Source: Desulfosarcina ovata subsp. ovata (GTDB taxonomy: Bacteria; Desulfobacterota; Desulfobacteria; Desulfobacterales; Desulfosarcinaceae). From it: a stretch of DNA of 64,000 nt. A program made the position numbers and the translations under genes. The notes beneath the pieces are model-generated. The model searched no databases. It had not been told where the DNA came from and saw only the letters and a program-made list of their open reading frames with translations. The stretch lies in assembly GCF_009689005.1 (NCBI RefSeq), contig NZ_AP021879.1:372001-436000 (forward strand), read 5' to 3'. Below, piece by piece: positions 1 to 64,000 of the stretch (position 1 is the stretch's first letter; every line of letters begins with the position of its first letter).

Positions 1-744
1 ATGCGCCTGACCGGTGAACTGCCGATGCACGGCTTTGGGGAGAGGGCCGCCGCCGAATTGGTCCGGCCCGTTGAGCAGATGCTGGCCCACTATCTTCGCT
101 TGCGCGAACAGTTCCCCCATAAGGCCAGAACAGTGGAAATCGATCTGGCCGTTGATCTGGACAATTGTGGCGACACCAGCCTTCAGGACTGGCTGACCGA
201 TCTTTACCAGGTCGACTCGGCCGCTGCCCCATCGCCGTCTGAAAGCTATGCCCGCTGGCATTTTTACCCTCATACGACGTTGGACAAAAAGGGCCAATTT
301 TTTCGCCTGGACAGCCTGATTCCCCCGTGGGTGCACCATCTGGCCGGATGCGCCCAGGGCCTTCACCTGACCAGCTATCTGGTGGCGCCGGATGGTCTGG
401 TCAGACTGCCACCCCTGGACCGGGAGCCAGCGCGCCAAATGATCCAAACCATCATCGCCAACTGGTGGTCCGGTCTGCAGGATCCCCTTCCCGTGGCAGC
501 CAAAACCGCACTGGCCTATCTGCTGGCCGAGCCGGATGCCGATCCGGAAAAAGCCGTCCGCACCGCCCGCAATGCTTATCAGGGCAATGCCTATAACTTT
601 TCCGGCGAGCTGGGCTACAGTCCTTACCTGAAGCGCGTCTACCCTGATTTCGAAGCGATCTGGCAAGCCGAGAATAACCGTTTTACTGTTTTGGCCGAGG
701 CGCTCTATGCGCCCATGGTCCAATCTTATGTGCAGGAGCACTAA
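1..744 (+). CDS. recC: RecBCD exonuclease V subunit RecC (C-terminal part, gene truncated by window start)
   Basis: The last 247 codons of RecC, the Chi-recognition and scaffold subunit of the RecBCD helicase-nuclease that processes double-strand breaks. The frame is open from base 1, so the ATG there is probably internal and the true start lies upstream. Identification rests on the C-terminal block ending in a GEL-x-YSPYLKRVYPDFEAIW-like stretch (about residues 202-222), typical of the inactive nuclease-like fold of RecC, and on position: the stop is 2 nt before recB, with recD next. The recC-recB-recD order implies one operon. Only the C-terminal quarter or less of a protein normally above 1000 residues is visible. 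Confidence 0.86.
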   Translation: MRLTGELPMHGFGERAAAELVRPVEQMLAHYLRLREQFPHKARTVEIDLAVDLDNCGDTSLQDWLTDLYQVDSAAAPSPSESYARWHFYPHTTLDKKGQFFRLDSLIPPWVHHLAGCAQGLHLTSYLVAPDGLVRLPPLDREPARQMIQTIIANWWSGLQDPLPVAAKTALAYLLAEPDADPEKAVRTARNAYQGNAYNFSGELGYSPYLKRVYPDFEAIWQAENNRFTVLAEALYAPMVQSYVQEH

Positions 745-746
745 GC

Positions 747-3700
747 ATGGCTTACCCACTCAATACGCTGACCTTTCCCCTGCACGGCAATCGATTGATT
801 GAAGCCAGTGCCGGTACCGGCAAGACCTATACCATTGCGGCCCTGTACCTGCGTCTGGTGCTGGGGCATGGCGGTGAGAACGGCTTTGTCCGGCCGTTGA
901 CGCCACCGGAGATTTTGGTGGTGACCTTTACCAATGCTGCCACGGAAGAGCTGCGCGACCGGATCCGTTCCCGGCTGACCGAGGCGGCCGCCTTTTTCCG
1001 CAGGCAAGGCAGCGGTGATGATTACCTGCTCTCCTTGCGCGAAGCGTTTCCGGCGTCCCAGTGGCCCGCCAAGGCAAGACAGTTGGAACAGGCGGCCCAA
1101 TGGATGGACGAATCGGCCATCTTCACCATTCACTCATGGTGCCAGCGCATGCTTCGCCAACACGCGTTTGACAGCGGCAGCCTGTTTGATCTGGAGCTCG
1201 AAACCAATGAACAGCCGTTGCTGGAAGAGGCGGCTTGCGATTACTGGCGTAAATACTTCTATCCTCTGCCGGCTGCGCTTCTGGGTGAGCTGTTGGAATC
1301 GATACACTGCGACACGCCCCAGGCCTTGCTCGATCAGGTGCACCCCCTGCTCAATGTGCCGCTGCCATCGCCCGAAGATCCTTTCGACATCCTGACCCGT
1401 CGCCAGGCCGCCATTGAAACCGCGCGCCTCTGCTGGCAGAACGATTTCGATGCCGCCGTGGCAGCATTGCGCGACGCACAGGCCAGGAAAGTCCTCAGCG
1501 GCGTTAAATACCGAGCGGCTTCCCTGGAAAATTGGATTGATCGATTGTCCGCCTGGGTGGACGGGAATGGCCCGTTGCCCGATGCGGATGTGCTGGGCAA
1601 ACTGTCGCAGACGGGGCTGCGGGAAGGGGTCAATAAGAATAAGACCGCCCCCGAACATGCCGCCTATTCAGCTTTTGACCGGCTTATCGTTCAACTGGCC
1701 GAACTGGTAATGGATGAGGCGCTGTTGATCCATGCCGCCCGGGACATTGGCTGCCGGTTCCGGCAGGCCAAGCACCGTCAGGCCCAGATGGGGTTTGATG
1801 ACCTGCTCAGCATGCTTCAAAAGGCCTTGCAGGCACCCGGCGGTCAGCAATTGGCCACCATCATCCGCTCCCAGTTTCCTGTGGTGTTGATCGACGAATT
1901 TCAGGATACGGACCCGGTACAGTACGACATTTTCAGCAACGTCTACCTGGATCAGCCCGACACCGGCCTGCTGATGATCGGTGATCCCAAGCAGGCCATC
2001 TATGCCTTTCGCGGCGCGGATATTTATACCTACCTGAGAGCGCGCAGGGATACCGGGAATCGCCATTACACCCTGGAGAAAAACTACCGCTCCACCAATG
2101 CTCTGATCGACGCTGTCAACCAGATATTCTCATTTGCGGAGCAGCACGCCCAGGGGGCCTTTTTATTCAACGATCAGATCCCGTTTCACCCGGTAAAGGC
2201 CCAGGGGGGCAAAGGACAGTTTGTCGTGGACGGCAAGACCCTCAACGGGCTGCACATCTGGCAGCTTCCCCAAAGCGAACCGGTGAAAAAGACCGGCGAA
2301 GACGGCTACATCGGGCAGATGGCCTCGTCTGCCGCCAGTGAAATTGTGCGCTTGTTGAATCTGGCGCAGCAGCAGCCCCCCCGAGCCGGCTTCGAGCCAC
2401 CCGATGGCGGTGCGTTGCAGCCCTTGCGGCCGGCGGATATCGCCATTCTGGTCCGCAATCAAAACGAAGCCCGCGCCATTCGCCGCGCGTTGGAGGCGCG
2501 GCACGTGCGCAGCGTTTATCTTTCCGACAAGGACTCCGTCTTTGCCTGCGATGAAGCCACCTCTCTGCTGTACTGGCTCAGGGCCTGTGCCGAACCGGAG
2601 CAGGAGCGCCTGTTAAGAGCCGCACTGGCGACACCGGTGTTGAACCTGCCGCTGACACGCCTGGAGCAGTTCAATCGGGATGAGCTGGCCTGGGAGGCTG
2701 AAGTGGAGCGATTTCGCCGGTATCAGCGTGTCTGGCAGCGCCAGGGAATACTGCCCATGCTGCGGATGCTCCTGGGGGATTTTGATGTGCCGGCCCGTTT
2801 GCTCTCCCTGACCGATGGTGAGCGCGCCATCACCAATTTGCTTCACCTTGCGGAAATGCTGCAGACTGCCGCAGCCGACCTGGATGGCGAGCACGCCCTG
2901 ATCCGGTGGCTGGCCGAACAGATCGAGCAACCCGGCAGCGGCGCGGAGGAGCAGATTCTGCGGCTGGAAAGCGATGACGATCTGGTCCGGGTCATAACGG
3001 TCCACAAGTCCAAGGGGCTGGAGTATCCTTTGGTTTTTTTGCCGTTTATCTGCAGCTTTCAGGACCCGACGCGTCGAATCCTGTCGGTCGCCAGGTATCA
3101 TGATGATCAGGGGCGTCTGGTGACGGCGCTCAATCCGGGACCGGACGCCATTGAGGCCATCGACAACGAGCGTCTGGCCGAAGATGTGCGCCTGCTCTAT
3201 GTGGCGGTGACCCGTGCGCGATTTGCCTGCTGGTTGGGCGTGGGGGTTGTGGGTAAAGTCACCCAGAAAGACGGGGAGCAGACCAAACTGCACCAGACCG
3301 GACTGGGCTACCTGCTGTCGGCCGGGCAGATGATCCTCACCGGGGAGTTGCCGCAACGGCTGCAGGCACTGAAAGGCGATTGCAATGCCATTACCTTGTC
3401 TCCGCTGCCCGGTGCCACGGATGCCGTTTATCGCTTCGAAGATGAAACCCCACAATTGGACCCGGCGTTGGGGTTCGGCGGCAATGTGTCCCGCGACTGG
3501 CGGATCAGCAGTTACAGCAGCATGCTGGCCGGCGCCCAGATGAAGGCCCGGGCACCATTGGAACCTGCCGCGGCACCGCCATCGCCCGTGGGCGATGGCG
3601 CGCCTTCAGCCCCTGAATCGGCGGCCGAAGAACAGTTGCAGGAAGCTGCGGCCGAAGCAGCAACGGCGCGAGGCGCCATGGGTGCCGACCCGTCGATTCA

Positions 3701-4445
3701 TGGATTTCCCCGCGGGCCTGATCCGGGGACCTTTCTCCATGGCGTGCTGGAGTGGGCCGCCGATCAGGGGTTTGCCAATCTGACGCAAGATTCCCGCCGG
3801 CGTGAAGAACAACTTGCCGTCTATTGCCAGCGCCACAATTGGGGCAAATGGGCGCCTGTGATGCAGAAGTGGCTGAAGCATTTATTGCAGACCCCGCTCT
3901 TGTTACCCGATGGGCAGGGGACGGTCGCAATGAGTGCCCTTGCCGGCGATGGCTATCAAGCGGAGCTGGAATTTATGCTGGCTGCCCATCGGGTGGACAC
4001 ACGATTTCTTGATCAAACCATCGCCTGCGATGTTTTTTCCGGGGCGATACGCCCCGAGCTGAACCGGGATCGCCTCAACGGCATGGTCAAAGGCTTTATC
4101 GATCTGGTGTTCTGCCACCAGGACCGCTACTATGTGTTGGACTACAAGTCCAACTATCTGGGGGAGAATCAGCAGGCCTACCGCGCTGAAGCCATGGCGA
4201 CCGCCATGCTGGAACACCGTTATGATCTGCAATATGTGCTCTATACTCTGGCGCTGCACCGACTGCTCAAAGCCCGGTTGCCCGATTACAGCTACCAGCA
4301 CCATATGGGCGGTGTGCTGTATCTGTTCCTGAGGGGCGTCGGTGCCGACGGACAAGGCGTCTTCAGCGACAAACCCTCACAGGCATTGATCGAGACGTTG
4401 GATGAGCACTTTGCCGGCAAGGAGACGTTGCATGCGCACGGATGA
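747..4445 (+). CDS. recB: RecBCD exonuclease V subunit RecB (3'-5' helicase and nuclease)
   Basis: A full-length RecB of 1232 aa (family usually 1100-1250). It is the SF1A motor and the only nuclease of RecBCD, acting on DNA ends in the cytoplasm. Visible: Walker A GTGKT at residues 23-27; helicase motif II VLIDEFQDTD near residue 379; a motif VI-like LLYVAVTRAR; and the C-terminal nuclease signature DLVFCHQDRYYVLDYKSNYLG near residues 1119-1139 with the D-x-K active-site arrangement. A low-complexity Ala/Pro/Glu linker lies before the nuclease domain. The ATG is 2 nt after the recC stop, so translation is probably coupled. Its 3' end overlaps recD by 14 nt. Confidence 0.96.
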   Translation: MAYPLNTLTFPLHGNRLIEASAGTGKTYTIAALYLRLVLGHGGENGFVRPLTPPEILVVTFTNAATEELRDRIRSRLTEAAAFFRRQGSGDDYLLSLREAFPASQWPAKARQLEQAAQWMDESAIFTIHSWCQRMLRQHAFDSGSLFDLELETNEQPLLEEAACDYWRKYFYPLPAALLGELLESIHCDTPQALLDQVHPLLNVPLPSPEDPFDILTRRQAAIETARLCWQNDFDAAVAALRDAQARKVLSGVKYRAASLENWIDRLSAWVDGNGPLPDADVLGKLSQTGLREGVNKNKTAPEHAAYSAFDRLIVQLAELVMDEALLIHAARDIGCRFRQAKHRQAQMGFDDLLSMLQKALQAPGGQQLATIIRSQFPVVLIDEFQDTDPVQYDIFSNVYLDQPDTGLLMIGDPKQAIYAFRGADIYTYLRARRDTGNRHYTLEKNYRSTNALIDAVNQIFSFAEQHAQGAFLFNDQIPFHPVKAQGGKGQFVVDGKTLNGLHIWQLPQSEPVKKTGEDGYIGQMASSAASEIVRLLNLAQQQPPRAGFEPPDGGALQPLRPADIAILVRNQNEARAIRRALEARHVRSVYLSDKDSVFACDEATSLLYWLRACAEPEQERLLRAALATPVLNLPLTRLEQFNRDELAWEAEVERFRRYQRVWQRQGILPMLRMLLGDFDVPARLLSLTDGERAITNLLHLAEMLQTAAADLDGEHALIRWLAEQIEQPGSGAEEQILRLESDDDLVRVITVHKSKGLEYPLVFLPFICSFQDPTRRILSVARYHDDQGRLVTALNPGPDAIEAIDNERLAEDVRLLYVAVTRARFACWLGVGVVGKVTQKDGEQTKLHQTGLGYLLSAGQMILTGELPQRLQALKGDCNAITLSPLPGATDAVYRFEDETPQLDPALGFGGNVSRDWRISSYSSMLAGAQMKARAPLEPAAAPPSPVGDGAPSAPESAAEEQLQEAAAEAATARGAMGADPSIHGFPRGPDPGTFLHGVLEWAADQGFANLTQDSRRREEQLAVYCQRHNWGKWAPVMQKWLKHLLQTPLLLPDGQGTVAMSALAGDGYQAELEFMLAAHRVDTRFLDQTIACDVFSGAIRPELNRDRLNGMVKGFIDLVFCHQDRYYVLDYKSNYLGENQQAYRAEAMATAMLEHRYDLQYVLYTLALHRLLKARLPDYSYQHHMGGVLYLFLRGVGADGQGVFSDKPSQALIETLDEHFAGKETLHAHG

Positions 4446-6396
4446 GAATTTGATGGACCTTTTTGACGTCTGGGTCGAACAGGGCTGGGCCACGCCGCTG
4501 GATCGTGCATTTGTTCGATTTCTACAGGCACAGCAGCCGGAAAGCCCGGAACCGTTATTGCTCGCCGCCGGTCTTGCCAGCTATCAGTTGGGCCGAGGGC
4601 ACATTTGTCTGGATCTGAAGGCGGTTTTGGATGACCCGGACGGCGTGTTGTCATGGCCGCCGGAAGGGGACGCGCCAACGGCCGGTCTCCGTCCGCCCAA
4701 GATCCTGCTGGCGGGACTGACGGTAAAGAAGTGGGCCGAAAGTATGCAGGCTTCAGATCTGGTATCCACCGGGGAGGGCACGACACCGCTGGTGTTCAGC
4801 AATGGGCGGCTCTATCTGCGCAGGTACTGGCAGTACGAGACCGAAGTGGCGCAGGGCATTTTAAAACGCCTTCGGATGCCGCCGGCCGCACCAACGGATC
4901 TGGCACGTCGGATCGATCAATTGTTCGGGCCCTTGCGCAACGCCGAGGAGCAGGCCAAAAGCGATGTGCACTGGCAAAGCGTGGCGGCGGCCATTGCGGC
5001 GCAAAGTGCCTTCAGTGTCATATCCGGCGGGCCCGGGACCGGCAAAACCACCACGGTGGTTCAGCTCCTGGCGCTCTTGCAGGACATCGCCCTGGCCCAG
5101 GGGAATCCGCTGCGCATCTCTTTGGCCGCACCTACCGGCAAAGCCGCGGCCCGGCTGACCGAGTCCATCGGCGCTGCGGTGGCAAAGCTGCCGGAAGCGC
5201 TGCGGGATAGCATTCCTGCCGAGGTCACCACCTTGCACCGGTTGCTGGGTAGCCGGTCCCATACGCGCCACTTTGTCCATAACGCGCAAAATCCCCTGCA
5301 TGTCGATCTTTTGGTGGTGGATGAGGCCTCCATGATCGATCTGGAAATGATGGCGGCCCTTTTAAGGGCTTTGCCCGAAACTGCGCGCCTGATCTTGATC
5401 GGCGATAAAGACCAGCTTGCATCGGTGGAGGCCGGGTCCGTGCTGGGCGATCTGTGCCGCAATGCGGAGCGGGCCGCCTATCAACAGCCCACCATTCAAT
5501 GGATAGCGGACAATACCGGCTACGACCTGAATCCATACGCCGGCAGCGGGACGCCGCTCGATCAGCATATCGCCATCCTGCGCAAAAGCTACCGCTTCGA
5601 TCAGAACAGCGGCATCGGTGCGCTGGCCCGCGCGGTCAATGCCGGCGATTCGGGCCGGGTCGCTGCGGTATGGCAGCAGGATTTCGATGACATTGACCGG
5701 TTGGCGGTAACCTCCACCGATGAACATGGGTTTGCCCGTCTGGTGCTGGACGGCGTGCCATCCGATTCCCATGGGGGATATCGCGGCTACCTGCAATACG
5801 TTCAATCCGGCCCCCAGAGCCATGCATCCGAAGATGCCTGGCTTCAGGCAATCCTGGACGCTTTCGGCCGTTTTCAACTGCTCTCCCCATTGCGCAAAGG
5901 TCCCTGGGGCGTGGAGGGGCTGAATCAAAAGGTAGCTCAAATTTTTTTCAACGCAGACCTCATCAACCGGCAGGATGGTTGGTATGCGGGCCGCCCCGTA
6001 ATGATCACCCGCAACAACTACACCCTGGGGTTGATGAATGGCGATATCGGAATCGTTCTGCCTTTTGCGGAGAGAAACGCCTCCGATCACGTGACGTTAC
6101 GAGTGGTGTTTCCCATGGCCGACGGGTCTTTCAAAAAAGTATTGCCGTCTCGATTAAGCGATGTCGAGACCGTGTATGCCATGACGGTGCACAAATCCCA
6201 GGGGTCTGAATTTGACCATGCCGCCATGGTGCTGCCGGAGTCCATGACGCCGGTATTGACCCGAGAGTTGATCTACACCGCTGTAACGCGAGCACGCCGC
6301 TATTTCACGTTGGTGGGGCCGGCATCGGATCTGCTGTCCGAAGCGGTGCAACAACGTACGTACCGCGCCTCGGGTTTATCGGATTTTTTTCAGTAA
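4432..6396 (+). CDS. recD: RecBCD exonuclease V subunit RecD (5'-3' helicase)
   Basis: The SF1B motor of RecBCD. Walker A GGPGTGKTTT lies near residue 200, Walker B LLVVDEASMID follows, and a C-terminal block AMTVHKSQGSEFDHAAMVLP plus TAVTRAR marks the RecD/TraA helicase family. I prefer the ATG at 4432 (654 aa) over the upstream in-frame ATG at 4402. An AAGGAG box (4419-4424) sits 7 nt before 4432, while the longer form begins with an unusual basic stretch inside the recB frame. The 14-nt overlap with recB suggests translational coupling. An intact recD implies the full RecBCD enzyme rather than a RecBC-only form. Confidence 0.95.
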   Translation: MRTDENLMDLFDVWVEQGWATPLDRAFVRFLQAQQPESPEPLLLAAGLASYQLGRGHICLDLKAVLDDPDGVLSWPPEGDAPTAGLRPPKILLAGLTVKKWAESMQASDLVSTGEGTTPLVFSNGRLYLRRYWQYETEVAQGILKRLRMPPAAPTDLARRIDQLFGPLRNAEEQAKSDVHWQSVAAAIAAQSAFSVISGGPGTGKTTTVVQLLALLQDIALAQGNPLRISLAAPTGKAAARLTESIGAAVAKLPEALRDSIPAEVTTLHRLLGSRSHTRHFVHNAQNPLHVDLLVVDEASMIDLEMMAALLRALPETARLILIGDKDQLASVEAGSVLGDLCRNAERAAYQQPTIQWIADNTGYDLNPYAGSGTPLDQHIAILRKSYRFDQNSGIGALARAVNAGDSGRVAAVWQQDFDDIDRLAVTSTDEHGFARLVLDGVPSDSHGGYRGYLQYVQSGPQSHASEDAWLQAILDAFGRFQLLSPLRKGPWGVEGLNQKVAQIFFNADLINRQDGWYAGRPVMITRNNYTLGLMNGDIGIVLPFAERNASDHVTLRVVFPMADGSFKKVLPSRLSDVETVYAMTVHKSQGSEFDHAAMVLPESMTPVLTRELIYTAVTRARRYFTLVGPASDLLSEAVQQRTYRASGLSDFFQ

Positions 6397-6603
6397 TTTA
6401 TTGAAAAATAAGGAAGGTAGGAACCTCAACGGTTCTGTTCGCGTTTGCAATTGTTATTACTATTGAACTTTTCATTGAATTTGGTGTCAGAGTCTACAAG
6501 AATTGTAAAAAACAAGCCAACATCGGATTAATCACAAATTCTGGAGAGTGCCATTTCAGAAATCTAATCTTTAACCTGCCCAAGATTCCCAAGGAGAAAA
6601 ACG

Positions 6604-7104
6604 ATGAAAACGCTCAACATCACAATAATCGCTATCGTACTCATTTTCTTATCCCCATGTTTGTCGATGGCCGATGGGCGGAAAAACGAATCGGGTAAAG
6701 GCTTTCCGGGGCAACCTGGCTACCAGCATGACGACCCTAACTATAGAATGGACACCCGTGACCGCGGACCGCAACGCTTCGAAGATCGCCGAGACGATCG
6801 TAATCGGGGGAAAGACCCAAAACGTAAACCTGAACGCTATAGAGCGCATCGAGATTATCACGACTATCGCGGTTACAGAGAACGCCCTTATGATAGAGGC
6901 CGCCATTATGGTCACTACAAGCATAAAGGAAACAGATTTGAATATTACGGCCATTGGCGTTCATGGGACGAGTGGGACCGGTATGCGAGAAGACATCCCG
7001 AAATATACAAACATGGACAATATTACCGTGATAATGCCCATTTAATGTTCAGATTCTGCGAACCTGTCGGCGGGGCTTGTTTCTTTTTTTCAATTGGAAG
7101 GTAA
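6604..7104 (+). CDS. Small secreted basic protein rich in Arg, His and Tyr (hypothetical)
   Basis: A 166-aa protein of unknown function. An AAGGAG box stands just before the ATG. Residues 1-23 form a classical signal peptide (MKT, hydrophobic core, cleavage probably after SMA). The mature chain is very rich in Arg, Asp, His and Tyr (residues 25-140) with short RDYHDYRGYR-like runs. It ends in a more hydrophobic tail with two Cys (FCEPVGGACFFFSIGR). Export to the periplasm or surface is inferred. The composition suggests metal or polyanion binding, but no known domain is recognised. It lies alone between recD and the ParA gene. Confidence 0.7.
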   Translation: MKTLNITIIAIVLIFLSPCLSMADGRKNESGKGFPGQPGYQHDDPNYRMDTRDRGPQRFEDRRDDRNRGKDPKRKPERYRAHRDYHDYRGYRERPYDRGRHYGHYKHKGNRFEYYGHWRSWDEWDRYARRHPEIYKHGQYYRDNAHLMFRFCEPVGGACFFFSIGR

Positions 7105-7139
7105 TGCACTAAGATTTATCTTTTATACCTAATTCTTGA

Positions 7140-7409
7140 TTCATACTAATCGCCTCCTCTTGGATATTCGCCGTTCACTTTGTCCCGAAGCTTTCCAGAA
7201 CATTTGAACCTTACCACCATTCGGCTATAAATCTTCTGTGGAAAGGTGCAGATTACATTGGCGTCAAAACCGTTGATGCCGAAGGCCAGCTGGAGCCGTT
7301 TCTCGTCAAAATTTTCTCCTACCGACCATCATTGATTCGATTCCTATACCGCATTCGTGCCCCCCTGGTGCGGCATTATCTGATTGTATCATATACGGGT
7401 TTGCGATAA
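7140..7409 (+). pseudogene. Possible gene remnant: start-less open frame of 89 codons
   Basis: The 381-nt gap between the secreted protein and the ParA gene contains an open frame from 7140 to a stop at 7407-7409 with no ATG, GTG or TTG near its beginning. Its translation has a protein-like middle and end (for example LLWKGADYIGVKTVDAEGQL and a basic, aromatic C-terminus), which looks like the 3' end of a decayed gene. No family is recognised. It could equally be a chance open frame. The rest of the gap holds nothing I can assign. Confidence 0.25.
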
Positions 7410-7485
7410 TGAAATATTATCAATTACCAGTCTGTATCTTTAGATAGCCTGACACGAAATTCAACCAAATCCATGGGGAAGGCCT

Positions 7486-8262
7486 ATGCGCAGGGTGATT
7501 TTCAACCAGAAAGGTGGTGTTGGCAAAACGACGATTGCATGTAATCTGGCGGCGCTGAGTGCCGCAGCCGGGAAGAGGACCCTGTTGGTCGATTTGGATC
7601 CTCAGGCGAACTCAACGCAATATATGCTCGGTGATAAAGCAAATTCGCTTGAGCTGACACTGGCTGATTATTACGAGGAAACCCTTAATTTTATCTGGTT
7701 TCCCAAAGAAGCCAACGCCTATGTCCATGCCACGCCGATCGATCGATTGGCCATTTTGCCTGCTCATGAAACGCTCGGCGAATTAATGGCGCGTCTGGAA
7801 TCGCGATATAAAATCGGAAAACTGAAGGATGTCCTCGACCAATTGGGCGAATACGATGCTGTCTATATCGACACTCCCCCTGCCTTCAATTTCTACACCC
7901 TTTCAGCCCTCATCGCCGCCGACCGCTGTCTGATCCCCTTTGATTGTGACGATTTTTCGCGACGCGCCCTGTATCGGCTCCTTGATCGGGTTCGTGAGGT
8001 TCAGCAAGACCACAATCGAAACTTGAATGTAGAGGGGATCGTCGTCAATCACTTTCAGGAGCGTGCAAAACTACCCAAAGCATTGGTGGCAGAGCTAACC
8101 GGGGAAGGGCTGCCTATTCTGGAAAACCGTCTATCGCATTCGGTGATCATCCGTGAATCTCACCAAAAGGCCACCCCTCTGGTCAATTATGCGCCCAATC
8201 ACAAGGTTTCCATTCAATTCAGATCGTTGTTCCATGAGTTGAATGGAGAAGAAAAAGCGTAA
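7486..8262 (+). CDS. ParA/Soj-family ATPase (orphan)
   Basis: A 258-aa P-loop ATPase of the ParA/MinD superfamily, the class that positions DNA or protein cargo through dynamic nucleoid or membrane binding. The deviant Walker A KGGVGKTT is at residues 8-15, followed by LVDLDPQANST and the Walker B-like YIDTPPAFNFYTLSAL. The first ATG is used, with a GGGGAAGG box shortly before it. No parB or parS-like site is visible beside it, so a chromosome-partition role is not supported. Cargo positioning is the likelier role. It is distinct from the zinc-ribbon ParA at 26.3 kb. Confidence 0.85.
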   Translation: MRRVIFNQKGGVGKTTIACNLAALSAAAGKRTLLVDLDPQANSTQYMLGDKANSLELTLADYYEETLNFIWFPKEANAYVHATPIDRLAILPAHETLGELMARLESRYKIGKLKDVLDQLGEYDAVYIDTPPAFNFYTLSALIAADRCLIPFDCDDFSRRALYRLLDRVREVQQDHNRNLNVEGIVVNHFQERAKLPKALVAELTGEGLPILENRLSHSVIIRESHQKATPLVNYAPNHKVSIQFRSLFHELNGEEKA

Positions 8263-8508
8263 ACCATTTTCTTGAAAGCATCGGGGTGATGTATCGCAGC
8301 CATGCGACGCTAAAAACGAATGCGTTTCTTTTATGCGACTCTGTTGGCAAAGACTCAAACCTGATGCCGTCGGAGTCAGGCGACAATTGAAAAGGGACAA
8401 CACCGGTTCTTACCAATCCAGCCTTATGGATTGGCATAACTTGTGCTGTAAGGCGGGTAGCGAAAAGCATGCTCCAGACCGTTCAATACTTTTCTAAGGG
8501 AGGCACGA

Positions 8509-8892
8509 ATGACTAAAATTGGCCTGATCCGTTGCGAGAAAAATGAAGATCGCTGCCCGTTAACCGGCTGCCTAACCAGTTTGAAAGGGGGTGTTCAGGG
8601 CTTTGCCGGCTATGATGCGGCCGAGATTGCCGGTATTTTTACCTGCCGTTGTCCGGGCGACGGGTTGGTTGAAAAGGCAAAAATATTAAAATCAAAAGGG
8701 GCGGAAGCCATTCATTTCTGCACGTGTGCCTTCGCTCACAAAGAGTCGAACGAGTGGGTCATGGGCGAAGGGTTTTGCGACCATCTGGATGGCCTTATGG
8801 CGCAAGTCGCAAGCCAGGCCGAAATTCCCTGCGTCAAGGGATCGGCCCATCTTCCCAAAGCTTACCAACCGGAGACGGTTGCTCCTGGCTAG
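8509..8892 (+). CDS. CGGC-domain protein (putative metal-binding)
   Basis: A 127-aa protein of the CGGC family, small Cys-rich cytosolic proteins common in anaerobes and thought to bind a metal. Visible Cys and His: C10, C17, C22 near the N-terminus, the FTCRCPGDG stretch, and HFCTCAFAH in the middle. A GGAGG box lies 8 nt before the ATG. The family's function is not established. A DUF89 phosphatase-like gene follows 180 nt later on the same strand. The 246-nt gap upstream holds a short stem (CCAATCC/GGATTGG, 8413-8434) without a T-run; nothing else was recognised there. Confidence 0.8.
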   Translation: MTKIGLIRCEKNEDRCPLTGCLTSLKGGVQGFAGYDAAEIAGIFTCRCPGDGLVEKAKILKSKGAEAIHFCTCAFAHKESNEWVMGEGFCDHLDGLMAQVASQAEIPCVKGSAHLPKAYQPETVAPG

Positions 8893-9074
8893 CATGACAT
8901 TTGGATTTTACCATTTGGCCTTGATTGAATCAGGGCGATGGGTTTGCGATCACGCCACCGACCAGAATACATCCAAATGCGATTGCCCTGGGAGCCGCCG
9001 CTTGCAGGACTGCAAGGTGATTCCCAACGTGGCAACGATCGGGATAAGCGTCATCTTCTGGAGGGCGATCTTAA

Positions 9075-9953
9075 ATGGAAAGCACACTCGACTGTATTGT
9101 CTGCTTCGTTCGCCAGGCGCTGGATGCAGCCAGGATGGTTTCTGCGGATTCATCCGTTCACGAAGAAATCGTTCGTGAAGTACTCCAGTGGACCGCCGCA
9201 ATGGACCTGAGAATGCCGCCGCCGGTTTTGGGGCAACGTATCCACCGGCGATTGAGAAAAATTTCCGGCAACCGGGATCCTTACCGTGCGATCAAGGCAC
9301 AAAGCAATCGCATGGCGCTGGAACTGATGCCCGATCTTAAAAAAGCGGTTGAGGCGGCTCCGGCCTCCTTGATCATGGCGCTGCGTCTGGCCCTGGCCGG
9401 CAATGTAATCGATATGGGGGTCAGCAGTACTATCTCCTCCGCCGATATCCAGGGTGCCGTCGACACTGCCTTGACCGAACCGCTGGTTGGGCCGCTGGCC
9501 ACATTCCGGATGGCACTTCATGAAGCGCACAACATCCTTTACCTTGCCGACAATGCCGGGGAGATCATCTTTGATCGCCTGCTCATCGAGCAATTGGGCC
9601 CCGAACGGGTGACCGTGGCAGTGCGCGGTGCACCGGTCATCAACGATGCCACGCTTGAGGATGCGACGGAAGCCGGGCTTGATGATCTTGTCCCCGTCGT
9701 TGACAACGGATCCGATGCGCCGGGCACCTTACTGGACGATTGCAGCGAGACCTTCCGGCGCCGTTTCGATTCCGCAGATTTGATCATTGCCAAAGGGCAG
9801 GGCAACTTCGAGAGCCTGAGCAGTGCAAAAAGAAACATTTTCTTTCTTTTCAAGGTCAAATGCAGCGTCATCGCCTCACACGTTGGACTGCCCCAGGGAA
9901 CCCATGTCTTGGCCATGCCGAAAATCCAGGCGCCTGTTCATGAAAATTTTTAA
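9075..9953 (+). CDS. DUF89/ARMT1-family damage-control phosphatase-like protein
   Basis: A 292-aa DUF89 protein. Characterised relatives are metal-dependent phosphatases that clear damaged phosphometabolites. The N-terminal CIVCFVRQAL (Cys7, Cys10) is typical of the prokaryotic subgroup. The metal-site motif LYLADNAGEIIFDRLL lies near residues 155-170, and IIAKGQGNFESLS near the C-terminus is another family block. A GGAGGG box is 10 nt upstream. The stop codon TAA lies inside the first bases of a dispersed repeat (9947-10048), so insertion of that element may have set the present C-terminus. The natural substrate is unknown. Confidence 0.85.
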   Translation: MESTLDCIVCFVRQALDAARMVSADSSVHEEIVREVLQWTAAMDLRMPPPVLGQRIHRRLRKISGNRDPYRAIKAQSNRMALELMPDLKKAVEAAPASLIMALRLALAGNVIDMGVSSTISSADIQGAVDTALTEPLVGPLATFRMALHEAHNILYLADNAGEIIFDRLLIEQLGPERVTVAVRGAPVINDATLEDATEAGLDDLVPVVDNGSDAPGTLLDDCSETFRRRFDSADLIIAKGQGNFESLSSAKRNIFFLFKVKCSVIASHVGLPQGTHVLAMPKIQAPVHENF

Positions 9954-10048
9954 GATAAAGTTCTTGGCAAGAACGGAGAGAGGAAGCGGTGTAATCCATA
10001 CCGTTTTCGACCGATAACGCAGCCCCAATAAATTATTTTGACTGATCG
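9947..10048 (+). repeat. Dispersed ~110-bp element, copy A (degenerate)
   Basis: Aligns along its length with the three better copies at 33.6, 34.9 and 36.2 kb: an AAGATAA-G-TTCTTGGCAAG left arm, GAGAGGAAGC-GTGTAAT core, the conserved CGACCGATAACGCAGCCC block, and a worn right arm. It overlaps the stop codon of the DUF89 gene. The arms no longer pair well, so it is probably an older copy. Confidence 0.7.
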
Positions 10049-10070
10049 ACAACGCAATTGTGCCGTTGAT

Positions 10071-10676
10071 CTATTTGGGGCTATTGGCGTCCCAGAATTT
10101 TTTTACCGCAGGTCCGCGCCACTTGCCTTTACCGGATACGGTGGGAATCTGCTGGTTATCAAAATGGCGGGCGATTTTCTCCCAACTGTCGCCTTCGGTG
10201 CGCATATTTGCAATCATGTCTATCAGGCTGGGTGGCTCATCCTCATTCGCATCGCTGTCATCGGTGTCACTGGCCTGGGGTTTCGCTGCCGCTGGGGCGG
10301 ATACGGGGAGCGGCTCGGCGGTATCCCCCTGAGGAGGCCTGCCCACCGTTTCAACACCCTGGGGAAGGGGACCTTCATGGTCCCACTGGCGGCCCATCAT
10401 CGTGACGAGCGCCTCGATGGCATTGGCAATCCGTTCTTCCATTTTGGTTTGAGCGGTGATCGTATCGGCAATACGCTTTTGGTTTTCCGACAAAACATCC
10501 AGGGTTTCTTTGATCAGTGCGAAGTTCTCGTTGGTAACTTTGGCGTAATAATCGGTTCGCCGGCGGTCGTTTCCCGTGGTACGGCGCTGGGGACCTTTAT
10601 AGTCCGTGTAATCTCGACGCCCCCGGTCCGGCTGCTTCAGCTTTCCGCTTCTCAGATTGTGCAAAAAATCATCCAT
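10071..10676 (-). CDS. Hypothetical protein with recombinase-like C-terminal helix-turn-helix motif
   Basis: 201 aa from the ATG at 10676, chosen because an AAGGAG box lies 5 nt before it; an upstream in-frame start would add 13 residues without a box. The N-terminal third is basic and polar. The middle (about residues 45-90) is a predicted helical or coiled segment, followed by an Ala/Pro/Asp-rich linker. The last 45 residues, with W-x-x-IARHF-x-x-x-x-IPT-x-SGKGKW-x-x-x-x-VKKF, resemble the DNA-binding block found in serine-recombinase-type proteins. No resolvase catalytic domain is present. Function unknown; DNA binding is inferred. Confidence 0.65.
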   Translation of the reverse strand: MDDFLHNLRSGKLKQPDRGRRDYTDYKGPQRRTTGNDRRRTDYYAKVTNENFALIKETLDVLSENQKRIADTITAQTKMEERIANAIEALVTMMGRQWDHEGPLPQGVETVGRPPQGDTAEPLPVSAPAAAKPQASDTDDSDANEDEPPSLIDMIANMRTEGDSWEKIARHFDNQQIPTVSGKGKWRGPAVKKFWDANSPK

Positions 10677-11086
10677 GGAGTCTCCTTTGTTGTGCTGGGG
10701 CCTATAAATCAGCACTGTTTAAATTAGTCAACGATGTTTTACCGGAACGGTGAAAATTCCTATCGACACGGTTTCATGAAGAGAAAATACGATGACCGTG
10801 ATACTGACAGGCACTGCATCGAGCTGGTGCTAAAGGATGTTTTCCTTTTCAGTCCGGCATGGTGCCTCATGCTGAATTGCGCCAGGCTGTATTCGCTTGC
10901 CGTTCTTAATCACGAAGAATGGAAAATCAATCAAATGCAGGGCAAAATGGGCAAGACGGTTGGCTCACGCTTTTGACCGGGATTATCGGTAGTGCCAGGA
11001 GTGACTTTAGCCCGGTTTGGAAAAAGTTTGCGATTTTCAACGATCTTCCATGGTTTCTTTCATAGCCTGAGAAGAGATCGAGTACA
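10677..11086. other. Intergenic stretch without recognised features
   Basis: Lies between the 201-aa gene (transcribed away to the left) and the lysA terminator. It should contain the promoter of the 201-aa gene. The open frames in it have no ribosome-binding site and no protein-like composition. Nothing further is supported. Confidence 0.4.
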
Positions 11087-11123
11087 AGAAAAAAACGGGT
11101 GCTGCACGTTTCGTACAGCACCC
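11087..11123 (-). terminator. Rho-independent terminator of the lysine operon
   Basis: On the minus strand, 30 nt after the lysA stop, GGGTGCTG pairs perfectly with CAGCACCC (11097-11123), and a further 3-bp ACG/CGT inner stem closes the loop. A run of seven T follows directly (11095-11089). Confidence 0.92.
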
Positions 11124-11151
11124 CACGGTCAATTTATAAAATTCCCGTTCC

Positions 11152-12447
11152 TTAATTGGCCGGCTGATCACGCGTATGAATGGAATCCGGACCCAGCGCC
11201 AGTGTATCCGGTGTGAATAAAAGGGTGGCAAAATAATCTTCCAGGCGTTCTTCCCGGCGGATCAGACTGATTGTGCCGTCGGACCCCAAAAGCAGTTCTT
11301 TGGGGCGTAATTTTCCATTGTAGTTGAATCCCATGGCATGGCCATGCGCGCCGGTATCGTGGATGACCAGCTGGTCTTCTTCGGCGATGGCCGGCAGTGG
11401 GCGTTGAATGGCGAATTTGTCGTTGTTTTCGCAAAGGGAGCCGACCACATCGACCACCTGGGTAGAGCGGTCTGTTTTGCCGGGCACGGTGATGTGGTGA
11501 TAGGCGTTGTACATGCCCGGGCGCATGAGCGACGACATGCAGGCGTCCACGCCGACATAAGTGCGATAGATCTCCTTGCGGTTGATGGCGCGGGTGACCA
11601 ACACGCCGTGAGGGCCGGTCATGTAACGCCCGCTTTCCATAAAAAGACGCGGCATGCTTCCGTTGCGATCTGCAAAGGATTTGAAAAGGGCGGTGATTTC
11701 CCGTGACATACGCATTAAATCAAGCGGTGCATCGCCGGGTTGATAGGGAATTCCCAGACCGCCGCCGATATTGATGAATTCAAAACGGATATTCAGGTGG
11801 CTGGATAAGCGCTCGACCTGCTCGAGGAGCATGGCCGCGGTCTGCACCATATAAGTACAGTCGCGTTCGTTGGAGGCGAGCATGGTGTGCAGGCCGAACC
11901 GCTTGGCCCCGCGATCGCGGGCGATCTCATAGGCCCGTACCAGTTGATCGTGGCTGACCCCGTATTTGGCCTCTACCGGTGTGCCGATGATCGCGTTTCC
12001 GGTGCGACGCTCACCAGGGTTGTAGCGAAAACAGATCAACTCGGGCATGGCCGGCAATTTGTCGATCAGTGAGATGTCGTCCAGGTTCAGGATGCTGCCG
12101 CCGCCGGCCATGGCAGAGGAGAATTCCTGGCGGGTGGTGTTGTTGGAGGTGAACATCAGATCTTCGCCAAGTGCCCCCACCCGGCGGCTCAGATCCAGTT
12201 CGGCCACCGAACTGCAGTCGAATCCAAAGCCCATGTCGGCCATGATGGCCAGAACGGCCGGGTTGGGCAGTGCCTTGACCGCAAAATACTCCCGAAAGCC
12301 CGGAATGCCGGCAAAAGCGGTCTTCAACTGCTGGCCGGTTTCCCGGATTCCGGTTTCATCATAAATATGGAACGGGGTACCGAAATGGGCGACGATTTCA
12401 TCCAGACGGGGATAGAGCCGGTTTTCAAATGCGACTGACATGGGCAT
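11152..12447 (-). CDS. lysA: Diaminopimelate decarboxylase
   Basis: A 431-aa PLP enzyme of fold type III that decarboxylates meso-diaminopimelate to L-lysine, the last step of lysine synthesis. The PLP lysine is in YFAVKALPNP (K58). The glycine loop INIGGGLGIPY, the ESGRYMTGPHG block and C-terminal GSLCENNDKF are family signatures. Carboxynorspermidine decarboxylase is the closest alternative, but the length and the dapL neighbour favour LysA. The start at 12447 has an AAGGAG box at 5 nt. It follows dapL by 11 nt and ends before a strong terminator. Confidence 0.92.
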   Translation of the reverse strand: MPMSVAFENRLYPRLDEIVAHFGTPFHIYDETGIRETGQQLKTAFAGIPGFREYFAVKALPNPAVLAIMADMGFGFDCSSVAELDLSRRVGALGEDLMFTSNNTTRQEFSSAMAGGGSILNLDDISLIDKLPAMPELICFRYNPGERRTGNAIIGTPVEAKYGVSHDQLVRAYEIARDRGAKRFGLHTMLASNERDCTYMVQTAAMLLEQVERLSSHLNIRFEFINIGGGLGIPYQPGDAPLDLMRMSREITALFKSFADRNGSMPRLFMESGRYMTGPHGVLVTRAINRKEIYRTYVGVDACMSSLMRPGMYNAYHHITVPGKTDRSTQVVDVVGSLCENNDKFAIQRPLPAIAEEDQLVIHDTGAHGHAMGFNYNGKLRPKELLLGSDGTISLIRREERLEDYFATLLFTPDTLALGPDSIHTRDQPAN

Positions 12448-12458
12448 GGTGTGTCTCC

Positions 12459-13685
12459 TTACGATTTCAGTGCCTGACGAATTCTGGACATGGCGGCGGT
12501 GACGTTTTCATGACTGTTGAACGCGCTGATGCGGATGTAGCCTTCACCACAGGTGCCGAAGCCGGCGCCGGGCGTGCACACCACACCGGCGTTTTCCAGC
12601 AGCATGTCGAAAAAGGACCAGGAGTCCGCCCCGGTCGCCACCCAAATATAAGGCGAGTTCTCCCCCCCGATCAAGGTATGGCCCAGGGCCTGCATCTCCT
12701 TGCGGATCAGCGCCGCATTTTCCATGTAGTAATTGACCAGTTCCTGCATCTGGGCTTTCCCGGCAGTGCTGTAAACGGCTTCCGCGGCCCGTTGAACCGG
12801 GTAGGAAACCCCGTTGAATTTGGTGCTGTGGCGACGGTTCCACAGTCCGTGAACCGAGTGGGCCTCACCCGTGGCAGTGTAGGCCATCAGCGACTTGGGC
12901 ACCACCGTATAAGCGCAGCGGGTGCCGGTAAAGCCGGCGGTTTTGGAGAAACTGCGAAATTCGATGGCTACGTCACGGGCGCCGTCGATTTCGTAGATGG
13001 AGTGGGGCAGTGAGTCGTCCCGGATAAAGGCTTCGTAGGCGGCATCGAAGAGGATGATCGCCTTGTTGGCCGCCGCGTAATCGACCCATTGCTTGAGCTG
13101 GTCTTTGGTGATGGTGGCGCCGGTGGGATTGTTGGGGAAGCAGAGATAGATCAGATCCACCGGTTCTGCCGGCAGATCGGGAATGAATCCGTTTTCCGCG
13201 TTGCCGTTCAGATAGACAATGCCTTCGTATCGGCCGTCATGGTAGGCGCCGGTGCGGCCGGCCATGACATTGGTATCCAGATAGGCGGGGTAGACTGGGT
13301 CGGGAATGGCAATCCGGGTGTTGATGTCGAAAATTTCCTGAATGTTGCCGGTGTCGCACTTGGCCCCGTCGCTGACAAAAATTTCGTCGGCACCGATGTC
13401 GGCGCCGCGGGCCTTGAAATCGTTTTCGGCAATGGCCTCCCTTAAAAATGCATACCCCTCTTCGGGGCCGTACCCGCGGAAGCTGCGGTCCTCGGCCATC
13501 TCGTCGATGGCTTGGTGAAACGCATGGATGCAGGCATCGGGCAGGGCGCGGGTGACATCGCCGATACCCAGGCGAATGACCGGCGCATCCGGGTGCTGCT
13601 GCTGATAGGCTTCCACACGTTTGGCGATTTCGGAAAAAAGATAGGATGCTTTGAGCTTCAGGTAATGGGCATTGATTTGAATCAT
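12459..13685 (-). CDS. dapL: LL-diaminopimelate aminotransferase
   Basis: A 408-aa fold-type I PLP aminotransferase that converts tetrahydrodipicolinate directly to LL-diaminopimelate, bypassing the succinylase and acetylase routes. Visible: [13 protein letters not shown] (residues 37-49), [24 protein letters not shown] for the PLP aspartate region, and the PLP lysine in [13 protein letters not shown] (K248). Length is normal for DapL. It lies 40 nt after the lrp gene and 11 nt before lysA, so the three probably form one transcript. DapL is typical of some anaerobic lineages, including many deltaproteobacteria. Confidence 0.95.
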
Positions 13686-13725
13686 TGGATACCTCTTTGG
13701 GTGCCCCGCCGGGGCGGATAATGGG

Positions 13726-14196
13726 TCAGCGAATCAGGTCCTGATCGTCAATGGGGATCCGGGCCGTTTCTTTAAAGGTATTCATGACGATGGTGGTGGT
13801 TGTGCCGGTCACCCCCTTAATCGGGGCGATGCGTTCCCTGATCAGGCGTCCCAGCGCCTGGGTATCGGTTTCGCGTACTTTTAACAGGTAACTGTCCTTG
13901 CCGGCAACATAGTGAATTTCCTGGACCTGGGGCAGCCCTGACAGGGTTTTTACCAAGCCTTGGCCCTCGGTCTTTCCGCTGGTGTGCACCTGGATGAAGG
14001 CGACCTGGCTCTTGCCGAAACGTTCGGGATTGAGGCGCACCTCGTAGCCATCGATATACCCCATCTTTTCCAGCTTGCGGATGCGCTCCAGCACGGCTGA
14101 TGGCGCCATGCCCACCTGCCGGGCGACCTCCACATTGGGGATGCGGGCCTTTTGTTGCAGGATCTTCAGGATATTTAAACTGATATCGTCAATCAT
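13726..14196 (-). CDS. Lrp/AsnC-family transcriptional regulator
   Basis: A 156-aa feast/famine regulator: an N-terminal winged helix-turn-helix (residues 1-60, [25 protein letters not shown]) and a C-terminal RAM ligand-binding domain. It is the first gene of the lrp-dapL-lysA operon, so it probably senses lysine or a related amino acid and regulates its own operon; this is inference from position. A near-perfect palindrome (14223-14254) lies just upstream. Confidence 0.9.
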
Positions 14197-14222
14197 TCGT
14201 CAATTTCCTTTTGATCGAGAAA

Positions 14223-14254
14223 ATATTCTTACAAATAACATTTGTCAAGAATAT
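14223..14254. promoter_or_regulatory. Near-perfect palindrome, probable Lrp-type operator
   Basis: ATATTCTTACAAAT and the inverted ATTTGTCAAGAATAT face each other across three bases and match except for one inserted base. The site is 27 nt upstream of the lrp start, where its promoter should lie, and also upstream of crcB on the other strand. A role as the autoregulatory operator is inferred. Confidence 0.6.
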
Positions 14255-14372
14255 AATTCGTAATTTCTTTAAAAATATCGAACGATCCTTTGTGAGGAAA
14301 AGAGAAAAGCATTGCAGTGCGCCCAACTTTTGTCTAGATTCCAGGCAACTATCTCTTCTACAGGAGTTGAAC

Positions 14373-14750
14373 ATGTTGAAATTGGTCATCATCGGTGCCG
14401 GCGGATGTGTCGGCGCCATCCTCCGGTACCTTGTTGCCGGTATGGTCCACCAGTTGGCCCAGGCATCCGCTTTCCCGGTGGGAACCTTGACGGTCAACGT
14501 TGTCGGCTGCCTGCTGATCGGTATCGGCGGCGGGCTGATGGAGAGCCGGCAGCTTTTTTCCCCGGAATGGCGGGCGTTTCTTTTTGTTGGTGGATTGGGG
14601 AGCTTTACCACCTTTTCCACTTTCGGTCTGGAAACCTTCAACCTGGCCAAAGACGGGCAATGGCTTTCCTCTTGCGGGAATGTGGGCATCAGCCTGGCTT
14701 TGGGGTTGGTGGCCGTTCTCGCCGGCCACATGCTCTCCCGACTGATCTGA
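14373..14750 (+). CDS. crcB: Fluoride ion channel CrcB/FluC
   Basis: A 125-aa small membrane protein of the CrcB/Fluc family, which exports fluoride as a dual-topology dimer. Four hydrophobic segments are visible. GTLTVNVVGCLLIG (with the conserved Asn) and GGLGSFTTFSTFGLE are the family signatures for the pore and the central Na+ site. I use the ATG at 14373 with a CAGGAG box; a longer open frame upstream lacks one. A DUF190 gene follows 18 nt later. No fluoride-riboswitch consensus was seen upstream. Confidence 0.93.
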   Translation: MLKLVIIGAGGCVGAILRYLVAGMVHQLAQASAFPVGTLTVNVVGCLLIGIGGGLMESRQLFSPEWRAFLFVGGLGSFTTFSTFGLETFNLAKDGQWLSSCGNVGISLALGLVAVLAGHMLSRLI

Positions 14751-14768
14751 TCCTGAATAGGAGGAAAT

Positions 14769-15131
14769 ATGAACATGATTCAAGAGGACGGCCAACTGCT
14801 GCGGATATTCATCGGCGAAGCCAACAAACATGACCGCATGCCCCTGTACGAATGGATTGTCCGCCAGGCCCGGTCCCGCGGGATGGCGGGGGCTACCGTG
14901 CTGCGGGGTATTCAGGGGTTCGGTGCCAACAGCCTGATTCACACCACCAAGATTCTGCGCCTCTCCGAAGATTTGCCCGTGGTTGTCGAAATTATCGATT
15001 CGCCGGAGCAGATCGAGACGTTCCTGCAGGCCATCGACCATGCTATCACCGAGGGGATTGTGACCGTAGAAAAGGCGCGCGTGCGCATGTATCGCGCGAG
15101 TGGCGGGAAGGGCGTACAAAACCAACCTTAA
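14769..15131 (+). CDS. DUF190 family protein
   Basis: A 120-aa cytosolic protein of the DUF190 family, whose fold resembles PII signalling proteins. Recognisable stretches are LLRIFIGEANKHDRMPLYEW, GMAGATVLRGIQGFG and DLPVVVEIIDSPEQIE. DUF190 genes often follow crcB, as here (18-nt gap, AGGAGG box), so a role in fluoride resistance or channel control is likely but unproven. Confidence 0.88.
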   Translation: MNMIQEDGQLLRIFIGEANKHDRMPLYEWIVRQARSRGMAGATVLRGIQGFGANSLIHTTKILRLSEDLPVVVEIIDSPEQIETFLQAIDHAITEGIVTVEKARVRMYRASGGKGVQNQP

Positions 15132-15239
15132 AGTTCACGCCTCCGGAATTGATTGTTTTCCGATATCCGTATGCCTGAACCACCACAGCGGTCCGGGACA
15201 GGGGAGGGCGCAACGGTTTCCTGACCCTCGGGCATCGGC

Positions 15240-16001
15240 TCAGAACCGTAGCGACAGGCAGGTCAGGCCACCGTCCATTTTTCTGAACTCGCTGGTGTCT
15301 AACTCGACAACCGGCATTTGCAGGGATTCCAGTTTGTGGCGGGTGTCGGGAAAACCGGCCGGCATGATCAGATGGCCGTTGATCAACAGGGTATTGCCGG
15401 CATACGCTTCTGCTGCTGAAACGATGATTCGCCGCAAACCGGCCAGGGCGGGATGGTCGGCAAAGGTGGTGGTGGTTAGTACCGTCTTCTCACCCACTGC
15501 GTTGACACTGGACTTGAAATGCAGACCGGCCGCCACGGTAACCGTGGTCCACGTGTAGCCGTAGGCGGCCACAATTTCGCCCAACTGTCGGGCACCCTCC
15601 GGGTTGGTCCTGTCGGACAGACCGATCAGAAAATGATTTCCCATCATCAGAACATCCCCGCCGTCAATGGTTCCCGGCGCCTGGATACGGATGGTTTTAC
15701 GAAAATCGGCCAGGACCTGTTCAACGGAATCCACCTCACCCTGACGTGCCGACGCCCCCGGATGGGTCATTACGGCCACCTCGGGGGTGATCACTGCCGT
15801 GTCTTCGACAAAATGGGCATCCGGCTGCCCCTTGAGGGGATCGAGTACGATGACCGACATACCGCAGTCGCTCAGCGTTTTTACATAGGCGTCGAACTGG
15901 ATCTGCGCCGCTTCAAGGTCGGGAAGGCCCAGGTCCGCTGTGGTGATTCCGGCAGCCATGTCCGGGCCTGGCCGTCTGGTAATGGCTTGGGTAAAAACCA
16001 T
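15240..16001 (-). CDS. Dimethylargininase (DDAH)-like amidinohydrolase
   Basis: A 253-aa protein of the pentein superfamily, closest in pattern to N(omega),N(omega)-dimethylarginine dimethylaminohydrolases, which release citrulline and methylamines. The catalytic set is present: DAHFVEDTAV (residues 61-70), GTIDGGDVL (110-118), His161 in LHFKSS and Cys248 in GGLTCLS. It could also act on other guanidino compounds. It converges with the DUF190 gene across a 108-nt gap without a clear terminator. A second open frame overlapping its 5' end looks spurious. Confidence 0.85.
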   Translation of the reverse strand: MVFTQAITRRPGPDMAAGITTADLGLPDLEAAQIQFDAYVKTLSDCGMSVIVLDPLKGQPDAHFVEDTAVITPEVAVMTHPGASARQGEVDSVEQVLADFRKTIRIQAPGTIDGGDVLMMGNHFLIGLSDRTNPEGARQLGEIVAAYGYTWTTVTVAAGLHFKSSVNAVGEKTVLTTTTFADHPALAGLRRIIVSAAEAYAGNTLLINGHLIMPAGFPDTRHKLESLQMPVVELDTSEFRKMDGGLTCLSLRF

Positions 16002-16172
16002 AAACTTTTTATCCTAATGAATTTTCGCGGTTTGCCGATATTCAACTCGCTACATATCGAATTGTTATCGAAGAGGCATTCATAGCAATCTTGTCCGGTA
16101 AAATAAACACATTCATCCAAGGTCGTCGGATCAAAAGAATAGAATGACGCTGGGGAAGGCGTCCATTTTTGC

Positions 16173-16338
16173 TAAGGATCGGGGATGAAATGAATTGACC
16201 GTAATTGCGCCGGGCTTGTGTTCGTCTTCAAGGCGCATCAAGGGTTGCATACCGGGAGTATGTGGCCGTTGATGCAACGCGGAAGACGGGCGCAAGAACA
16301 AGCAATTTCGTTTAATTAATAAAATCCCCGATCCTAAT
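16173..16338. repeat. 166-bp element with inverted ends (GGATCGGGGAT family)
   Basis: The left end TAAGGATCGGGGAT and the right end, read inverted, TTAGGATCGGGGAT differ at one base. Parts of the interior also pair imperfectly (AATTGC, CTTGT, CGTCTTC, GCATCAA blocks in the same order on both arms). The same ends recur as a half-site at 44918 and as a perfect palindrome at 48497. It fills most of the gap upstream of the chemosensory operon, so it may carry or influence that operon's promoter. Confidence 0.7.
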
Positions 16339-16358
16339 CCAGTCAGGAGGCAATTTCA

Positions 16359-18824
16359 ATGTTTCAAAAGTTTCGTAACCTTAAGCTGAGAACAAAACTG
16401 TTGCTTTCCATTTGTTCGGTCGCCTGGATCGCCTTTGCGGTGACCATTGCCTACATTGGTTTCCATGCGAGAAATATCGCCGAGGAAGAAGCCTTCGACA
16501 AAGCGCGTGAGTCGGCCTATCGCTATGCCAACCTGATTCAGGCGCAATTGGGCGGTGCCATGGATACGGCCCATACCATCGCCCAGGCGTTCGAGGGAAT
16601 GAAACAGCAGGGCGTGCCACCCCGGGATATGATGGATGGCGTCCTCAAGCAGGTTCTTCAGGACAACCCCGGATTCCTCGCCGTATGGACCTGCTGGGAA
16701 CCCAATGCCCTTGACGGCAAGGATTCCGACTTTTCGGATGCCTTTGGCCACGATGCCAGCGGGCGCTATATCCCTTACTGGAACCGGTTGACCGGTGATA
16801 TCGACGTCGAACCGTTGGAGAACTATACGGTTGCCGGTAAGGGCGATTACTATCTGGACGCGTTGCAATCCGGTCGGGACGTGGTTGCCAACCCGGTTTC
16901 GTTTAAAAGAGGGGACGCGACCGAACTGAAAACAATCTTGTCCGTTCCGGTCCGTTTTGCCGGTAAGATCGTTGCCGCTGTCGGGATCGACATTCCGCTT
17001 GCCTCATTTACGTCCGTTGTTGAGCAGATAAAAATTTTCAATAGTGGCTATGGGTTTTTGGTCGCCAATGACGCCACCCTTGCTGTCCATGGAACCGATT
17101 CCAGCATTGTCGGCCAGCCCATGAATGCATACGGGTTCAGCCAAACGGTCATCGACAGCGTCAAGGAAGGGCGTGAAGCCAACTTTTTCTCGGTATCAAA
17201 AGTCACCGGGCAGAGAACCGATTATATCTTCGTTCCCATCCAAATCGGCGACGCGGAAAACCAGTGGAGCATGGGGGTAAACATTCCCATGTATGAGGTG
17301 CTCGAGCGGCCCCGCCAGGTACTTTACGCCACCCTTATCGTTGGTAACATTTCTTTGCTGGGGCTCTTGGCCGTCGTCTATCTGATTTCCGGTGGAATCT
17401 CTCGCCCGGTCGTCGAGATTGCCGGCGTCGTCAACAAGGTCGCCACCGACCGTGATTTGACGCTTCAGGTGCCGGTCACCAGCGGTGATGAGGTCGGAAT
17501 GATGGCCAAGGAATTCAATAACATGATTGTCGAGCTTCGGGATTCCCTGAAGGTTGCGGATGTTTCTGCGACGGAAGTCGATAGCTTCTCTGCGGAGGTG
17601 TCCAAGCGGGCAACGGCCAATAGGGAACGTGCCGCCGAGGAAGAACGTCAGATGGGCATCATCCAGGAAACCGTTACCCAGATGGGCGGGACCGCCGGTG
17701 AAGTGGCCCAGTTTTCCCACTCCCAGCGGGACGCCGCCAACCTCTCCTACCGGCGGGTCGAGAACCTGATTGAGGGTATGCGCCAGATGGGGCAGTCCTC
17801 TTCGGAACAGATTCAGGAAGCCAATATCGCCAGTGAACGTGTGAATGTGATGGGGGAAACCGGTGCCATGGTTGTGGCCACGGCAGGGCGCCAGGGCGAG
17901 CAGGTGGTAAAGGTCACCCAGGCCGTCGGGCAGATCGATACCATTGTGGCGGAGATGACCCAGGCGGCCGGTCGGGCCACCCAGCATGGCCAGGAGGTTT
18001 TGGCGGCCGCCCGGGAAGGTGCCGGTTCGGTAAAGGAAACCGTTCTGGGTATGCAGGCCATTGCCGAATCGTCAGACAAAATTACCGATATTATTTCGGT
18101 CATCACCGATATTGCCGAACAGACCAACCTTTTGGCACTCAACGCCGCCATTGAGGCTGCCCGTGCCGGTGTTCATGGAAAGGGGTTTGCCGTTGTCGCC
18201 GACGAAGTCGGCAAATTGGCCCAGCGTTCATCCGAAGCGGCCAAAGAGATCGGTCAACTGATCAAGGAGTCGAGCAGCCGTGTCCAGGAGGGAACCCGGT
18301 TGACCGCGCGTTCGGAAGAGGCCCTGGAAAAAATCGCCAAGGGGGGGGAGATTAACCGCGAGGCCATTGATCATATTTCCGAGATGACCCAAACCTTGAA
18401 CCAGCAGACGCGGGATGTGGCAAGCCTGATGGAGGGTCTAAATGCCCTGGCCGAGGAGATTGCGGGGATGGCCGGTCGGCAGGGAGAACGTCGTCAAGCC
18501 GCCCAGACAGCGCTTGAAGCGCTGACTGCCAAATCAAAAACAATTTCCGATCTGGTTAAAAAGGCTGAAAAAGGGGCCGAGGATGTGGGTGCCGAAATGC
18601 GCAGCGTGGTTGAGCGAAGTGAGGAGATGAGAAAACTCACCGACCTTCAGGCAACGCGCTCAAAGACCCTCGTTGAAATCGCCCATGCATCGGCGGAGCA
18701 GGCAACCCAGACGGCTGCCGGTGCTGGTGAGGTCGTGGGCATTACCGATGAATTGCGGCAGCTTTCCTTGAAGCTGACCCGGCAGATTGCCATTTTCCGG
18801 ATTGATGCAGAGAAGGCCGGCTAA
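16359..18824 (+). CDS. Methyl-accepting chemotaxis protein with periplasmic Cache sensor
   Basis: An 821-aa transmembrane chemoreceptor. TM1 is at about residues 13-34, a large periplasmic double-Cache-like sensor follows (about 40-320, with [16 protein letters not shown] and the [17 protein letters not shown] region), then TM2 (about 323-345), HAMP (346-398) and a long coiled-coil signalling domain. The kinase-contact tip [19 protein letters not shown] lies near residues 587-605. There is no C-terminal CheR-docking pentapeptide. It is the first gene of the 12-gene operon and presumably the receptor for the CheA encoded downstream. The ligand is unknown; Cache domains often bind small organic molecules. 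Confidence 0.93.
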
Positions 18825-18866
18825 CTTGTCCCATATTGGTTTGCGGCGGCGGAGAAGAGAAGGCTC

Positions 18867-20102
18867 ATGATCATTTTTTGTGAAGAGTGCGGAGCCCGGA
18901 ATGATTTGAACGGAGATGCCTTGAGCGATGGCCGGCATACATTTGCTTGCCGTCAATGCAGCGAAATGCTCATGATTTCCAGGCCGACTTTGGATGGCGG
19001 ACTCAATGCATTTGCCGGAATGGTGCCCGGGGAAAGCGAAGCCCCTGAGACCGGTTCGCCGATTTCCATTCTGATTGTCGATGATTCAACGGTGTTGCGA
19101 AAGATTGTCAAAGAAATTTTTGCCGCCGATCATCAGTTGAAAGTCGTGGGAGAGGCGGAGAATGGATTGAAGGCGCTTGAGCTGATACCGCAGCTCAGGC
19201 CGGATGTGGTCACCCTTGATGTCAATATGCCCGTGATGGACGGGCTGAGCACCATCAAACACATTATGATCAAGTGCCCCACGCCGGTGGTCATGTTCAG
19301 TACACTTACCGGGCAGGGATCCCAAGCGACTTTTGAAGCCTTGCGGTATGGCGCGGTTGATTTCCTCCAAAAGCCATCCAGTCTGCTGAAGGAGGATTTG
19401 AAAAGCCAACATGAATTGATTGTCAGCCGGGTAAAAAATGCCGCCCGTGCCGGCGTCGATACCATCCGTTACCTTCGGCTGGCCCAACAAAACGACCCGT
19501 CACCATCAGTTAACGGGACACCCTGTCGGCATGTGTTTGCCATTGGCAGCACCTACGGCAGTTATGGGGCGCTGCTGGGACTGATTCCCAAACTCAACCC
19601 GGCCCTTCCGGCGGCCTACCTTTCCGTTTTGTACGCAACGCCCACGCATGTGGAGGCGTTTGCCCGGTATCTTGACGCCCACAGCCCCATGACCGTCAGC
19701 CGTGCCACGGATGGACAGGCCATTCGGTCCGGGACTTGTTATCTGGTTTCCGTTTTTGAAACGGTCACCCTTCAGGACGGTCCGGAGCATTTGAGCATTC
19801 GGTTGCGGCAAAACGCGTCAATGGATCCGGAACATGCCACGGATCACCTGATGACATCCATGGCCGGCACGCTAAAGGACCGGGCCGCAGGGGTATTGCT
19901 CTCCGGAATCGGTGACGATGGGGTCAGGGGCAGCGGCCGGATCATGGAGGCCGGCGGGTGTGTCATCCTGCAGGATCCGAACACCTGCCTTTGCAGCGAC
20001 ATCACCGCATCGGCTGTCAAACGCTATGGTCTGCCAACCGTACTTCCCGGTGCAAGGATGGCCCAAGCCATCCATTCGCGTTGCCAGGAAATGTGTGAAT
20101 AA
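18867..20102 (+). CDS. Zinc ribbon-REC-CheB-like protein with degenerate esterase site
   Basis: 411 aa in three parts. Residues 1-40 form a zinc ribbon (Cys5, Cys8, Cys28, Cys31). Residues 66-185 are an intact receiver (phospho-Asp118 in LDVNMPVMDG, Lys169). Residues 220-405 resemble the CheB methylesterase. The CheB GASTGG motif reads GSTYGS (227-232), the loop that should hold the catalytic His reads LYATPTH (255-261), with Ala where His is expected, and only the Asp of LSGIGDDG (Asp351) is retained. Esterase or deamidase activity is therefore doubtful. It sits 42 nt after the MCP. I infer a phosphorylation-controlled regulatory protein, not a normal CheB. Confidence 0.88.
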   Translation: MIIFCEECGARNDLNGDALSDGRHTFACRQCSEMLMISRPTLDGGLNAFAGMVPGESEAPETGSPISILIVDDSTVLRKIVKEIFAADHQLKVVGEAENGLKALELIPQLRPDVVTLDVNMPVMDGLSTIKHIMIKCPTPVVMFSTLTGQGSQATFEALRYGAVDFLQKPSSLLKEDLKSQHELIVSRVKNAARAGVDTIRYLRLAQQNDPSPSVNGTPCRHVFAIGSTYGSYGALLGLIPKLNPALPAAYLSVLYATPTHVEAFARYLDAHSPMTVSRATDGQAIRSGTCYLVSVFETVTLQDGPEHLSIRLRQNASMDPEHATDHLMTSMAGTLKDRAAGVLLSGIGDDGVRGSGRIMEAGGCVILQDPNTCLCSDITASAVKRYGLPTVLPGARMAQAIHSRCQEMCE

Positions 20103-20117
20103 AAGGAGAACGCGCCA

Positions 20118-20648
20118 ATGAATGAACGTTTTGCGCAGCCTGAACAAGTGCCCGTTGAGAGCGGAGCCAACCGGCAGCTCGTTGGTTTCGTTATCGGCGA
20201 GGAACGCTTCGGTGTGGATATTCTCACCGTTCAGGAAATTATTCGTGACGTCACCATCACAGCCATACCGGATTCACCGGATTTCCTGGAAGGGGTCATC
20301 AATCTCCGGGGCAGCATCATCCCGGTAATCGATTTGCGCAAACGGCTTAAGCTGATGGTCAAGCCCAAGGTCGATGGCCAGGCGTTGTGGATTATTATCC
20401 TCATTGTCGAAGGTCGAATCACCGGGTTTGTGGTGGACCGGGTGACCAAGGTGTTGAACGTGCCTGCCGCAAGCATCAAACCACCGCCCGACATCGTCGT
20501 GGCCGGCCTGAGAAGCCGATATATCAAAGGGGTTTGCAAATTGGATCAGCAACTCTTGATTCTTCTGGATTTCAATCGTGTGCTGATGGCGGATGAGATC
20601 AAGAAACTGAAATCGATGAAACGGGCGAAATTACCGCTGGAGGCATAG
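20118..20648 (+). CDS. cheW: CheW-type coupling protein
   Basis: A 176-aa single-domain CheW that links receptors to CheA in arrays. Typical blocks: LVGFVIGEERFGVDILTVQEIIRDVTITAIPDSPDFLEGVINLRGSIIPVIDLRKRL (residues 17-73 region) and ITGFVVDRVTKVLNV. An AAGGAG box precedes the ATG; the gap to the CheB-like gene is 15 nt. It is slightly longer than minimal CheW through a basic C-terminal tail. Confidence 0.95.
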   Translation: MNERFAQPEQVPVESGANRQLVGFVIGEERFGVDILTVQEIIRDVTITAIPDSPDFLEGVINLRGSIIPVIDLRKRLKLMVKPKVDGQALWIIILIVEGRITGFVVDRVTKVLNVPAASIKPPPDIVVAGLRSRYIKGVCKLDQQLLILLDFNRVLMADEIKKLKSMKRAKLPLEA

Positions 20649-20741
20649 CCGGCATTGAAACCGTCCGGCGGGGAACCGATGCCGATCCGGGCTGACACCA
20701 TGGCATGGGTGCCGTGCGGTCCGGGTGAAAGGGATGGGCAG

Positions 20742-21095
20742 ATGGGAAAAACGGTCTTGGTGGTGGATGATTCCTCCATTATGCGCAAAATGATCAAGCA
20801 GACACTCAGCTCTGCCGGACACACCATTGTCGGGGAGGCCAAGAGCGGTGACGATGCCATTGCCCAGTACGCGGCATTGAAGCCGGATATCGTCACCATG
20901 GACATTACCATGCGCGGCATGGACGGTATTGCCGCCGCCAAAATGATCCTGGAACAGGATGCCGGTGCGCGCATCATTATCCTCTCCAACCTGGATGAGG
21001 ATAAATTCAGCCATGAAGCCGAGCAGATCGGTGCCAAAGGATACCTTAACAAGCATAAAACCGAAGCGATTCTGGAGCTTATTTCCCAGTTGTGA
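20742..21095 (+). CDS. cheY: CheY-like single-domain response regulator
   Basis: A 117-aa receiver: acidic pocket VVDDSS, phospho-Asp in VTMDITMRGMDG, Ser/Thr in IILSNL and Lys in GAKGYLNK. Two upstream in-frame ATGs (20655, 20700) would add an N-terminus with no family match. 20742 gives the standard CheY length and has an AAGGGA-like box upstream. It lies between cheW and cheA and is the likely phosphoryl output or sink of this CheA. Whether it acts on a flagellar motor, pili or another output cannot be told. Confidence 0.9.
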   Translation: MGKTVLVVDDSSIMRKMIKQTLSSAGHTIVGEAKSGDDAIAQYAALKPDIVTMDITMRGMDGIAAAKMILEQDAGARIIILSNLDEDKFSHEAEQIGAKGYLNKHKTEAILELISQL

Positions 21096-21143
21096 TGGGC
21101 CGGTATCGATCGACGGTTACGATAGATGAAGAGGGAGCGTTCC

Positions 21144-24100
21144 ATGACCGACCATTCCTTGACTGAGGATTTTGCCGATGAGTCCCGCGAGCATTTAGAG
21201 GAGCTGGAGGGGTGCCTGCTGCGTCTGGAGTCCTCGCCTTCGGACAGCGAATTGCTGGGTGCGATTTTTCGGTCGATCCACACGATCAAAGGCGCTTCCG
21301 AGTATCTGGGGTTCGAGCGGATTGCCGAACTGACCCACCGGCTGGAAAATCTTCTGGACCGTTTTCGGGAGGGCCGGCTTGAGGTGGACAAGGTGGCGGT
21401 GGATCTTCTGATCGATGCCCGGGACCGGATGGACGAACTGGTGGGGCAGGTGGAGACCGGCGGCCGGGAAACGGCACAGATCGGCGATCTGCTGGAACGG
21501 GTCTCGGCGATGATGGAAGACCCCATGCCGGGGGCGGAACAAGACGCCACGCCGGTTTATGAAGATGAGGCGGACACGGAGCTGTTTGACATCTTTATCG
21601 AACAACTGGTGGCGGGCCTATATGAACTGGTGGCCACGGCCGGTCGGTGGGCGGATGGTGGAACGGACACCGAAACCAAGGCAGCCTTGCGGGACCAGGT
21701 GGAACGCTTGGCGTCGACCGCCAACTACATGGGCTACGATGCGCTGAATGCGGTGTATGCTGACCTTGGTCTGGCAGTGGAACGGTGTGATCCGGCATTG
21801 CCCGGAAACGCCAATGCGGACGACGAATCTTCTCTGGGATCGAGTGTGACCCAAAGCATTGAGCGTATCCGAAGGCTTTTCCCCAAGGCCGATGCGCTGG
21901 CCGCCATCGACACCCGTGCACGCTCGGCATGGCCGGGTGATGCCGAGATGCCCGACAGGACCATTGAGGCGCCTCCATTAAATAATGAGGCCGCAGGTAC
22001 CTTCCTGACGGGATCCATTGATGATGAACTCGATTTTTCCTTAGAAATGGATATGGACGATACCGATGCACCGCCGGCCCGGGACGCATCTTCATCGTCC
22101 CTGTACTTTGCGGCCGGGGATCCGCTTCTGCTCAAGGATTTTGCCGATGAGTCCCGCGAGCATCTGGAGGATCTGGAGGGGTGCCTGCTGCGTCTGGAGT
22201 CCGCGCCTTCGGACAGCGAATTGCTGGGTGCGATTTTTCGGTCGATCCACACGATCAAAGGGGCGTCCGAGTACCTGGGGTTCGAGCGGATTGCCGAGCT
22301 GACCCATCGGCTGGAAACGCTTCTGGATTGTTTTCGGGAGGGCCGGCTTGAGGTGGACAAGGTGGCGGTTGATCTTCTGATCGATGCCCGGGACCGGATG
22401 GACGAACTGGTGAAGCAGGTGGAGACCGGCGGCCGGGAAACGGCACAGATCGACGATCTGCTGGAACGGGTCTCGGCGATGATGGAAGACCCCATGCCGG
22501 GGGTGGAACAAGACGCCACGCCGGTTTATGACGATGAGGCGGACACGGAGCTGTTTGACATCTTTATCGAACAACTGGTGGCGGGCCTAGATGAACTGGT
22601 GGCCACGGCCGATCGGTGGGCGGATGGTGGAACGGACACCGAAACCAAGGCAGCCCTGCGGGACCAGGTGGAACGCTTGGCGTCGACCGCCAACTACATG
22701 GGCTACGATGCGCTGAATGCGGTGTATGCTGACCTTCGCCTGGCAGTGGAACGGTGTGTTCCGGCATTGCCCGGAAACGCCAATACGGGCGACGGATTTT
22801 CGCTGGCAACGAGTGTAACCGAAAGCATTGAGCGTATCCGGCAGCTTTTCCCCAAGGCCGATGCGCTGGCCGCCGTTGATACCCGCGCACGCTCTCTCCC
22901 TTGCGAAGACCCCCTTCCCGCGGAAGCCCATGCAGACTTGGAAACAAGGTCATCTGCGGATATTGATGATGTGCTGGCGGCGCTACCCGCCATCAATGAA
23001 CATGACCGTGAGGAGCTGCTTTCTAAAACGCTGGATGAAACGTTTGATGCCATGGGCAACGATGGCGCCGCTGATCCGGACCCGGTGGATGCGCAGGATG
23101 ATGATGACCCCATCGGCCTGAATTTCCTCACCTGTGAGAATAACGAAGCGGAACCGATGCCGGGGCCCGGTACCGATGACTCGGACGCAGCGCCTTTGGG
23201 GATCATGGACGCGTTTGGCGCGGAGCAGGCGACGCCTGTCGAGAAATCCTCCCGGTCTGCCGACATGCCGTCCTTGTCTGCGGCTGTAGATGCCGGAGCG
23301 GAATTGTGGCCCCGGGCACCGGAAGAGGCCACCTTGCCCGAGGCACCCACGGCTCCCGATGCTCCTGCGCTGACGGATAATGATTTTTCGGAGCCCCAAG
23401 CGCAGGAAGTTTCCGAAGAGGCGCCCGCTACCGACGGTTTCGTTGCCCGCAGCACGGTCAGAAAAAGTATCCGTGTGGATGCCCAAAAGGTCGACGACCT
23501 CATGAACCAGGTCGGTGAGCTGGTCGTCAACCGGTCTTCCTTTACCCAGATTTTTCAGGAGATGCGCGACCTGGTTCACTACCTGGGTCAGCGTTTTCCC
23601 ATGGACAAGGGGGACCATCGCTTGCTGACCGGCCTGAACACGCGTCTCATGGACGCGACGACGGTGCTCGGGCGGGTTACCGGTGAACTGCAGGAGCAGG
23701 TCATGAAAGTCCGCATGCTGCCCATATCGCGGCTTTTCAATCGCTATCCGCGATTGGTTCATGACCTTATCAAAGCATCGGATAAAAAAGTTCAGCTTCA
23801 GTTCCAGGGTGAGGAGACAGAACTGGACCGCATGGTCATCGAACAGCTGGCAGACCCCCTGATCCATGTTATCCGCAATGCTGTCGATCATGGAATCGAG
23901 CCTTGTGAGGAGCGCAAGCGTAAAGGCAAACCGGGAAAAGGCACATTGTTGCTGAATGCGTACCATGAGGGCAGCAATGTGATTGTCGAAATTACGGATG
24001 ATGGTAATGGCATCGACCTGTCGCGGATCCGGCAGAAGGCGATTGAAAAACAATTGGCTGATCGTGAGACACTGGAGCAGATGGACCAGCGGGCATTGAT

Positions 24101-24728
24101 CAACATGATCATGCTGCCCGGTTTTTCTACGGCCGATCAGATTACGCACACTTCCGGGCGCGGGGTGGGCATGGATGTGGTCAAGCAAAGCCTTGAAAAA
24201 ATCAACGGCGTGCTGAGCATTGATACCCGCCAGGATGTGGGCACCCGTATCCGAATTAAGATCCCTCTGACACTGGCGATCATTCCCGCATTGATGCTCC
24301 GTTGTGGCGACAGCCACTTTACTCTTCCCCTGGGTGCGGTTGAGGAGACCTTGCGCATTGACCGCGGTGAGATTTTTACCGTGGATGGCAGCCAGATGAT
24401 GCACCTGCATGAGGAGCCCTTGCCGCTGGTCAGGCTGACGGACCTGCTTAAGATACCGGTCCCGTCGGCCGGTGACGACGAGGAGAGGCTGTTTGTGGTT
24501 GTCGTCAAGGCGACCACCGGCCAGACCGGTTTGATCGTTGACGCCCTACTGGGACGTCAGGAAGTGGTGATTAAGCCGCTGGAGGACTACCTGCAGGAAA
24601 GCAGCGGCTTTTCCGGCGCCACCATTTTGGGTGACGGAAAGATTTCGTTGATCCTCAACGTGGATGAACTGGTGGTCATGGCCAGAGAGCGGGAGACGGA
24701 AAAACGATTGGCTGCTGCTGTGCTGTAA
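21144..24728 (+). CDS. cheA: CheA histidine kinase with duplicated Hpt modules
   Basis: 1194 aa from the ATG at 21144 (GAGGGAG box 6 nt before), nearly twice the usual CheA. Hpt 1 has His46 in SIHTIKGASEYLGF. A second Hpt-like module at about 146-220 lacks the histidine (RLASTANYMGY). Both are repeated 323 codons later, with His369. A long acidic linker follows (about 590-770). The standard core comes next: dimerisation (from about 773), HATPase (N box HVIRNAVDHGIE near 906, DDGNGID, SGRGVGMDVV) and a CheW-like regulatory domain (about 1040-1194). It phosphorylates CheY and the receiver proteins around it. Confidence 0.95.
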   Translation: MTDHSLTEDFADESREHLEELEGCLLRLESSPSDSELLGAIFRSIHTIKGASEYLGFERIAELTHRLENLLDRFREGRLEVDKVAVDLLIDARDRMDELVGQVETGGRETAQIGDLLERVSAMMEDPMPGAEQDATPVYEDEADTELFDIFIEQLVAGLYELVATAGRWADGGTDTETKAALRDQVERLASTANYMGYDALNAVYADLGLAVERCDPALPGNANADDESSLGSSVTQSIERIRRLFPKADALAAIDTRARSAWPGDAEMPDRTIEAPPLNNEAAGTFLTGSIDDELDFSLEMDMDDTDAPPARDASSSSLYFAAGDPLLLKDFADESREHLEDLEGCLLRLESAPSDSELLGAIFRSIHTIKGASEYLGFERIAELTHRLETLLDCFREGRLEVDKVAVDLLIDARDRMDELVKQVETGGRETAQIDDLLERVSAMMEDPMPGVEQDATPVYDDEADTELFDIFIEQLVAGLDELVATADRWADGGTDTETKAALRDQVERLASTANYMGYDALNAVYADLRLAVERCVPALPGNANTGDGFSLATSVTESIERIRQLFPKADALAAVDTRARSLPCEDPLPAEAHADLETRSSADIDDVLAALPAINEHDREELLSKTLDETFDAMGNDGAADPDPVDAQDDDDPIGLNFLTCENNEAEPMPGPGTDDSDAAPLGIMDAFGAEQATPVEKSSRSADMPSLSAAVDAGAELWPRAPEEATLPEAPTAPDAPALTDNDFSEPQAQEVSEEAPATDGFVARSTVRKSIRVDAQKVDDLMNQVGELVVNRSSFTQIFQEMRDLVHYLGQRFPMDKGDHRLLTGLNTRLMDATTVLGRVTGELQEQVMKVRMLPISRLFNRYPRLVHDLIKASDKKVQLQFQGEETELDRMVIEQLADPLIHVIRNAVDHGIEPCEERKRKGKPGKGTLLLNAYHEGSNVIVEITDDGNGIDLSRIRQKAIEKQLADRETLEQMDQRALINMIMLPGFSTADQITHTSGRGVGMDVVKQSLEKINGVLSIDTRQDVGTRIRIKIPLTLAIIPALMLRCGDSHFTLPLGAVEETLRIDRGEIFTVDGSQMMHLHEEPLPLVRLTDLLKIPVPSAGDDEERLFVVVVKATTGQTGLIVDALLGRQEVVIKPLEDYLQESSGFSGATILGDGKISLILNVDELVVMARERETEKRLAAAVL
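21171..21925 (+). repeat. Internal cheA duplication, unit 1
   Basis: About 755 bp that recur at 22140-22894 with constant offset 969 bp (323 codons) and no indels. Identity is very high over the first ~600 bp. Encodes one Hpt domain plus one His-less Hpt-like module. Confidence 0.93.
22140..22894 (+). repeat. Internal cheA duplication, unit 2
   Basis: The second copy of the unit at 21171-21925. The differences are scattered substitutions (for example G-Q to K-Q, Y-E to D-E), and the reading frame and active histidine are kept. Confidence 0.93.
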
Positions 24729-24754
24729 CATGAGATGAATTAACACCTTACGAT

Positions 24755-26221
24755 ATGGGAACCAAAACGCCTTTGTTCACCAATATGCCCGTGGACGCGG
24801 ACAGCGGATTTGCCGGGACGTTGAAGAATATCCAGCTCAACGACCTGATCCAGATGTGCTGCCTGTCTGCCTCCAGTTTATGTATGCGGGTAAACAAAGG
24901 TGGCCGCCAGGGAACCATTTTCATTATTGATGGAGAAATTGTCCACGCCGACTGCGGGGAGATAACGGGAGAGGACGCCTTTTATCAGATTTTGGGTTGG
25001 CAGACCGGGAGTTTTGAATCCTTTGAGGTCTCCGACCATCCACCACGAACCATCAAACAAAATTATCAGTTCCTGATCATGGAGGCGGCTAGAAGGGAGG
25101 ATGAAAAAGAACCCGAGGCCCCATCCGAGCCTGCGGGGCGTACCAGCGGCGAACGGATCGAGAACCCCGATGGAAAGACTCGGGTGCTGATTGTCGACGA
25201 CTCCCCCATGATGCGTAAAATTATTTCCGGAATGCTGACCTCAAGCAATCGGCTAGAGGTCGTGGGTATGGCCGGAAACGGGCGCGAAGCCATCCAATTG
25301 ATTGAAGAATTGTCTCCCGATCTGGTCATGCTGGACATCAATATGCCGGTGATGGACGGCTCCAGCACGATCAAGCATATCATGATCCGAAAACCATGCC
25401 CGGTGGTGATTATGTCCAATCCGGGGGATGGATCGGCAAGGACGATTTTCAATTTTCTGGAACTGGGCGCAATCGATTTTATTGGAAAGCCGAAGAGAAA
25501 TCAGGATATTCTGGTTCAACAGAAGAAGCTGGTAAAGCGCCTGTCGATTGCCGCCACGGCAAAGGTTGATAATTTCAGGATCTTACGTTTAAACAAGCCT
25601 GCATCTCCCACGATAGTAAGCGGTCAAGGTGCGGAGGCGGCCTGCCAATGGCTGGCCGTTGTTGTTACCGGTCCAGGCGGACACCCGGACCAGATGCGCC
25701 TTTTGCCTGAATTGGTTCCGGCCATGGCCGCTGTGGGCGGCGCGGTGGTGGCGCTTCAGGGGCTTCCACCGCTGTTTGACGAACCGTTGGCCCAGTATTT
25801 AACCCAGCGTTGTGGGTTTACCGCGGCATGCATCCATCGCCAAACCGTTCTTCGCATCGGGAATTGTTATGTTGGCGGACAGGCGGGCCCCGTTGCCGTG
25901 AAAAGGGTTGACGATCAGATGGTTATCGATCCAATGACGCCGGCCGGCGCAGATGGCGGTATGTCTGTCGACAGCCTCCTTGTGTCTGCTGCAAAAATTT
26001 TCGGCAACCGCCTGGCGGTGATTTTGCTGTCCGGCGCGGATTCAGGCAGCCATGCCGGATTGGAGGCCGTACGCAACGCCGGTGGCCGGGTGATTCTCAC
26101 GGCACGGGCCTCCGCCATGGTCGCCGGTCCCCTCGATCAAGTGGCCGACGCCGGGCTGGCCGATACGGAGGTCGATCCTGCTGACCTGGTAACCACCGTA
26201 CTGAACGGGTTTGCCCCCTGA
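24755..26221 (+). CDS. DUF4388-REC-CheB-like protein lacking all esterase catalytic residues
   Basis: 488 aa. Residues 18-105 are a DUF4388/PATAN-like domain (FAGTLKNIQLNDLIQMCCLS). Residues 143-260 are an intact receiver (phospho-Asp194 in LDINMPVMDG). Residues 298-488 align with the CheB effector domain but every catalytic position is lost: GASTGG reads TGPGGH (305-310), the His loop reads ALQGLPP (333-339), and the Asp motif reads LSGADSGS (425-432). It starts 26 nt after cheA; no strong ribosome-binding site is visible, so the start is less certain. I infer a non-enzymatic, phosphorylation-controlled scaffold or adaptor, a paralogue of the 18.9-kb gene. Confidence 0.85.
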   Translation: MGTKTPLFTNMPVDADSGFAGTLKNIQLNDLIQMCCLSASSLCMRVNKGGRQGTIFIIDGEIVHADCGEITGEDAFYQILGWQTGSFESFEVSDHPPRTIKQNYQFLIMEAARREDEKEPEAPSEPAGRTSGERIENPDGKTRVLIVDDSPMMRKIISGMLTSSNRLEVVGMAGNGREAIQLIEELSPDLVMLDINMPVMDGSSTIKHIMIRKPCPVVIMSNPGDGSARTIFNFLELGAIDFIGKPKRNQDILVQQKKLVKRLSIAATAKVDNFRILRLNKPASPTIVSGQGAEAACQWLAVVVTGPGGHPDQMRLLPELVPAMAAVGGAVVALQGLPPLFDEPLAQYLTQRCGFTAACIHRQTVLRIGNCYVGGQAGPVAVKRVDDQMVIDPMTPAGADGGMSVDSLLVSAAKIFGNRLAVILLSGADSGSHAGLEAVRNAGGRVILTARASAMVAGPLDQVADAGLADTEVDPADLVTTVLNGFAP

Positions 26222-26269
26222 GCCTGATACGATGCCTGATTTTGCTTTGCCAAGGATAGGAACCGCGCC

Positions 26270-27223
26270 ATGATCATCGTGTGCCAGCAATGCCAAACCC
26301 GTTTTCATCTTGATGACGATGCCACCCGAAAATCCACGTTCGTCGCCCGTTGCTCGGTCTGCGGTCATCTTTTTTCGGCATACCGGCCGGTGCGGACCCA
26401 GGCGATTACTTTCATCGATCTGGAAAAGGTCCGTCAGGCTGAAGCCGACGACACGGTAATGGCGATCAGCAACCGCAAGGGAGGGGTTGCCAAGACGACG
26501 ACCTGCCTCAACCTTGGCGCTTCCCTGGCCCTGTATGGGAAAAAAGTGCTTCTGGTGGACTTCGACGCCCAGGCCAATTTGAGCCTCTGCCTGGGCAAAA
26601 GGGAGTTGCCGACATTCTATGATGCCCAGAAAGCAGTTAGCCGGCCGCTTGATGAATTTATCGTCGCCACCGCCTATCCAAATGTCTGGCTGCTTCCTTC
26701 CGGGCGCAATATGGTACTGCTCAACAAGAACTATTTCGGTTCCCGGGATTTTGAGTTCCTGCTCAAAGACCGGCTGGAGACTCTCGAAGCAGAATTCGAT
26801 TTTATTTTGATCGATACGCCGCCGTCCATCGAATTCTCAACCCTGAATGCCCTTACCGCCGCTAGACGGGTGTTGATCCCCTGTCAGTGTGATTATCTCT
26901 CCACCCATGGTGTGGATCAGGTGTTGCGGCTCATCGCACTGATTCGCAAAAAGTCCAACCCGCTCATCGAATCCCGGGTCTTGCTGACCATGCTGGATCG
27001 GGATACATCGGTGTCGCAGATGATTCTTTCCAAAATCAAGCGTCTGTACCAGGGGCAGACCTTCGAGACATTGATTGAAATGGATGGGCAACTCAAGGAA
27101 GCCCAGATTTTGAGCATGCCGGCCATCCATTACAGCCGTAAAAGCCCTGCCGCCAAACAGTACATCCAGCTGGCCCGGGAGATTTTGGTCGCTACCGATC
27201 GGGCAGCCGTGTCTGCGCCATGA
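26270..27223 (+). CDS. Zinc ribbon-ParA ATPase of the chemosensory operon (ParC-like)
   Basis: 317 aa. Residues 1-40 form a zinc ribbon with Cys5, Cys8, Cys28 and Cys31, the same spacing and positions as in the CheB-like protein at 18.9 kb. Then comes a ParA-type ATPase with deviant Walker A RKGGVAKTT (about 69-77), LLVDFDAQANLS and LIDTPPSIEFSTLNAL. ParA-like proteins in che operons (ParC, PpfA) place chemoreceptor arrays at the pole or distribute them, so array positioning is the likely role. The stop overlaps the next ATG by 4 nt (ATGA). Confidence 0.9.
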   Translation: MIIVCQQCQTRFHLDDDATRKSTFVARCSVCGHLFSAYRPVRTQAITFIDLEKVRQAEADDTVMAISNRKGGVAKTTTCLNLGASLALYGKKVLLVDFDAQANLSLCLGKRELPTFYDAQKAVSRPLDEFIVATAYPNVWLLPSGRNMVLLNKNYFGSRDFEFLLKDRLETLEAEFDFILIDTPPSIEFSTLNALTAARRVLIPCQCDYLSTHGVDQVLRLIALIRKKSNPLIESRVLLTMLDRDTSVSQMILSKIKRLYQGQTFETLIEMDGQLKEAQILSMPAIHYSRKSPAAKQYIQLAREILVATDRAAVSAP

Positions 27224-27843
27224 CTTTTCGCAGTGAGTATTCCCTTCAGCGCACCATGATTATCTATATCCTGCTGATCGGGTTTGCAGCGCTTCTGGTG
27301 GCTGCGGAATTTGTCGTCGATACGCATTCATCGGCCTTGAAAAAAGCCCTTGGGCAGAATTTTCAGCGCTATGCCAGCGGCCAGTTGTCCCAAGATGACG
27401 TCTACGACCCGCTGGTGCGAATCCGCAACAAGGCCATGATGATGGTGGGTGTCATTCTGGCAGTGGTCGTCATTGTTTTGACCATGTTCATCAAAACCAT
27501 CACAGAACCCCTGCAGCATCTGATCGAGGTGTCCAAGGCGATCAATACCGGAGACCTGAGTGGCACTGCCGGTATCGATACCCGCAACGAACTCTCCCAG
27601 TTGTCGGCCGCAATTGATGACATGGCCACCAACTTGCAAGAAATTGTCATGCTTTCCCGATCGGTTTGCGATTCGGCCGGCCATGTGACGGGCAGCACGT
27701 TGGCGCTTTTCGACAAGGAGGACTTTACCCCTGAAGCCGTGCAGCCAATGAAGCGGCAACTGGTTCGTCTGGAATCTGAAATGCTGACCCTCAGTCAGGC
27801 GATTGAGTGTTTCAAACTCTATTCGGTGGACGACCAACCATGA
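27220..27843 (+). CDS. Membrane HAMP-domain protein without output domain
   Basis: 207 aa. TM1 is at about residues 12-32, a short periplasmic loop of ~40 residues follows, TM2 at about 70-91, and HAMP at about 92-146 (ITEPLQHLIEVSKAINTGDLSG). A ~60-residue helical tail ends the protein. There is no methyl-accepting, kinase or cyclase domain. It may be a truncated receptor, a membrane anchor or a HAMP-mediated partner of the MCP. The start and stop codons overlap both neighbours as ATGA, indicating tight translational coupling. Confidence 0.82.
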   Translation: MTFRSEYSLQRTMIIYILLIGFAALLVAAEFVVDTHSSALKKALGQNFQRYASGQLSQDDVYDPLVRIRNKAMMMVGVILAVVVIVLTMFIKTITEPLQHLIEVSKAINTGDLSGTAGIDTRNELSQLSAAIDDMATNLQEIVMLSRSVCDSAGHVTGSTLALFDKEDFTPEAVQPMKRQLVRLESEMLTLSQAIECFKLYSVDDQP

Positions 27844-28601
27844 GCACAATGGCGGTTCTGGCCCTGCCGGCAGGCGTCGTGATTGCAACCCTGGTGTCGG
27901 CCGTGGGGATTGGCGGGGGGATTCTGTGGATGCCGTTTTTTCTCCTGTTCCTACAACTTCCGCCGGAGACCGCGGTGGTTACGTCGCTTCTCGTACAGAC
28001 GGCGGGCATGGGATCAGGCAGCATGGCCTTTATTCGCAAAGGTGCGGCGGATCTCCCCCTGGCCGGTTTTCTTCTGTTGCTGACACTTCCCGGGCTGGCC
28101 TTGGGGGCGCTGTTAACCCGGCGTTTGTCATCGGCAAACCTGGAGCTGGCGCTGGGTATCCTCACGTTGACCACGGCTTTTCTGTTTGTATCGGCAAGCC
28201 AGCGATACGCTGAGCGAGGGCAGGACCGCGTGCCGCTAAAGCATGTCCGTCAGTATGGCGCAGTTGTCTCCTGCCTGGCCACTGCCAGCGGAATGCTCAG
28301 CGTCAGTATTGGTGAATGGCTGGTCCCACTCATGCGCAGCCGCCTGAAACTGCGTATGCGAGTTGCCGTGGCAACCAGTATTGTCACGATTTTCGGAACC
28401 TGTGTGGCCGGTTCGGCCTTGCATCTTCTGATGGGGGCACCGACGGATTTGAAAATATTGGCCTGGGCGGTGCCGGGGGTCCTTATTGGCGGCCAGATTG
28501 GACCGCGGGTGACCGAGACGATTAACGAAAGGGTCCTGAAGGAGCTGTTTGTCTTTTTGCTGACCCTAATCGGAATCCATCTGATCTATAACAGTTATTG
28601 A
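27840..28601 (+). CDS. TauE/SafE-family membrane carrier
   Basis: A 253-aa protein with about eight hydrophobic segments of the TauE/SafE (DUF81) family, members of which export sulfite, sulfoacetate or other organosulfur anions. The N-terminal VSAVGIGGGILWMPFFL and the second-half GTCVAGSALHLLMG blocks reflect the family's internal repeat. The ATG at 27840 overlaps the preceding stop (ATGA). Placement beside a Tau/Ssu-type ABC transporter supports, but does not prove, an organosulfur or small-anion substrate. Confidence 0.87.
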   Translation: MSTMAVLALPAGVVIATLVSAVGIGGGILWMPFFLLFLQLPPETAVVTSLLVQTAGMGSGSMAFIRKGAADLPLAGFLLLLTLPGLALGALLTRRLSSANLELALGILTLTTAFLFVSASQRYAERGQDRVPLKHVRQYGAVVSCLATASGMLSVSIGEWLVPLMRSRLKLRMRVAVATSIVTIFGTCVAGSALHLLMGAPTDLKILAWAVPGVLIGGQIGPRVTETINERVLKELFVFLLTLIGIHLIYNSY

Positions 28602-28630
28602 ATTGCAGCGCGAAGGAAGGAGACGCTGTC

Positions 28631-29422
28631 TTGGGCGTTCTGCAAGGAAATAAAAAAGGCAACTCGCCGTATACCTGGTTGATTCCATTTGCCGGTTTTG
28701 CGCTCCTGGTACTGGCCTGGGCGCTTTTGTCGCGATTCAGCGGCTGGAGTCGGCAGGTATTTCCGGGGCCGCTGACCGTGTTAATCAGCATGGCGGAGCT
28801 TGTGGCCGACGGGACCCTGATCCGGCATACGGTGGCCAGTCTTTACCGGGTCACCATCGGATTTTATCTGGCGGCCGGGCTGGGGATTCCTCTGGGTATT
28901 GCCTTGGGGATGACAAAAGGACTCAGGGCCCTGGTCAATCCACTGATTCAGTTTTTGCGGCCAATATCGCCACTGGCATGGATCCCCCTTGCCATGCTGT
29001 GGTTTGGTATTGGCGATCCCCCGGCGATTTTCCTGATTTTCCTCTCCAGTTTTTTCCCCTTGGTGGTTTCCACCACCATTGCCGTGGATGGGATCAACCC
29101 GACCTATTTCCATGTTGCGGCCAATTTCAATTTCTCTTTGTTTGAAACGGTTACGCGCCTGATCATCCCGGCGATCGTTCCCGAGGTGATCACGGCCCTG
29201 CGGATGACCGTGACCATTTCCTGGCTGGTGGTGGTGGCTGCGGAGATGATTGCGGTTCAGTCCGGGCTGGGATTTCTGATCCTTGACGCACGCAATGCTC
29301 TGCGCATGGATTATGTCATGGATGGGATGGTGGTTATCGGGCTGGTGGGGTTGGCACTGGATCGACTGATGCGCAAGTTGGGTCGCCTGGAGGAGGTCAG
29401 CTGGCATAAAATGAGCCATTGA
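28631..29422 (+). CDS. ABC transporter permease, Tau/Ssu/Nrt family
   Basis: 263 aa from a TTG at 28631 with an AAGGAG box 8 nt upstream; an earlier TTG at 28598 lacks one. Six hydrophobic segments and the coupling-loop EAA-type region (NFNFSLFETVTRLIIPAIVPEVITALRMT) identify a BPD-type permease like SsuC, TauC or NrtB. It works with the ATPase and binding protein encoded directly downstream. Substrates of the family include sulfonates, nitrate, bicarbonate and thiamine precursors; the specificity here is not decided. Confidence 0.9.
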   Translation: MGVLQGNKKGNSPYTWLIPFAGFALLVLAWALLSRFSGWSRQVFPGPLTVLISMAELVADGTLIRHTVASLYRVTIGFYLAAGLGIPLGIALGMTKGLRALVNPLIQFLRPISPLAWIPLAMLWFGIGDPPAIFLIFLSSFFPLVVSTTIAVDGINPTYFHVAANFNFSLFETVTRLIIPAIVPEVITALRMTVTISWLVVVAAEMIAVQSGLGFLILDARNALRMDYVMDGMVVIGLVGLALDRLMRKLGRLEEVSWHKMSH

Positions 29423-29433
29423 GGAGAATCAGG

Positions 29434-30231
29434 GTGGGCCGCATTACGATTCAAAATTTGAGCAAAACATACATCAACCGAAGACGCTTTCCCCGTGGTG
29501 ACGATGACCCGCAGGTGCGTCAAGGTGAACGGATCACCGTTCTCAAGGATATCAATCTTGAAATTGAAAACGGTGAAATGGTCTGTTTTCTCGGCCCGTC
29601 GGGTTGCGGCAAATCGACCCTCCTGAGAATTATTGCCGGTTTTGAACCGGCCTGTGGCGGTGTGGTTCAGGTTAATGGCCAACCGGTGACGGGGCCTTCT
29701 GCCGATCATATTTTCGTCTTTCAGCACAGTGGTCTGTTTCCCTGGATGACCGTGGCCGAAAATGTCGGGCTGGGGCTGCGCCATTTAAAAAACCACCATT
29801 CGCGGCAGGCCCAGGTGACGGAATTTATCGAGATGGTCGAGTTGGAGGGCTTTGAACACCACTATCCCCGGCAACTCTCCGGCGGCATGCAGCGGCGCGC
29901 CGAACTTGCCCGGGCACTGGCCGTTAACCCGGACATCATGATCATGGATGAGCCATTCAGCGGTCTTGATTTTCTTACCCACATGAAGATGCGCGAGGAG
30001 GTTGTCAATATGCATGCGTTTATCCGGAAGACGATGCTTCTGGTGACGCATAACATTGATGATGCCCTGATCATGGGAGATCATATCGTCATCCTGGGAT
30101 CCAGCCCCACGGCGGTGACCATGGACCGCATCCTCGATTTCCCGCGTCCCCGTAATTTTGAAAAATCTCCGGAACTGGGCCGTTTGAGAAGTGAACTGTT
30201 TTTGATGCTGGGGATTAATTATGCGGTTTAA
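29434..30231 (+). CDS. ABC transporter ATP-binding protein, Tau/Ssu/Nrt family
   Basis: 265 aa from a GTG at 29434 (GAGGAG box 6 nt before; the TTG at 29419 overlapping the permease stop is less likely). Walker A GPSGCGKST, Q-loop FQHSGLFPWMT (typical of this family), signature LSGGMQRRAELARAL, Walker B IMIMDEPFSGLD and the H-loop VTHNIDDAL are all intact. An insert rich in Arg and Asp after the first strand (about residues 10-30) is longer than usual. Confidence 0.93.
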   Translation: MGRITIQNLSKTYINRRRFPRGDDDPQVRQGERITVLKDINLEIENGEMVCFLGPSGCGKSTLLRIIAGFEPACGGVVQVNGQPVTGPSADHIFVFQHSGLFPWMTVAENVGLGLRHLKNHHSRQAQVTEFIEMVELEGFEHHYPRQLSGGMQRRAELARALAVNPDIMIMDEPFSGLDFLTHMKMREEVVNMHAFIRKTMLLVTHNIDDALIMGDHIVILGSSPTAVTMDRILDFPRPRNFEKSPELGRLRSELFLMLGINYAV

Positions 30232-31264
30232 ACCCAATTTCCATCCCGTTTTCGGTCAATGGCCGCTGCCGGTCAAAATCGGTATCCTTTTCTTCGCTTG
30301 GCTGATTTTTATTACTGCTTTTCATTATCGATTGAACTGCCACGGGGACGATCGAAGGGTGGTTCGCATGGGGTATATGCCGGTGGTTACGAACTTGGCG
30401 GCACCACTTCTGGATCATGTCTCACAAAGCAGTCCCGATATCTTCTTCGAGGCAGTAAAGTTCTCTTCTTTTGCCGAAATGGCCGAAGCCCTGCGCAATG
30501 ATCATATCCAGGCCGCGTTTATCATTGCCCCCCTGGCCGTTGTGCTTCACCAGCAAGGGGTCGACATTAAAGTGGTGCTGATCGGTAACCGGCATGAGAG
30601 CACCCTGGTGGCCAGAAAAGAACTTCGAGTCACACGGATCGAAGACCTGACAGGACGGACGATTGCCGTGCCCATGCGGTACTCCGGACACAACTTGTGC
30701 CTGTTAAAGGCTTTTGAGGAAAAGGGGCTTGGCGGGCGCATCCGTCTTGTGGAGATGAATCCCCCGGATATGGCTTCAGCCCTGACAACCGGCGCGCTGG
30801 ACGCCTATTTTGTCGGCGAACCCTTTGCCGCCCAGACCGTGAGAAGCGGCGATGCGGATGTAGTGGCCCGTGCGGAGGCGTTGTGGCCCAATTTTATTTG
30901 CAACCTGCTGGTTGTAAAATCAGATTGGATAGCGGCCAATCCGTCATCTGTCCAAAAGCTGGTCCACACATCGGCTCGGGCGGGCATGTGGGCCAAGGCT
31001 CATCCTTTGGATGCGGCCCGAATTGCCGCTGATTACTGGAAACAGGATGTCGGTTTGGTCGAGTATGCCCTGACGATTCCCAAGGGGCGCGTGATCTATG
31101 ATCGATTTGTTCCCAAGGCGGAAGAGTTGCGTGAGATTGCCGATCTCATGGCCCGTTACCACCTGATCAAACATACGGATATCACGGGTTTGGTGGAGGA
31201 TCGTTTCGCACGGTCGGCGTCGATGACGGGCATTGGTGAGCTTGGAACTATTCTTTATCCCTGA
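30221..31264 (+). CDS. ABC transporter substrate-binding protein, NMT1/TauA-like, membrane-anchored
   Basis: 347 aa; overlaps the ATPase gene by 11 nt. The N-terminus (hydrophobic residues about 18-35, then FHYRLNC) has no clear cleavage site, so the protein is probably tethered to the membrane rather than free. The body VRMGYMPVVTNLAAPLLDH, FSSFAEMAEALRNDHIQAAFIIAPLAVVL and LTGRTIAVPMRYSGHNLCL fits the NMT1/SsuA/NrtA binding-protein family. It is the last gene of the long operon. A tethered binding protein encoded with a chemoreceptor system could also present ligand to the receptor; that is inference. Confidence 0.88.
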   Translation: MRFKPNFHPVFGQWPLPVKIGILFFAWLIFITAFHYRLNCHGDDRRVVRMGYMPVVTNLAAPLLDHVSQSSPDIFFEAVKFSSFAEMAEALRNDHIQAAFIIAPLAVVLHQQGVDIKVVLIGNRHESTLVARKELRVTRIEDLTGRTIAVPMRYSGHNLCLLKAFEEKGLGGRIRLVEMNPPDMASALTTGALDAYFVGEPFAAQTVRSGDADVVARAEALWPNFICNLLVVKSDWIAANPSSVQKLVHTSARAGMWAKAHPLDAARIAADYWKQDVGLVEYALTIPKGRVIYDRFVPKAEELREIADLMARYHLIKHTDITGLVEDRFARSASMTGIGELGTILYP

Positions 31265-31345
31265 GCGGTTACCCGGTCGGGAATAAAAATCCAATAGAAA
31301 GTTTTGCCGTGGGGTGAATGTTAGGCCCGTCAGTCGTCGATCATT

Positions 31346-31963
31346 TTATTTTTTACGCAACTGACCGATCTCCTTGCGGATGGCGTCTAATTCCGTTACC
31401 ATCAGGGACTTCAGGTCATCAATGGCTTGAATTACCGCCTCAATGCCTGTGGCGGCATTGGCTTTGGGTGCCTGGGGGGCAGCACTAGACGCGGGCTTGC
31501 GCTCAACAATTTTTGCCTTGAGCATTTTAAACTGATTGACTTCTTCTTGCAGCAACTGCTTTTTTTCCGTCTGACTCAGGTCATCATTGCCCACCACGGC
31601 TTCAAGCGTGGAGTAGACGGCCATAATCCGTTTGATGGTATCCGGATGGGCATTGGACTTTTTTTGGCGAATATACTTGCCCAGTGACTTCAGAATTTTA
31701 AGCAGCGATTGGATCACCTTGTCCGCTGAATAGCGATCCGCCAGTTTGTCGACCTGGTGGATAAATGCATCCAGGGCGTCATCGGTAATTTCCCAGTCGA
31801 TGGCCAGGATTGTCGATTTCAGATCCTCCAACGGAAGCTCGGAGACTTTTGCCGCAGCGGGTTCCGCCGCTGGATTTTCCTGGGGCGGCAGTTCATCACT
31901 GAAAAAATCATCAAGACGGTTTTCCAAATCAAAGGCGAACGTATCATTCGCTTTTTTATCCAC
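31346..31963 (-). CDS. Hypothetical protein encoded with MglA-like GTPase
   Basis: 205 aa from a GTG with an AGGAGGG box 6 nt upstream. Acidic N-terminus, Ala/Pro linker (residues 30-40), a helical core of about 50-150 (LEDLKSTILAIDWEITDDALDAFIHQVDKLADRY) and a C-terminal helix likely to form a coiled coil (VIQAIDDLKSLMVTELDAIRKEIGQLRKK). No domain is recognised. It follows the MglA gene by 11 nt, so it is likely an effector or partner of the GTPase. It converges with the transporter operon. Confidence 0.75.
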   Translation of the reverse strand: MDKKANDTFAFDLENRLDDFFSDELPPQENPAAEPAAAKVSELPLEDLKSTILAIDWEITDDALDAFIHQVDKLADRYSADKVIQSLLKILKSLGKYIRQKKSNAHPDTIKRIMAVYSTLEAVVGNDDLSQTEKKQLLQEEVNQFKMLKAKIVERKPASSAAPQAPKANAATGIEAVIQAIDDLKSLMVTELDAIRKEIGQLRKK

Positions 31964-31974
31964 GCTGGTCCCTC

Positions 31975-32580
31975 CTATAAGAGCTTTTCCCGAATAGCCA
32001 CCATTGTGGTTGAGATGGCCCTTTTCACGGTCGCAATGACATTCTCTCCCGTAACCGCACTGGCAGTAAAACTGGGCGCCTTGAGTTCTGCGTTAAGGTC
32101 CTGCTCCATGGTTTCCAAGTCAAGGATGGGGACGCCCTGTGCCCCCAGGTCCCGTTTGTTATATTGAAGAATGAACGGGAAATCGCAAATATCAATGTCG
32201 TAAAAGCGAAGGTTCTCTTTCAGATTCTCAAGTGAATGGATGTTGTTTTCGCGTCGATCGACCATGGAATCGGCCACAAAAACAATGCCATCCACGCCCT
32301 TCAATACCAGCTTTCGGGTGGCGTTGTATTTGACCTGTCCGGGCACTGTGTAAAGCTGCGTCTTGACGTTGTATCCTTTGATGGCTCCCAATTCGAATGG
32401 CAGAAAATCAAAAAACAGGGTGCGATCCCCCTGAGTTTTGATGCTGACCATGTCGGATTGGATACGGTGCCGGATCCGGCTGAAGATATATTCCAGATTG
32501 GTCGTTTTTCCGCCTCTGCCGGGGCCGACATAAACAAGCTTGACCTGGACTTCTTTGGTTTTGGTGTTGATAAACGCCAT
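31975..32580 (-). CDS. mglA: MglA-type small GTPase
   Basis: A 201-aa Ras-like GTPase of the MglA group, polarity switches for motility and pili in Myxococcus and Thermus. P-loop GPGRGGKTT (19-27), switch region near KTQGDRTLFFDFLP, YTVPGQVKYNATRKLVLKGVDGIVFVADS (the G3 region has the MglA-type TVPGQ) and NKRDL (G4). The partner roadblock gene is immediately upstream. The minus-strand order roadblock-mglA-205 aa suggests one operon. Confidence 0.92.
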   Translation of the reverse strand: MAFINTKTKEVQVKLVYVGPGRGGKTTNLEYIFSRIRHRIQSDMVSIKTQGDRTLFFDFLPFELGAIKGYNVKTQLYTVPGQVKYNATRKLVLKGVDGIVFVADSMVDRRENNIHSLENLKENLRFYDIDICDFPFILQYNKRDLGAQGVPILDLETMEQDLNAELKAPSFTASAVTGENVIATVKRAISTTMVAIREKLL

Positions 32581-32640
32581 GTTTGTATTCCGCTTGTCGC
32601 TGAATTCAATGAGCCTGCCGTGATCGAAGCAGTTTTTGGA

Positions 32641-33045
32641 TTATGATGACGGTGTCTGTCCGATCAGGAGCTTGATTTTTTTGATCACTTCATCAATTTT
32701 CAACCTCAGGTAACCCAACGATACGTCGTTGCCAAATATGGAAACGAGAAGAAAATCATCCAGAATTTTGGTGAAATTGATATTTTCGCTTTTGCCTTTG
32801 TGGAAAAGAAGCGAAAATTCTTCTTCACCAATAATGGACGCCATGGCACTTACCGCACCGAAATTGCCGGCCGCCAATGCCGCCAACGAGTAAACATCGT
32901 GGCGAACCTTGCCGTTATCGAGGTTGACAATGACATTCCCGGCCATGTCGATGAGGATAACCGATTGTATCCCCAACGTCATGAGATCGGTGGTCAAGGC
33001 TTCCTCCAAACCATCTAGTTGTTCCTGGTCCAGGATATAAGACAA
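32641..33045 (-). CDS. Roadblock/LC7-domain protein (MglB-like)
   Basis: 134 aa starting at a TTG, supported by an AAGGAGG box 8 nt upstream. The roadblock fold is suggested by LGIQSVILIDMAGNVIVNLD, SLAALAAGNFGAVSAMASIIGE and NFTKILDDFLLVSIFG. MglB-type roadblock proteins act as GAPs for MglA, which fits the gene 60 nt downstream. Confidence 0.88.
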   Translation of the reverse strand: MSYILDQEQLDGLEEALTTDLMTLGIQSVILIDMAGNVIVNLDNGKVRHDVYSLAALAAGNFGAVSAMASIIGEEEFSLLFHKGKSENINFTKILDDFLLVSIFGNDVSLGYLRLKIDEVIKKIKLLIGQTPSS

Positions 33046-33621
33046 TGTCTTCTCCTCCTTGCAGCAATCAGATCTTTCCGTGGCTGTCTGCTATAGCGGC
33101 AGCGACACAGCGGTGATGCCAGATCGGGTATTTCCCCAACCGTGGCGAGCATGATAACGAACAGGCAGCCAACAAAATCCGTTCTGGCGAACGCCGCAGG
33201 CCAAACGATTTGAATGCGGTTTGCCAGTCGAGTGTTCCCAATACCCCTCTCAGATACACTTTTTTGCTTTTGATGATCAAGTTTTTTCTATGATTTTAAG
33301 TACCTTTTTTTGATGGCAACGCTTCTGGCTTTAAGAATGGCGAGCCATGAGGATATCTGTTTCTGATTGCGCCTATCGGGATGAAATGACGCAACCGGGT
33401 TTCGGGTATTGGTTTAATAACATTGGAAATGTTGATTACTTTTTTTAATCGGTCAAATGATAAGAAACTTGATTTTTTTTTGGCCATGCCCGATAAATTA
33501 TCAAAAGCCTTGTACCATGGGGAGACGGGGCAGCGGTGCCTTCGTTTGAAGGGGGCCGATGGCCATACGAATACGGTGGGTCGATAGGAATTCATGAACA
33601 GGTGTATTTCAGATGACGTGG
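33046..33621. other. Long intergenic stretch upstream of the roadblock gene
   Basis: Must hold the leader of the roadblock-mglA operon (its ribosome-binding site is at about 33054-33061). The open frames here, including a 70-codon minus-strand frame ending at 33068, have no start signals and no recognised family. I see no terminator, tRNA or further repeat before the dispersed element at 33622. Confidence 0.4.
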
Positions 33622-33730
33622 ATATAGTTTTTAAGATAATGTTTTTGGCAAGGCCAGAGGGAGGAAGCTGTATAATTCATACTGCGACGACCGATAACGC
33701 AGCCCAAAAACATTATCTTGAATGCTATAG
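33622..33730 (+). repeat. Dispersed ~110-bp element, copy B
   Basis: Left arm AAGATAATGTTTTTGG is perfectly inverted on the right arm (CCAAAAACATTATCTT), with outer ATATAG/CTATAG. Core GAGGGAGGAAGCTGTATAA and CGACGACCGATAACGCAGCC. The flanks also pair partly (ATTTCAGATGA against TCATCTGAGATGAAAT), so a long hairpin is possible. Confidence 0.9.
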
Positions 33731-33792
33731 TTTTCATCTGAGATGAAATCCGACTGATCGGAACCCGGTGAAAAATTTTGGAGACGAGACCG

Positions 33793-34419
33793 ATGCATGG
33801 ATCCAACTGGCAGGCAGAACGCAAGAAAATCCTGGCCCGCCTCTCCATCGCCATCTACAAGATGAGCGATCAACAGCTGATTTCGCTTTTGCATCTGTTC
33901 AACGACCTGGACTTGGCGGATAACAATAAACGTTTTGACGGGTCTGGTCTTTTCACCAAGGACAGTGACGGCAATAAGAACCGGCAATTGCTCATCGCCC
34001 ATTTTTTTCTGCTGATCAATCAACTGAGCGAAGCCGATCTGCTAAAATTCATGAAAAGTTATGAGCAAAAGCGATTTGCCATGCTTCGTGAATACCCGCG
34101 CATTAACTGTAATTTTACCCTTGACCTTGCCACTGATGATCGCGCCATCAATTGTTATGCCAGGGACATCAGTGCCAGTGGCGTCTATCTGGAAACATGT
34201 GAAGCCTTTACCATCGGGCAGCCGGTATCGCTCTGTTTTTCCCTGGAAGAGAGTCGCCTGGCACTGAAGCTCAAAGGGCGTGTTGTCCGTATGGAACATG
34301 GAGGGGTCGGCATCAAGTATGAGTCGATTAGCAGTTACCAGCTTGAAATTATGAGGGATTTAATAAATCGACTCGACGACCCGGACGATTCGGGGGAGGA
34401 ATTGGCGGGGGGCCGTTGA
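33793..34419 (+). CDS. PilZ-domain protein (c-di-GMP receptor)
   Basis: 208 aa from the ATG at 33793 (GGAG 9 nt before). The N-terminal ~95 residues are helical and of unknown function. The C-terminal PilZ domain keeps the c-di-GMP motifs REYPR (R-x3-R, about residues 97-101) and DISASG (D-x-S-x2-G). It begins 60 nt after repeat copy B and is followed by a second PilZ gene. The target is unknown; the nearby MglA and chemosensory genes make surface motility or pili plausible. Confidence 0.88.
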   Translation: MHGSNWQAERKKILARLSIAIYKMSDQQLISLLHLFNDLDLADNNKRFDGSGLFTKDSDGNKNRQLLIAHFFLLINQLSEADLLKFMKSYEQKRFAMLREYPRINCNFTLDLATDDRAINCYARDISASGVYLETCEAFTIGQPVSLCFSLEESRLALKLKGRVVRMEHGGVGIKYESISSYQLEIMRDLINRLDDPDDSGEELAGGR

Positions 34420-34484
34420 AATCGGTACCCGGGTGTTATATCTTGATGCTGTTTCGGTGTTAACTTTAAGGAGTTGAACCATCC

Positions 34485-34841
34485 ATGATCGATGTCCGCA
34501 GCCAGCATATCGAAGTCAGTCAGGACCGCCGACAATACCCCCGGCTGGAGTTCCGTTGCACGGCCCATTTCAGCCACCTGAAAGAAGGGCTCATTGTGAC
34601 CGATTTGAGCCTGAACGGAATCTTTGTGGAAGTTGCCGATAAAACCGGCCTTGAACCGGGGCAGGAGGTTCGGATGGCCATTAAGTTCCCCACCGAAAGG
34701 CAGGCCGTTCTGTTAAAGGCAAAAATCGTCAATGTAAACAAACGGGGTGTCGGCTGTCAATTTCTTGATCTCTCTACGAGAAACTTCGAGGCCATTCGAA
34801 ACTGCTTTGATACCTTCAAGGATACCCTGCCCATTGGTTGA
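34485..34841 (+). CDS. Single-domain PilZ protein (c-di-GMP receptor)
   Basis: A 118-aa stand-alone PilZ domain with R-QYP-R (within residues 15-21) and DLSLNG intact, so c-di-GMP binding is expected. AAGGAG box upstream, 65 nt after the first PilZ gene. The pair is bracketed by repeat copies B and C in the same orientation. Confidence 0.9.
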   Translation: MIDVRSQHIEVSQDRRQYPRLEFRCTAHFSHLKEGLIVTDLSLNGIFVEVADKTGLEPGQEVRMAIKFPTERQAVLLKAKIVNVNKRGVGCQFLDLSTRNFEAIRNCFDTFKDTLPIG

Positions 34842-34870
34842 ACGTCCAACGCGATTGCCAGGGCGCTTTT

Positions 34871-34983
34871 TATATCAGTGTTTAAGATAATGTTTTTGGC
34901 AAGGCCTTAAGGGAGGAAGCTGTATAAAGCCATACCGCGACGACCGATAACGTAGTCCAAAAACATTATCTTGAATGCTATAG
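34871..34983 (+). repeat. Dispersed ~110-bp element, copy C
   Basis: Same orientation as copy B. The AAGATAATGTTTTTGG left arm and its inverted right arm are both intact. Core GGGAGGAAGCTGTATAA and CGACGACCGATAACG. It lies between the second PilZ gene and the 3' end of ahbD. Confidence 0.9.
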
Positions 34984-35022
34984 TTGGTATTGTGGCTTAA
35001 ACGAACTCCCCCAAACAGCCTT

Positions 35023-36126
35023 TCAGATCGGCCCCGCCTTTTCCGGCCGATACGCGCAAAGGGGCTCTTCGGCCATGTAGTTGCCGGTGGCCTCATAAGC
35101 CCTTGCCCGGCAACCGCCACAGACGGCGTGATACTCGCAGATCCCGCATTTCCCTTCCAGCTGGTTGAAATCACGGAGCTTCAGGAAGACCGGCGAATGA
35201 TTCCAAACCTCTCCAAACGTGCTTTGGGTGATGTCGCCGCAGGGGACATCGGTGTACCCGCACGGTTGCACAATCCCGGTATGAGAAATAAAACAAAATC
35301 CGGTGCCGGCCAGGCAGCCCCGGGTAACGGCATCGAGCCCATGGGTGGCGAAGGTGATGGTTTTGCCTTCCGCTCTGGCCCGCTGGCGCAGGATGCGGTA
35401 GTAGTGGGGCGCACAGGTCGCCTTGAGCTGCAGGGGGGTTTTTTCGCGCTGATCGTAAAACCAGTTCAGTGTGGCTTCGTACTCCTGGGCATCGATGGCC
35501 TGGTCCACAATGTATTTTCCCCTTCCGGTGGGTACCAGCAGGAAAATATGATGGGCTGCGGCGCCCAGCCGTTCCGCCAGTTCGAGGATTCTGGGGATTT
35601 GGTCGAGGTTGCTCTTGGTCACCGTGGTATTGATCTGAAATTCTATTCCCGCCGCCTTGACGTATTCGATGCCCTGGATGGCGGCGTCGAATGCCCCCTC
35701 GACCCCCCGGAATTTATCGTGGAACTCCTTGCTGGCCCCGTCGATACTGGCACTGATCCGCTGGATGCCTGAATCGGCCATCTTTTGCGCCACCTCTGGA
35801 GTGATCAACGTTCCGTTGGGCGCCATGACCATCCGCAGGCCCAGATTGTCTCCATATTTGGCAATGTCGAAAATATCGTTGCGCAGAAGGGGTTCCCCCC
35901 CGGTGAGAATAATGATGGGCTGTCCCACCGCGGCGATTTGATCGAGAAGCTGGAAGGCCTGCCGGGTATCGAGCTCTCCGGCATAGGGGCCGTTGGTGGC
36001 CGCCGCTCGGCAATGCACACACGAAAGGTTGCAGTTGCGGGTCGTTTCCCAAGCCACCAGGCGAAGGGTGTGGCCATCTTTTTTTCCGTTTTTGTGGGGG
36101 TGATTCCGATGATTGGGTGGCGTCAT
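35023..36126 (-). CDS. ahbD: AhbD: radical SAM Fe-coproporphyrin III decarboxylase
   Basis: A 367-aa radical SAM enzyme of the NirJ/AhbD group. AhbD performs the last step of the siroheme-dependent heme pathway, oxidative decarboxylation of two propionates of Fe-coproporphyrin III to give heme b. Radical SAM cysteines C32, C36, C39 (C-x3-C-x2-C). The C-terminal region carries further Cys (GCLAG, QPCGY, CGICEYHAVCGGC) expected for auxiliary Fe-S cluster binding. It is divergent from hemB. The assignment AhbD rather than AhbC follows from comparison with the AhbC-type protein at 61.3 kb. Inverted copies of the dispersed repeat flank the gene. Confidence 0.87.
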   Translation of the reverse strand: MTPPNHRNHPHKNGKKDGHTLRLVAWETTRNCNLSCVHCRAAATNGPYAGELDTRQAFQLLDQIAAVGQPIIILTGGEPLLRNDIFDIAKYGDNLGLRMVMAPNGTLITPEVAQKMADSGIQRISASIDGASKEFHDKFRGVEGAFDAAIQGIEYVKAAGIEFQINTTVTKSNLDQIPRILELAERLGAAAHHIFLLVPTGRGKYIVDQAIDAQEYEATLNWFYDQREKTPLQLKATCAPHYYRILRQRARAEGKTITFATHGLDAVTRGCLAGTGFCFISHTGIVQPCGYTDVPCGDITQSTFGEVWNHSPVFLKLRDFNQLEGKCGICEYHAVCGGCRARAYEATGNYMAEEPLCAYRPEKAGPI

Positions 36127-36151
36127 GCTGGATTCTTTCTATTGTCTGTTG

Positions 36152-36262
36152 ATATAGCATTCAAGCCTAATGTTTTTAGGCTGCGTTATCGGTCGTCGCG
36201 GTAATCATTATACAGCTTCCTCCCTTAAGGCCTTGCCAAAAACATTATCTTGAACACTTTAG
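36152..36262 (-). repeat. Dispersed ~110-bp element, copy D (inverted)
   Basis: Opposite orientation to copies A-C. Read on the minus strand: AAGATAATGTTTTTGGCAAGGCC left arm, GGGAGGAAGCTGTATAA, CGACGACCGATAACGCAGCC, with a partly changed right arm (CATTAGGCTTG). It lies 25 nt upstream of the ahbD start and may therefore affect its promoter. Confidence 0.9.
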
Positions 36263-36694
36263 CGCTTCAGTGTCCGTTTTCACCTTGTTTATCATGCCAT
36301 GCCAGCCGGATGAAGATCTTTTTTTTGAAATGACAGCCATTTTAATAGTGGTCCGCAAATGCGATTTGTCAATGTACCTGGCGAAAAAACCGGCTTTAGG
36401 CGATTGGCGGGTATATTCTTTGACAGAAATCGCCTAACCCCATGCAACGGTGGGGGCGATACAGGACCGCCGACGGCATTGGGAGAGTTGGAAATCGGCC
36501 GTCAAAGGGTCTTGACAAAAATCGAATGGGTTGCTTTATAGTTCGGCTTGGCCAAGGGGAGGAGACCGGCGATCCGTGACTATCGATCAGACAGATCCAA
36601 AAACAAATGCTTACCGCTGGCCGCTTTAAGGCGGATGAACAAAACGGCATCTCCCAGGCGGCACAAATTACGTCAATAAAGGAAAAAAGGAACA
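36263..36694. other. hemB leader region
   Basis: Non-coding stretch between repeat copy D and hemB. Apart from the promoter candidate at 36512-36542 and the hemB ribosome-binding site, no structured RNA or gene is recognised. Confidence 0.4.
36512..36542 (+). promoter_or_regulatory. Sigma-70-like promoter candidate for hemB
   Basis: TTGACA (36512-36517), a 19-nt spacer, and TATAGT (36537-36542). The spacer is a little long. About 150 nt upstream of the hemB start. Confidence 0.45.
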
Positions 36695-37720
36695 ATGGCA
36701 TTTCCAATTCATCGTGCGCGACGGTTGCGCATGTCTCCCACGATCCGGCACATGGTTCGGGAAACGGCTCTGACCCCTCACGATTTTATTCTGCCCCTGT
36801 TTGTCGTGGGAGGTTCGGACGCGGGTACCAAAAAGCCAATCAAAAGCATGCCCGGCTGTTATCACGTGAGTCCCGATGTTGCCGCCCAGATGGCCCAGGA
36901 AGCCCATTCCGTTGGTATTCCGGGGATCATTCTGTTTGGTTTGCCGGTTCGCAAGGACCCTTACGGATCAAGAGCATGGGCGGATGACGGAGCGGTCCAG
37001 CGGGCGGCGCGTGAAATCAAGGCGGCGCAGCCGGAAATTTGCGTCATTTGCGACACCTGTCTGTGTGAATATACCGATCACGGGCATTGCGGTGTGCTGA
37101 AAGATTGTACTGTCGACAATGATGCGACTCTGGAACTTTTAGCCAAGACCGCTGTCAGTCAGGCGCGTGCCGGTGCAGATATGGTTGCCCCATCGGACAT
37201 GATGGACGGTCGCGTGGCGGCGATTCGTCGGGCTCTTGATGAAAACGGTTTCATCAATAAGCCGATCATGTCCTATGCCGCCAAATATGCGTCTTCCTTC
37301 TATGGCCCGTTCAGGGAGGCAGCTGAATGTGCGCCTAGCTTCGGGGATCGAAGAGGGTACCAGATGGACCCGGGAAATGCCCGCGAAGCCATCCGCGAAG
37401 TGGCCCTGGACATTGAGGAGGGTGCTGATATCGTAATCGTCAAACCGGCGTTGCCCTATCTTGATATCATCAAAATTACCCGCGACACGTTTTCCGTTCC
37501 GGTTGCCGGATACCAGGTTTCCGGTGAATACGCCCAGATCAAGGGTGCTGCGGCCATCGGGCTGGTTGATGAGATCAGCAATATGATGGAGAGTCTGACT
37601 TCGATCAAACGGGCCGGCGCGGACATGATCATTACCTATTTTGCCATAGACGCGGCGAAAGTGCTGGCACACCAGATGATGAATAATGGCTATTGCGGGA
37701 AGCCTGCCGAATTGGGATAG
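36695..37720 (+). CDS. hemB: Delta-aminolevulinic acid dehydratase (porphobilinogen synthase)
   Basis: 341 aa. Condenses two 5-aminolevulinates to porphobilinogen, the common early tetrapyrrole step feeding siroheme, heme and corrinoids. Zn-site cysteines C122, C124 and C132 lie in [15 protein letters not shown]. Schiff-base lysines K197 (SYAAKYAS) and K250 (VKPALPYLD) are present. AAGGAA box before the ATG. Slightly longer than average at the C-terminus. Neighbour of ahbD, as expected for a heme locus in sulfate reducers. Confidence 0.96.
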
Positions 37721-37829
37721 AAAAAACGAACCGGTCTCATCCGTTGAGCGAATGAATTTGACGGAATGTGTGGATGGGACACTCCCAATCGAATTTCCAT
37801 GATACCGTTGAGGCTGGCTGTGCCGCGCC

Positions 37830-38915
37830 TCATTTCACACGTACTCGATCCGTGCGATATCCCTTCAGGTGAAAACCACATGACTTCCGGATAACCAGTT
37901 CCGGCTGCAGGACAATTTTACTGACCAGTGGTGCGCTTTTCTTTTCAATCCGGTCAACAAGCAGATTGACACTCAGCCTTCCGATTTCAATAATCTGCTG
38001 ATTGATGGTGGTCAGTTCGATGCCCGTAATCCCGGCAACATCGATATCGTCGAAACCGACCAGGGCGATATCTTCCGGGATCCGCAGACCGGCCTTCAGG
38101 ACCGCCTCCCGTACCCCGATGGCCATCGTGTCATCCTCGGCAAAAAACGCGCTTGGCCGGTATTTCATGGCCAGGAAGTCACGCGTCGCCGCCATGGCCA
38201 ATTTTCTGGAGTAATTGCATTTTGCGATCATTTTGCCATCAGGCTCGATTCCGCAATCGAGCAGTGCCTGGCCGGCCCCAGCCGTGCGATCCACCATGGT
38301 CGATGTCCGCTCATCACCGGCAATGATTCCGATGCGGTCATGGCCTAATCGATAAAGGTGCTGGATGGCCTGGTAGGCCCCTGAAAAATTATCCACCGTA
38401 ACGGAAACAATTTGATCGTTCATGCCATTGATATGGATATGCCGGACCGCAGTTACAAATGGGAACGACTCCTCGATCAGCTGGATGACATAGGGATCGT
38501 CGTCAAGCATGGTTGTGAAGATAATACCGTCCACCCCTTTGCCCCGCAGGATTTTCAGGTGCTTGACTTTTAAATCCACATCGTCACCCACATTGCAGAG
38601 AATGACGTTATATCCACAGTCGTTTGCCGTTTCGCTGATACTTTTGGCCAGTTGCGGGTAAAACGGGTCGGCAATATTCTTCATGAAGAGGCCCAATGTG
38701 TAGCTTCTTTTGCTCCGCAGGCTTCTGGCGGTGAAGTTCGGTTCGTAGTTAAGCGTTTCCGCAAGCCGGAAGATTTTTTCGCGGGTCTTTTTACTGACGC
38801 CTGGCCGGTTGTTTAGCGCCAGGGAGACGGTCGTCGGGGTTACGCCGGCTGCCTGGGCGATGTCCTTGATGGTTGTTTTCGTTGGTTTGGATTCCTGCAT
38901 TTCAGATGCGACCAC
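37830..38915 (-). CDS. LacI-family transcriptional regulator
   Basis: 361 aa from a GTG at 38915; an ATG 15 nt downstream is an alternative, as neither has a clear ribosome-binding site. The N-terminal HTH (about residues 15-35, TIKDIAQAAGVTPTTVSLALN) and hinge (NFTARSLRSKRS) are typical, followed by a periplasmic-binding-like effector domain (about 70-350). It is divergent from the catabolic gene series at 39.3 kb. Two copies of TTAAACGTTAAA lie in the intervening region, so it probably represses itself and that series until a ligand binds. The ligand is unknown. Confidence 0.92.
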   Translation of the reverse strand: MVASEMQESKPTKTTIKDIAQAAGVTPTTVSLALNNRPGVSKKTREKIFRLAETLNYEPNFTARSLRSKRSYTLGLFMKNIADPFYPQLAKSISETANDCGYNVILCNVGDDVDLKVKHLKILRGKGVDGIIFTTMLDDDPYVIQLIEESFPFVTAVRHIHINGMNDQIVSVTVDNFSGAYQAIQHLYRLGHDRIGIIAGDERTSTMVDRTAGAGQALLDCGIEPDGKMIAKCNYSRKLAMAATRDFLAMKYRPSAFFAEDDTMAIGVREAVLKAGLRIPEDIALVGFDDIDVAGITGIELTTINQQIIEIGRLSVNLLVDRIEKKSAPLVSKIVLQPELVIRKSCGFHLKGYRTDRVRVK

Positions 38916-38922
38916 TGAAAGA

Positions 38923-38934
38923 TTAAACGTTAAA
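38923..38934. promoter_or_regulatory. LacI-type operator candidate 1
   Basis: TTAAACGTTAAA with the central CG typical of LacI-family sites, 8 nt upstream of the regulator's GTG. Suggests autoregulation. Confidence 0.6.
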
Positions 38935-39092
38935 CTCGAATTCGCAATACAATACGCGTTGACTCTCTAAAAATATTCAAATTATAGATGCGGGTCAAGC
39001 TTATTCTCGATAATTTGGCCGACATAAATGTAAAAAATCGATTTGTTGGCTACAAACAAGGAAGAATTTAAAAAAATCCATCGGATTTTGTC

Positions 39093-39119
39093 TTGACACT
39101 GTTCAGGATTGGATTTAAT
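39093..39119 (+). promoter_or_regulatory. Promoter candidate for the catabolic operon
   Basis: TTGACA at 39093-39098 and TTTAAT at 39114-39119 with a short 15-nt spacer; a 17-nt spacing to a weaker box is also possible. Operator candidate 2 starts 5 nt downstream. Confidence 0.45.
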
Positions 39120-39123
39120 TAGC

Positions 39124-39135
39124 TTAAACGTTAAA
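39124..39135. promoter_or_regulatory. LacI-type operator candidate 2
   Basis: A second exact TTAAACGTTAAA placed just after the -10 region of the rightward promoter candidate, a position from which a bound repressor would block initiation. Confidence 0.6.
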
Positions 39136-39292
39136 TATAAATCAAGGCGTTTTTTTGATCCGTTAACGCGGAAATAAAAGGAAATTGAAACAAACGATAG
39201 GAAAATGACCCAAAGAGAAATTTTTACCCTTCTTTTTTTCAGAAGCCTATGGGTGAAAGCGACCCTATTGAACTGGCGCGAGAGAAACTGCC

Positions 39293-40696
39293 ATGCGAAG
39301 CAATAATACGGTTTATCCGTATATCCCGAACTCAGCCCCCAAGACCAAGGAACGGATGATGAATGCCCTTGGGGTCACGGAAATCATGGACCTTTTTGAA
39401 GCGATTCCGGACCATCTCAAATATACGGCACCGCTGGACCTGCCGGAGCCGATTCGGGATGAGTACTCCATCCGCAGGCATCTTGAAACCCTGTTGAATC
39501 GGAATCGAAACTGCCAGGATTTTATCAACTTTTTGGGGGCCGGTTGTGCCCAGCATTTCGTTCCTGCCGTTTGCGACGAGGTTAGCGGAAGAGGAGAATT
39601 TCTCACCGCCTATGCAGCCGAGTTCTATGCCGATCATGGAAAATGGCAGGCGCTTTTCGAGTTTTGCAGTCTGCTGGCGGAGTTGCTCGATGTGGACGTG
39701 ACCAGCGGCTTTCTTTATGACGGGTTGCAGGCCGTGGCCACGTCGTTGCGGATGGCCTGCCGGATGACCGGGCGCAACGAAATTTTGATTCCGGGGACTG
39801 TTTCCAGGGATGCCCGCAGGGTGTTGGATAACTACATGGCCGGTATTCAGGGCCCTCAATTCCATATTCGCACCATAGGATTCGACAGGGAAAGCGGACA
39901 GATGGATTTGGCGGACCTCAGCGCGCGGATATCGAAAAAAACCGCCGCCGTGTTTGTCGAAAATCCATCCTATCTCGGGTTCATTGAGCCTCAGGTCGAG
40001 GCGATCGGAGAGATCGCCCGCCGTCATGGATCTGAATTTGTTGTTTCGACGGATCCGATCAGCCTGGGGGTGCTTGCACCGCCGGCCCAATATGGGGCGA
40101 CAATTACTTGCGGCGATTATCATCCGCTGGGCTTGCACATGCAATGCGGCGGTGGCCAGAGCGGTTTTATCGGCACCAGCGGTGAAATGCGGTATGTGAT
40201 GGAATACAAGGACAAGATGTATGGCCTGACTCCCACCTCCGTTGCAGGAGAACATGGGTTTGCCAACATCCTTTTTGAGCGCACCTCATTTGGTTCACGG
40301 GAAAAGGCCAGGGAATTCACCGGGACCTCCAACGCCCTGTGGGCCATTACCGCGGGCGCCTACCTGGCGCTGATGGGACCCAAAGGCATGGCCGAGGTGG
40401 GACAGACCATCATGCAGAAAGCGCAGTATGCCGCCGCCGGAATTTCCCGGATCAACGGGGTCCGCCTCGGTTTGAGCGGCCCTTTTTTCAAAGAATTCAT
40501 CGTTAATTTTGACGGTACCGGAAAGCGGGTCGCCGATATCAATCGCAAATTGCTCGACCACCAGATTTTCGGTGGCAAGGATCTCTCTTCCGAATTCGGG
40601 ATGATGGGCGAAAGTGCGCTTTTCTGTGTCACCGAGGTGATTTCACAGGCGTCGATCGATTGTCTGGTCGACGCGCTGACGGCGATCCTGGCTTAA
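39293..40696 (+). CDS. gcvPA: Glycine dehydrogenase subunit 1 (GcvPA)-like PLP protein
   Basis: 467 aa. Overall pattern of the N-terminal half of the two-subunit P-protein of the glycine cleavage system (YIPNSAPKTKERMMNALGV, FINFLGAGCAQHFVPAV, TAVFVENPSYLGFIE). The usual YTPYQPEISQGTLQ block reads YAAEFYADHGKWQ, so this is a divergent paralogue. No gcvH, gcvT or lpd lies nearby, which questions a role in normal glycine cleavage. It is the first gene of the LacI-controlled series; the ribosome-binding site is weak. Confidence 0.8.
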   Translation: MRSNNTVYPYIPNSAPKTKERMMNALGVTEIMDLFEAIPDHLKYTAPLDLPEPIRDEYSIRRHLETLLNRNRNCQDFINFLGAGCAQHFVPAVCDEVSGRGEFLTAYAAEFYADHGKWQALFEFCSLLAELLDVDVTSGFLYDGLQAVATSLRMACRMTGRNEILIPGTVSRDARRVLDNYMAGIQGPQFHIRTIGFDRESGQMDLADLSARISKKTAAVFVENPSYLGFIEPQVEAIGEIARRHGSEFVVSTDPISLGVLAPPAQYGATITCGDYHPLGLHMQCGGGQSGFIGTSGEMRYVMEYKDKMYGLTPTSVAGEHGFANILFERTSFGSREKAREFTGTSNALWAITAGAYLALMGPKGMAEVGQTIMQKAQYAAAGISRINGVRLGLSGPFFKEFIVNFDGTGKRVADINRKLLDHQIFGGKDLSSEFGMMGESALFCVTEVISQASIDCLVDALTAILA

Positions 40697-40758
40697 GACG
40701 GTTAGAAGCAATTATGGAACCGGTCAACCATTGTTCAGCAGATAGGAGTACGAACAAC

Positions 40759-42342
40759 ATGCAAGTCGGACACAAGAGACGGCTGCGAGATTTCCACCAA
40801 GCGCGTTGGGATGAGGAACTTATTTTTGAGCTCAGCGTCCCCGGGGAGCGCGGCGTCCTTGTGCCTGAGGCCGAAGAGAAGATCCGGAGGGTTGCAGGCG
40901 ATGGAATCTCAACGATTCCGGCCCACTTGAGACGCAAGACACCGCCGGCCCTGCCCGAAGTCAATCAGCCGCGAATCGTGAGGCACTATACCCGCTTATC
41001 CCAGGAGACACTGGGCGTGGACGTGACACCGGATATCAGCCTGGCGACCTGTACAATGAAGTACAGCCCCAAAGTTCAGGAGCACGTGGTGTCGCGCCAT
41101 CCCGGAATCACCCAGGTTCATCCCCTGCAGGATGAAGATACGCTACAGGGCATCCTGGAAATATACTACCAGCTGGAGCAGTTTCTGAAGGCGATTTCCG
41201 GGATGGACCATTTCTCTTTTCAGCCCGGGGGCGGCGCCCAGGCAATCTTTACCAATGCGTCGGTCATGCGGGCCTACCATGCCTCACGGGGAGAGTCTCA
41301 GCGTGACGAGGTGATTACAACCATTTTTTCTCATCCGGCCAACCCGGCCGCTGCGGCAACCGCCGGGTACAAGGTTGTGACATTGATGCCGGACGAACGG
41401 GGGCTGCCCAGTCTGGAAGCGATGCGGGCCGCTTTGTCCGAACGGACAGCCGGGTTTTTGATCACCAACCCGGAAGACACCGGGATCTACAATTTCAATA
41501 TCGATAAATATGTCCAGGCCGCCCACGATGCCGGCGCCCTGTGTGCCTACGACCAGGCCAATGCCAACGCTGTTCTGGGCATTGCCAGGGCCAGGGAATG
41601 CGGGTTCGATTTGTGCCACTTCAACCTGCACAAGACATTTTCAGCTCCCCATGGCTGTATGGGACCGGCACTGGGGGCGGCCGGCGTGACCGAAGCGTTG
41701 GAGAAGTTCCTGCCGGTGCCCAGGGTAACTTACGATGGGAAGACATATCACCTGGACGATGACCGGCCCCACAGCATCGGCCGGGTACGGTCGTTTATCG
41801 GGAACGTGCCGGTGGCGCTCAAGGCCTACGCCTGGATCAGGCAACTGGGGGGAGAGGGGCTGCGCGAGGTCGCCAGATGTTCGGTCCTGAACAGCAACTA
41901 CCTTGAAAAGGAAGTTCGCCGGATTCCGGGCGTGACGGTTCACTATGCGGAAGGCCGGCGACGTCTGGAGCAGGTCCGGTTCAGTTGGGAGACGCTCAAG
42001 GAAGAGACCGGTGTGGGCACGGAAGACATCAAACGCCGGATCGCCGATTTCGGTCTGCAGCATTACTGGACCAGTCATCACCCATGGGTGGTTCCGGAAC
42101 CGTTTACGCTGGAGCCCTGTGAATCCTATTCAAAAGCCGATATTGACGAGTATGCGGCGGTTCTCGCGAAAATTGCCCAAGAGGCTTACAACGACCCCGA
42201 ATTTGTGAAAAATGCCCCCTATCGTTCAACCGTGCACAAGATTCCGGACCAGTACATCGACGAGGCGGATCGTATCGCCATTACCTGGCGACAATACCTG
42301 AAAAAGGGACTGAACCGGGTGCCGCATGAAGGCGACGAATAA
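40759..42342 (+). CDS. gcvPB: Glycine dehydrogenase subunit 2 (GcvPB)-like PLP protein
   Basis: 527 aa from the ATG at 40759 (AGGAG box 10 nt before; longer forms run back into gcvPA). It carries the PLP lysine (K292) in FNLHKTFSAPHG. The glycine-rich segment after it, GGGGPG-x-GP in classical GcvPB, reads GCMGPALGAAG, and the C-terminus ends in IAITWRQYLKKG. These changes mark a divergent paralogue, possibly with another amino-acid or amine substrate. It presumably forms a heterotetramer with the preceding GcvPA-like protein. Confidence 0.8.
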   Translation: MQVGHKRRLRDFHQARWDEELIFELSVPGERGVLVPEAEEKIRRVAGDGISTIPAHLRRKTPPALPEVNQPRIVRHYTRLSQETLGVDVTPDISLATCTMKYSPKVQEHVVSRHPGITQVHPLQDEDTLQGILEIYYQLEQFLKAISGMDHFSFQPGGGAQAIFTNASVMRAYHASRGESQRDEVITTIFSHPANPAAAATAGYKVVTLMPDERGLPSLEAMRAALSERTAGFLITNPEDTGIYNFNIDKYVQAAHDAGALCAYDQANANAVLGIARARECGFDLCHFNLHKTFSAPHGCMGPALGAAGVTEALEKFLPVPRVTYDGKTYHLDDDRPHSIGRVRSFIGNVPVALKAYAWIRQLGGEGLREVARCSVLNSNYLEKEVRRIPGVTVHYAEGRRRLEQVRFSWETLKEETGVGTEDIKRRIADFGLQHYWTSHHPWVVPEPFTLEPCESYSKADIDEYAAVLAKIAQEAYNDPEFVKNAPYRSTVHKIPDQYIDEADRIAITWRQYLKKGLNRVPHEGDE

Positions 42343-42401
42343 TCGCAATGCCTCTGCACACGACATTGAAACGGCCCGGGTATGGGGAAAGCCGTGAACG
42401 C

Positions 42402-43553
42402 ATGCGCAAATTGGGTGTTATCGTAAATCCGATTGCCGGGATGGGCGGTCGGGTCGGGCTGAAAGGCAGTGATGGCGAAGAGACGTTGCGTCGTGCCCGG
42501 GCACGCGGTGCGCGGCCGGATGCTTCACGCCGGGCAACGCAGGCCTTGAAAGCCATCGGTTCTCTCAAAACGACGATCCGGGTGATCGCCTGCGCCGGTG
42601 AAATGGGCGCCGATGCATGCCATGATGCAGGCATCCCGGCGACCGTCACCGGCACGATACAGGCAGGCCGGACAAGGGCCGCCGATACGCAGGCCGCAGC
42701 CCGGCAGATGCTGTCAATGGGCGTCGATCTGCTCATGTTTGCCGGTGGCGATGGTACTGCCCGCGATATCTGCAAGGCGGTCGGGGAACGGGTACCGGTG
42801 ATCGGGGTGCCGGCAGGCGTCAAGATTCATTCCGGCGTATTTGCCGTAACGCCCAGAAGTGCCGGCTACGTGGCAGGGGAATTCCTGGAAAAACCGGCAA
42901 TGGGGTGCCGCAGTGCCGAAGTGATGGATATAGACGAAGACGCGTTCCGGTTGGGCCGGGTGGTGGCCAAGCTATACGGGACCCTTTGCGTGCCGCAATC
43001 CGGAGTTCATATCCAGAGCGTTAAGACCGGCGGGATTCGATCCGAAAAGGCCGTCCTGCGGCAAATATCCCAATGCGTGATTGACACCATGGACCGGTCG
43101 GACAGCTACTTCATTATCGGTCCGGGGACCACAACCCGATCCATCATGGAGATGCTGGGACTAGACAATACCCTTTTGGGTGTGGATGTCGTTCAGCATC
43201 GACGCCTGATTGCCAAAGATGTGGGGGAAGACCGCCTGGTTGAGCTGGTGAAAACAAAACCGGCAAAAATCGTGGTGACGATGATCGGCGGGCAGGGGCA
43301 TCTCTTCGGGCGTGGAAATCAGCAGATCAGCCCGGCAGTCATCCGCACGGTGGGCAAGCAAAATATCATCATCGTCGGCACCCCGGAGAAACTGCTCGGC
43401 CTGAAGGGGAAACCCTTGCTGGTGGACACCGGCGATGCCGCTCTGGATCGGGAACTGGAAGGCTATGTGCGGGTGGTCACGGGAATCGACAATACTACCA
43501 TCTACCGGGTCGGCCTGGCATATGGGGAAGGAGGTGATCAACCGCTTCCGTGA
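42402..43553 (+). CDS. ATP-NAD/AcoX kinase-family protein
   Basis: 383 aa. N-terminal LGVIVNPIAGMGGRVGLKGSDG and FAGGDGTARDI (GGDGT) define the ATP-NAD kinase-like fold. The long C-terminal half with FIIGPGTTTRSIMEMLG resembles the AcoX group, encoded in catabolic clusters with unknown substrate. I start at 42402, which gives the typical family N-terminus; an ATG at 42348 would add 18 residues. It lies right after the GcvPB-like gene and before a Liv-type transporter. Whether it phosphorylates NAD or another metabolite is open. Confidence 0.78.
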   Translation: MRKLGVIVNPIAGMGGRVGLKGSDGEETLRRARARGARPDASRRATQALKAIGSLKTTIRVIACAGEMGADACHDAGIPATVTGTIQAGRTRAADTQAAARQMLSMGVDLLMFAGGDGTARDICKAVGERVPVIGVPAGVKIHSGVFAVTPRSAGYVAGEFLEKPAMGCRSAEVMDIDEDAFRLGRVVAKLYGTLCVPQSGVHIQSVKTGGIRSEKAVLRQISQCVIDTMDRSDSYFIIGPGTTTRSIMEMLGLDNTLLGVDVVQHRRLIAKDVGEDRLVELVKTKPAKIVVTMIGGQGHLFGRGNQQISPAVIRTVGKQNIIIVGTPEKLLGLKGKPLLVDTGDAALDRELEGYVRVVTGIDNTTIYRVGLAYGEGGDQPLP

Positions 43554-43678
43554 GTTTCATTTATCCGGCACGCTTGGCCGAACGGTTTCCGTCCATAAAA
43601 TGGCGAACCGCGATGGTGATAAAATCATCAAGCCATAGTTCAAAAAGATCATTCAACATCCAATGGAGGCACTTTCAA

Positions 43679-44920
43679 ATGCAAAAAGTTATGAAATTTT
43701 CGTCAACACTATTATTGGCAGCGGCAATGGTAATGGCTGCTTTCTCCATCGGTTCCGCCCAGACCGGCGAAATCAACGTCGGCATCCTGCTGCCCTTGAG
43801 CGGACCGGCCGCGCCTATCGGCGTCAATTCTCTCAACGGGCATAAGATGGCGGTTGAGGAGATCAACGCCAGCGGCGGGATACCCACCCTTGACGGTGCC
43901 ACCATCAAACTGGTCGTCGCCGATAGCGGCGGAGATCCCAAAAACGGGCTGACCCAGGCCGAACGCCTGATTACTCAGGATAACGTGGTCACCATCATGG
44001 GAGCGTTCCAGAGCAGTGTTACCTATCCGAGCACTCAGGTTGCCGAGAAGTACGAAATCCCTTACATCGTTCCCTCCTCCTATAAGCCTGAGATTACCGA
44101 AAGGGGCTTCAAGTACACCTTTCGGCTTTGCCTTACCACCGACCTTGCCGGCCGGGAACAGATCGAGTTTATTGATCGCATGGGCAAGCTGTCCGGGAAA
44201 ACGGTCAAAACCCTCGGCCTGCTGTATGAAAATTCCGACTGGGGGGTTTCCTCTGCGGCCTTGTGGAAAAAATATGCCGAGAAGTACGGGTTTGAGGTCG
44301 TCATGGACGAAGCCTATCCGGCCAACTCCGCCACCCTCGACCCGGTGGTCCGCAAGATCAAGCGCCACAAACCCGATGCCCTGCTGTTCGCCTCGTACAC
44401 CTCGGACGCCATTTTGCTGGCCAAGGGCGTCGCCCAGCAGAAAATCAACCCCATGGTATACATGGGCACTGCCGGCGGTCATGCCGATCCGGTATTCATC
44501 CAGAACGTCAAGGATGCCTCCAATTACTACTTCGACATGGCTGAAACCTCCCCGGATATTGACCTGCCCATCGCCCGTGAGACCAACGCCAAGTATAAAA
44601 AGCTCTACGGCGAGGACATGAGCGACGACTGTATCAAATGCTATACCGCCACCTATGTTTTGGCCAAGGCCATTGAGATCGCCGGAACCACGAATCCCAA
44701 GGATATCCGCCGGGTGCTGGCCAACATCAAAATGATCCCCGGGCAAAAAGGCATTATTACGCCCTATGGGGTCGAGTTCGATGAGAAGGGGCAGAATAAA
44801 CACGCCCGGGGTGTGTTTGTGCAGACCCTGAACCAGAAGCGGGTGGTGGTTTACCCCTCCGAGCTTGCCCTGCCGGGAGCCAATATCGTATGGCCGACGC
44901 CCACGTGGCAGGAGCGGTAA
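43679..44920 (+). CDS. livK: Branched-chain amino acid-type ABC substrate-binding protein
   Basis: 413 aa. Signal peptide at residues 1-27 (basic N-terminus, hydrophobic LLLAAAMVMAAFSI, likely cleavage near GSA-QT). Periplasmic-binding type I fold: INVGILLPLSGPAAPIGVNSLNGHKMAVEEINASGG is the Liv-family opening. GGAGG box 9 nt upstream. Specificity may be for amino acids, amides or other small organics. The stop codon TAA is the first part of a GGATCGGGGAT-family half-site. Confidence 0.9.
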   Translation: MQKVMKFSSTLLLAAAMVMAAFSIGSAQTGEINVGILLPLSGPAAPIGVNSLNGHKMAVEEINASGGIPTLDGATIKLVVADSGGDPKNGLTQAERLITQDNVVTIMGAFQSSVTYPSTQVAEKYEIPYIVPSSYKPEITERGFKYTFRLCLTTDLAGREQIEFIDRMGKLSGKTVKTLGLLYENSDWGVSSAALWKKYAEKYGFEVVMDEAYPANSATLDPVVRKIKRHKPDALLFASYTSDAILLAKGVAQQKINPMVYMGTAGGHADPVFIQNVKDASNYYFDMAETSPDIDLPIARETNAKYKKLYGEDMSDDCIKCYTATYVLAKAIEIAGTTNPKDIRRVLANIKMIPGQKGIITPYGVEFDEKGQNKHARGVFVQTLNQKRVVVYPSELALPGANIVWPTPTWQER

Positions 44921-44936
44921 GGATCGGGGATGAATT
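44918..44936 (+). repeat. Half-site of the GGATCGGGGAT repeat family
   Basis: TAAGGATCGGGGATGAATT, matching the left ends at 16173 and 48497. Overlaps the stop codon of the binding-protein gene. Confidence 0.65.
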
Positions 44937-44943
44937 GCCATAA

Positions 44944-44981
44944 AAGGGGCCCGGCCCGCCGGGTTTAAGGCCCGGCCCCTT
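44944..44981 (+). terminator. Strong GC hairpin between livK and livH
   Basis: AAGGGGCCCGGCC pairs with GGCCCGGCCCCTT (12 of 13). No T-run follows, so it may act as an mRNA stabiliser or partial attenuator that keeps binding protein in excess over permeases. Confidence 0.6.
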
Positions 44982-45001
44982 GGATGAAAGGTTGCGCTTC
45001 A

Positions 45002-45886
45002 ATGGAATATTTTTTGGAAGTTCTCATCAACGGAGTCCTGACCGGTGGGTTGTACGGAGTGACCGCCATTGGCTTGACCCTGATTTTTGGCGTGATCAAG
45101 GTGATCAATTTCGCCCATGGCACCTACCTGATGATCGCCATGTATGCCGCCTACGGCGTCTGTGTCGGGTTCGGCATGGATCCCTATCTGTCGATGATCC
45201 TTATTGTTCCATTTTCTTTTGCGGTCGGTTACGTCTCCCAGGTGGTTTTCGTGACCCCCTGTCTCAAAGCCGAAAAGGATGTGCGCGAGCCGGTCAGCGT
45301 GCTGCTTCTGACCGCCGGTCTGTGGATCTTCGTCAACAATCTTTTCCTGATGCTGTTCGGTGCGAATTTCCGCTCGCTTCAGACCCCGTACAGCGGCGCC
45401 GTGTTTGAAATCGGCAATATGATGATCAGCCGGACGCTGTTGTATGCGTTCTGTTTCAGCGTCCTGACCACGGCCCTGCTAACCGTTTTCCTGAAAAAAA
45501 CCAATATGGGGCGGGCGATCCGTGCTGTGGGCCAGGACCGCGAAGCCGCCGGACTGATGGGGATCAACATCTTCAAGGTTTACAATGTGGCCTTCGGCAT
45601 CGGTATCGCCACCCTCGGTGTGGCCGGTGCCATCATCATTCCGATGTTTTATGTGCATCCCTTTGCCGGCGATGTGTATGACATGCGTGATTTTGTGATT
45701 GTTGTCCTGGGGGGGCTGGGCAGCGTTCCGGGCGCGCTTCTCGGCGGCATTATTGTCGGTGTGGTGGAGTCCTTTGCCGGTGAGTATCTGAATATGTCCT
45801 GGGCGGCGGGGATTATCTATATCATCTTCCTGCTGACCCTGTTTTTGCGTCCCCAGGGAATATTCGGCTTCGAGAAAGACTCGTGA
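45002..45886 (+). CDS. livH: Liv-type ABC transporter permease LivH
   Basis: 294 aa from ATG 45002 (GAAAGG box; the ATG at 44984 lacks one). About eight membrane segments. GGLYGVTAIGLTLIFGVIKVINFAHG and the cytoplasmic loop GRAIRAVGQDREAAGLMGIN are LivH hallmarks. Confidence 0.93.
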   Translation: MEYFLEVLINGVLTGGLYGVTAIGLTLIFGVIKVINFAHGTYLMIAMYAAYGVCVGFGMDPYLSMILIVPFSFAVGYVSQVVFVTPCLKAEKDVREPVSVLLLTAGLWIFVNNLFLMLFGANFRSLQTPYSGAVFEIGNMMISRTLLYAFCFSVLTTALLTVFLKKTNMGRAIRAVGQDREAAGLMGINIFKVYNVAFGIGIATLGVAGAIIIPMFYVHPFAGDVYDMRDFVIVVLGGLGSVPGALLGGIIVGVVESFAGEYLNMSWAAGIIYIIFLLTLFLRPQGIFGFEKDS

Positions 45887-45909
45887 AAAGGAGAAGGAGT
45901 CCTAAAACC

Positions 45910-46947
45910 ATGAAAGACGAACCCGGCGTCGGGCTTTCCCGGCTGAAGAGCCCCAACTGGTATCTTCCCATTCTGATGCTGGTCCTATTGATCGGCAACC
46001 CCCTGGTCCTTGACAGCACCACCTACATCCAGGTGTCCATCCTGGTGCTCTGGTACGCCTGCCTCACCGCCAGTTGGAATTTTGTCGGTGGATTCGCCGG
46101 GGTGCTGCCCTTGGGGCATGCCGCATTTGCCGGCATCGGCGCCTATACCTCGACCCTCCTGTTCATGAACTGGGGAATCACGCCCTGGATCGGCATGCTG
46201 GTCGGCGGGGTGCTGGCCGTTCTGGCCGCACTGGTCATCGGTATACCCACCTTCAAGCTGCATGGCGCCTACTATGCGCTCAGTTCCATCGCCGTGGTGG
46301 AGATCATCAGGATCATCACGGAGAACACTCAGTCGATTTTCGGCATCCAGGTCAACGGCACCCAGGGCCTTCTGGTTCCGCTCAAAGGGCATGCACCCCT
46401 TTATTTCCAGTTCGGTGAAAAAATCTACTTTTACTACATCATCCTGGCCATCCTGATCCTGATTGTCACCATTGCCTATAAAATCAACAATTCCAAGCTG
46501 GGCTACTATCTGGTGGCCGGCGGCGAGGATCAGGAAGCGGCCGAATCACTGGGCATTAACGTCACGCGCTGCAAATTAATCGCACTTTCGCTGAGTGCCT
46601 TTTTCACGGCCATTGCGGGCACCTTTTACGCCCAGTTGGTGCTGTATATTTTTCCTCAGGGCATCATGGCCCTCAATCTCTCCTTCGAGATCGCATTTAT
46701 TGCCATTATCGGCGGGCGGGGGACCCTGCTCGGACCGGTGATCGGTGCCATGATCCTGGTGCCGATCGGTGAAATTTCCCGGATTTATCTTTCGGGAAGC
46801 CGCTTTCTGGGCATCCACCTCATGATGTACGGTGCCATCATCGTTGTTGCCATGCTCTATAAACCCCAGGGAATGATGGGCAGTTTCGAAAAGTGGTACT
46901 GGATGCTGGTCGACAAACTGGGCGGCAAAAGCCCTAACGCCGGATAA
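45910..46947 (+). CDS. livM: Liv-type ABC transporter permease LivM
   Basis: 345 aa from ATG 45910 (AAGGAG 10 nt before); a GTG overlapping the livH stop is a weaker option. Membrane segments and LSWNFVGGFAG-type (here ASWNFVGGFAGVLPLGHAAFAGIGAY) and AGGEDQEAAESLGINVTRCKL coupling loop identify LivM. Confidence 0.93.
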   Translation: MKDEPGVGLSRLKSPNWYLPILMLVLLIGNPLVLDSTTYIQVSILVLWYACLTASWNFVGGFAGVLPLGHAAFAGIGAYTSTLLFMNWGITPWIGMLVGGVLAVLAALVIGIPTFKLHGAYYALSSIAVVEIIRIITENTQSIFGIQVNGTQGLLVPLKGHAPLYFQFGEKIYFYYIILAILILIVTIAYKINNSKLGYYLVAGGEDQEAAESLGINVTRCKLIALSLSAFFTAIAGTFYAQLVLYIFPQGIMALNLSFEIAFIAIIGGRGTLLGPVIGAMILVPIGEISRIYLSGSRFLGIHLMMYGAIIVVAMLYKPQGMMGSFEKWYWMLVDKLGGKSPNAG

Positions 46948-46959
46948 CGAGGAACCCCT

Positions 46960-47688
46960 ATGAGCGTGTTGGAAATTCAATCCTTATCAAAATCGTTTGG
47001 TGGCCTGATGGCGGTCAGCAAGTTCGATCTGACCATTGAGGCGGGGCAGACCATCGGGCTGATCGGACCCAATGGCGCCGGAAAGACGACCATTTTTAAC
47101 CTGATCACCGGTGCCTATACGCCGAGTGAGGGAACCATCCGCTTCGAGGGCCAGGAAATCAGCGGTCTGAAACCATGGGATATCTGCCTCAAGGGGATCG
47201 GACGAACGTTCCAGGTGGTGCGGCCATTTTTGAACCGTTCGGTGCTTTACAACGTCATGGTCGGTGCCTTTTCCCGGTGCGAGTCGAAGGCCCGGGCAAA
47301 AGCGGAGGCTCTCGACGTGCTGGCCTTCACCGGCATGCTGGCAAAAAAGGATATGCCGGCCAAAGGGCTGACCATTCCGGACCGCAAACGCCTGGAGATC
47401 GCCCGGGCGCTGGCGACCCGTCCGAAGCTGCTTTTGCTCGATGAAGTGATGGCCGGTCTCAATGACACCGAGACCCGGGAGGCCATCGAGCTGGTCCACC
47501 GGATGCTGGAAGAGAAGAAGATCGCCATTTTGATCATCGAGCACGTCATGGAGGTGATCATGTCGCTTTCGGATCGCATCGCGGTGCTGCATCACGGACA
47601 GAAGATCGCCGAAGGGACGCCCGACCAGGTGGCCAGGGATCCCAAGGTCATCGAAGCTTACTTGGGAGATGAATATGTCGCTGCTTGA
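46960..47688 (+). CDS. livG: Liv-type ABC transporter ATPase LivG
   Basis: 242 aa. Walker A GPNGAGKTT, IGRTFQVVRPF (Q-loop region), Walker B LLLLDEVMAGL. The ABC signature is replaced by PDRKRLEIARAL, a C-loop variant also seen in some other LivG proteins of this branch. 12 nt after livM. Confidence 0.92.
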   Translation: MSVLEIQSLSKSFGGLMAVSKFDLTIEAGQTIGLIGPNGAGKTTIFNLITGAYTPSEGTIRFEGQEISGLKPWDICLKGIGRTFQVVRPFLNRSVLYNVMVGAFSRCESKARAKAEALDVLAFTGMLAKKDMPAKGLTIPDRKRLEIARALATRPKLLLLDEVMAGLNDTETREAIELVHRMLEEKKIAILIIEHVMEVIMSLSDRIAVLHHGQKIAEGTPDQVARDPKVIEAYLGDEYVAA

Positions 47689-48385
47689 GATCAACAACAT
47701 CGATGTGTTTTACGGGCAGGTCCAGGTCCTGCACGACTTGTCCCTCAGCATCGATGACGATGAAATCGTCGTGATCATCGGGGCCAACAGTGCCGGCAAG
47801 AGCACGCTGATTAGAACCTTGTCCGGCCAGAACCCGGTGGCTGCCGGTCATATCCGCTTTGGCGGTCAGGCCATCGAAAACCGGCCGTCGCACGAGATCG
47901 TGGAAGCCGGAATCGTCCAGATTCCCGAGGGACGACGCCTCTTCCCGTTCATGACCGTGGAAGAGAACCTCATGCTCGGCGCCTACAACTCCAGGGCCAT
48001 GCCGGAACTGAAACAGACCCTGCAAGAGGTCCTGGAGCTGTTCCCCCGGCTTGCCGAAAGACGGCATCAACTTGCCCGGACGATGAGCGGCGGGGAACAG
48101 CAGATGGTGGCCATTGCCCGGGGGTTGATGGCCAAACCGAAACTGCTGATGTTCGACGAGCCTTCCCTGGGCCTGGCGCCCCTTCTGGTCAAGGAAGTCT
48201 TCAACATCATCCCCAAGGTGCGTGAGCAGAAGATTCCGGTGCTTCTGGTCGAGCAGAACGTCAAGCAGTCCCTGGCACTTTGCGACCGGGGGTACGTGCT
48301 GGAAAACGGCAGGATGGTCATCCAGGGCAGCGGCGAGGAACTGCTCAGGAACAAGGATATTAAAAAGGCTTACCTGGGGGCTTGA
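47675..48385 (+). CDS. livF: Liv-type ABC transporter ATPase LivF
   Basis: 236 aa from ATG 47675 (GGGAG 6 nt before); overlaps livG by 14 nt. Walker A GANSAGKST, RRLFPFMTVEENLMLGAY, signature MSGGEQQMVAIARGL, Walker B LLMFDEPSLGLAP: typical LivF. Confidence 0.94.
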   Translation: MSLLEINNIDVFYGQVQVLHDLSLSIDDDEIVVIIGANSAGKSTLIRTLSGQNPVAAGHIRFGGQAIENRPSHEIVEAGIVQIPEGRRLFPFMTVEENLMLGAYNSRAMPELKQTLQEVLELFPRLAERRHQLARTMSGGEQQMVAIARGLMAKPKLLMFDEPSLGLAPLLVKEVFNIIPKVREQKIPVLLVEQNVKQSLALCDRGYVLENGRMVIQGSGEELLRNKDIKKAYLGA

Positions 48386-48438
48386 AAGTACTATCTGCCG
48401 TCCATCCACAAGTGGTCGATGATCCTGTTTCTTGACAG

Positions 48439-48451
48439 ACACGATCCGTGT
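48439..48451. promoter_or_regulatory. Short palindrome next to a TTGACA box upstream of the SDR gene
   Basis: ACACG-ATC-CGTGT, starting 1 nt after a TTGACA (48432-48437). Possibly an operator within a weak promoter; no convincing -10 is seen. Confidence 0.3.
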
Positions 48452-48496
48452 TTACATCTATTTTGCTGACGGACGCAACCTTGTCCGACAAACGAC

Positions 48497-48536
48497 TTAG
48501 GATCGGGGATGAAATTAATTTCATCCCCGATCCTAA
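48497..48536. repeat. Perfect 40-bp palindrome (GGATCGGGGAT family)
   Basis: TTAGGATCGGGGATGAAATT followed directly by its exact reverse complement. It ends 2 nt before the ribosome-binding site of the SDR gene. A transcript would form a 20-bp hairpin, so it could attenuate or protect the SDR mRNA; or it is a mobile-element relic. Confidence 0.9.
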
Positions 48537-48548
48537 ACGGGAGAGACG

Positions 48549-49340
48549 ATGGGAAAATTATCTGGGAAAGTGGCCATTGTTACCGGCGCGGCAATGGGCA
48601 ACGGCGAGGGCATGGCCCGGGTGATGGCCCGGCACGGCGCCCATGTCGCCTTATGGGACCGGTCAGACAGCGTGTTTGCCACGGCCCGGGCCATGCAGGA
48701 TGAAGGCCTGTCGGCAAAACCATACAAGGTGGATGTCACCCGGTTTGAGGCCTGTTGTGAGGCGACCGATGCGATCCTCCAGGCCAACGGGCGGATCGAC
48801 ATCCTCTGCAACAATGCCGGTGTGGCCCGGCTGGCCAATTTTCTAGAAATGGACGACAATCTGCGGGACTTTCATTTCAGCGTCAATATCATCGGGGGCT
48901 GGAACGCCACCAAGGCCGTGTTGCCATCCATGAAGGCGCGCCGCTACGGAAAGATTGTCAATATGTCTTCGGTAACCGGACCCATGGTCGTCGATGAAGG
49001 GATGAGCGCCTATGCGACCTCCAAGGCGGCGATTATCGGATTTACCAAGGCCCTGGCCCGAGACATGGCGAAATACGGTATTAATGTCAACGCCATCTGC
49101 CCGGGATATATTCTTACCCCCATGGTGGAACATACGGCCCGTGAATCCAATCCTTCCGATCCGCAACGCGTGATTGCGGGCATTGCCGCCGGCGTTCCCC
49201 TGGGGCGTCTGGGTACACCGGCCGAAATCGGAGAACTGGCCGCGTTTCTTGCCAGTGACGAAGCCAGCTATATTACCGGGACCCAGATTGTCATTGACGG
49301 CGGCAGTACCCTGCCGGAAACGATGACAGTGGGTGCATGA
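48549..49340 (+). CDS. Short-chain dehydrogenase/reductase
   Basis: 263-aa classical SDR: TGAAMGNGEGMA dinucleotide loop, NNAG, catalytic Ser in NMSSVTG, Y-x3-K in YATSKAA, and C-terminal GTQIVIDGGSTLPE. An acidic-type second strand end (LWDRSD) favours NAD(H). GGGAGAG box 5 nt before the ATG. Substrate unknown; likely an alcohol or 3-oxo intermediate of the surrounding catabolic series. Last high-G+C gene before the A+T-rich block. Confidence 0.9.
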   Translation: MGKLSGKVAIVTGAAMGNGEGMARVMARHGAHVALWDRSDSVFATARAMQDEGLSAKPYKVDVTRFEACCEATDAILQANGRIDILCNNAGVARLANFLEMDDNLRDFHFSVNIIGGWNATKAVLPSMKARRYGKIVNMSSVTGPMVVDEGMSAYATSKAAIIGFTKALARDMAKYGINVNAICPGYILTPMVEHTARESNPSDPQRVIAGIAAGVPLGRLGTPAEIGELAAFLASDEASYITGTQIVIDGGSTLPETMTVGA

Positions 49341-49466
49341 AGACGGTTTGCATCGGGCTCCGGTAGCCTGCCTGTTGATTGCTTCCTGAAAAGCGAGTGG
49401 TTAAGAAAAAGATTAACGCGCCCGGTCTGGGAGAAACGCTGGAGTGAACACAACAGATTTACAACC

Positions 49467-49501
49467 CAAAGCAAAGCAAAGCAAAGCAAAGCAAAGCAAA
49501 G
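49467..49501 (+). repeat. Seven tandem CAAAG pentamers at a ribosome-binding site
   Basis: 35 bp of perfect CAAAG units that run directly into the AAAGGAG box (49498-49504) of the next gene. Slippage here would change the leader length in 5-nt steps without changing the box-to-ATG distance. Confidence 0.92.
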
Positions 49502-49510
49502 GAGAGAAAG

Positions 49511-50572
49511 ATGAGAAGACTAAGTTTTGTGTATTGTATTGTTATTCTGTCGATCAGTTTTATGGTGACCAATTTAACAACTGTTACAGCGGAGGCTTGG
49601 TCAAATTTCAAAGTTTATAATTTCGATAGCGGCAAGCCCGTAAAGGTTGATATCAGTCCAGCTGAAAAAGCAAGCAAGCCGTGGAAATTATATGCGTTAC
49701 TTCCCCACATGAAGGATGGCTATTGGGTTTCTGTCAATTACGGACTGGTTGAGGAAGCAAAACGTCTGGGTGTAAAATTGACGATACTTCAAGCCGGCGG
49801 CTATAGCGAAATGGCAAAGCAAGTAAATCAATATGATGATTGTTTGTCTACTAACCCAGATGCAATTCTTATCGCTCCGATCGCGGAGTCTGGACTTGCA
49901 GCTAAAATAGAAAAAACAGCAAAGACTGGATTGGTACAGATAGGTTTTGTGAATCCGATAAAAACAGCGCCAGTGACCTCTAAAATATTTGTTGATTATG
50001 CTACCAAAGGCCGACAGACAGGTGAATATTTAGCCAAGCTTTTTGTTGAAAGAAAAGGGAAAGTTGTCGCATTTCCTGGCCCTCAGGGTTCAGGATGGGC
50101 CGAGGCGTATTTAAACGGGTTCCATGAAGCGCTTGAAGGCAGTACGGTGGACATTTTGGCAGATAAATTCGGCCCGGCTGGTGTAGCGGAATCATTGATA
50201 CTTGTAGAAGATTCGTTACAAGCATACCCACAGATGAATGCAATTTGGGGTGGAGCGCCAGCGGCAGAAGCCGCTATTGGCGCGGTGGAGGAAGCGGGTA
50301 AAGAAAAAGATATGGTTATCATTTCATCTTATGAAAATCAAACAATGGTGGACTTTTTAAAAGAAGATAAAATCACAGCATTTGCTACAGAGTTTCCCGT
50401 TATGCAAGGAAGAATAGCGGTCAGTATGGCTGTTAAGGCCTTGGAGAAAAAGAAGATCCCAGCATATATGGAAATTATCCCACAGATGGCCACCATGGAT
50501 AATATAGAGGATATTGATTTGACGACTGTTTTAGCTCCACCAGGATATAGGCCGGTATTTTCGGTGGATTGA
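49511..50572 (+). CDS. TorT-like periplasmic substrate-binding protein
   Basis: 353 aa with a signal peptide (about 1-27, cleavage near TAEA). WKLYALLPHMKDGYWVSVNYGLVEEAKRLGV and ILQAGGYSEMAKQVNQYDDCL match the TorT/sugar-binding type I group. Together with the Rbs-type ATPase and permeases downstream it probably forms an importer rather than a TorS partner. Base composition is visibly A+T rich compared with the genes before it. Confidence 0.82.
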   Translation: MRRLSFVYCIVILSISFMVTNLTTVTAEAWSNFKVYNFDSGKPVKVDISPAEKASKPWKLYALLPHMKDGYWVSVNYGLVEEAKRLGVKLTILQAGGYSEMAKQVNQYDDCLSTNPDAILIAPIAESGLAAKIEKTAKTGLVQIGFVNPIKTAPVTSKIFVDYATKGRQTGEYLAKLFVERKGKVVAFPGPQGSGWAEAYLNGFHEALEGSTVDILADKFGPAGVAESLILVEDSLQAYPQMNAIWGGAPAAEAAIGAVEEAGKEKDMVIISSYENQTMVDFLKEDKITAFATEFPVMQGRIAVSMAVKALEKKKIPAYMEIIPQMATMDNIEDIDLTTVLAPPGYRPVFSVD

Positions 50573-50730
50573 ATACCGTTGAATAGTGTCACAAATGCAA
50601 GCAAATGTGATTTTCAAAGCAACCGAGCACCTGCAGCTTTCAGTTGAAATAGGCTTCGAATGTAGCCCCCTTTGGCACTGATTACCTGTGTCACTTACGA
50701 CAATAGAATCGGATTTGCCTTAGTAACTAT

Positions 50731-50755
50731 CCCGCCGCTGTCGGCTGTCGGCGGG
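50731..50755. terminator. GC hairpin between binding-protein and ATPase genes
   Basis: CCCGCCG/CGGCGGG, 7 bp perfect stem with an 11-nt loop, no clean T-run. Could partly terminate after the highly expressed binding protein. The rest of the 276-nt gap is featureless. Confidence 0.5.
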
Positions 50756-50848
50756 GTAGCTTACTTTACCATTATTATCAGACTGATTTTTGGTGTGGTT
50801 AGATATAGTTTGCAATGACGGCCAAGATAACCAAAGAATACCTGACTC

Positions 50849-52330
50849 ATGATAAAATTAAAGAACATAACGAAAACATTTCCGGGTGTAAAAGCTTTAA
50901 ACGATGTTGACTTCGAGGTGAACCCGGGTGAAATACATGTCCTTTTTGGTGAAAATGGAGCTGGAAAGTCGACATTGGTTAATATCATCGTTGGGAATCT
51001 CGCGCCTGACTCAGGTACGTATCAAATTAATGGTCAAAAAATCGATTGCTTATCTCCTAAAGTTGCCAGACTTCTAGGTATTTCTGCTGTCTCCCAAGAA
51101 TTCAGCCTGGCACCTTCATTAAGTGTGTTAGATAATCTTTTCCTTGGAAGGGAGCCCACTCGATGGGGCATCACTAATAAAAAGGTAATGGTCCAACGGG
51201 CATATAAAGTTCTAAATGATATGAAAGTCAAATTGCCTCTTTTTGCTCCTGTTAATTCTCTATCCCGTGCTCAAAAACAGCAAGCTGAAATTGCAAAGGC
51301 CCTGATGCTTGATGCAAAAGTACTAATATTGGATGAGCCAACTGCCTCTTTGACTGATATTGAAGCAAAACGTGTCATCCAATTAGTCAAAGATTTACGC
51401 CAAAAATGTGTCGCCATAATTTATATTTCTCATAGAATGCGAGAGATAAGAGCCTTGGCGAATCGTGTGACAGTACTTAGGAATGGAGAGTCTGTCGGTA
51501 CCATTGAATCCGAAGAAATAACCGAAAATACATTAGTAGAAATGATGACAGGAAAGAAGGCTGGATCATTATTTCCTGACATTTCAATTCGCCCAGGAAG
51601 TTTGCGACTTAAAATCTCCGATATGAATTTTTCGAATGGAGGGGGATACAACATTTCTTTAAGCGTTCATTCCGGTGAGATCGTAGGGATAGCTGGTCTG
51701 GTAGGATGCGGAAAAGGTCGGATCGGTAGAGCTGTATTTGGATTGGAACCGATTAAATCGGGAAAAATTGAAATTAATGGGGAAACGGTCACTCAATTTT
51801 CCCCAAGGCGTATTATGCGTCTCGGAGCCTGTTATTTCCCTTCTGATAGGGTGTCTGAAGGACTATGCATGAATAGGCCGGTTCGAGAGAATATCACAAT
51901 GGCTACTCTCGATTCGGCAGCCTTTGTTGAAAGGGGTTTTATTAGATTGAACAATGAGAGTAACTCTTCTATGGTTTGTGCCGAACACCTTAAAGTTGAT
52001 TTGTCTAAATTAGAAACATCCGTTGAAAATTTATCGGGCGGTAATAGACAAAAGGTCCTGTTAGCACGAGGTTTTATTCGAGATATCGAATTGTTTATAT
52101 TTGATGAGCCGACAGTAGGTGTCGATATCAATGCTAAATCAGAAATCTATTTACTTATGAAAAGTTTGGTTGAACACGGTGCTGGTATTTTACTTATTTC
52201 TTCTGATCTTGAAGAGATTATTAAACTAAGCAATCGTATTTACACAATGCATAATGGATCGATTGTGGCAGAGCTAATGGATAATAATAAATCAGAAGAA
52301 AATATTTTGTCTTGCTTCTTTGGAAAATAA
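50849..52330 (+). CDS. Sugar-type ABC transporter ATPase (RbsA-like, two NBDs)
   Basis: 493 aa with two fused nucleotide-binding domains. NBD1: GENGAGKST, LSRAQKQQAEIAKAL, LILDEPTASL. NBD2: its Walker A is weak (GLVGCGKGRIG) as usual for this family, LSGGNRQKVLLARGF and FIFDEPTVGVD. A+T rich. The predicted partners are the TorT-like protein and the two permeases. Confidence 0.92.
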   Translation: MIKLKNITKTFPGVKALNDVDFEVNPGEIHVLFGENGAGKSTLVNIIVGNLAPDSGTYQINGQKIDCLSPKVARLLGISAVSQEFSLAPSLSVLDNLFLGREPTRWGITNKKVMVQRAYKVLNDMKVKLPLFAPVNSLSRAQKQQAEIAKALMLDAKVLILDEPTASLTDIEAKRVIQLVKDLRQKCVAIIYISHRMREIRALANRVTVLRNGESVGTIESEEITENTLVEMMTGKKAGSLFPDISIRPGSLRLKISDMNFSNGGGYNISLSVHSGEIVGIAGLVGCGKGRIGRAVFGLEPIKSGKIEINGETVTQFSPRRIMRLGACYFPSDRVSEGLCMNRPVRENITMATLDSAAFVERGFIRLNNESNSSMVCAEHLKVDLSKLETSVENLSGGNRQKVLLARGFIRDIELFIFDEPTVGVDINAKSEIYLLMKSLVEHGAGILLISSDLEEIIKLSNRIYTMHNGSIVAELMDNNKSEENILSCFFGK

Positions 52331-52355
52331 ATAGATGCAATGAAGTAGGAACATA

Positions 52356-53378
52356 ATGAAATTAAATATTAATAATAAAGCTTTATCATGGATAATGAAA
52401 GTTCGTATAGATCTTTTCTTTCTTCCTTTTGTTATATTTCTAATTGTTTTGCTAATGGTTTTTATTGAACCAAGATTTTTTTCACGTCTCAATATTTCAA
52501 ACGTATTGCGATATTTTTCAGCGTTATCCTTCACCGCACTTTGCCAGGGATTGGTGATGATTGTTGGAGGATTCGACCTTTCCGTTGGTTCGATAATGGC
52601 TATGGCATCCGTTGTTAGTGCAACAACCATGATTTCAATTCAATCCATTGTACCTGGCATGGTAGGTTTGCATATTTTATGTGGTGTCGGAGCTGGGATT
52701 ATCGCTGGTGCTTTAGCCGGATTGTTAAACGGTACTTTAGTATCCCAACTAAAAGTATCACCTTTTATTATTACTATGGGCACGATGTCCATAATTTCTG
52801 GCAGCGTCTATTTATATACGAAAGGAGCACCAATATATGGATTGCCTAAACTACTTATTGTGGAAATTGGTCGTGGCAGGATTTTAAATTTGCCTATATT
52901 ATTCTTTGTGGCATTGCTGGCCGTATTGATACTTTGGTTCATCATGGTAAAGACACCTTTTGGTCGTCACACATATGCTGTTGGGTCGAACCCGCGCGCG
53001 GCATATGAGTCAGGAATCAAACCTACCACCATTATACTGACAATATATACACTATCAGGTGTTTTATCAGCAGTGGCCGGATTAATTATCACTGCTAGAA
53101 TTGGATCTGGACAATCAGGTATAGGAAGCAATGCTGCAATTGAGTCTATTGCAGCCGCGGTTATTGGCGGGGTTTCATTGCGAGGTGGAATAGGCAGCAT
53201 TCCTAAAGTTGCTTTGGGAGCACTCTTTTTAGCTATCATTTCAAACACGCTCAATCTGGCACATATAGACAGTAAATATCAGACAATGGTGCTAGGATTT
53301 TTCTTGATTTTTGCTATTGCCATCGAGCGTTGGATAAGTGCTTTGTTTGTACGTGCTTTGTTCGGAGGTAAAGGATGA
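52356..53378 (+). CDS. Sugar-type ABC transporter permease (RbsC-like) 1
   Basis: 340 aa with about ten hydrophobic segments, GGFDLSVGSIMAMASV and AAAVIGGVSLRGGIGSIPKVALGALFLAIISN, the RbsC-family signatures. The stop overlaps the next ATG (ATGA) with a GGAGGT box, so it is coupled to the second permease. This copy is intact. Confidence 0.92.
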   Translation: MKLNINNKALSWIMKVRIDLFFLPFVIFLIVLLMVFIEPRFFSRLNISNVLRYFSALSFTALCQGLVMIVGGFDLSVGSIMAMASVVSATTMISIQSIVPGMVGLHILCGVGAGIIAGALAGLLNGTLVSQLKVSPFIITMGTMSIISGSVYLYTKGAPIYGLPKLLIVEIGRGRILNLPILFFVALLAVLILWFIMVKTPFGRHTYAVGSNPRAAYESGIKPTTIILTIYTLSGVLSAVAGLIITARIGSGQSGIGSNAAIESIAAAVIGGVSLRGGIGSIPKVALGALFLAIISNTLNLAHIDSKYQTMVLGFFLIFAIAIERWISALFVRALFGGKG

Positions 53379-54268
53379 ATAGTGCTCTATATAAAATTAT
53401 TCATAATTCACGACGATTCGAAATTGCTATGTTTATGGGAATAGCATTATTACTAATCGGATTTGCGATGAAGGAACCCACGGTTCTGTCCACTACCAAT
53501 ATTCTCAATGTTTTGTCGCAGACAAGCTACCTGGCAATTTTCGCCTGTGCTCAGTCAATTGTTATACTTGTGCGAGGATTTGACCTGTCATTGGGAACTA
53601 CGGTCTCCGTAGTCAGTCTCTTTACGGCTCTGGTAATGGTTTCCTTAGGCGCATTTTCTATCCCAATGGGGATAGCAGCAGGCCTCCTTGCCGGTAGTAT
53701 CATAGGCTTTTTTAATGGTTATTGTGTCGCGATTCTGGAGATTAACCCATTTATCGTTACCTTGGGTACTTACAATATATTGTTAGCGGTAAGCTCAACT
53801 ATAACCGGTGGGTTCCCGGTTACAGGTCTTCCAACTATATTTCCAAAATTATTTTCCGAGATTTCTATTATAGGAATACCCATTGCCGTTATTATTGCAG
53901 TTTTAATCATAGTTACCTTAGAATATTTGCTTCTTAATACGGTCTTCGGAAGGAATCTTTATCTAATCGGATCGAATCCGCGAGCAGCACATATTGCTGG
54001 AATAAGTTATAAATTTAATTCTATTGTTGCTTATATTCTATGTTCATTTTTAATTGCAATTGGTGCAATATTATTAACCGCTCGCACAGGGTCTGGAGAA
54101 CCCAATTTGGGTAGTCAATTAACCTTGCAGACAATTGCAGCTGCAGTTATTGGCGGCATGAGTCTTCGTGGAGGAGAAGGCAGTATGATGGCACCTGTTT
54201 TGGGAGCCTGTAAGCGTTCACGGGGTATATTGGGCGCTCAATCCGGCGCACTTTTTTCGCTCCGCTAA
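53375..54268 (+). pseudogene. RbsC-like permease 2, 5' part, interrupted by IS66-family element
   Basis: The permease sequence is normal up to GGEGSMMAPVLGA (about codon 278, base 54209). The IS left end then begins at 54210, and the last ~20 codons of this open frame (to 54268) read into the element. The missing C-terminus is found on the other side of the element at 55797. The transporter would need this subunit or would have to use a homodimer of permease 1, so the importer may be inactive or altered. Confidence 0.88.
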
Positions 54269-55796
54269 CCTCTCGTAATTTCAATATTTTTATACAAAAT
54301 CAATAACTTATTGAAATAATTAAAAATATCTAGACTTTCCATTTCTAGTATGCTATCGTGCTTTTCATGAAGCCCGATAGACCCATTTCAGATGCCGATT
54401 GGCAAGCTACTGCTGAACCGGTACGCCAGTACATCGTTTCTTTGGAAGATGAGCTGCGGGCGATTAAAACTCAAAACGACAAGCTGGAGAAAAACAACGA
54501 GAAGCTTGAAAAGCAAAAACGCCAAAACTCGACCAACTCCAGCAAACCGCCCTCATCCGATCCGCCCTATAACAAACCCAAACGCGAAAAGCCCAAAGGC
54601 GAACGCAAGCCGGGCGGACAAAAAGGACACCCGGGGCATGGGCAAATGCTGCTAACGCCCAACAATACTCAAAATGTGATGCCCGAGTGCTGCGGTTGCG
54701 GTCTCCATTCATCGGATTGGGATAATCTGCGACCCTTTCATACTCACCAACATATCGAATTGCCTGAAATCGAGATGGACATCACCCATTTTGTTCTGCA
54801 CCAAGGTCAATGCCCTGGGTGCGGCAAGATTGTCAAAGCACAGGTTCCGGAGGCGTTTAGCACCGGCTACGGCCCGCGGTTTTGTGCGTTTATCGCCGAA
54901 CTGAGTGGTATCAAGGCCATGAGTCGGAGAAATGTGCAGCAACTGGTCCACTCCGTGTTTGATATCAAAATCGCCACCGGCACGATCCAAAAGGTTATCG
55001 ACCGCGCTTCCGAGGCCATTGCCTCCACCTATGAGCGTATCGGCCAGGTGGCCCGCAGCAGTGAGTGCAACTTCATCGATGAAACCAGTTGGTTTAAAAA
55101 GCACAATCTGCAATGGCTCTGGGTAATGGTCAATACGATGGTGGCCTTTTTCCGCATCGATCCGAAAAGATCCAAACAGGCCTTTCTCGAACTGATCGCC
55201 GACTGGAAAGGCATCTTGATCAGCGATGGTTATCGCCTTTATTGCAAATGGGTCCATGGCCGGCAAACCTGCCTGGCCCATTTGATCCGAAAGGCCAAGG
55301 CGTTAATCGAGAGTAGAAAACTCAACGAAAGGCGAGGCGGCAAGTTAATCTTGGCACATTTGAATACCCTGATCGAATTTTCAAAAAACAAACCGCCACC
55401 TTTAAAATGGGAGCGTTTTTATAACTCCTTGTTGCTCATCCTCAGCCTTTTTGAAGACGACACCGACGGTGCCGGTCGCCTGGCCAGGCAAATAATACGA
55501 GAAATTGACGCATTGTGGACCTTTCTCGAACATGATGGCGTCGAACCCACCAACAACCGTGCCGAACGCTCTCTGCGCTTTGGCGTGCTATGGCGCAAAT
55601 GTAGTCTGGGAACGCAAAGCGACAAAGGCAACCGCTGGGTCGAACGAATCTTGTCTGTAAAAGAAACCTGCCGACTGAGAGATAAAGCCACATTTCCGTT
55701 TATAGTCGAATGCCTGGAATGTTACTTTGCAGGCATCTCTGTTGATGTGAGTTGGATCTAAGCCTCTCTTCAGCTAATAGCCCCGTGACCGTTTAC
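54210..55796 (+). mobile_element. IS66-family insertion sequence (ISBst12-like, single transposase)
   Basis: 1587 bp. Ends: left GTAAGCGTTCACGGGG, right (inverted) GTAAACGGTCACGGGG, 14 of 16 identical and with the GTAA-x-CG start typical of IS66. Only the large transposase is encoded; the tnpA and tnpB accessory genes are absent, as in the ISBst12 group. The usual 8-bp target duplication is not seen, and about 11 nt of the permease gene seem to be missing at the junction (inference from the protein). Confidence 0.9.
54367..55761 (+). CDS. IS66-family transposase
   Basis: 464 aa from ATG 54367. Leucine-zipper-like coiled coil at the N-terminus (about 25-55, LEDELRAIKTQNDKLEKNNE), a basic Pro-rich linker, zinc-binding CCGCG-x-LHSS and CPGCGK, then the DDE core (Asp in NFIDETSW, Asp in LISDGYRLY, Glu in NNRAERSLRF). 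It appears full length and intact, so the element may still be active if the ends are functional. Confidence 0.95.
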   Translation: MKPDRPISDADWQATAEPVRQYIVSLEDELRAIKTQNDKLEKNNEKLEKQKRQNSTNSSKPPSSDPPYNKPKREKPKGERKPGGQKGHPGHGQMLLTPNNTQNVMPECCGCGLHSSDWDNLRPFHTHQHIELPEIEMDITHFVLHQGQCPGCGKIVKAQVPEAFSTGYGPRFCAFIAELSGIKAMSRRNVQQLVHSVFDIKIATGTIQKVIDRASEAIASTYERIGQVARSSECNFIDETSWFKKHNLQWLWVMVNTMVAFFRIDPKRSKQAFLELIADWKGILISDGYRLYCKWVHGRQTCLAHLIRKAKALIESRKLNERRGGKLILAHLNTLIEFSKNKPPPLKWERFYNSLLLILSLFEDDTDGAGRLARQIIREIDALWTFLEHDGVEPTNNRAERSLRFGVLWRKCSLGTQSDKGNRWVERILSVKETCRLRDKATFPFIVECLECYFAGISVDVSWI

Positions 55797-55910
55797 GTTT
55801 TATCCAATGGCATGAACCTGACCAGAATAGATGGTTATATGCAGGAAATCAGTTTGGGCGTTCTTATTATTTCGATACTTGGATTTGATCGGTTTCGCAA
55901 TAGAAGATAA
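55797..55910 (+). pseudogene. RbsC-like permease 2, 3' tail beyond the IS element
   Basis: 37 codons plus stop starting VLSNGMNLTRIDGYMQEISL and ending FDRFRNRR: the expected C-terminus of an RbsC-type permease, in the same orientation as the 5' part. It shows that the gene was once continuous with 53375-54209. Confidence 0.88.
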
Positions 55911-55942
55911 TCACATTACATAAGGTATTAGGAGATTTCTAT

Positions 55943-58015
55943 ATGAATTATCAGGTCTGTATTGATATTGGAGGCACTTTCACCGATTGTCTTGTGTCCG
56001 AAACCGAAAATAGTGGAAGGATATCTATTTTTAAATCACCAACAACTCCGGGAAATTTTGAAGAGGGATTCATAAACGTCTTAAAAGTTGCTGCAGAAAG
56101 TTACCATCAAAACTTTATAGAATTCATAAGACAGATTAAACTAATAATACATGGATCAACGGTTTCAACGAACGCTCTTGTTGAGAGAAAAGTTGCAAAA
56201 ACTGGATTGATCTTAAATTCCGGTCACCGCCATATCCTCGTTTTAAGGGAAGGACCTCGTAAAGGAGCCTTTGAATGGAAGCTGAACTATCCTGACCCAT
56301 ATATACCGGAGTGGCTGACATTCACAGTTGATGGAAGAATTGATGCCAGAGGTAATGAATTGGTTAACCTCAACGAAACCGATGTTCGAAACGCCATTTT
56401 TTCTTTGCAGCGTCGCAGGGTAGAGTCGATTGCAGTCGGCCTATTATGGTCTGTGGTCAACCCTAAACACGAGCTTCGTGTGCGTGAAATTATTAACGAA
56501 GAATGGCCTGATATTAATGTTACTTTAAGTCACGAAATCAATCCACTTCCAAGTGAATATAAACGAATAATCGCCGCAACTATTGATGCTTCAATAAACC
56601 CCATCATCAGTCGATATATCGCAAAAATTGTCAGCAAGCTAAAGGAAGTCGGATTTCAAGGTGACTTACTTATGGCGAATTGTGTTGGTGGTATGATGCC
56701 GACCCAGGAAATGATCAGACGGCCAATTTATAGTGTAATGTCCGGCCCGACGCTTGCACCAATGGCTGCATTATCCCTTACCAATGAACCTGACGTGATT
56801 GTCGGGGACATGGGCGGAACCACTTTCGATGTTTCCGCACTGCGAGATCATCAATTGATCGTTACGCCGGATTCCAAGATCCATGACGATTCTTTAGGAA
56901 TTCCTAAAGTTGATGTGAGATCCATAGGAGCTGGTGGCGGCTCATTGGCCTCGGTCGATGATGGGGGGTTGCTCATCGTGGGGCCGCAAAGTGCTGGAGC
57001 TGTTCCTGGTCCGGCCTGTTTTGATAAAGGAAATGAAGAGCCAACAGTAACTGACGCCAACGTCGTTCTCGGATTAATCGATCCTGACTACTTTCTTGGA
57101 GGCCAGTTCAAACTCAGAAAAGAACTTGCGGAACAGGCTATAAAGAAAATTGCTGATCGTTTGAATATCAGCACTATCGAAGCAGCATATGCAATATATA
57201 CAACGTCTAATCACAATATGGTCGCCGCTATTGAAGACATTACCATAAGGGAAGGTATCAACCCACGAGAGAGTTATTTTGTCTGTGGTGGTGGCGGAAC
57301 GGCATGCCATATAGCTGAAATGGTAGAAATTTTAGGTCTCACAAAGTACATGATACCCTGTTTTATGGCCGGCCTTTCAGCATTTGGAGGGTTAATCTCT
57401 GATCTCCGTTGGGAAACAAGCCGAGCTTTGCAGACAGATCATCGACATTTTAAATATGATCAGGTCAACGAACTTTTAACGCTCCTTCATAAAGAAGCGG
57501 ATGCTTTTCTTGCCGGAGCAAGAGTAGAACCTGAAATGAGACAATATGAATATGCTTTTTTCGGAAGATATGAATATCAATCCTGGGAAATAGAAGTCGC
57601 TTTTGAGACTCCGGTAGAGGGCATAAATACTGACGATCTAGAAAATCTTGTCGATCGCTTTCATGAAATGCATGAACGTATCTACAGCATTCGTAACCCT
57701 GACGATCTCGTCGAATTTACCCGCTGGCGGGTTCGCGCCATTGGAAAACGTAAAAACCAGGATGATTGGAGAAGCTTTTACCTGAAACCCCATGCCGGAG
57801 AACTGGTACCAAAATCACATAGGCCAGTATATGTTCATCAAGGGAAATCAGGGAATATGGTGTCACTTCCTGTTTACGAAATATCTTCATTCGGATCCGG
57901 AGCAAAAATTACGCATCCCAGCATTATTGAATCGGAAACCTACACCGCATATTTACGCCCAGGACACCATGCAGAGGTCGACCAGCATGGCAATCTGCTT
58001 GTCGAAGTTCACTAA
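55943..58015 (+). CDS. hyuA: Hydantoinase A / N-methylhydantoinase-type subunit HyuA
   Basis: 690 aa. ASKHA-type N-terminal DIGGTFTDCLV, ATP-binding GDMGGTTFDVS, HGSTVSTNALVERK and IREGINPRESYFVCGGGGTACH. The family includes ATP-dependent hydantoinases, 5-oxoprolinase and acetone or acetophenone carboxylase subunits, so the exact reaction is open. AGGAG box before the ATG; hyuB follows 16 nt later. A+T rich like its neighbours. Confidence 0.9.
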   Translation: MNYQVCIDIGGTFTDCLVSETENSGRISIFKSPTTPGNFEEGFINVLKVAAESYHQNFIEFIRQIKLIIHGSTVSTNALVERKVAKTGLILNSGHRHILVLREGPRKGAFEWKLNYPDPYIPEWLTFTVDGRIDARGNELVNLNETDVRNAIFSLQRRRVESIAVGLLWSVVNPKHELRVREIINEEWPDINVTLSHEINPLPSEYKRIIAATIDASINPIISRYIAKIVSKLKEVGFQGDLLMANCVGGMMPTQEMIRRPIYSVMSGPTLAPMAALSLTNEPDVIVGDMGGTTFDVSALRDHQLIVTPDSKIHDDSLGIPKVDVRSIGAGGGSLASVDDGGLLIVGPQSAGAVPGPACFDKGNEEPTVTDANVVLGLIDPDYFLGGQFKLRKELAEQAIKKIADRLNISTIEAAYAIYTTSNHNMVAAIEDITIREGINPRESYFVCGGGGTACHIAEMVEILGLTKYMIPCFMAGLSAFGGLISDLRWETSRALQTDHRHFKYDQVNELLTLLHKEADAFLAGARVEPEMRQYEYAFFGRYEYQSWEIEVAFETPVEGINTDDLENLVDRFHEMHERIYSIRNPDDLVEFTRWRVRAIGKRKNQDDWRSFYLKPHAGELVPKSHRPVYVHQGKSGNMVSLPVYEISSFGSGAKITHPSIIESETYTAYLRPGHHAEVDQHGNLLVEVH

Positions 58016-58031
58016 ATAAGAGGAGTTTCCA

Positions 58032-59834
58032 ATGGTACAGTCCACGTCTGATAAAAATATAGATAAGAAACATATTATAGACCCTTTTTTAATGTCTGTT
58101 CTCAAAAGCAGATTTGAAGCCATTGTTCGTGAAATGACGTTGGTTGTGATGAAGGCCAGCCGATCGGCAGTGATAAAGAATGCCAAGGATTTGAGTTGTG
58201 CTATTCTTACATATGATCACCGTTTGGTTACCACCGAAGATGCGTTGCCGATTCATGTTAGCTCCATGAACTTGGCGACAACGCCCATCACCAAATTTTT
58301 CAGTGATATAAAGCCAGGTGATATATTTGCTAACAATTCACCCTATACCGGAGCAACTCACCATGCCGATCTAATCCTGGCGATGCCCGTATTTTTTCAA
58401 AATGAACCCCTTTTCTGGGTGGTCGCCCTCTCCCATCACGCCGATACGGGGGCTCCTCAGCCTTCAACTTATTTGCCTTATGCAAAGACAATTTACGAAG
58501 AAGGCATGCACTATCCATGTGTCCGAATCGCTGAAAATTATAAAGAAAAAGATGATATCATACGAATGGGACGTTTGAAAAACCGTGTGCCTGATTTATG
58601 GCACGGTGATGTTCGCGCACAAATAGGTGCCTGCATAACCGGCGAGAAACGTACAATAGAACTTTGTCAGAAATATGGGGTGCAGACGCTTAGGGACTTT
58701 GTCGAAGAGTGGTTTGATTATGCATCAAGACGCATCAAGGCAGAAATACAGAAACTACCCTCAGGAGAATATTCATATGAAATCAAGCATGACCCGGTTC
58801 CTGGCGTAGCCGACGATGGGATACCGATAAAGCTCAAGCTTCTTGTGGATTCTGATAAAGGGGAAATAATCGTTGATGTTCGAGATAATATTGATTGTAT
58901 AGACGGCGGGTTAAACCTGTCGAAGAATACTTGCACGGGCTCCTGCCGTATCGGTGTGTACAATAATCTAGATGATTCCATACCCCATTGTCATGGAAGT
59001 GCAAAACACATCAAGGTTTTAATGAGAAAAGGATCGGTGGTTGGCGAACCGAAATATCCTGTAGGAACTTCTGTTGCTACAACAAATGTCAACGATCGGT
59101 TAATCACAGCAGGCAATTCCGTTTTCTCAAAGATGGGAAAACCATATGGACAAGCAGAAGGGGGGCCGCATCTTCCCGTAGGGATGGCCGTGATTTCAGG
59201 CCATGACCCTTTTAAAGACGGTCAGGTGTACGTTAACCAGATTTTTGTCGGTTACGCCGGAGGGGGTGCAAACTATGGGTATGACGGATGGCTGACCTAT
59301 TGCGGACCGGCAAATGGGGGATTGATTACCTTGGATTCGGTTGAAATTGACGAATCGATGTATCCATTCATCATTGAATCCCGGGAAGTCAGGAAAGATT
59401 CGCAAGGTTTCGGTGAATTTGAGGGGGCACCAGGCGTTGCCGGCGTTTTTTACCCTCTCAATCATGATCTGACCGTGATGTACGCTGCAGATGCAAGCAC
59501 GTTCCCTCCTCGTGGTGTTAATGGTGGTGATGACGCAATGCCGACACTTAGTAAAAAACAGCTGAAGGATGGCAGAATTGTTGACCTGCCGGCATTCAAT
59601 CAAGAGGTCTGTAAAGAAGGTGAGAAAATGCACTTTCTTTCATGTGGCGGTGGTGGGTATGGCAATCCGATAAATAGAGATCCGGCGACGGTTGCTAAAA
59701 CGGTTAATAGTGGCCAACTCTCCATTGAGACAGCGAAAAGCATATATAAAGTCGTCCTGACCGATATTGATGAAAATGGTTTGCGCCATGTCGACTATGA
59801 AGAAACAAAAAAACTGCGAATGGTTGCAGATTAA
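58032..59834 (+). CDS. hyuB: Hydantoinase B / oxoprolinase-type subunit HyuB
   Basis: 600 aa. LKSRFEAIVREMTLVVMKASRSAVIKNAKDLSCAIL, HHADLILAMPVF, WHGDVRAQIGA and C-terminal LSCGGGGYGNPINRDP are HyuB signatures. It acts with HyuA. GAGGAG box. Encoded directly before the zinc dehydrogenase, 22 nt away. Confidence 0.92.
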   Translation: MVQSTSDKNIDKKHIIDPFLMSVLKSRFEAIVREMTLVVMKASRSAVIKNAKDLSCAILTYDHRLVTTEDALPIHVSSMNLATTPITKFFSDIKPGDIFANNSPYTGATHHADLILAMPVFFQNEPLFWVVALSHHADTGAPQPSTYLPYAKTIYEEGMHYPCVRIAENYKEKDDIIRMGRLKNRVPDLWHGDVRAQIGACITGEKRTIELCQKYGVQTLRDFVEEWFDYASRRIKAEIQKLPSGEYSYEIKHDPVPGVADDGIPIKLKLLVDSDKGEIIVDVRDNIDCIDGGLNLSKNTCTGSCRIGVYNNLDDSIPHCHGSAKHIKVLMRKGSVVGEPKYPVGTSVATTNVNDRLITAGNSVFSKMGKPYGQAEGGPHLPVGMAVISGHDPFKDGQVYVNQIFVGYAGGGANYGYDGWLTYCGPANGGLITLDSVEIDESMYPFIIESREVRKDSQGFGEFEGAPGVAGVFYPLNHDLTVMYAADASTFPPRGVNGGDDAMPTLSKKQLKDGRIVDLPAFNQEVCKEGEKMHFLSCGGGGYGNPINRDPATVAKTVNSGQLSIETAKSIYKVVLTDIDENGLRHVDYEETKKLRMVAD

Positions 59835-59856
59835 CGGAAATAAATGAGGTCTTTCA

Positions 59857-60882
59857 ATGCTGGCCATTGTTAAAGAAAATAGAGAAGCCGATTTTATACT
59901 CAGGGATGTCGATATCCCGGAACCCAAGGCGGATGAAGTATTGATCCGGGTTGAGTCGGTGGGCATTTGCGGAACCGATATCCCCATTTTCAAGGGGATC
60001 CGGCCGGTGGACTATCCATTGATCCCCGGCCACGAATTCGCCGGCGTGATCGTCCGGGCCGGAGACGCGGTCAGCCGGTTTGCCGAAGGCGACCGGGTGG
60101 TTCCCGGGCTGGTGGTTCACTGCGGAACCTGCCGCTATTGCCGCCAGGGGCTCGAATCCCTGTGTGATGCCATTTACGAGATCGGCATTCACGTCAACGG
60201 CGCCTTTGCCGAATATGTGGTCGCTCCGGAAAAGACCCTCCATCGCCTGCCCGAGGGGCTACATTTCAACCAGGGTGCCCTGATCGATCCCCTTGCGTCG
60301 GCCTACCGGCCGGTTCGCAAGGCGCGGATTTCCAGCTCCGATTTTGTCGTCATCTACGGTCCCGGACCCATCGGACTGTTTGCCCTGCAGGTGGCCCGGG
60401 CGGAAGGGGCGGGCAGGATCTTGGTGGTCGGTGCCGCCGGCGACACCCACCGCCTGGGCCTGGCAAAACGCCTGGGAGCCGATTTTACGGTGAACGGCCA
60501 GGATCACGATCCGGTGGAACGTATTCGTGAATTGACATCGGGAAAGATGGCGGATGTGGTGATCGAGGCCACCGGCGTTCCCGCGGTGGTCGAACCGTGC
60601 ATCAACAGTCTTAAAAAGAACGGCAGGCTCTCGTTGGCCGGTATTTTCCACGAGGCCGTGCCGGTGGCCTTGGGCGATGTTGTCAGGCGCGAGTTGAGGA
60701 TTAGCGGCAGCATTTGCTATACTTGGCTGGACTTCCAGGCGTGCATCGATCTGGTGGCTGCCGGAAAAGTGGATCTGGCGCCGATGATCAGCCATGAATT
60801 CCCGTTAACGGAGATGGGAGAAGCGCTGAACATCGCCTACCGGCGGGAATCGATAAAAATCATCATGCATCCTCGGGAATGA
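59857..60882 (+). CDS. Zinc-dependent alcohol/polyol dehydrogenase (MDR family)
   Basis: 341 aa. Catalytic zinc ligands C38 and H59/E60 (GHE motif); structural zinc C89, C92, C95, C103. Nucleotide loop GPGPIGLFALQ. The first ~25 codons are A+T rich, then composition returns to the high-G+C chromosomal type, so the edge of the A+T-rich block falls at or inside this gene. Likely substrate is a sugar alcohol or other secondary alcohol; relatives include threonine and sorbitol dehydrogenases. Confidence 0.9.
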   Translation: MLAIVKENREADFILRDVDIPEPKADEVLIRVESVGICGTDIPIFKGIRPVDYPLIPGHEFAGVIVRAGDAVSRFAEGDRVVPGLVVHCGTCRYCRQGLESLCDAIYEIGIHVNGAFAEYVVAPEKTLHRLPEGLHFNQGALIDPLASAYRPVRKARISSSDFVVIYGPGPIGLFALQVARAEGAGRILVVGAAGDTHRLGLAKRLGADFTVNGQDHDPVERIRELTSGKMADVVIEATGVPAVVEPCINSLKKNGRLSLAGIFHEAVPVALGDVVRRELRISGSICYTWLDFQACIDLVAAGKVDLAPMISHEFPLTEMGEALNIAYRRESIKIIMHPRE

Positions 60883-60891
60883 TTTTGCAGG

Positions 60892-61251
60892 CTATTTTTC
60901 CGGCCGGGTCACCGCGTCATCGAGATGGTAGGCGAACTCCATTTTGACCGTTACGCTTCCAATGGGTTGGCCCGATTTTGATTCGTTGAGGGTCAGGGTA
61001 CCTGCCAGGCGTTCGGGCAGGCCGTTGAGCTTGCTGTCGTCTTTCTCAAAAACCTCGACATCGGTTTCCTCGAAGTCGATTTCATCCAACGCGTATTTGC
61101 GTTGGGCCATATAATCATCCTCGTCCAGCCCGTCCTCGGGGTAGTCGATATGATCGTTGAGGCAGCCCTCTATCCAGTCGGCCAGCATTTCGGCGATGGT
61201 GCTGCTGAACGGATGAATTTCCCCTTCGCGGGGTTCCTGCGCTGCGGACAT
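60892..61251 (-). CDS. Small acidic hypothetical protein downstream of ahbC
   Basis: 119 aa, strongly acidic (EDGLDEDDY, EIDFEETDVEVFEKDD). AAGGAG box 5 nt before the ATG. 45 nt after ahbC on the same strand, so probably cotranscribed. No family recognised. Its 3' end meets that of the dehydrogenase gene. Confidence 0.75.
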   Translation of the reverse strand: MSAAQEPREGEIHPFSSTIAEMLADWIEGCLNDHIDYPEDGLDEDDYMAQRKYALDEIDFEETDVEVFEKDDSKLNGLPERLAGTLTLNESKSGQPIGSVTVKMEFAYHLDDAVTRPEK

Positions 61252-61296
61252 GCTCGCTCCTTCTCTTAGGATCTGAGGCGATTGACGGAAATCGCC

Positions 61297-62484
61297 TCAG
61301 ATGGTCTGGGCAATCTCATCGTCGGTAAGATAGCAGGCCGGGTCCGGCGCCCATACATCGCCGTGGACCGCCTCGGCACGCACCCGGAAATTGCCGCCGC
61401 ACACGTCCAGCCAGTTGCAGGTGGCGCAACGGCCCGTAACGTACTGCTTTTTATCTTTGAGTTTGAGCAGCAGATCATCTTCCGGTTCGGTCCAGATTTG
61501 CGAAAAAGGGCGCTGGCGCACGTTGCCGAAGCTATGATGGCGCCAGAACTGGTCGGCATAGACCTCTCCATCCCAACTGACGCAACCGATGCCGCGGCCT
61601 GAGTTATTGCCTTCGTTCATTTTAAGCAGTTCGAGGACTTCCCCGGCCCGCTCGGGGTTTTCTTTCAGCAGACGCAGGTAGAGATAGGGGCCGTCGGCGT
61701 GGTTGTCCACGGTGAGGACCTCCTTGGAAAGGCCTTTGGCGTGCAGGGCCTGGGTGCGGTCGATGATCAGGTCCACCGCCTTGCGGGTGCCGTCCAGGCT
61801 AAGGTCTTCCTTGACCATATTCGAACCCCGGCCGGCGTAGACCAGATGGTAAAAGCACACCCGGGGGATGTTCATCTCTTCCAGCAGATCGAAAATGGCC
61901 GGGATGTCGTCCACGTTGAAGCGGTTGATGGTAAACCGCAGCCCCACCTTGATGCCGGCCGCCTGGCAGTTGCGGATACCGTTAAGGGCTTTTTCGTAAG
62001 CCCCGGGAACCCCCCTGAACTTGTCGTTGATATCCTGCATGCCGTCGAGGCTGATGCCCACATAGGAAAGACCGATGGACTTGAGCGTGCGGGCCAGATC
62101 AGGTGTGATCAGCGTGCCGTTGGTGGAGATCACCGCTCGCATGCCGCGCTGAACGGCATAGTCGGCCAATTCCGGCAGATCCTGGCGGACGAGCGGCTCG
62201 CCGCCGGAAAAAAGCATGACCGGCGCACCGAAGCTGGCCAGATCATCGATCAGCGCCTTGCCCTCTTCAGTGGACAGTTCGTCGGCCACTGCCTCCTCGG
62301 TGGCGTGGGCGTAACAGTGAACGCACTTGAGATTGCATTTGCGGGTCACGTTCCACACCACCACGGGCCGCTTGTCCTTGGAAAACTGCAGCAGGTGGGA
62401 GGGCAGGGTGGATGAGTGGCGTCCGTAGCGCAGGGCGTCCGAGGGCTCGACAGTTCCGCAGTACAGCTTCGATATTCCGATCAT
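61297..62484 (-). CDS. ahbC: AhbC: radical SAM 12,18-didecarboxysiroheme deacetylase
   Basis: 395 aa. The N-terminus MIGISKLYCGTVEPSDALRYGR is characteristic of AhbC, which removes two acetate side chains of 12,18-didecarboxysiroheme to give Fe-coproporphyrin III. Radical SAM cysteines C50, C54, C57; C-terminal CATCNWLDVCGG for auxiliary Fe-S. 6 nt after the ClpX-like gene. The product is the substrate of AhbD encoded at 35 kb. Confidence 0.88.
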   Translation of the reverse strand: MIGISKLYCGTVEPSDALRYGRHSSTLPSHLLQFSKDKRPVVVWNVTRKCNLKCVHCYAHATEEAVADELSTEEGKALIDDLASFGAPVMLFSGGEPLVRQDLPELADYAVQRGMRAVISTNGTLITPDLARTLKSIGLSYVGISLDGMQDINDKFRGVPGAYEKALNGIRNCQAAGIKVGLRFTINRFNVDDIPAIFDLLEEMNIPRVCFYHLVYAGRGSNMVKEDLSLDGTRKAVDLIIDRTQALHAKGLSKEVLTVDNHADGPYLYLRLLKENPERAGEVLELLKMNEGNNSGRGIGCVSWDGEVYADQFWRHHSFGNVRQRPFSQIWTEPEDDLLLKLKDKKQYVTGRCATCNWLDVCGGNFRVRAEAVHGDVWAPDPACYLTDDEIAQTI

Positions 62485-62490
62485 TTGGGT

Positions 62491-64000
62491 TTAGCCTTCC
62501 AGCAGGTTATCGGGTTTAGGGGGCAGTTGGGGAAGCGCTTCCGTTGGTTTGAGCAGGTCGGCAATGAATCCTTCCGGCTTTTCAAGAGCCTCACGGGTGA
62601 TGAAAAAGCGGGAACGGCCGGTTTTTTCGCGGACCAGCTTGAGGCCATGTTCAAAACCAGCGGTCAGGTTCTGGTAATACGCTTCCGGCGTGCCCTGGGT
62701 CTGGAAACATTTTTCGATGATGGCGTCAATGGCCTCTTCTTCAAGAACAATGTTAATACCATGATTTTTGATAAAGTAAAGCTCTATGGTTTTGGTCTCT
62801 TCGTAATAGGATTTGACCTTTTTCAGCACTTTTTCGATGTCGGTGATCTTTTGGCAATAGGCCTGAGCCACCAGCGTCACCCGCGAATCGGTCAACTGGA
62901 TACCGTATTTGTCGCTGAAGGTCTTGCGGTTTTCAATCAGATACGCTTCGATGCGCTGACGCTCATCGGCCGCCAGCTGTTCGAAGGCCCGGACGGACGC
63001 TTCATCGTCGGGCCGGGAGAGCATCCGGCTGAGGTTCCGTTGGGGGTGATCGATCACCTCACGGGTAACGGCAAACCGCTTGACGCTTGATGAAGGCAGG
63101 GCCTTTTCAAAGGGCAGCAGGGCCCCTTCGACGGCGCTGACCAGTCCGCGGGCGCCGGTATTTTCGTCAAAGGCCCGGCGGGCCAACTCCTCCAGGGCGT
63201 CGGTTTGAAATTTGACATCGATGCCGTAGGCGGCAAAATCGAGTTTTTTACCGAGAATGATGGGATTGTTGGGATTTTTCAAAATGTCGCACAGATCCGA
63301 TTCGGTCAGGTGCTCGAAGATCGTGCGGACCGGCAGCCGGCCGACAAACTCGGACTCGAAACCGAACTGCACCAGATCCTCGGATTTGACCCGGGGGAGC
63401 AACTCCTGGTCCTGGGACGGGTTGGAAATGGATGCACCGAAGCCGATTTTCTGCTCGGCCACACGCCTTGAAATGATTTTTTCAAGGCCGGAAAAGGCGC
63501 CGCTCATGATGAACAGGATATGCCGGGTGTTGACACTGTTATTTTCCTTTTTACCGGTTTTCCTGAAGCGGTCGATTTCCTGAAGCATGGATACCGGGTC
63601 GTGGGGAACCTTGAGATCCACTTCGGTCTCTTCCATGGGCTTAAGCAGGGCCCTTTGGACGCCGGTGCGGGACACATCGGCACCGATCAGATTCTGGCTG
63701 GAGGCGATCTTGTCGATCTCGTCGATATAGACAATGCCGTATTGGGCCAGTTCGATATCGCCGTTGGCCTCCCTGACCAGGTCGCGGACCAGATCTTCCA
63801 CATCGCCGCCCACATATCCCGTCTCGCTGAATTTGGTGGCGTCCCCCTTGACGAACGGAACGCCGATTTTCTTGGCGATCAGGCGCACCATATACGTTTT
63901 GCCCACGCCCGTGGGGCCGAGCATCAGGACGTTGTTCTTGATGACGCCGACCATGTCATTGAAATCGTCCGGTGCGCTTTGAACGTGCTTGATACGGTTG
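62491..64000 (-). CDS. ClpX-like AAA+ unfoldase with extended C-terminus (5' end outside window)
   Basis: At least 502 codons; the frame is open through the window end, so the apparent ATG at 63954 is internal. Walker A GPTGVGKT, GYVGGDVED pore loop, Walker B IVYIDEIDKIA, IGFGAS loop (the ClpP-contact IGF motif), EFVGRLPV sensor region. After the normal small domain (GIDVKFQTDALEELARRAF to VIDHP) a ~170-residue extension ends in what looks like a second small-domain copy (GINIVLEEEAIDAIIEKCF to ALEKP). Encoded directly before ahbC. Confidence 0.85.
   Translation of the reverse strand, partial: NRIKHVQSAPDDFNDMVGVIKNNVLMLGPTGVGKTYMVRLIAKKIGVPFVKGDATKFSETGYVGGDVEDLVRDLVREANGDIELAQYGIVYIDEIDKIASSQNLIGADVSRTGVQRALLKPMEETEVDLKVPHDPVSMLQEIDRFRKTGKKENNSVNTRHILFIMSGAFSGLEKIISRRVAEQKIGFGASISNPSQDQELLPRVKSEDLVQFGFESEFVGRLPVRTIFEHLTESDLCDILKNPNNPIILGKKLDFAAYGIDVKFQTDALEELARRAFDENTGARGLVSAVEGALLPFEKALPSSSVKRFAVTREVIDHPQRNLSRMLSRPDDEASVRAFEQLAADERQRIEAYLIENRKTFSDKYGIQLTDSRVTLVAQAYCQKITDIEKVLKKVKSYYEETKTIELYFIKNHGINIVLEEEAIDAIIEKCFQTQGTPEAYYQNLTAGFEHGLKLVREKTGRSRFFITREALEKPEGFIADLLKPTEALPQLPPKPDNLLEG

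Follow-up and report, generated by a model that had tools for sequence, protein, structure and literature searches.

What is the role of the extra Hpt domains found in multi-Hpt CheA kinases, and of those among them that lack the histidine? This open question can be addressed with the family of a cheA gene from Desulfosarcina ovata subsp. ovata, located in a stretch of 64,000 nucleotides (here referred to as the window) of a genome of one contig of 7.63 Mb. Multi-Hpt kinases represent 18% of CheA, and some with His-less Hpt domains are already known (PMC10782961). The Hpt domains of the window gene are arranged in two nearly identical units of 250 residues.

Composition of the chemosensory operon

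The following genes were annotated:

16359-18824, + strand: chemoreceptor of the methyl-accepting type (dCache-HAMP-MCPsignal)
18867-20102, + strand: CheB-like protein 1; receiver Asp kept, methylesterase Ser changed to Thr and His to Tyr
20118-20648, + strand: CheW
20742-21095, + strand: CheY
21144-24728, + strand: cheA, composed of two Hpt-pseudo-Hpt units, acidic linker, P3, P4 and P5
24755-26221, + strand: CheB-like protein 2; DUF4388, receiver and degenerate methylesterase (triad G, G, G)
26270-27223, + strand: ParA-type ATPase with N-terminal zinc ribbon
27220-27843, + strand: small HAMP protein

The domain search bore out CheY and two CheB-like receivers, as named in an earlier inspection of the DNA alone (the sequence-only reading); they are encoded adjacent to the kinase. 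The order MCP, CheB-like, CheW, CheY, CheA, CheB-like, ParA recurs in Gammaproteobacteria and in Thermodesulfobacteriota, cable bacteria among them. The literature searched yielded no account of such an operon. Relatives were retrieved by a unit-alignment search of genome contigs, while a single-protein query gave no matches. At 27807-31264 a TauE-type exporter is followed by an ABC permease, an ATPase and an NMT1-like binding protein. The exporter adjoins the che operon in many relatives as well.

Both CheB-like proteins are probably devoid of esterase activity. Their catalytic triads depart from Ser/His/Asp in the window (T/Y/D in CheB1, G/G/G in CheB2), and the catalytic His was retained in 22/119 CheB1-like and 0/41 CheB2-like sequences, the former set including every CheB-like ORF near these loci. 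The receiver phospho-acceptor Asp was present throughout (119/119 and 41/41). No CheR was found near the operon in the window or in 87 related loci. The CheR genes of the window genome are located elsewhere, from where a methyltransferase could act in trans. One of these CheR genes is a neighbour of a second CheA found at 2.30 Mb (G000:C1, 2.299-2.305 Mb; L002, L131), a protein of 1080 aa with a single Hpt match, which probably represents the conventional chemotaxis system of this genome.

Of the genomes with this CheA, 26/26 contained pilT and 10/26 contained fliG; some of the genomes searched were incomplete MAGs and pilT is widespread anyway. Based on the absence of CheR, the degenerate CheB triads and this distribution of pilT and fliG, we infer that the system controls pilus or gliding behaviour instead of flagellar rotation and works without adaptation by methylation. 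For D. ovata itself a flagellar output is conceivable, given that its genome encodes flagellins.

Domain structure of CheA

The reading frame of cheA is open over 1200 codons. The start is likely at 21144 and not at 21126, since a GAGGGAG motif is located immediately 5' of 21144 and most congeners retain the MTD start. Pfam matches follow the order of CheA P1, P3, P4 and P5, with Hpt in each unit and subsequently H-kinase_dim, HATPase_c and CheW. In the Pfam search of the protein a P2 domain was absent, and no Response_reg match, i.e. no receiver domain, was found. The individual parts are:

21165-21515, + strand: Hpt 1; phospho-acceptor His46 (codon 21279-21281) with Lys/His/Glu active-site partners
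21555-21926, + strand: pseudo-Hpt 1; E in the His slot, ANYMGY motif, four-helix bundle in the AlphaFold2 model
21927-22133, + strand: inter-unit linker L1; unique within the gene, not homogenised
22134-22484, + strand: Hpt 2; phospho-acceptor His369 (codon 22248-22250)
22524-22895, + strand: pseudo-Hpt 2; His-less module of the second unit
22896-23435, + strand: acidic linker L2; orthologous across the genus
23463-23711, + strand: P3 dimerisation domain (H-kinase_dim, Pfam)
23853-24272, + strand: P4 kinase domain (HATPase_c, Pfam)
24288-24674, + strand: P5 CheW-like domain (Pfam)

In total, the window CheA carries two His-bearing Hpt and two His-less Hpt-like domains. One active Hpt per unit with His46 and His369, as proposed before, was confirmed in the 21144 frame. 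Among the family units the active site was nearly invariant (His 84/85, Lys 85/85, Glu 85/85), and both window units are intact. As in canonical CheA P1 (T. maritima 1tqg/2ld6, Salmonella 1i5n), the active Hpt retains His/Lys/His/Glu, and Foldseek gave TM-scores of up to 0.86 to CheA P1 (normalised to the P1 structure). Different from canonical P1, the Hpt is present twice and each copy is paired with a His-less Hpt-like partner.

The Hpt-like module without histidine

The proposal of one Hpt-like module per unit that lacks the histidine was borne out at the family level. In 85 pseudo-Hpt units the slot was never occupied by His (0/85), while the motif N-Y-M-x-Y was found in 85/85 and the residues D, L, A and G close to it were almost invariant. 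The family profile matches the T. maritima CheA P1 structures (E 1.4e-5 and 3.2e-5), and in this alignment the phospho-His of CheA P1 lies opposite a variable, never-His column. A weak Pfam Hpt match was obtained in 36/57 members. Searches of Pfam and of PDB sequences yielded no named family for the pseudo-Hpt other than Hpt/CheA P1.

In the AlphaFold2 model of one unit the Hpt (residues 2-118) is followed by a separate four-helix bundle (residues 138-238) with a pLDDT of 88.8; at a pTM of 0.54 the orientation of the two relative to each other is not predicted. When the pseudo-Hpt alone was used in Foldseek, the high ranks included Hpt domains as well as redesigned bundles of CheA P1, but no match had E <0.001. 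This ranking lends support to an Hpt fold of the predicted bundle, although it is no proof.

Since no unit has His in the slot and all of them share N-Y-M-x-Y, the His-less domain is a conserved module rather than a decaying copy. The conservation extends across phyla. With its own signature, this pseudo-domain is open to mutation of N-Y-M-x-Y.

The repeat within the window gene

The two units (21171-21926 and 22140-22895) are in-frame and align at a constant offset of 969 without indels, as described previously. They share 714/756 nt (94.4%) and differ at 42 positions, resulting in 22 amino-acid differences (dN 0.042, dS ~0.106). Outside of the units the identity drops to background (6-10 of 30). 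The self-comparison suggested in the sequence-only reading gave the same picture, with 94.6% across 760 bp in self-blastn.

The differences are unevenly distributed, with a change point at ~21816 (dS 0.074 before and 0.31 after; permutation p=0.0006). An edge of this kind is expected of a conversion tract and delimits one further feature:

21166-21815, + strand: more recently homogenised portion of unit 1; partner 22135-22784, dS 0.074 to ~21815 (change-point permutation)

Architecture and copy number among relatives

The four congeners in which the gene is complete (L034-L037) all show the architecture HpHp of the window at 58-62% protein identity, with exactly two units at the same place. 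The relatives include D. widdelii PP31 and D. alkanivorans PL12, two single-contig chromosomes with this architecture. Elsewhere in the family and order one unit (Hp), two (HpHp, HppH, Hpp) or three (HpHpHp) were present, and overall the genes range from one to three or more units. The comparison of copy number among relatives, which had been called for, thus gave two units in 4/4 complete congeners and a variable number family-wide.

In Desulfatitalea BRH_c12 (L052/L062) a 1105-bp in-frame repeat with a period of 993 is 99.5% identical with its linker included and is best regarded as a fresh tandem amplification. Its array is cut by the contig end (L052, 1-2098) and probably holds four or more units. 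The suspicion that the locus is prone to instability is sustained by this amplification and by the varying copy number.

Eight draft contigs (L009, L010, L011, L026, L030, L043, L044, L052) break within or beside cheA, which is what real exact repeats would cause in short-read assemblers. Because contigs end at or near the cheA repeats, unit counts from drafts are unreliable, and genes with repeats of this kind may be broken or miscounted in short-read assemblies. Separate tandem repeats with periods of ~213 and ~441 bp were seen in the acidic linker of cheA in L050 (CDS 2390-3146).

Homogenisation of the two units

Within the gene, the units of the four congeners are 97.6, 97.0, 99.0 and 98.8% identical (dS 0.038, 0.044, 0.014 and 0.018), so that the window with 94.4% (dS ~0.105) has the lowest identity of the five Desulfosarcina genes and is unexceptional for the genus. 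Between Desulfosarcina species, in contrast, the same units are only 63-84% identical and dS is mostly >0.9 (0.43 in the closest pair). In self-blastn of the four congeners the homogenised tracts were sharply bounded, with lengths of 742-774 bp and identities of 99.3-100%, including a 770-bp tract of 100% identity in D. widdelii. Two sister-genus genes had homogenised tracts of 99.4% (L051) and 91%, and in Desulfatitalea the first two units were homogenised in two genes (99.4% in Desulfatitalea alkaliphila L047).

Sites were classified as concerted when shared within a gene and differing between species, and as positional when shared by unit position. In ten Desulfosarcina species pairs 116-243 sites were concerted, 0-2 positional and 0-1 crossed. 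The reverse was found in the control pairs L039/L042 (16 concerted versus 54 positional) and gammaproteobacterial L088/L092 (10 versus 84), demonstrating that the test is able to detect positional inheritance. In a maximum likelihood tree of 78 units the within-gene pairs were sisters in 5/5 Desulfosarcina genes, whereas the units of L039/L042 and of L082/L088/L092 clustered by position. Units are accordingly diverging by position in some Desulfatitalea and Gammaproteobacteria.

These patterns indicate that the units overwrite each other within each lineage while the flanking linkers diverge. The overwriting would be due to homologous recombination, in the form of gene conversion between the copies with occasional unequal crossover; the end-point sequences are compatible with gene conversion and with crossover-driven expansion and contraction alike. 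In homogenised genes the GC content of the units is ~3-6 points above that of the kinase core. This is compatible with GC-biased conversion and equally with composition differences between domains.

Putative function of the repeated units

The best explanation in our opinion, with a probability of roughly 0.7 for the whole, is a kinase of a conserved operon with an old array of Hpt and pseudo-Hpt units under concerted evolution, equal phosphodonors, a docking pseudo-Hpt and a pilus or gliding output. The N-terminus of the kinase is this array, and each CheA protomer would offer two equivalent phospho-acceptor histidines to P4. Two donors may raise the local substrate concentration and thereby the phosphoryl output to the same receivers, namely CheY and the receiver domains of the two CheB-like proteins. 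The pseudo-Hpt might provide an integral surface on which receivers or P4 dock or are positioned, and so replace the absent P2, a role suggested by its conservation and by the lack of P2. The system as a whole is most likely a methylation-independent chemosensory system of the pilus or gliding type.

A more far-reaching variant is less probable. Intragenic recombination might be maintained, and the identical units would then form an amplifier of adjustable copy number (one to three or more). It would characterise a methylation-free, ParA-linked class with non-enzymatic CheB-like receivers and the N-Y-M-x-Y pseudo-Hpt as a new docking module.

For the two histidines the sequence-only reading had considered both a change of signal gain and service to different receivers. 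That the two active Hpt modules are specialised for CheY and for the CheB-like proteins, respectively, is improbable here. Several receivers are encoded beside the kinase and the window copies differ in 22 amino acids, but the Hpt modules are protein-identical in most congeners, making a difference in specificity impossible there. Specialisation could arise where units diverge by position, as in some Desulfatitalea and Gammaproteobacteria. Because recombination holds the donors equal, gain by dosage is the favoured part of the proposal within this genus. The family offers a natural experiment, with donors forced to be identical in some species, diverging by position in others, and relatives with one or three units, which makes dosage versus specialisation directly testable.

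Age of the two-unit array

As an alternative to an old duplication, each species could have duplicated a single-unit ancestor recently and separately, without any gene conversion. Single-unit (Hp) genes do occur in the order and BRH_c12 demonstrates that fresh amplification takes place, yet we regard this as unlikely, slightly more so than specialisation. A recent tandem copy should leave a linker matching another part of the gene, as seen in BRH_c12, and no such source of L1 was found in the own gene in eight genes tested. Furthermore, the L1 linkers of L036 and L037 are clearly orthologous (z 11.8), although in each of these two genes the units are sisters of one another. In more distant pairs L1 is nearly saturated, its similarity approaching that of shuffled sequences (z -0.5 to 4); here the argument rests on shared position, copy number and the absent L1 source.

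Since L1 is sourceless and orthologous in the closest pair, the data point to an old duplication kept uniform by recurrent intragenic recombination. The two-unit array is older than the split of the Desulfosarcina species sampled. The earlier designation of the duplication as recent is not supported: the two-unit gene is common to the genus and the near-identity of its units results from repeated homogenisation.

An assembly or sequencing artefact, i.e. one unit counted twice, is very unlikely. Tandem near-repeats are a classic trap and a number of drafts are interrupted at the gene or next to it, but the 42 differences, the unique linkers, the open frame and the agreement of three single-contig chromosomes (the window genome and two further congeners) speak against it, and the draft breaks fit real exact repeats. 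Strong purifying selection on the protein, in line with the family-wide conservation of both Hpt and pseudo-Hpt motifs, can be dismissed barring constraint on the DNA itself, given that synonymous sites are alike too (within-gene dS 0.014-0.105 versus ~1 between species) and that the D. widdelii tract is identical throughout.

Comparison with known systems

Multi-Hpt CheAs of the Tfp/ACF classes (e.g. Pseudomonas aeruginosa ChpA; PMC10782961) are similar in carrying several N-terminal Hpt domains, some His-less, in lacking P2 and in genomes that encode type IV pili. F4-class CheA has three Hpt domains (PMC10782961). A C-terminal receiver domain, present in >90% of multi-Hpt CheAs and therefore usual though not universal (PMC10782961), is missing in Desulfosarcina CheA. 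Further differences to the Tfp/ACF proteins are the regular, recombination-homogenised Hpt and pseudo-Hpt units with a fixed N-Y-M-x-Y and an operon that includes ParA together with degenerate CheB-like proteins. In CheA3 of Cereibacter sphaeroides, too, a single active Hpt precedes Hpt-like domains that lack His; these were described as degenerate remnants (PMC10782961), whereas the pseudo-Hpt is strongly conserved here.

Protein repeats generally diverge faster from each other than orthologues do (PMC5120217). Concerted evolution by gene conversion (PMC2720389), including the intragenic case of spider silks (PMC3933166), renders paralogues closer than orthologues with synonymous sites included, as observed for the units; in the present case the copies are domains of a single bacterial signalling gene. 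In the literature searched, no paper described concerted evolution or gene conversion for a CheA. As far as this literature shows, the receiver-less regular unit of Hpt and pseudo-Hpt, its conserved signature and its concerted evolution are new.

The window also encodes an MglA-like Ras-superfamily GTPase (31975-32580, - strand) and a 205-aa partner (31346-31963, - strand), both located approximately 4 kb downstream of the operon. Among congener loci of limited length, the partner stays near the operon in three and the GTPase in one.

Follow-up and report, generated by a model that had tools for sequence, protein, structure and literature searches.

The ISBst12 group of the IS66 family consists of single-ORF elements without accessory genes, according to PMC12898284. 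Loss of bases beside an insertion sequence (IS) has been followed over time for an element of another kind: in three populations of the Lenski lines, 83 IS movements included 14, all of them of IS150, that came without a duplication and with deletions ranging from 14 bp up to 48,894 bp (PMC11708052). In all 14 cases an IS had been present at that position at an earlier time point, and the smallest deletion described there is one of 14 bp in yfcTU (PMC11708052). Among the papers listed or read in our literature search there were general accounts of missing duplications, but none described an IS66 element causing a small deletion next to itself; the precedent used here is therefore taken from another family.

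We analysed a stretch of 64,000 nt from Desulfosarcina ovata subsp. ovata (NZ_AP021879.1, positions 372,001 to 436,000), hereafter the window, in which a complete IS66-family element lies inside a permease gene. Coordinates given without a genome label count from the first base of the window, and the features discussed are collected in Table 1.

Table 1. Features of the transporter operon and of the element inserted in it (window coordinates)
Feature	Position	Strand	Evidence or remark
TorT-like periplasmic substrate-binding protein	49511..50572	+	Pfam Peripla_BP_4; NCBIfam PRK10936, TIGR02955
ABC transporter ATPase	50849..52330	+	Pfam ABC_tran, two stretches
First permease gene, uninterrupted	52356..53378	+	Pfam BPD_transp_2, profile 1-268 of 269
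Second permease gene, left part (codons 1-278 and 1 base of 279)	53375..54209	+	ORF list, translation
Complete IS66-family element, 1587 bp	54210..55796	+	Identical to 8 other complete genome copies
Left terminal inverted repeat, GTAAGCGTTCACGGGG	54210..54225	+	
IS66 transposase, 462 aa from ATG 54373 (467 aa from GTG 54358)	54373..55761	+	transpos_IS66, DDE_Tnp_IS66, DUF6444
Right terminal inverted repeat, differing from the left one at 2 of 16 nt	55781..55796	-	
Second permease gene, right part (last 37 codons and stop)	55797..55910	+	Translation, homologue alignment
Hydantoinase/oxoprolinase A-type subunit, next gene	55943..58015	+	Pfam Hydantoinase_A, Hydant_A_N
Hydantoinase B/oxoprolinase subunit	58032..59834	+	Pfam Hydantoinase_B, 401.3 bits

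The interrupted gene, whose start overlaps the end of the first permease gene by 4 bases, can be read on both sides of the element. Its left part ends with APVLGA (codons 1-278, 53375-54208), base 54209 being the first base of codon 279, and its right part opens with VLSNGMNL and closes with a stop codon at 55908-55910. The first-pass annotation had described a permease gene split at these very residues with both halves legible, and the translation bears this out, as do the positions matched in the NCBIfam model PRK09699, which are 29-286 for the left part and 289-323 for the ORF bearing the tail, both with scores below the model's own cut-off. The ORF 53375-54268 matches Pfam BPD_transp_2 with 112.9 bits, the left part covering profile positions 1-236 of 269 and the remainder lying across the element, while the ORF with the right part has no Pfam match and, among NCBIfam models, hits a permease weakly (E 0.00022). 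The left frame runs on into the element for 19 residues, the first of them encoded by a codon that straddles the junction, and ends at a stop at 54266-54268. The right-hand 37 codons stay open within a 52-codon ORF (55752-55910) that starts inside the element; nothing in the data examined suggests that this ORF is used. Identity to the Aureimonas homologue is 146/278 residues for the left part and 19/37 for the right, and identity to the Sinorhizobium meliloti homologue is 135/274 and 21/37. The two parts are thus about equally like their closest relatives, as expected of one gene. That the right-hand codons might come from another gene had been considered from the outset, and it is contradicted by Mesorhizobium huakuii and Phaeobacter inhibens, in which their equivalent ends the permease just before the hydantoinase A gene. 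Taken together, the comparisons support the assignment of both halves to one permease.

The operon runs in the order TorT-like binding protein, ATPase, permease, permease (the split gene), hydantoinase A and hydantoinase B, its ABC transporter being of the sugar type (BPD_transp_2 permeases). This order is identical on the M. huakuii and P. inhibens plasmids, where the permease genes are uninterrupted; the left part is 49% identical to the M. huakuii homologue (134/274 aligned residues) and 44% identical to that of P. inhibens (121/275). In Aureimonas the transporter block follows the two hydantoinase genes, and in Agrobacterium rubi different genes adjoin it; the Sinorhizobium record is unannotated in this region. 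At E 1e-20, a search of the strain's own genome with the left part hits only the split gene itself and the first permease. The binding protein scored 278.5 bits against PRK10936 TorT (cut-off 200) and 203.6 bits against TIGR02955 TorT (cut-off 310), and both hydantoinase genes hit caprolactamase models with scores under the respective cut-offs. We suspect that the name 'TMAO reductase TorT' is ill-fitting for the operon at 49511-59834.

The inserted element is bounded by GTAAGCGTTCACGGGG and, on the opposite strand, GTAAACGGTCACGGGG, which match at 14 of 16 positions. Its transposase scored 224.4 bits against NCBIfam transpos_IS66 (cut-off 180) and 109.6 bits against Pfam DDE_Tnp_IS66 (cut-off 23.1), and is also matched by Pfam DUF6444. 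These two scores above cut-off, the terminal inverted repeats and an 8-bp duplication at 11 of the 12 genome copies uphold the initial assignment to IS66. About 150 bp precede the transposase inside the element and 35 bp follow it, leaving no space on either side for the accessory genes TnpA and TnpB, so that the layout is that of ISBst12, a single-ORF assignment judged by the room available, with small overlapping ORFs inside the element lying outside the profile scans. A scan for promoters and terminators gave three promoter-like and three terminator-like sites, within one standard deviation of the shuffle means of 1.9 and 2.1, and two folds in the element were no better than those of shuffled sequences. 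As these counts are at shuffle level, we make no claim on the expression of downstream genes. The element DNA has no match in the plasmid collection; all 59 plasmid records that match the transposase do so at less than 60% identity, and the best-ranked among the best 20 of the 59, on a Solidesulfovibrio carbinolicus plasmid, is 46% identical in two pieces that together span 89% of the query. DNA similarity to the element, of whatever extent, was seen in 6 of 13 genomes of the genus (own genome included); the two closest matches from other genomes, one of 368 bases at 88% identity and one of 73 bases at 99%, are both in one genome (G006).

The genome of the strain (7.63 Mb, single contig) holds 12 complete copies of the element, a count that leaves aside four short matches of less than 100 bases each (L014-L017) and in which loci L018-L030, overlapping loci already analysed, were left out. 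Nine copies are identical over the 1587 bp, and the other three have the same 26 differences from them. Two amplified variants thus coexist in this genome (L002-L012 and the window copy), and both look recently spread. The end pattern of the element was found 25 times in the genome, twice for each of the 12 complete copies and once at the right end of a truncated relic (L013). The search, whose backwards control gave 1 match, accepted exact matches alone and would overlook a decayed end. The relic (bases 1501-2136) is about 95% identical, retains the right end only and adjoins ORFs that by eye resemble other transposases. Two copies, one of each variant, stand in opposite orientation about 4.2 kb apart (L006 and L010; G000 252186-253772 and 257950-259536). 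One of the identical copies lies, with a perfect duplication, in what by eye appears to be an acyl-CoA dehydrogenase gene (L007; G000 6850192-6851778). BLAST extensions past the right end in L002 and in the relic, which at first resembled shared flanks, were taken as chance: the flank of L002 is the duplication belonging to that copy, TTTTATCC, and is shifted by one base relative to GTTTTATCC of the window, while the flank of the relic differs.

The target duplications carry the argument on how the split arose. A perfect 8-bp duplication flanks 11 of the 12 complete copies, the window copy being the sole exception, from which it follows that the element normally duplicates its target. G008, a genome of the same genus, carries at least 17 copies of a related element of 1564 bp, a lower bound because 27 of 56 first-look candidates there were scored. 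Fifteen of the 17 copies, all of which were read, have an 8-bp duplication, one (L080) apparently has 7 bp and one (L082) has none. When both related elements are pooled, 8-bp duplications flank 26 of the 29 complete copies, and a further copy apparently has one of 7 bp; a copy that lacks the duplication is thus unusual without being the only one of its kind. L082 (G008 6033495-6035298) lies between ORFs and near other ORFs that by eye resemble transposases.

At the window copy the flanking 8-mers are GGGAGCCT and GTTTTATC, which agrees with the first-pass annotation in that no 8-bp duplication is visible. The same annotation had estimated that about 11 nt of the gene are missing. To an alignment of 24 homologues, consisting of the neighbouring permease, 5 of 725 plasmid records, one genome_contigs locus and 17 genus or class loci, the two window parts were added as separate fragments; class matches that had no locus do not figure in it, and L057 and L058, both aligned, are identical in the part shown. 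The homologues come from relatives, one Synergistaceae contig and alphaproteobacterial plasmids. In 24/24 of them, exactly four residues separate the end of the left part from the start of the right part; of the corresponding 12 nt the split gene retains one, which puts the loss at 11 nt, in line with that estimate. If a normal insertion with an 8-bp duplication is assumed, the loss after insertion comes to 19 nt.

The 26 duplications from the two genomes have a mean AT content of 74%, compared with 63% in the flanks (Wilcoxon p = 0.002). The left 8-mer of the window copy has 25% AT, and none of the 26 known duplications is as GC-rich. In a matrix built from these duplications the right 8-mer scored 2.36 and fits them, while the left one scored -3.86, below 25 of the 26, although the matrix is weak, pooling two related elements and giving true duplications scores from -5.22 to 3.82 (leave-one-out). 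As only the right flank resembles the AT-rich targets of the element, the left side is the likelier to have been eroded, and a target at the right junction with the deletion on the left is weakly favoured.

An empty site in another genome, a check proposed at the first pass, was sought in the rest of the genus (12 genomes) and in the class (389 genomes) and not found. In the 12 genomes nothing matched the left part at E 1e-20, and there was no literal empty or half-changed site. In the class, 14 genomes (own included) matched at E 1e-30, with identities outside the own genome of 44% or less. One genome_contigs scan gave one distant locus, the 725 plasmid records matching at E 1e-20 are all less than 60% identical, and a PDB sequence search with the left part returned nothing at E 0.001.

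It is probable, though by no means certain, that a normal IS66 insertion was followed by an adjacent deletion of about 19 nt and that the split permease is inactive; we regard this as the best account of the locus. The single-ORF element would have transposed into the second permease gene of the binding-protein-dependent ABC transporter operon and made its usual 8-bp duplication. A later deletion would then have removed one copy of the duplication together with 11 nt of the gene, more likely on the left side. Both ends of the element are complete, which means that the loss stops exactly at an element end, and such a deletion would be of the transposase-driven, adjacent kind. The split permease would no longer function, leaving the transporter either dead or reliant on the first permease alone. 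A small deletion that accompanied or followed the insertion had been suggested at the first pass; it stands as the most likely reading.

The same sequence would result if the insertion itself had lost the 11 nt, through an opposite stagger or an existing double-strand break, so that the duplication was never made. In its favour, both element ends are complete, no mismatched partner copy was found, and one of the 17 copies in G008 (L082) likewise lacks a duplication. Insertion into breaks is proposed for IS5 and IS481 (PMC11708052), and one fresh insertion of ISGka2, of the IS701 family, appears without direct repeats in a table of 49 prototrophs (PMC8024623). The proposal in PMC11708052, however, concerns large rearrangements, the small deletions described there being explained as two steps, and the regularity of the normal reaction, seen in 26 of the 29 pooled copies with 8 bp and in one more with apparently 7 bp, also counts against a loss in one step. 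We consider it possible but unlikely. The wider idea, that single-ORF IS66 transposases occasionally use a reversed stagger or breaks and so replace the 8-bp duplication with a short target deletion, is more doubtful still; if it were true, some duplication-less IS66 copies would be one-step events rather than products of later erosion.

Insertion followed by adjacent deletion also has to be weighed against accounts that involve a second copy or the assembly. Recombination between two same-direction insertions 19 bp apart, leaving a single copy flanked on the left by the duplication of one insertion and on the right by that of the other, would explain the exact ends and the loss of precisely the segment between the sites, and identical copies are at hand in the genome. 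It requires two independent insertions within 19 bp, however, and the left 8-mer is more GC-rich than all 26 known duplications, which makes it improbable. An assembly or polishing error at a repeat junction, with the true sequence retaining the duplication, would have had to remove 19 nt exactly at one element end in an assembly where both junctions of the other 11 copies have matching duplications; we think this very improbable. Scarcely credible is a swap of flanks by homologous recombination with a copy elsewhere, which would place the gene parts at different origins. The missing duplication is the only point in its favour, together with the relic L013, whose single end would allow for a partner since lost; the right flank of L013 differs from that of the window, and the relatives show that left part, right part and next gene belong together. 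Exchange with a present-day complete copy was rejected, since the 11 others all have matching duplications.

Nine identical element copies and open frames on both sides support a recent insertion, as the first-pass annotation had proposed, and the open frames also agree with its remark that the gene parts show no other decay. A rough hydropathy scan of the homologue from M. huakuii places its last two hydrophobic peaks at residues 289 and 314 of 329; by the homologue alignment, the break lies within the second-to-last hydrophobic segment and the last segment is in the detached right part. Given the cut in the one segment, the absence of the other and the 19 foreign residues, we infer that the split permease is inactive, and this strain may no longer make use of the transporter encoded in the hydantoinase-linked operon. 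The two halves should not be annotated as separate genes. The locus represents a clean, apparently recent disruption by an amplified IS66 element, with 11 sister copies that have kept their duplications as an internal control. The event is ordinary, with one small irregularity, the absent duplication and the lost bases, and its general biology is already known. The first-pass interpretation was right in substance; a refinement is the total loss of 19 nt that a normal insertion would imply.

Compared with described systems, the locus shares with the IS150 adjacent deletions both the missing duplication and the loss of target (PMC11708052). IS150, however, belongs to the IS3 family and its earlier state was observed in that study, whereas the case presented here involves IS66 and is known from its final state alone. 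Unlike the norm for IS66 and ISBst12, the window copy has no duplication and 11 nt of its target are missing. The element itself is close in design to ISDge4 of the ISBst12 group, as described in PMC12898284: each has one transposase ORF, of 449 aa in ISDge4 and 462 aa here, and imperfect terminal repeats beginning with GT, and an 8-bp duplication was reported for one ISDge4 insertion and is present at 11 of the 12 copies in D. ovata.
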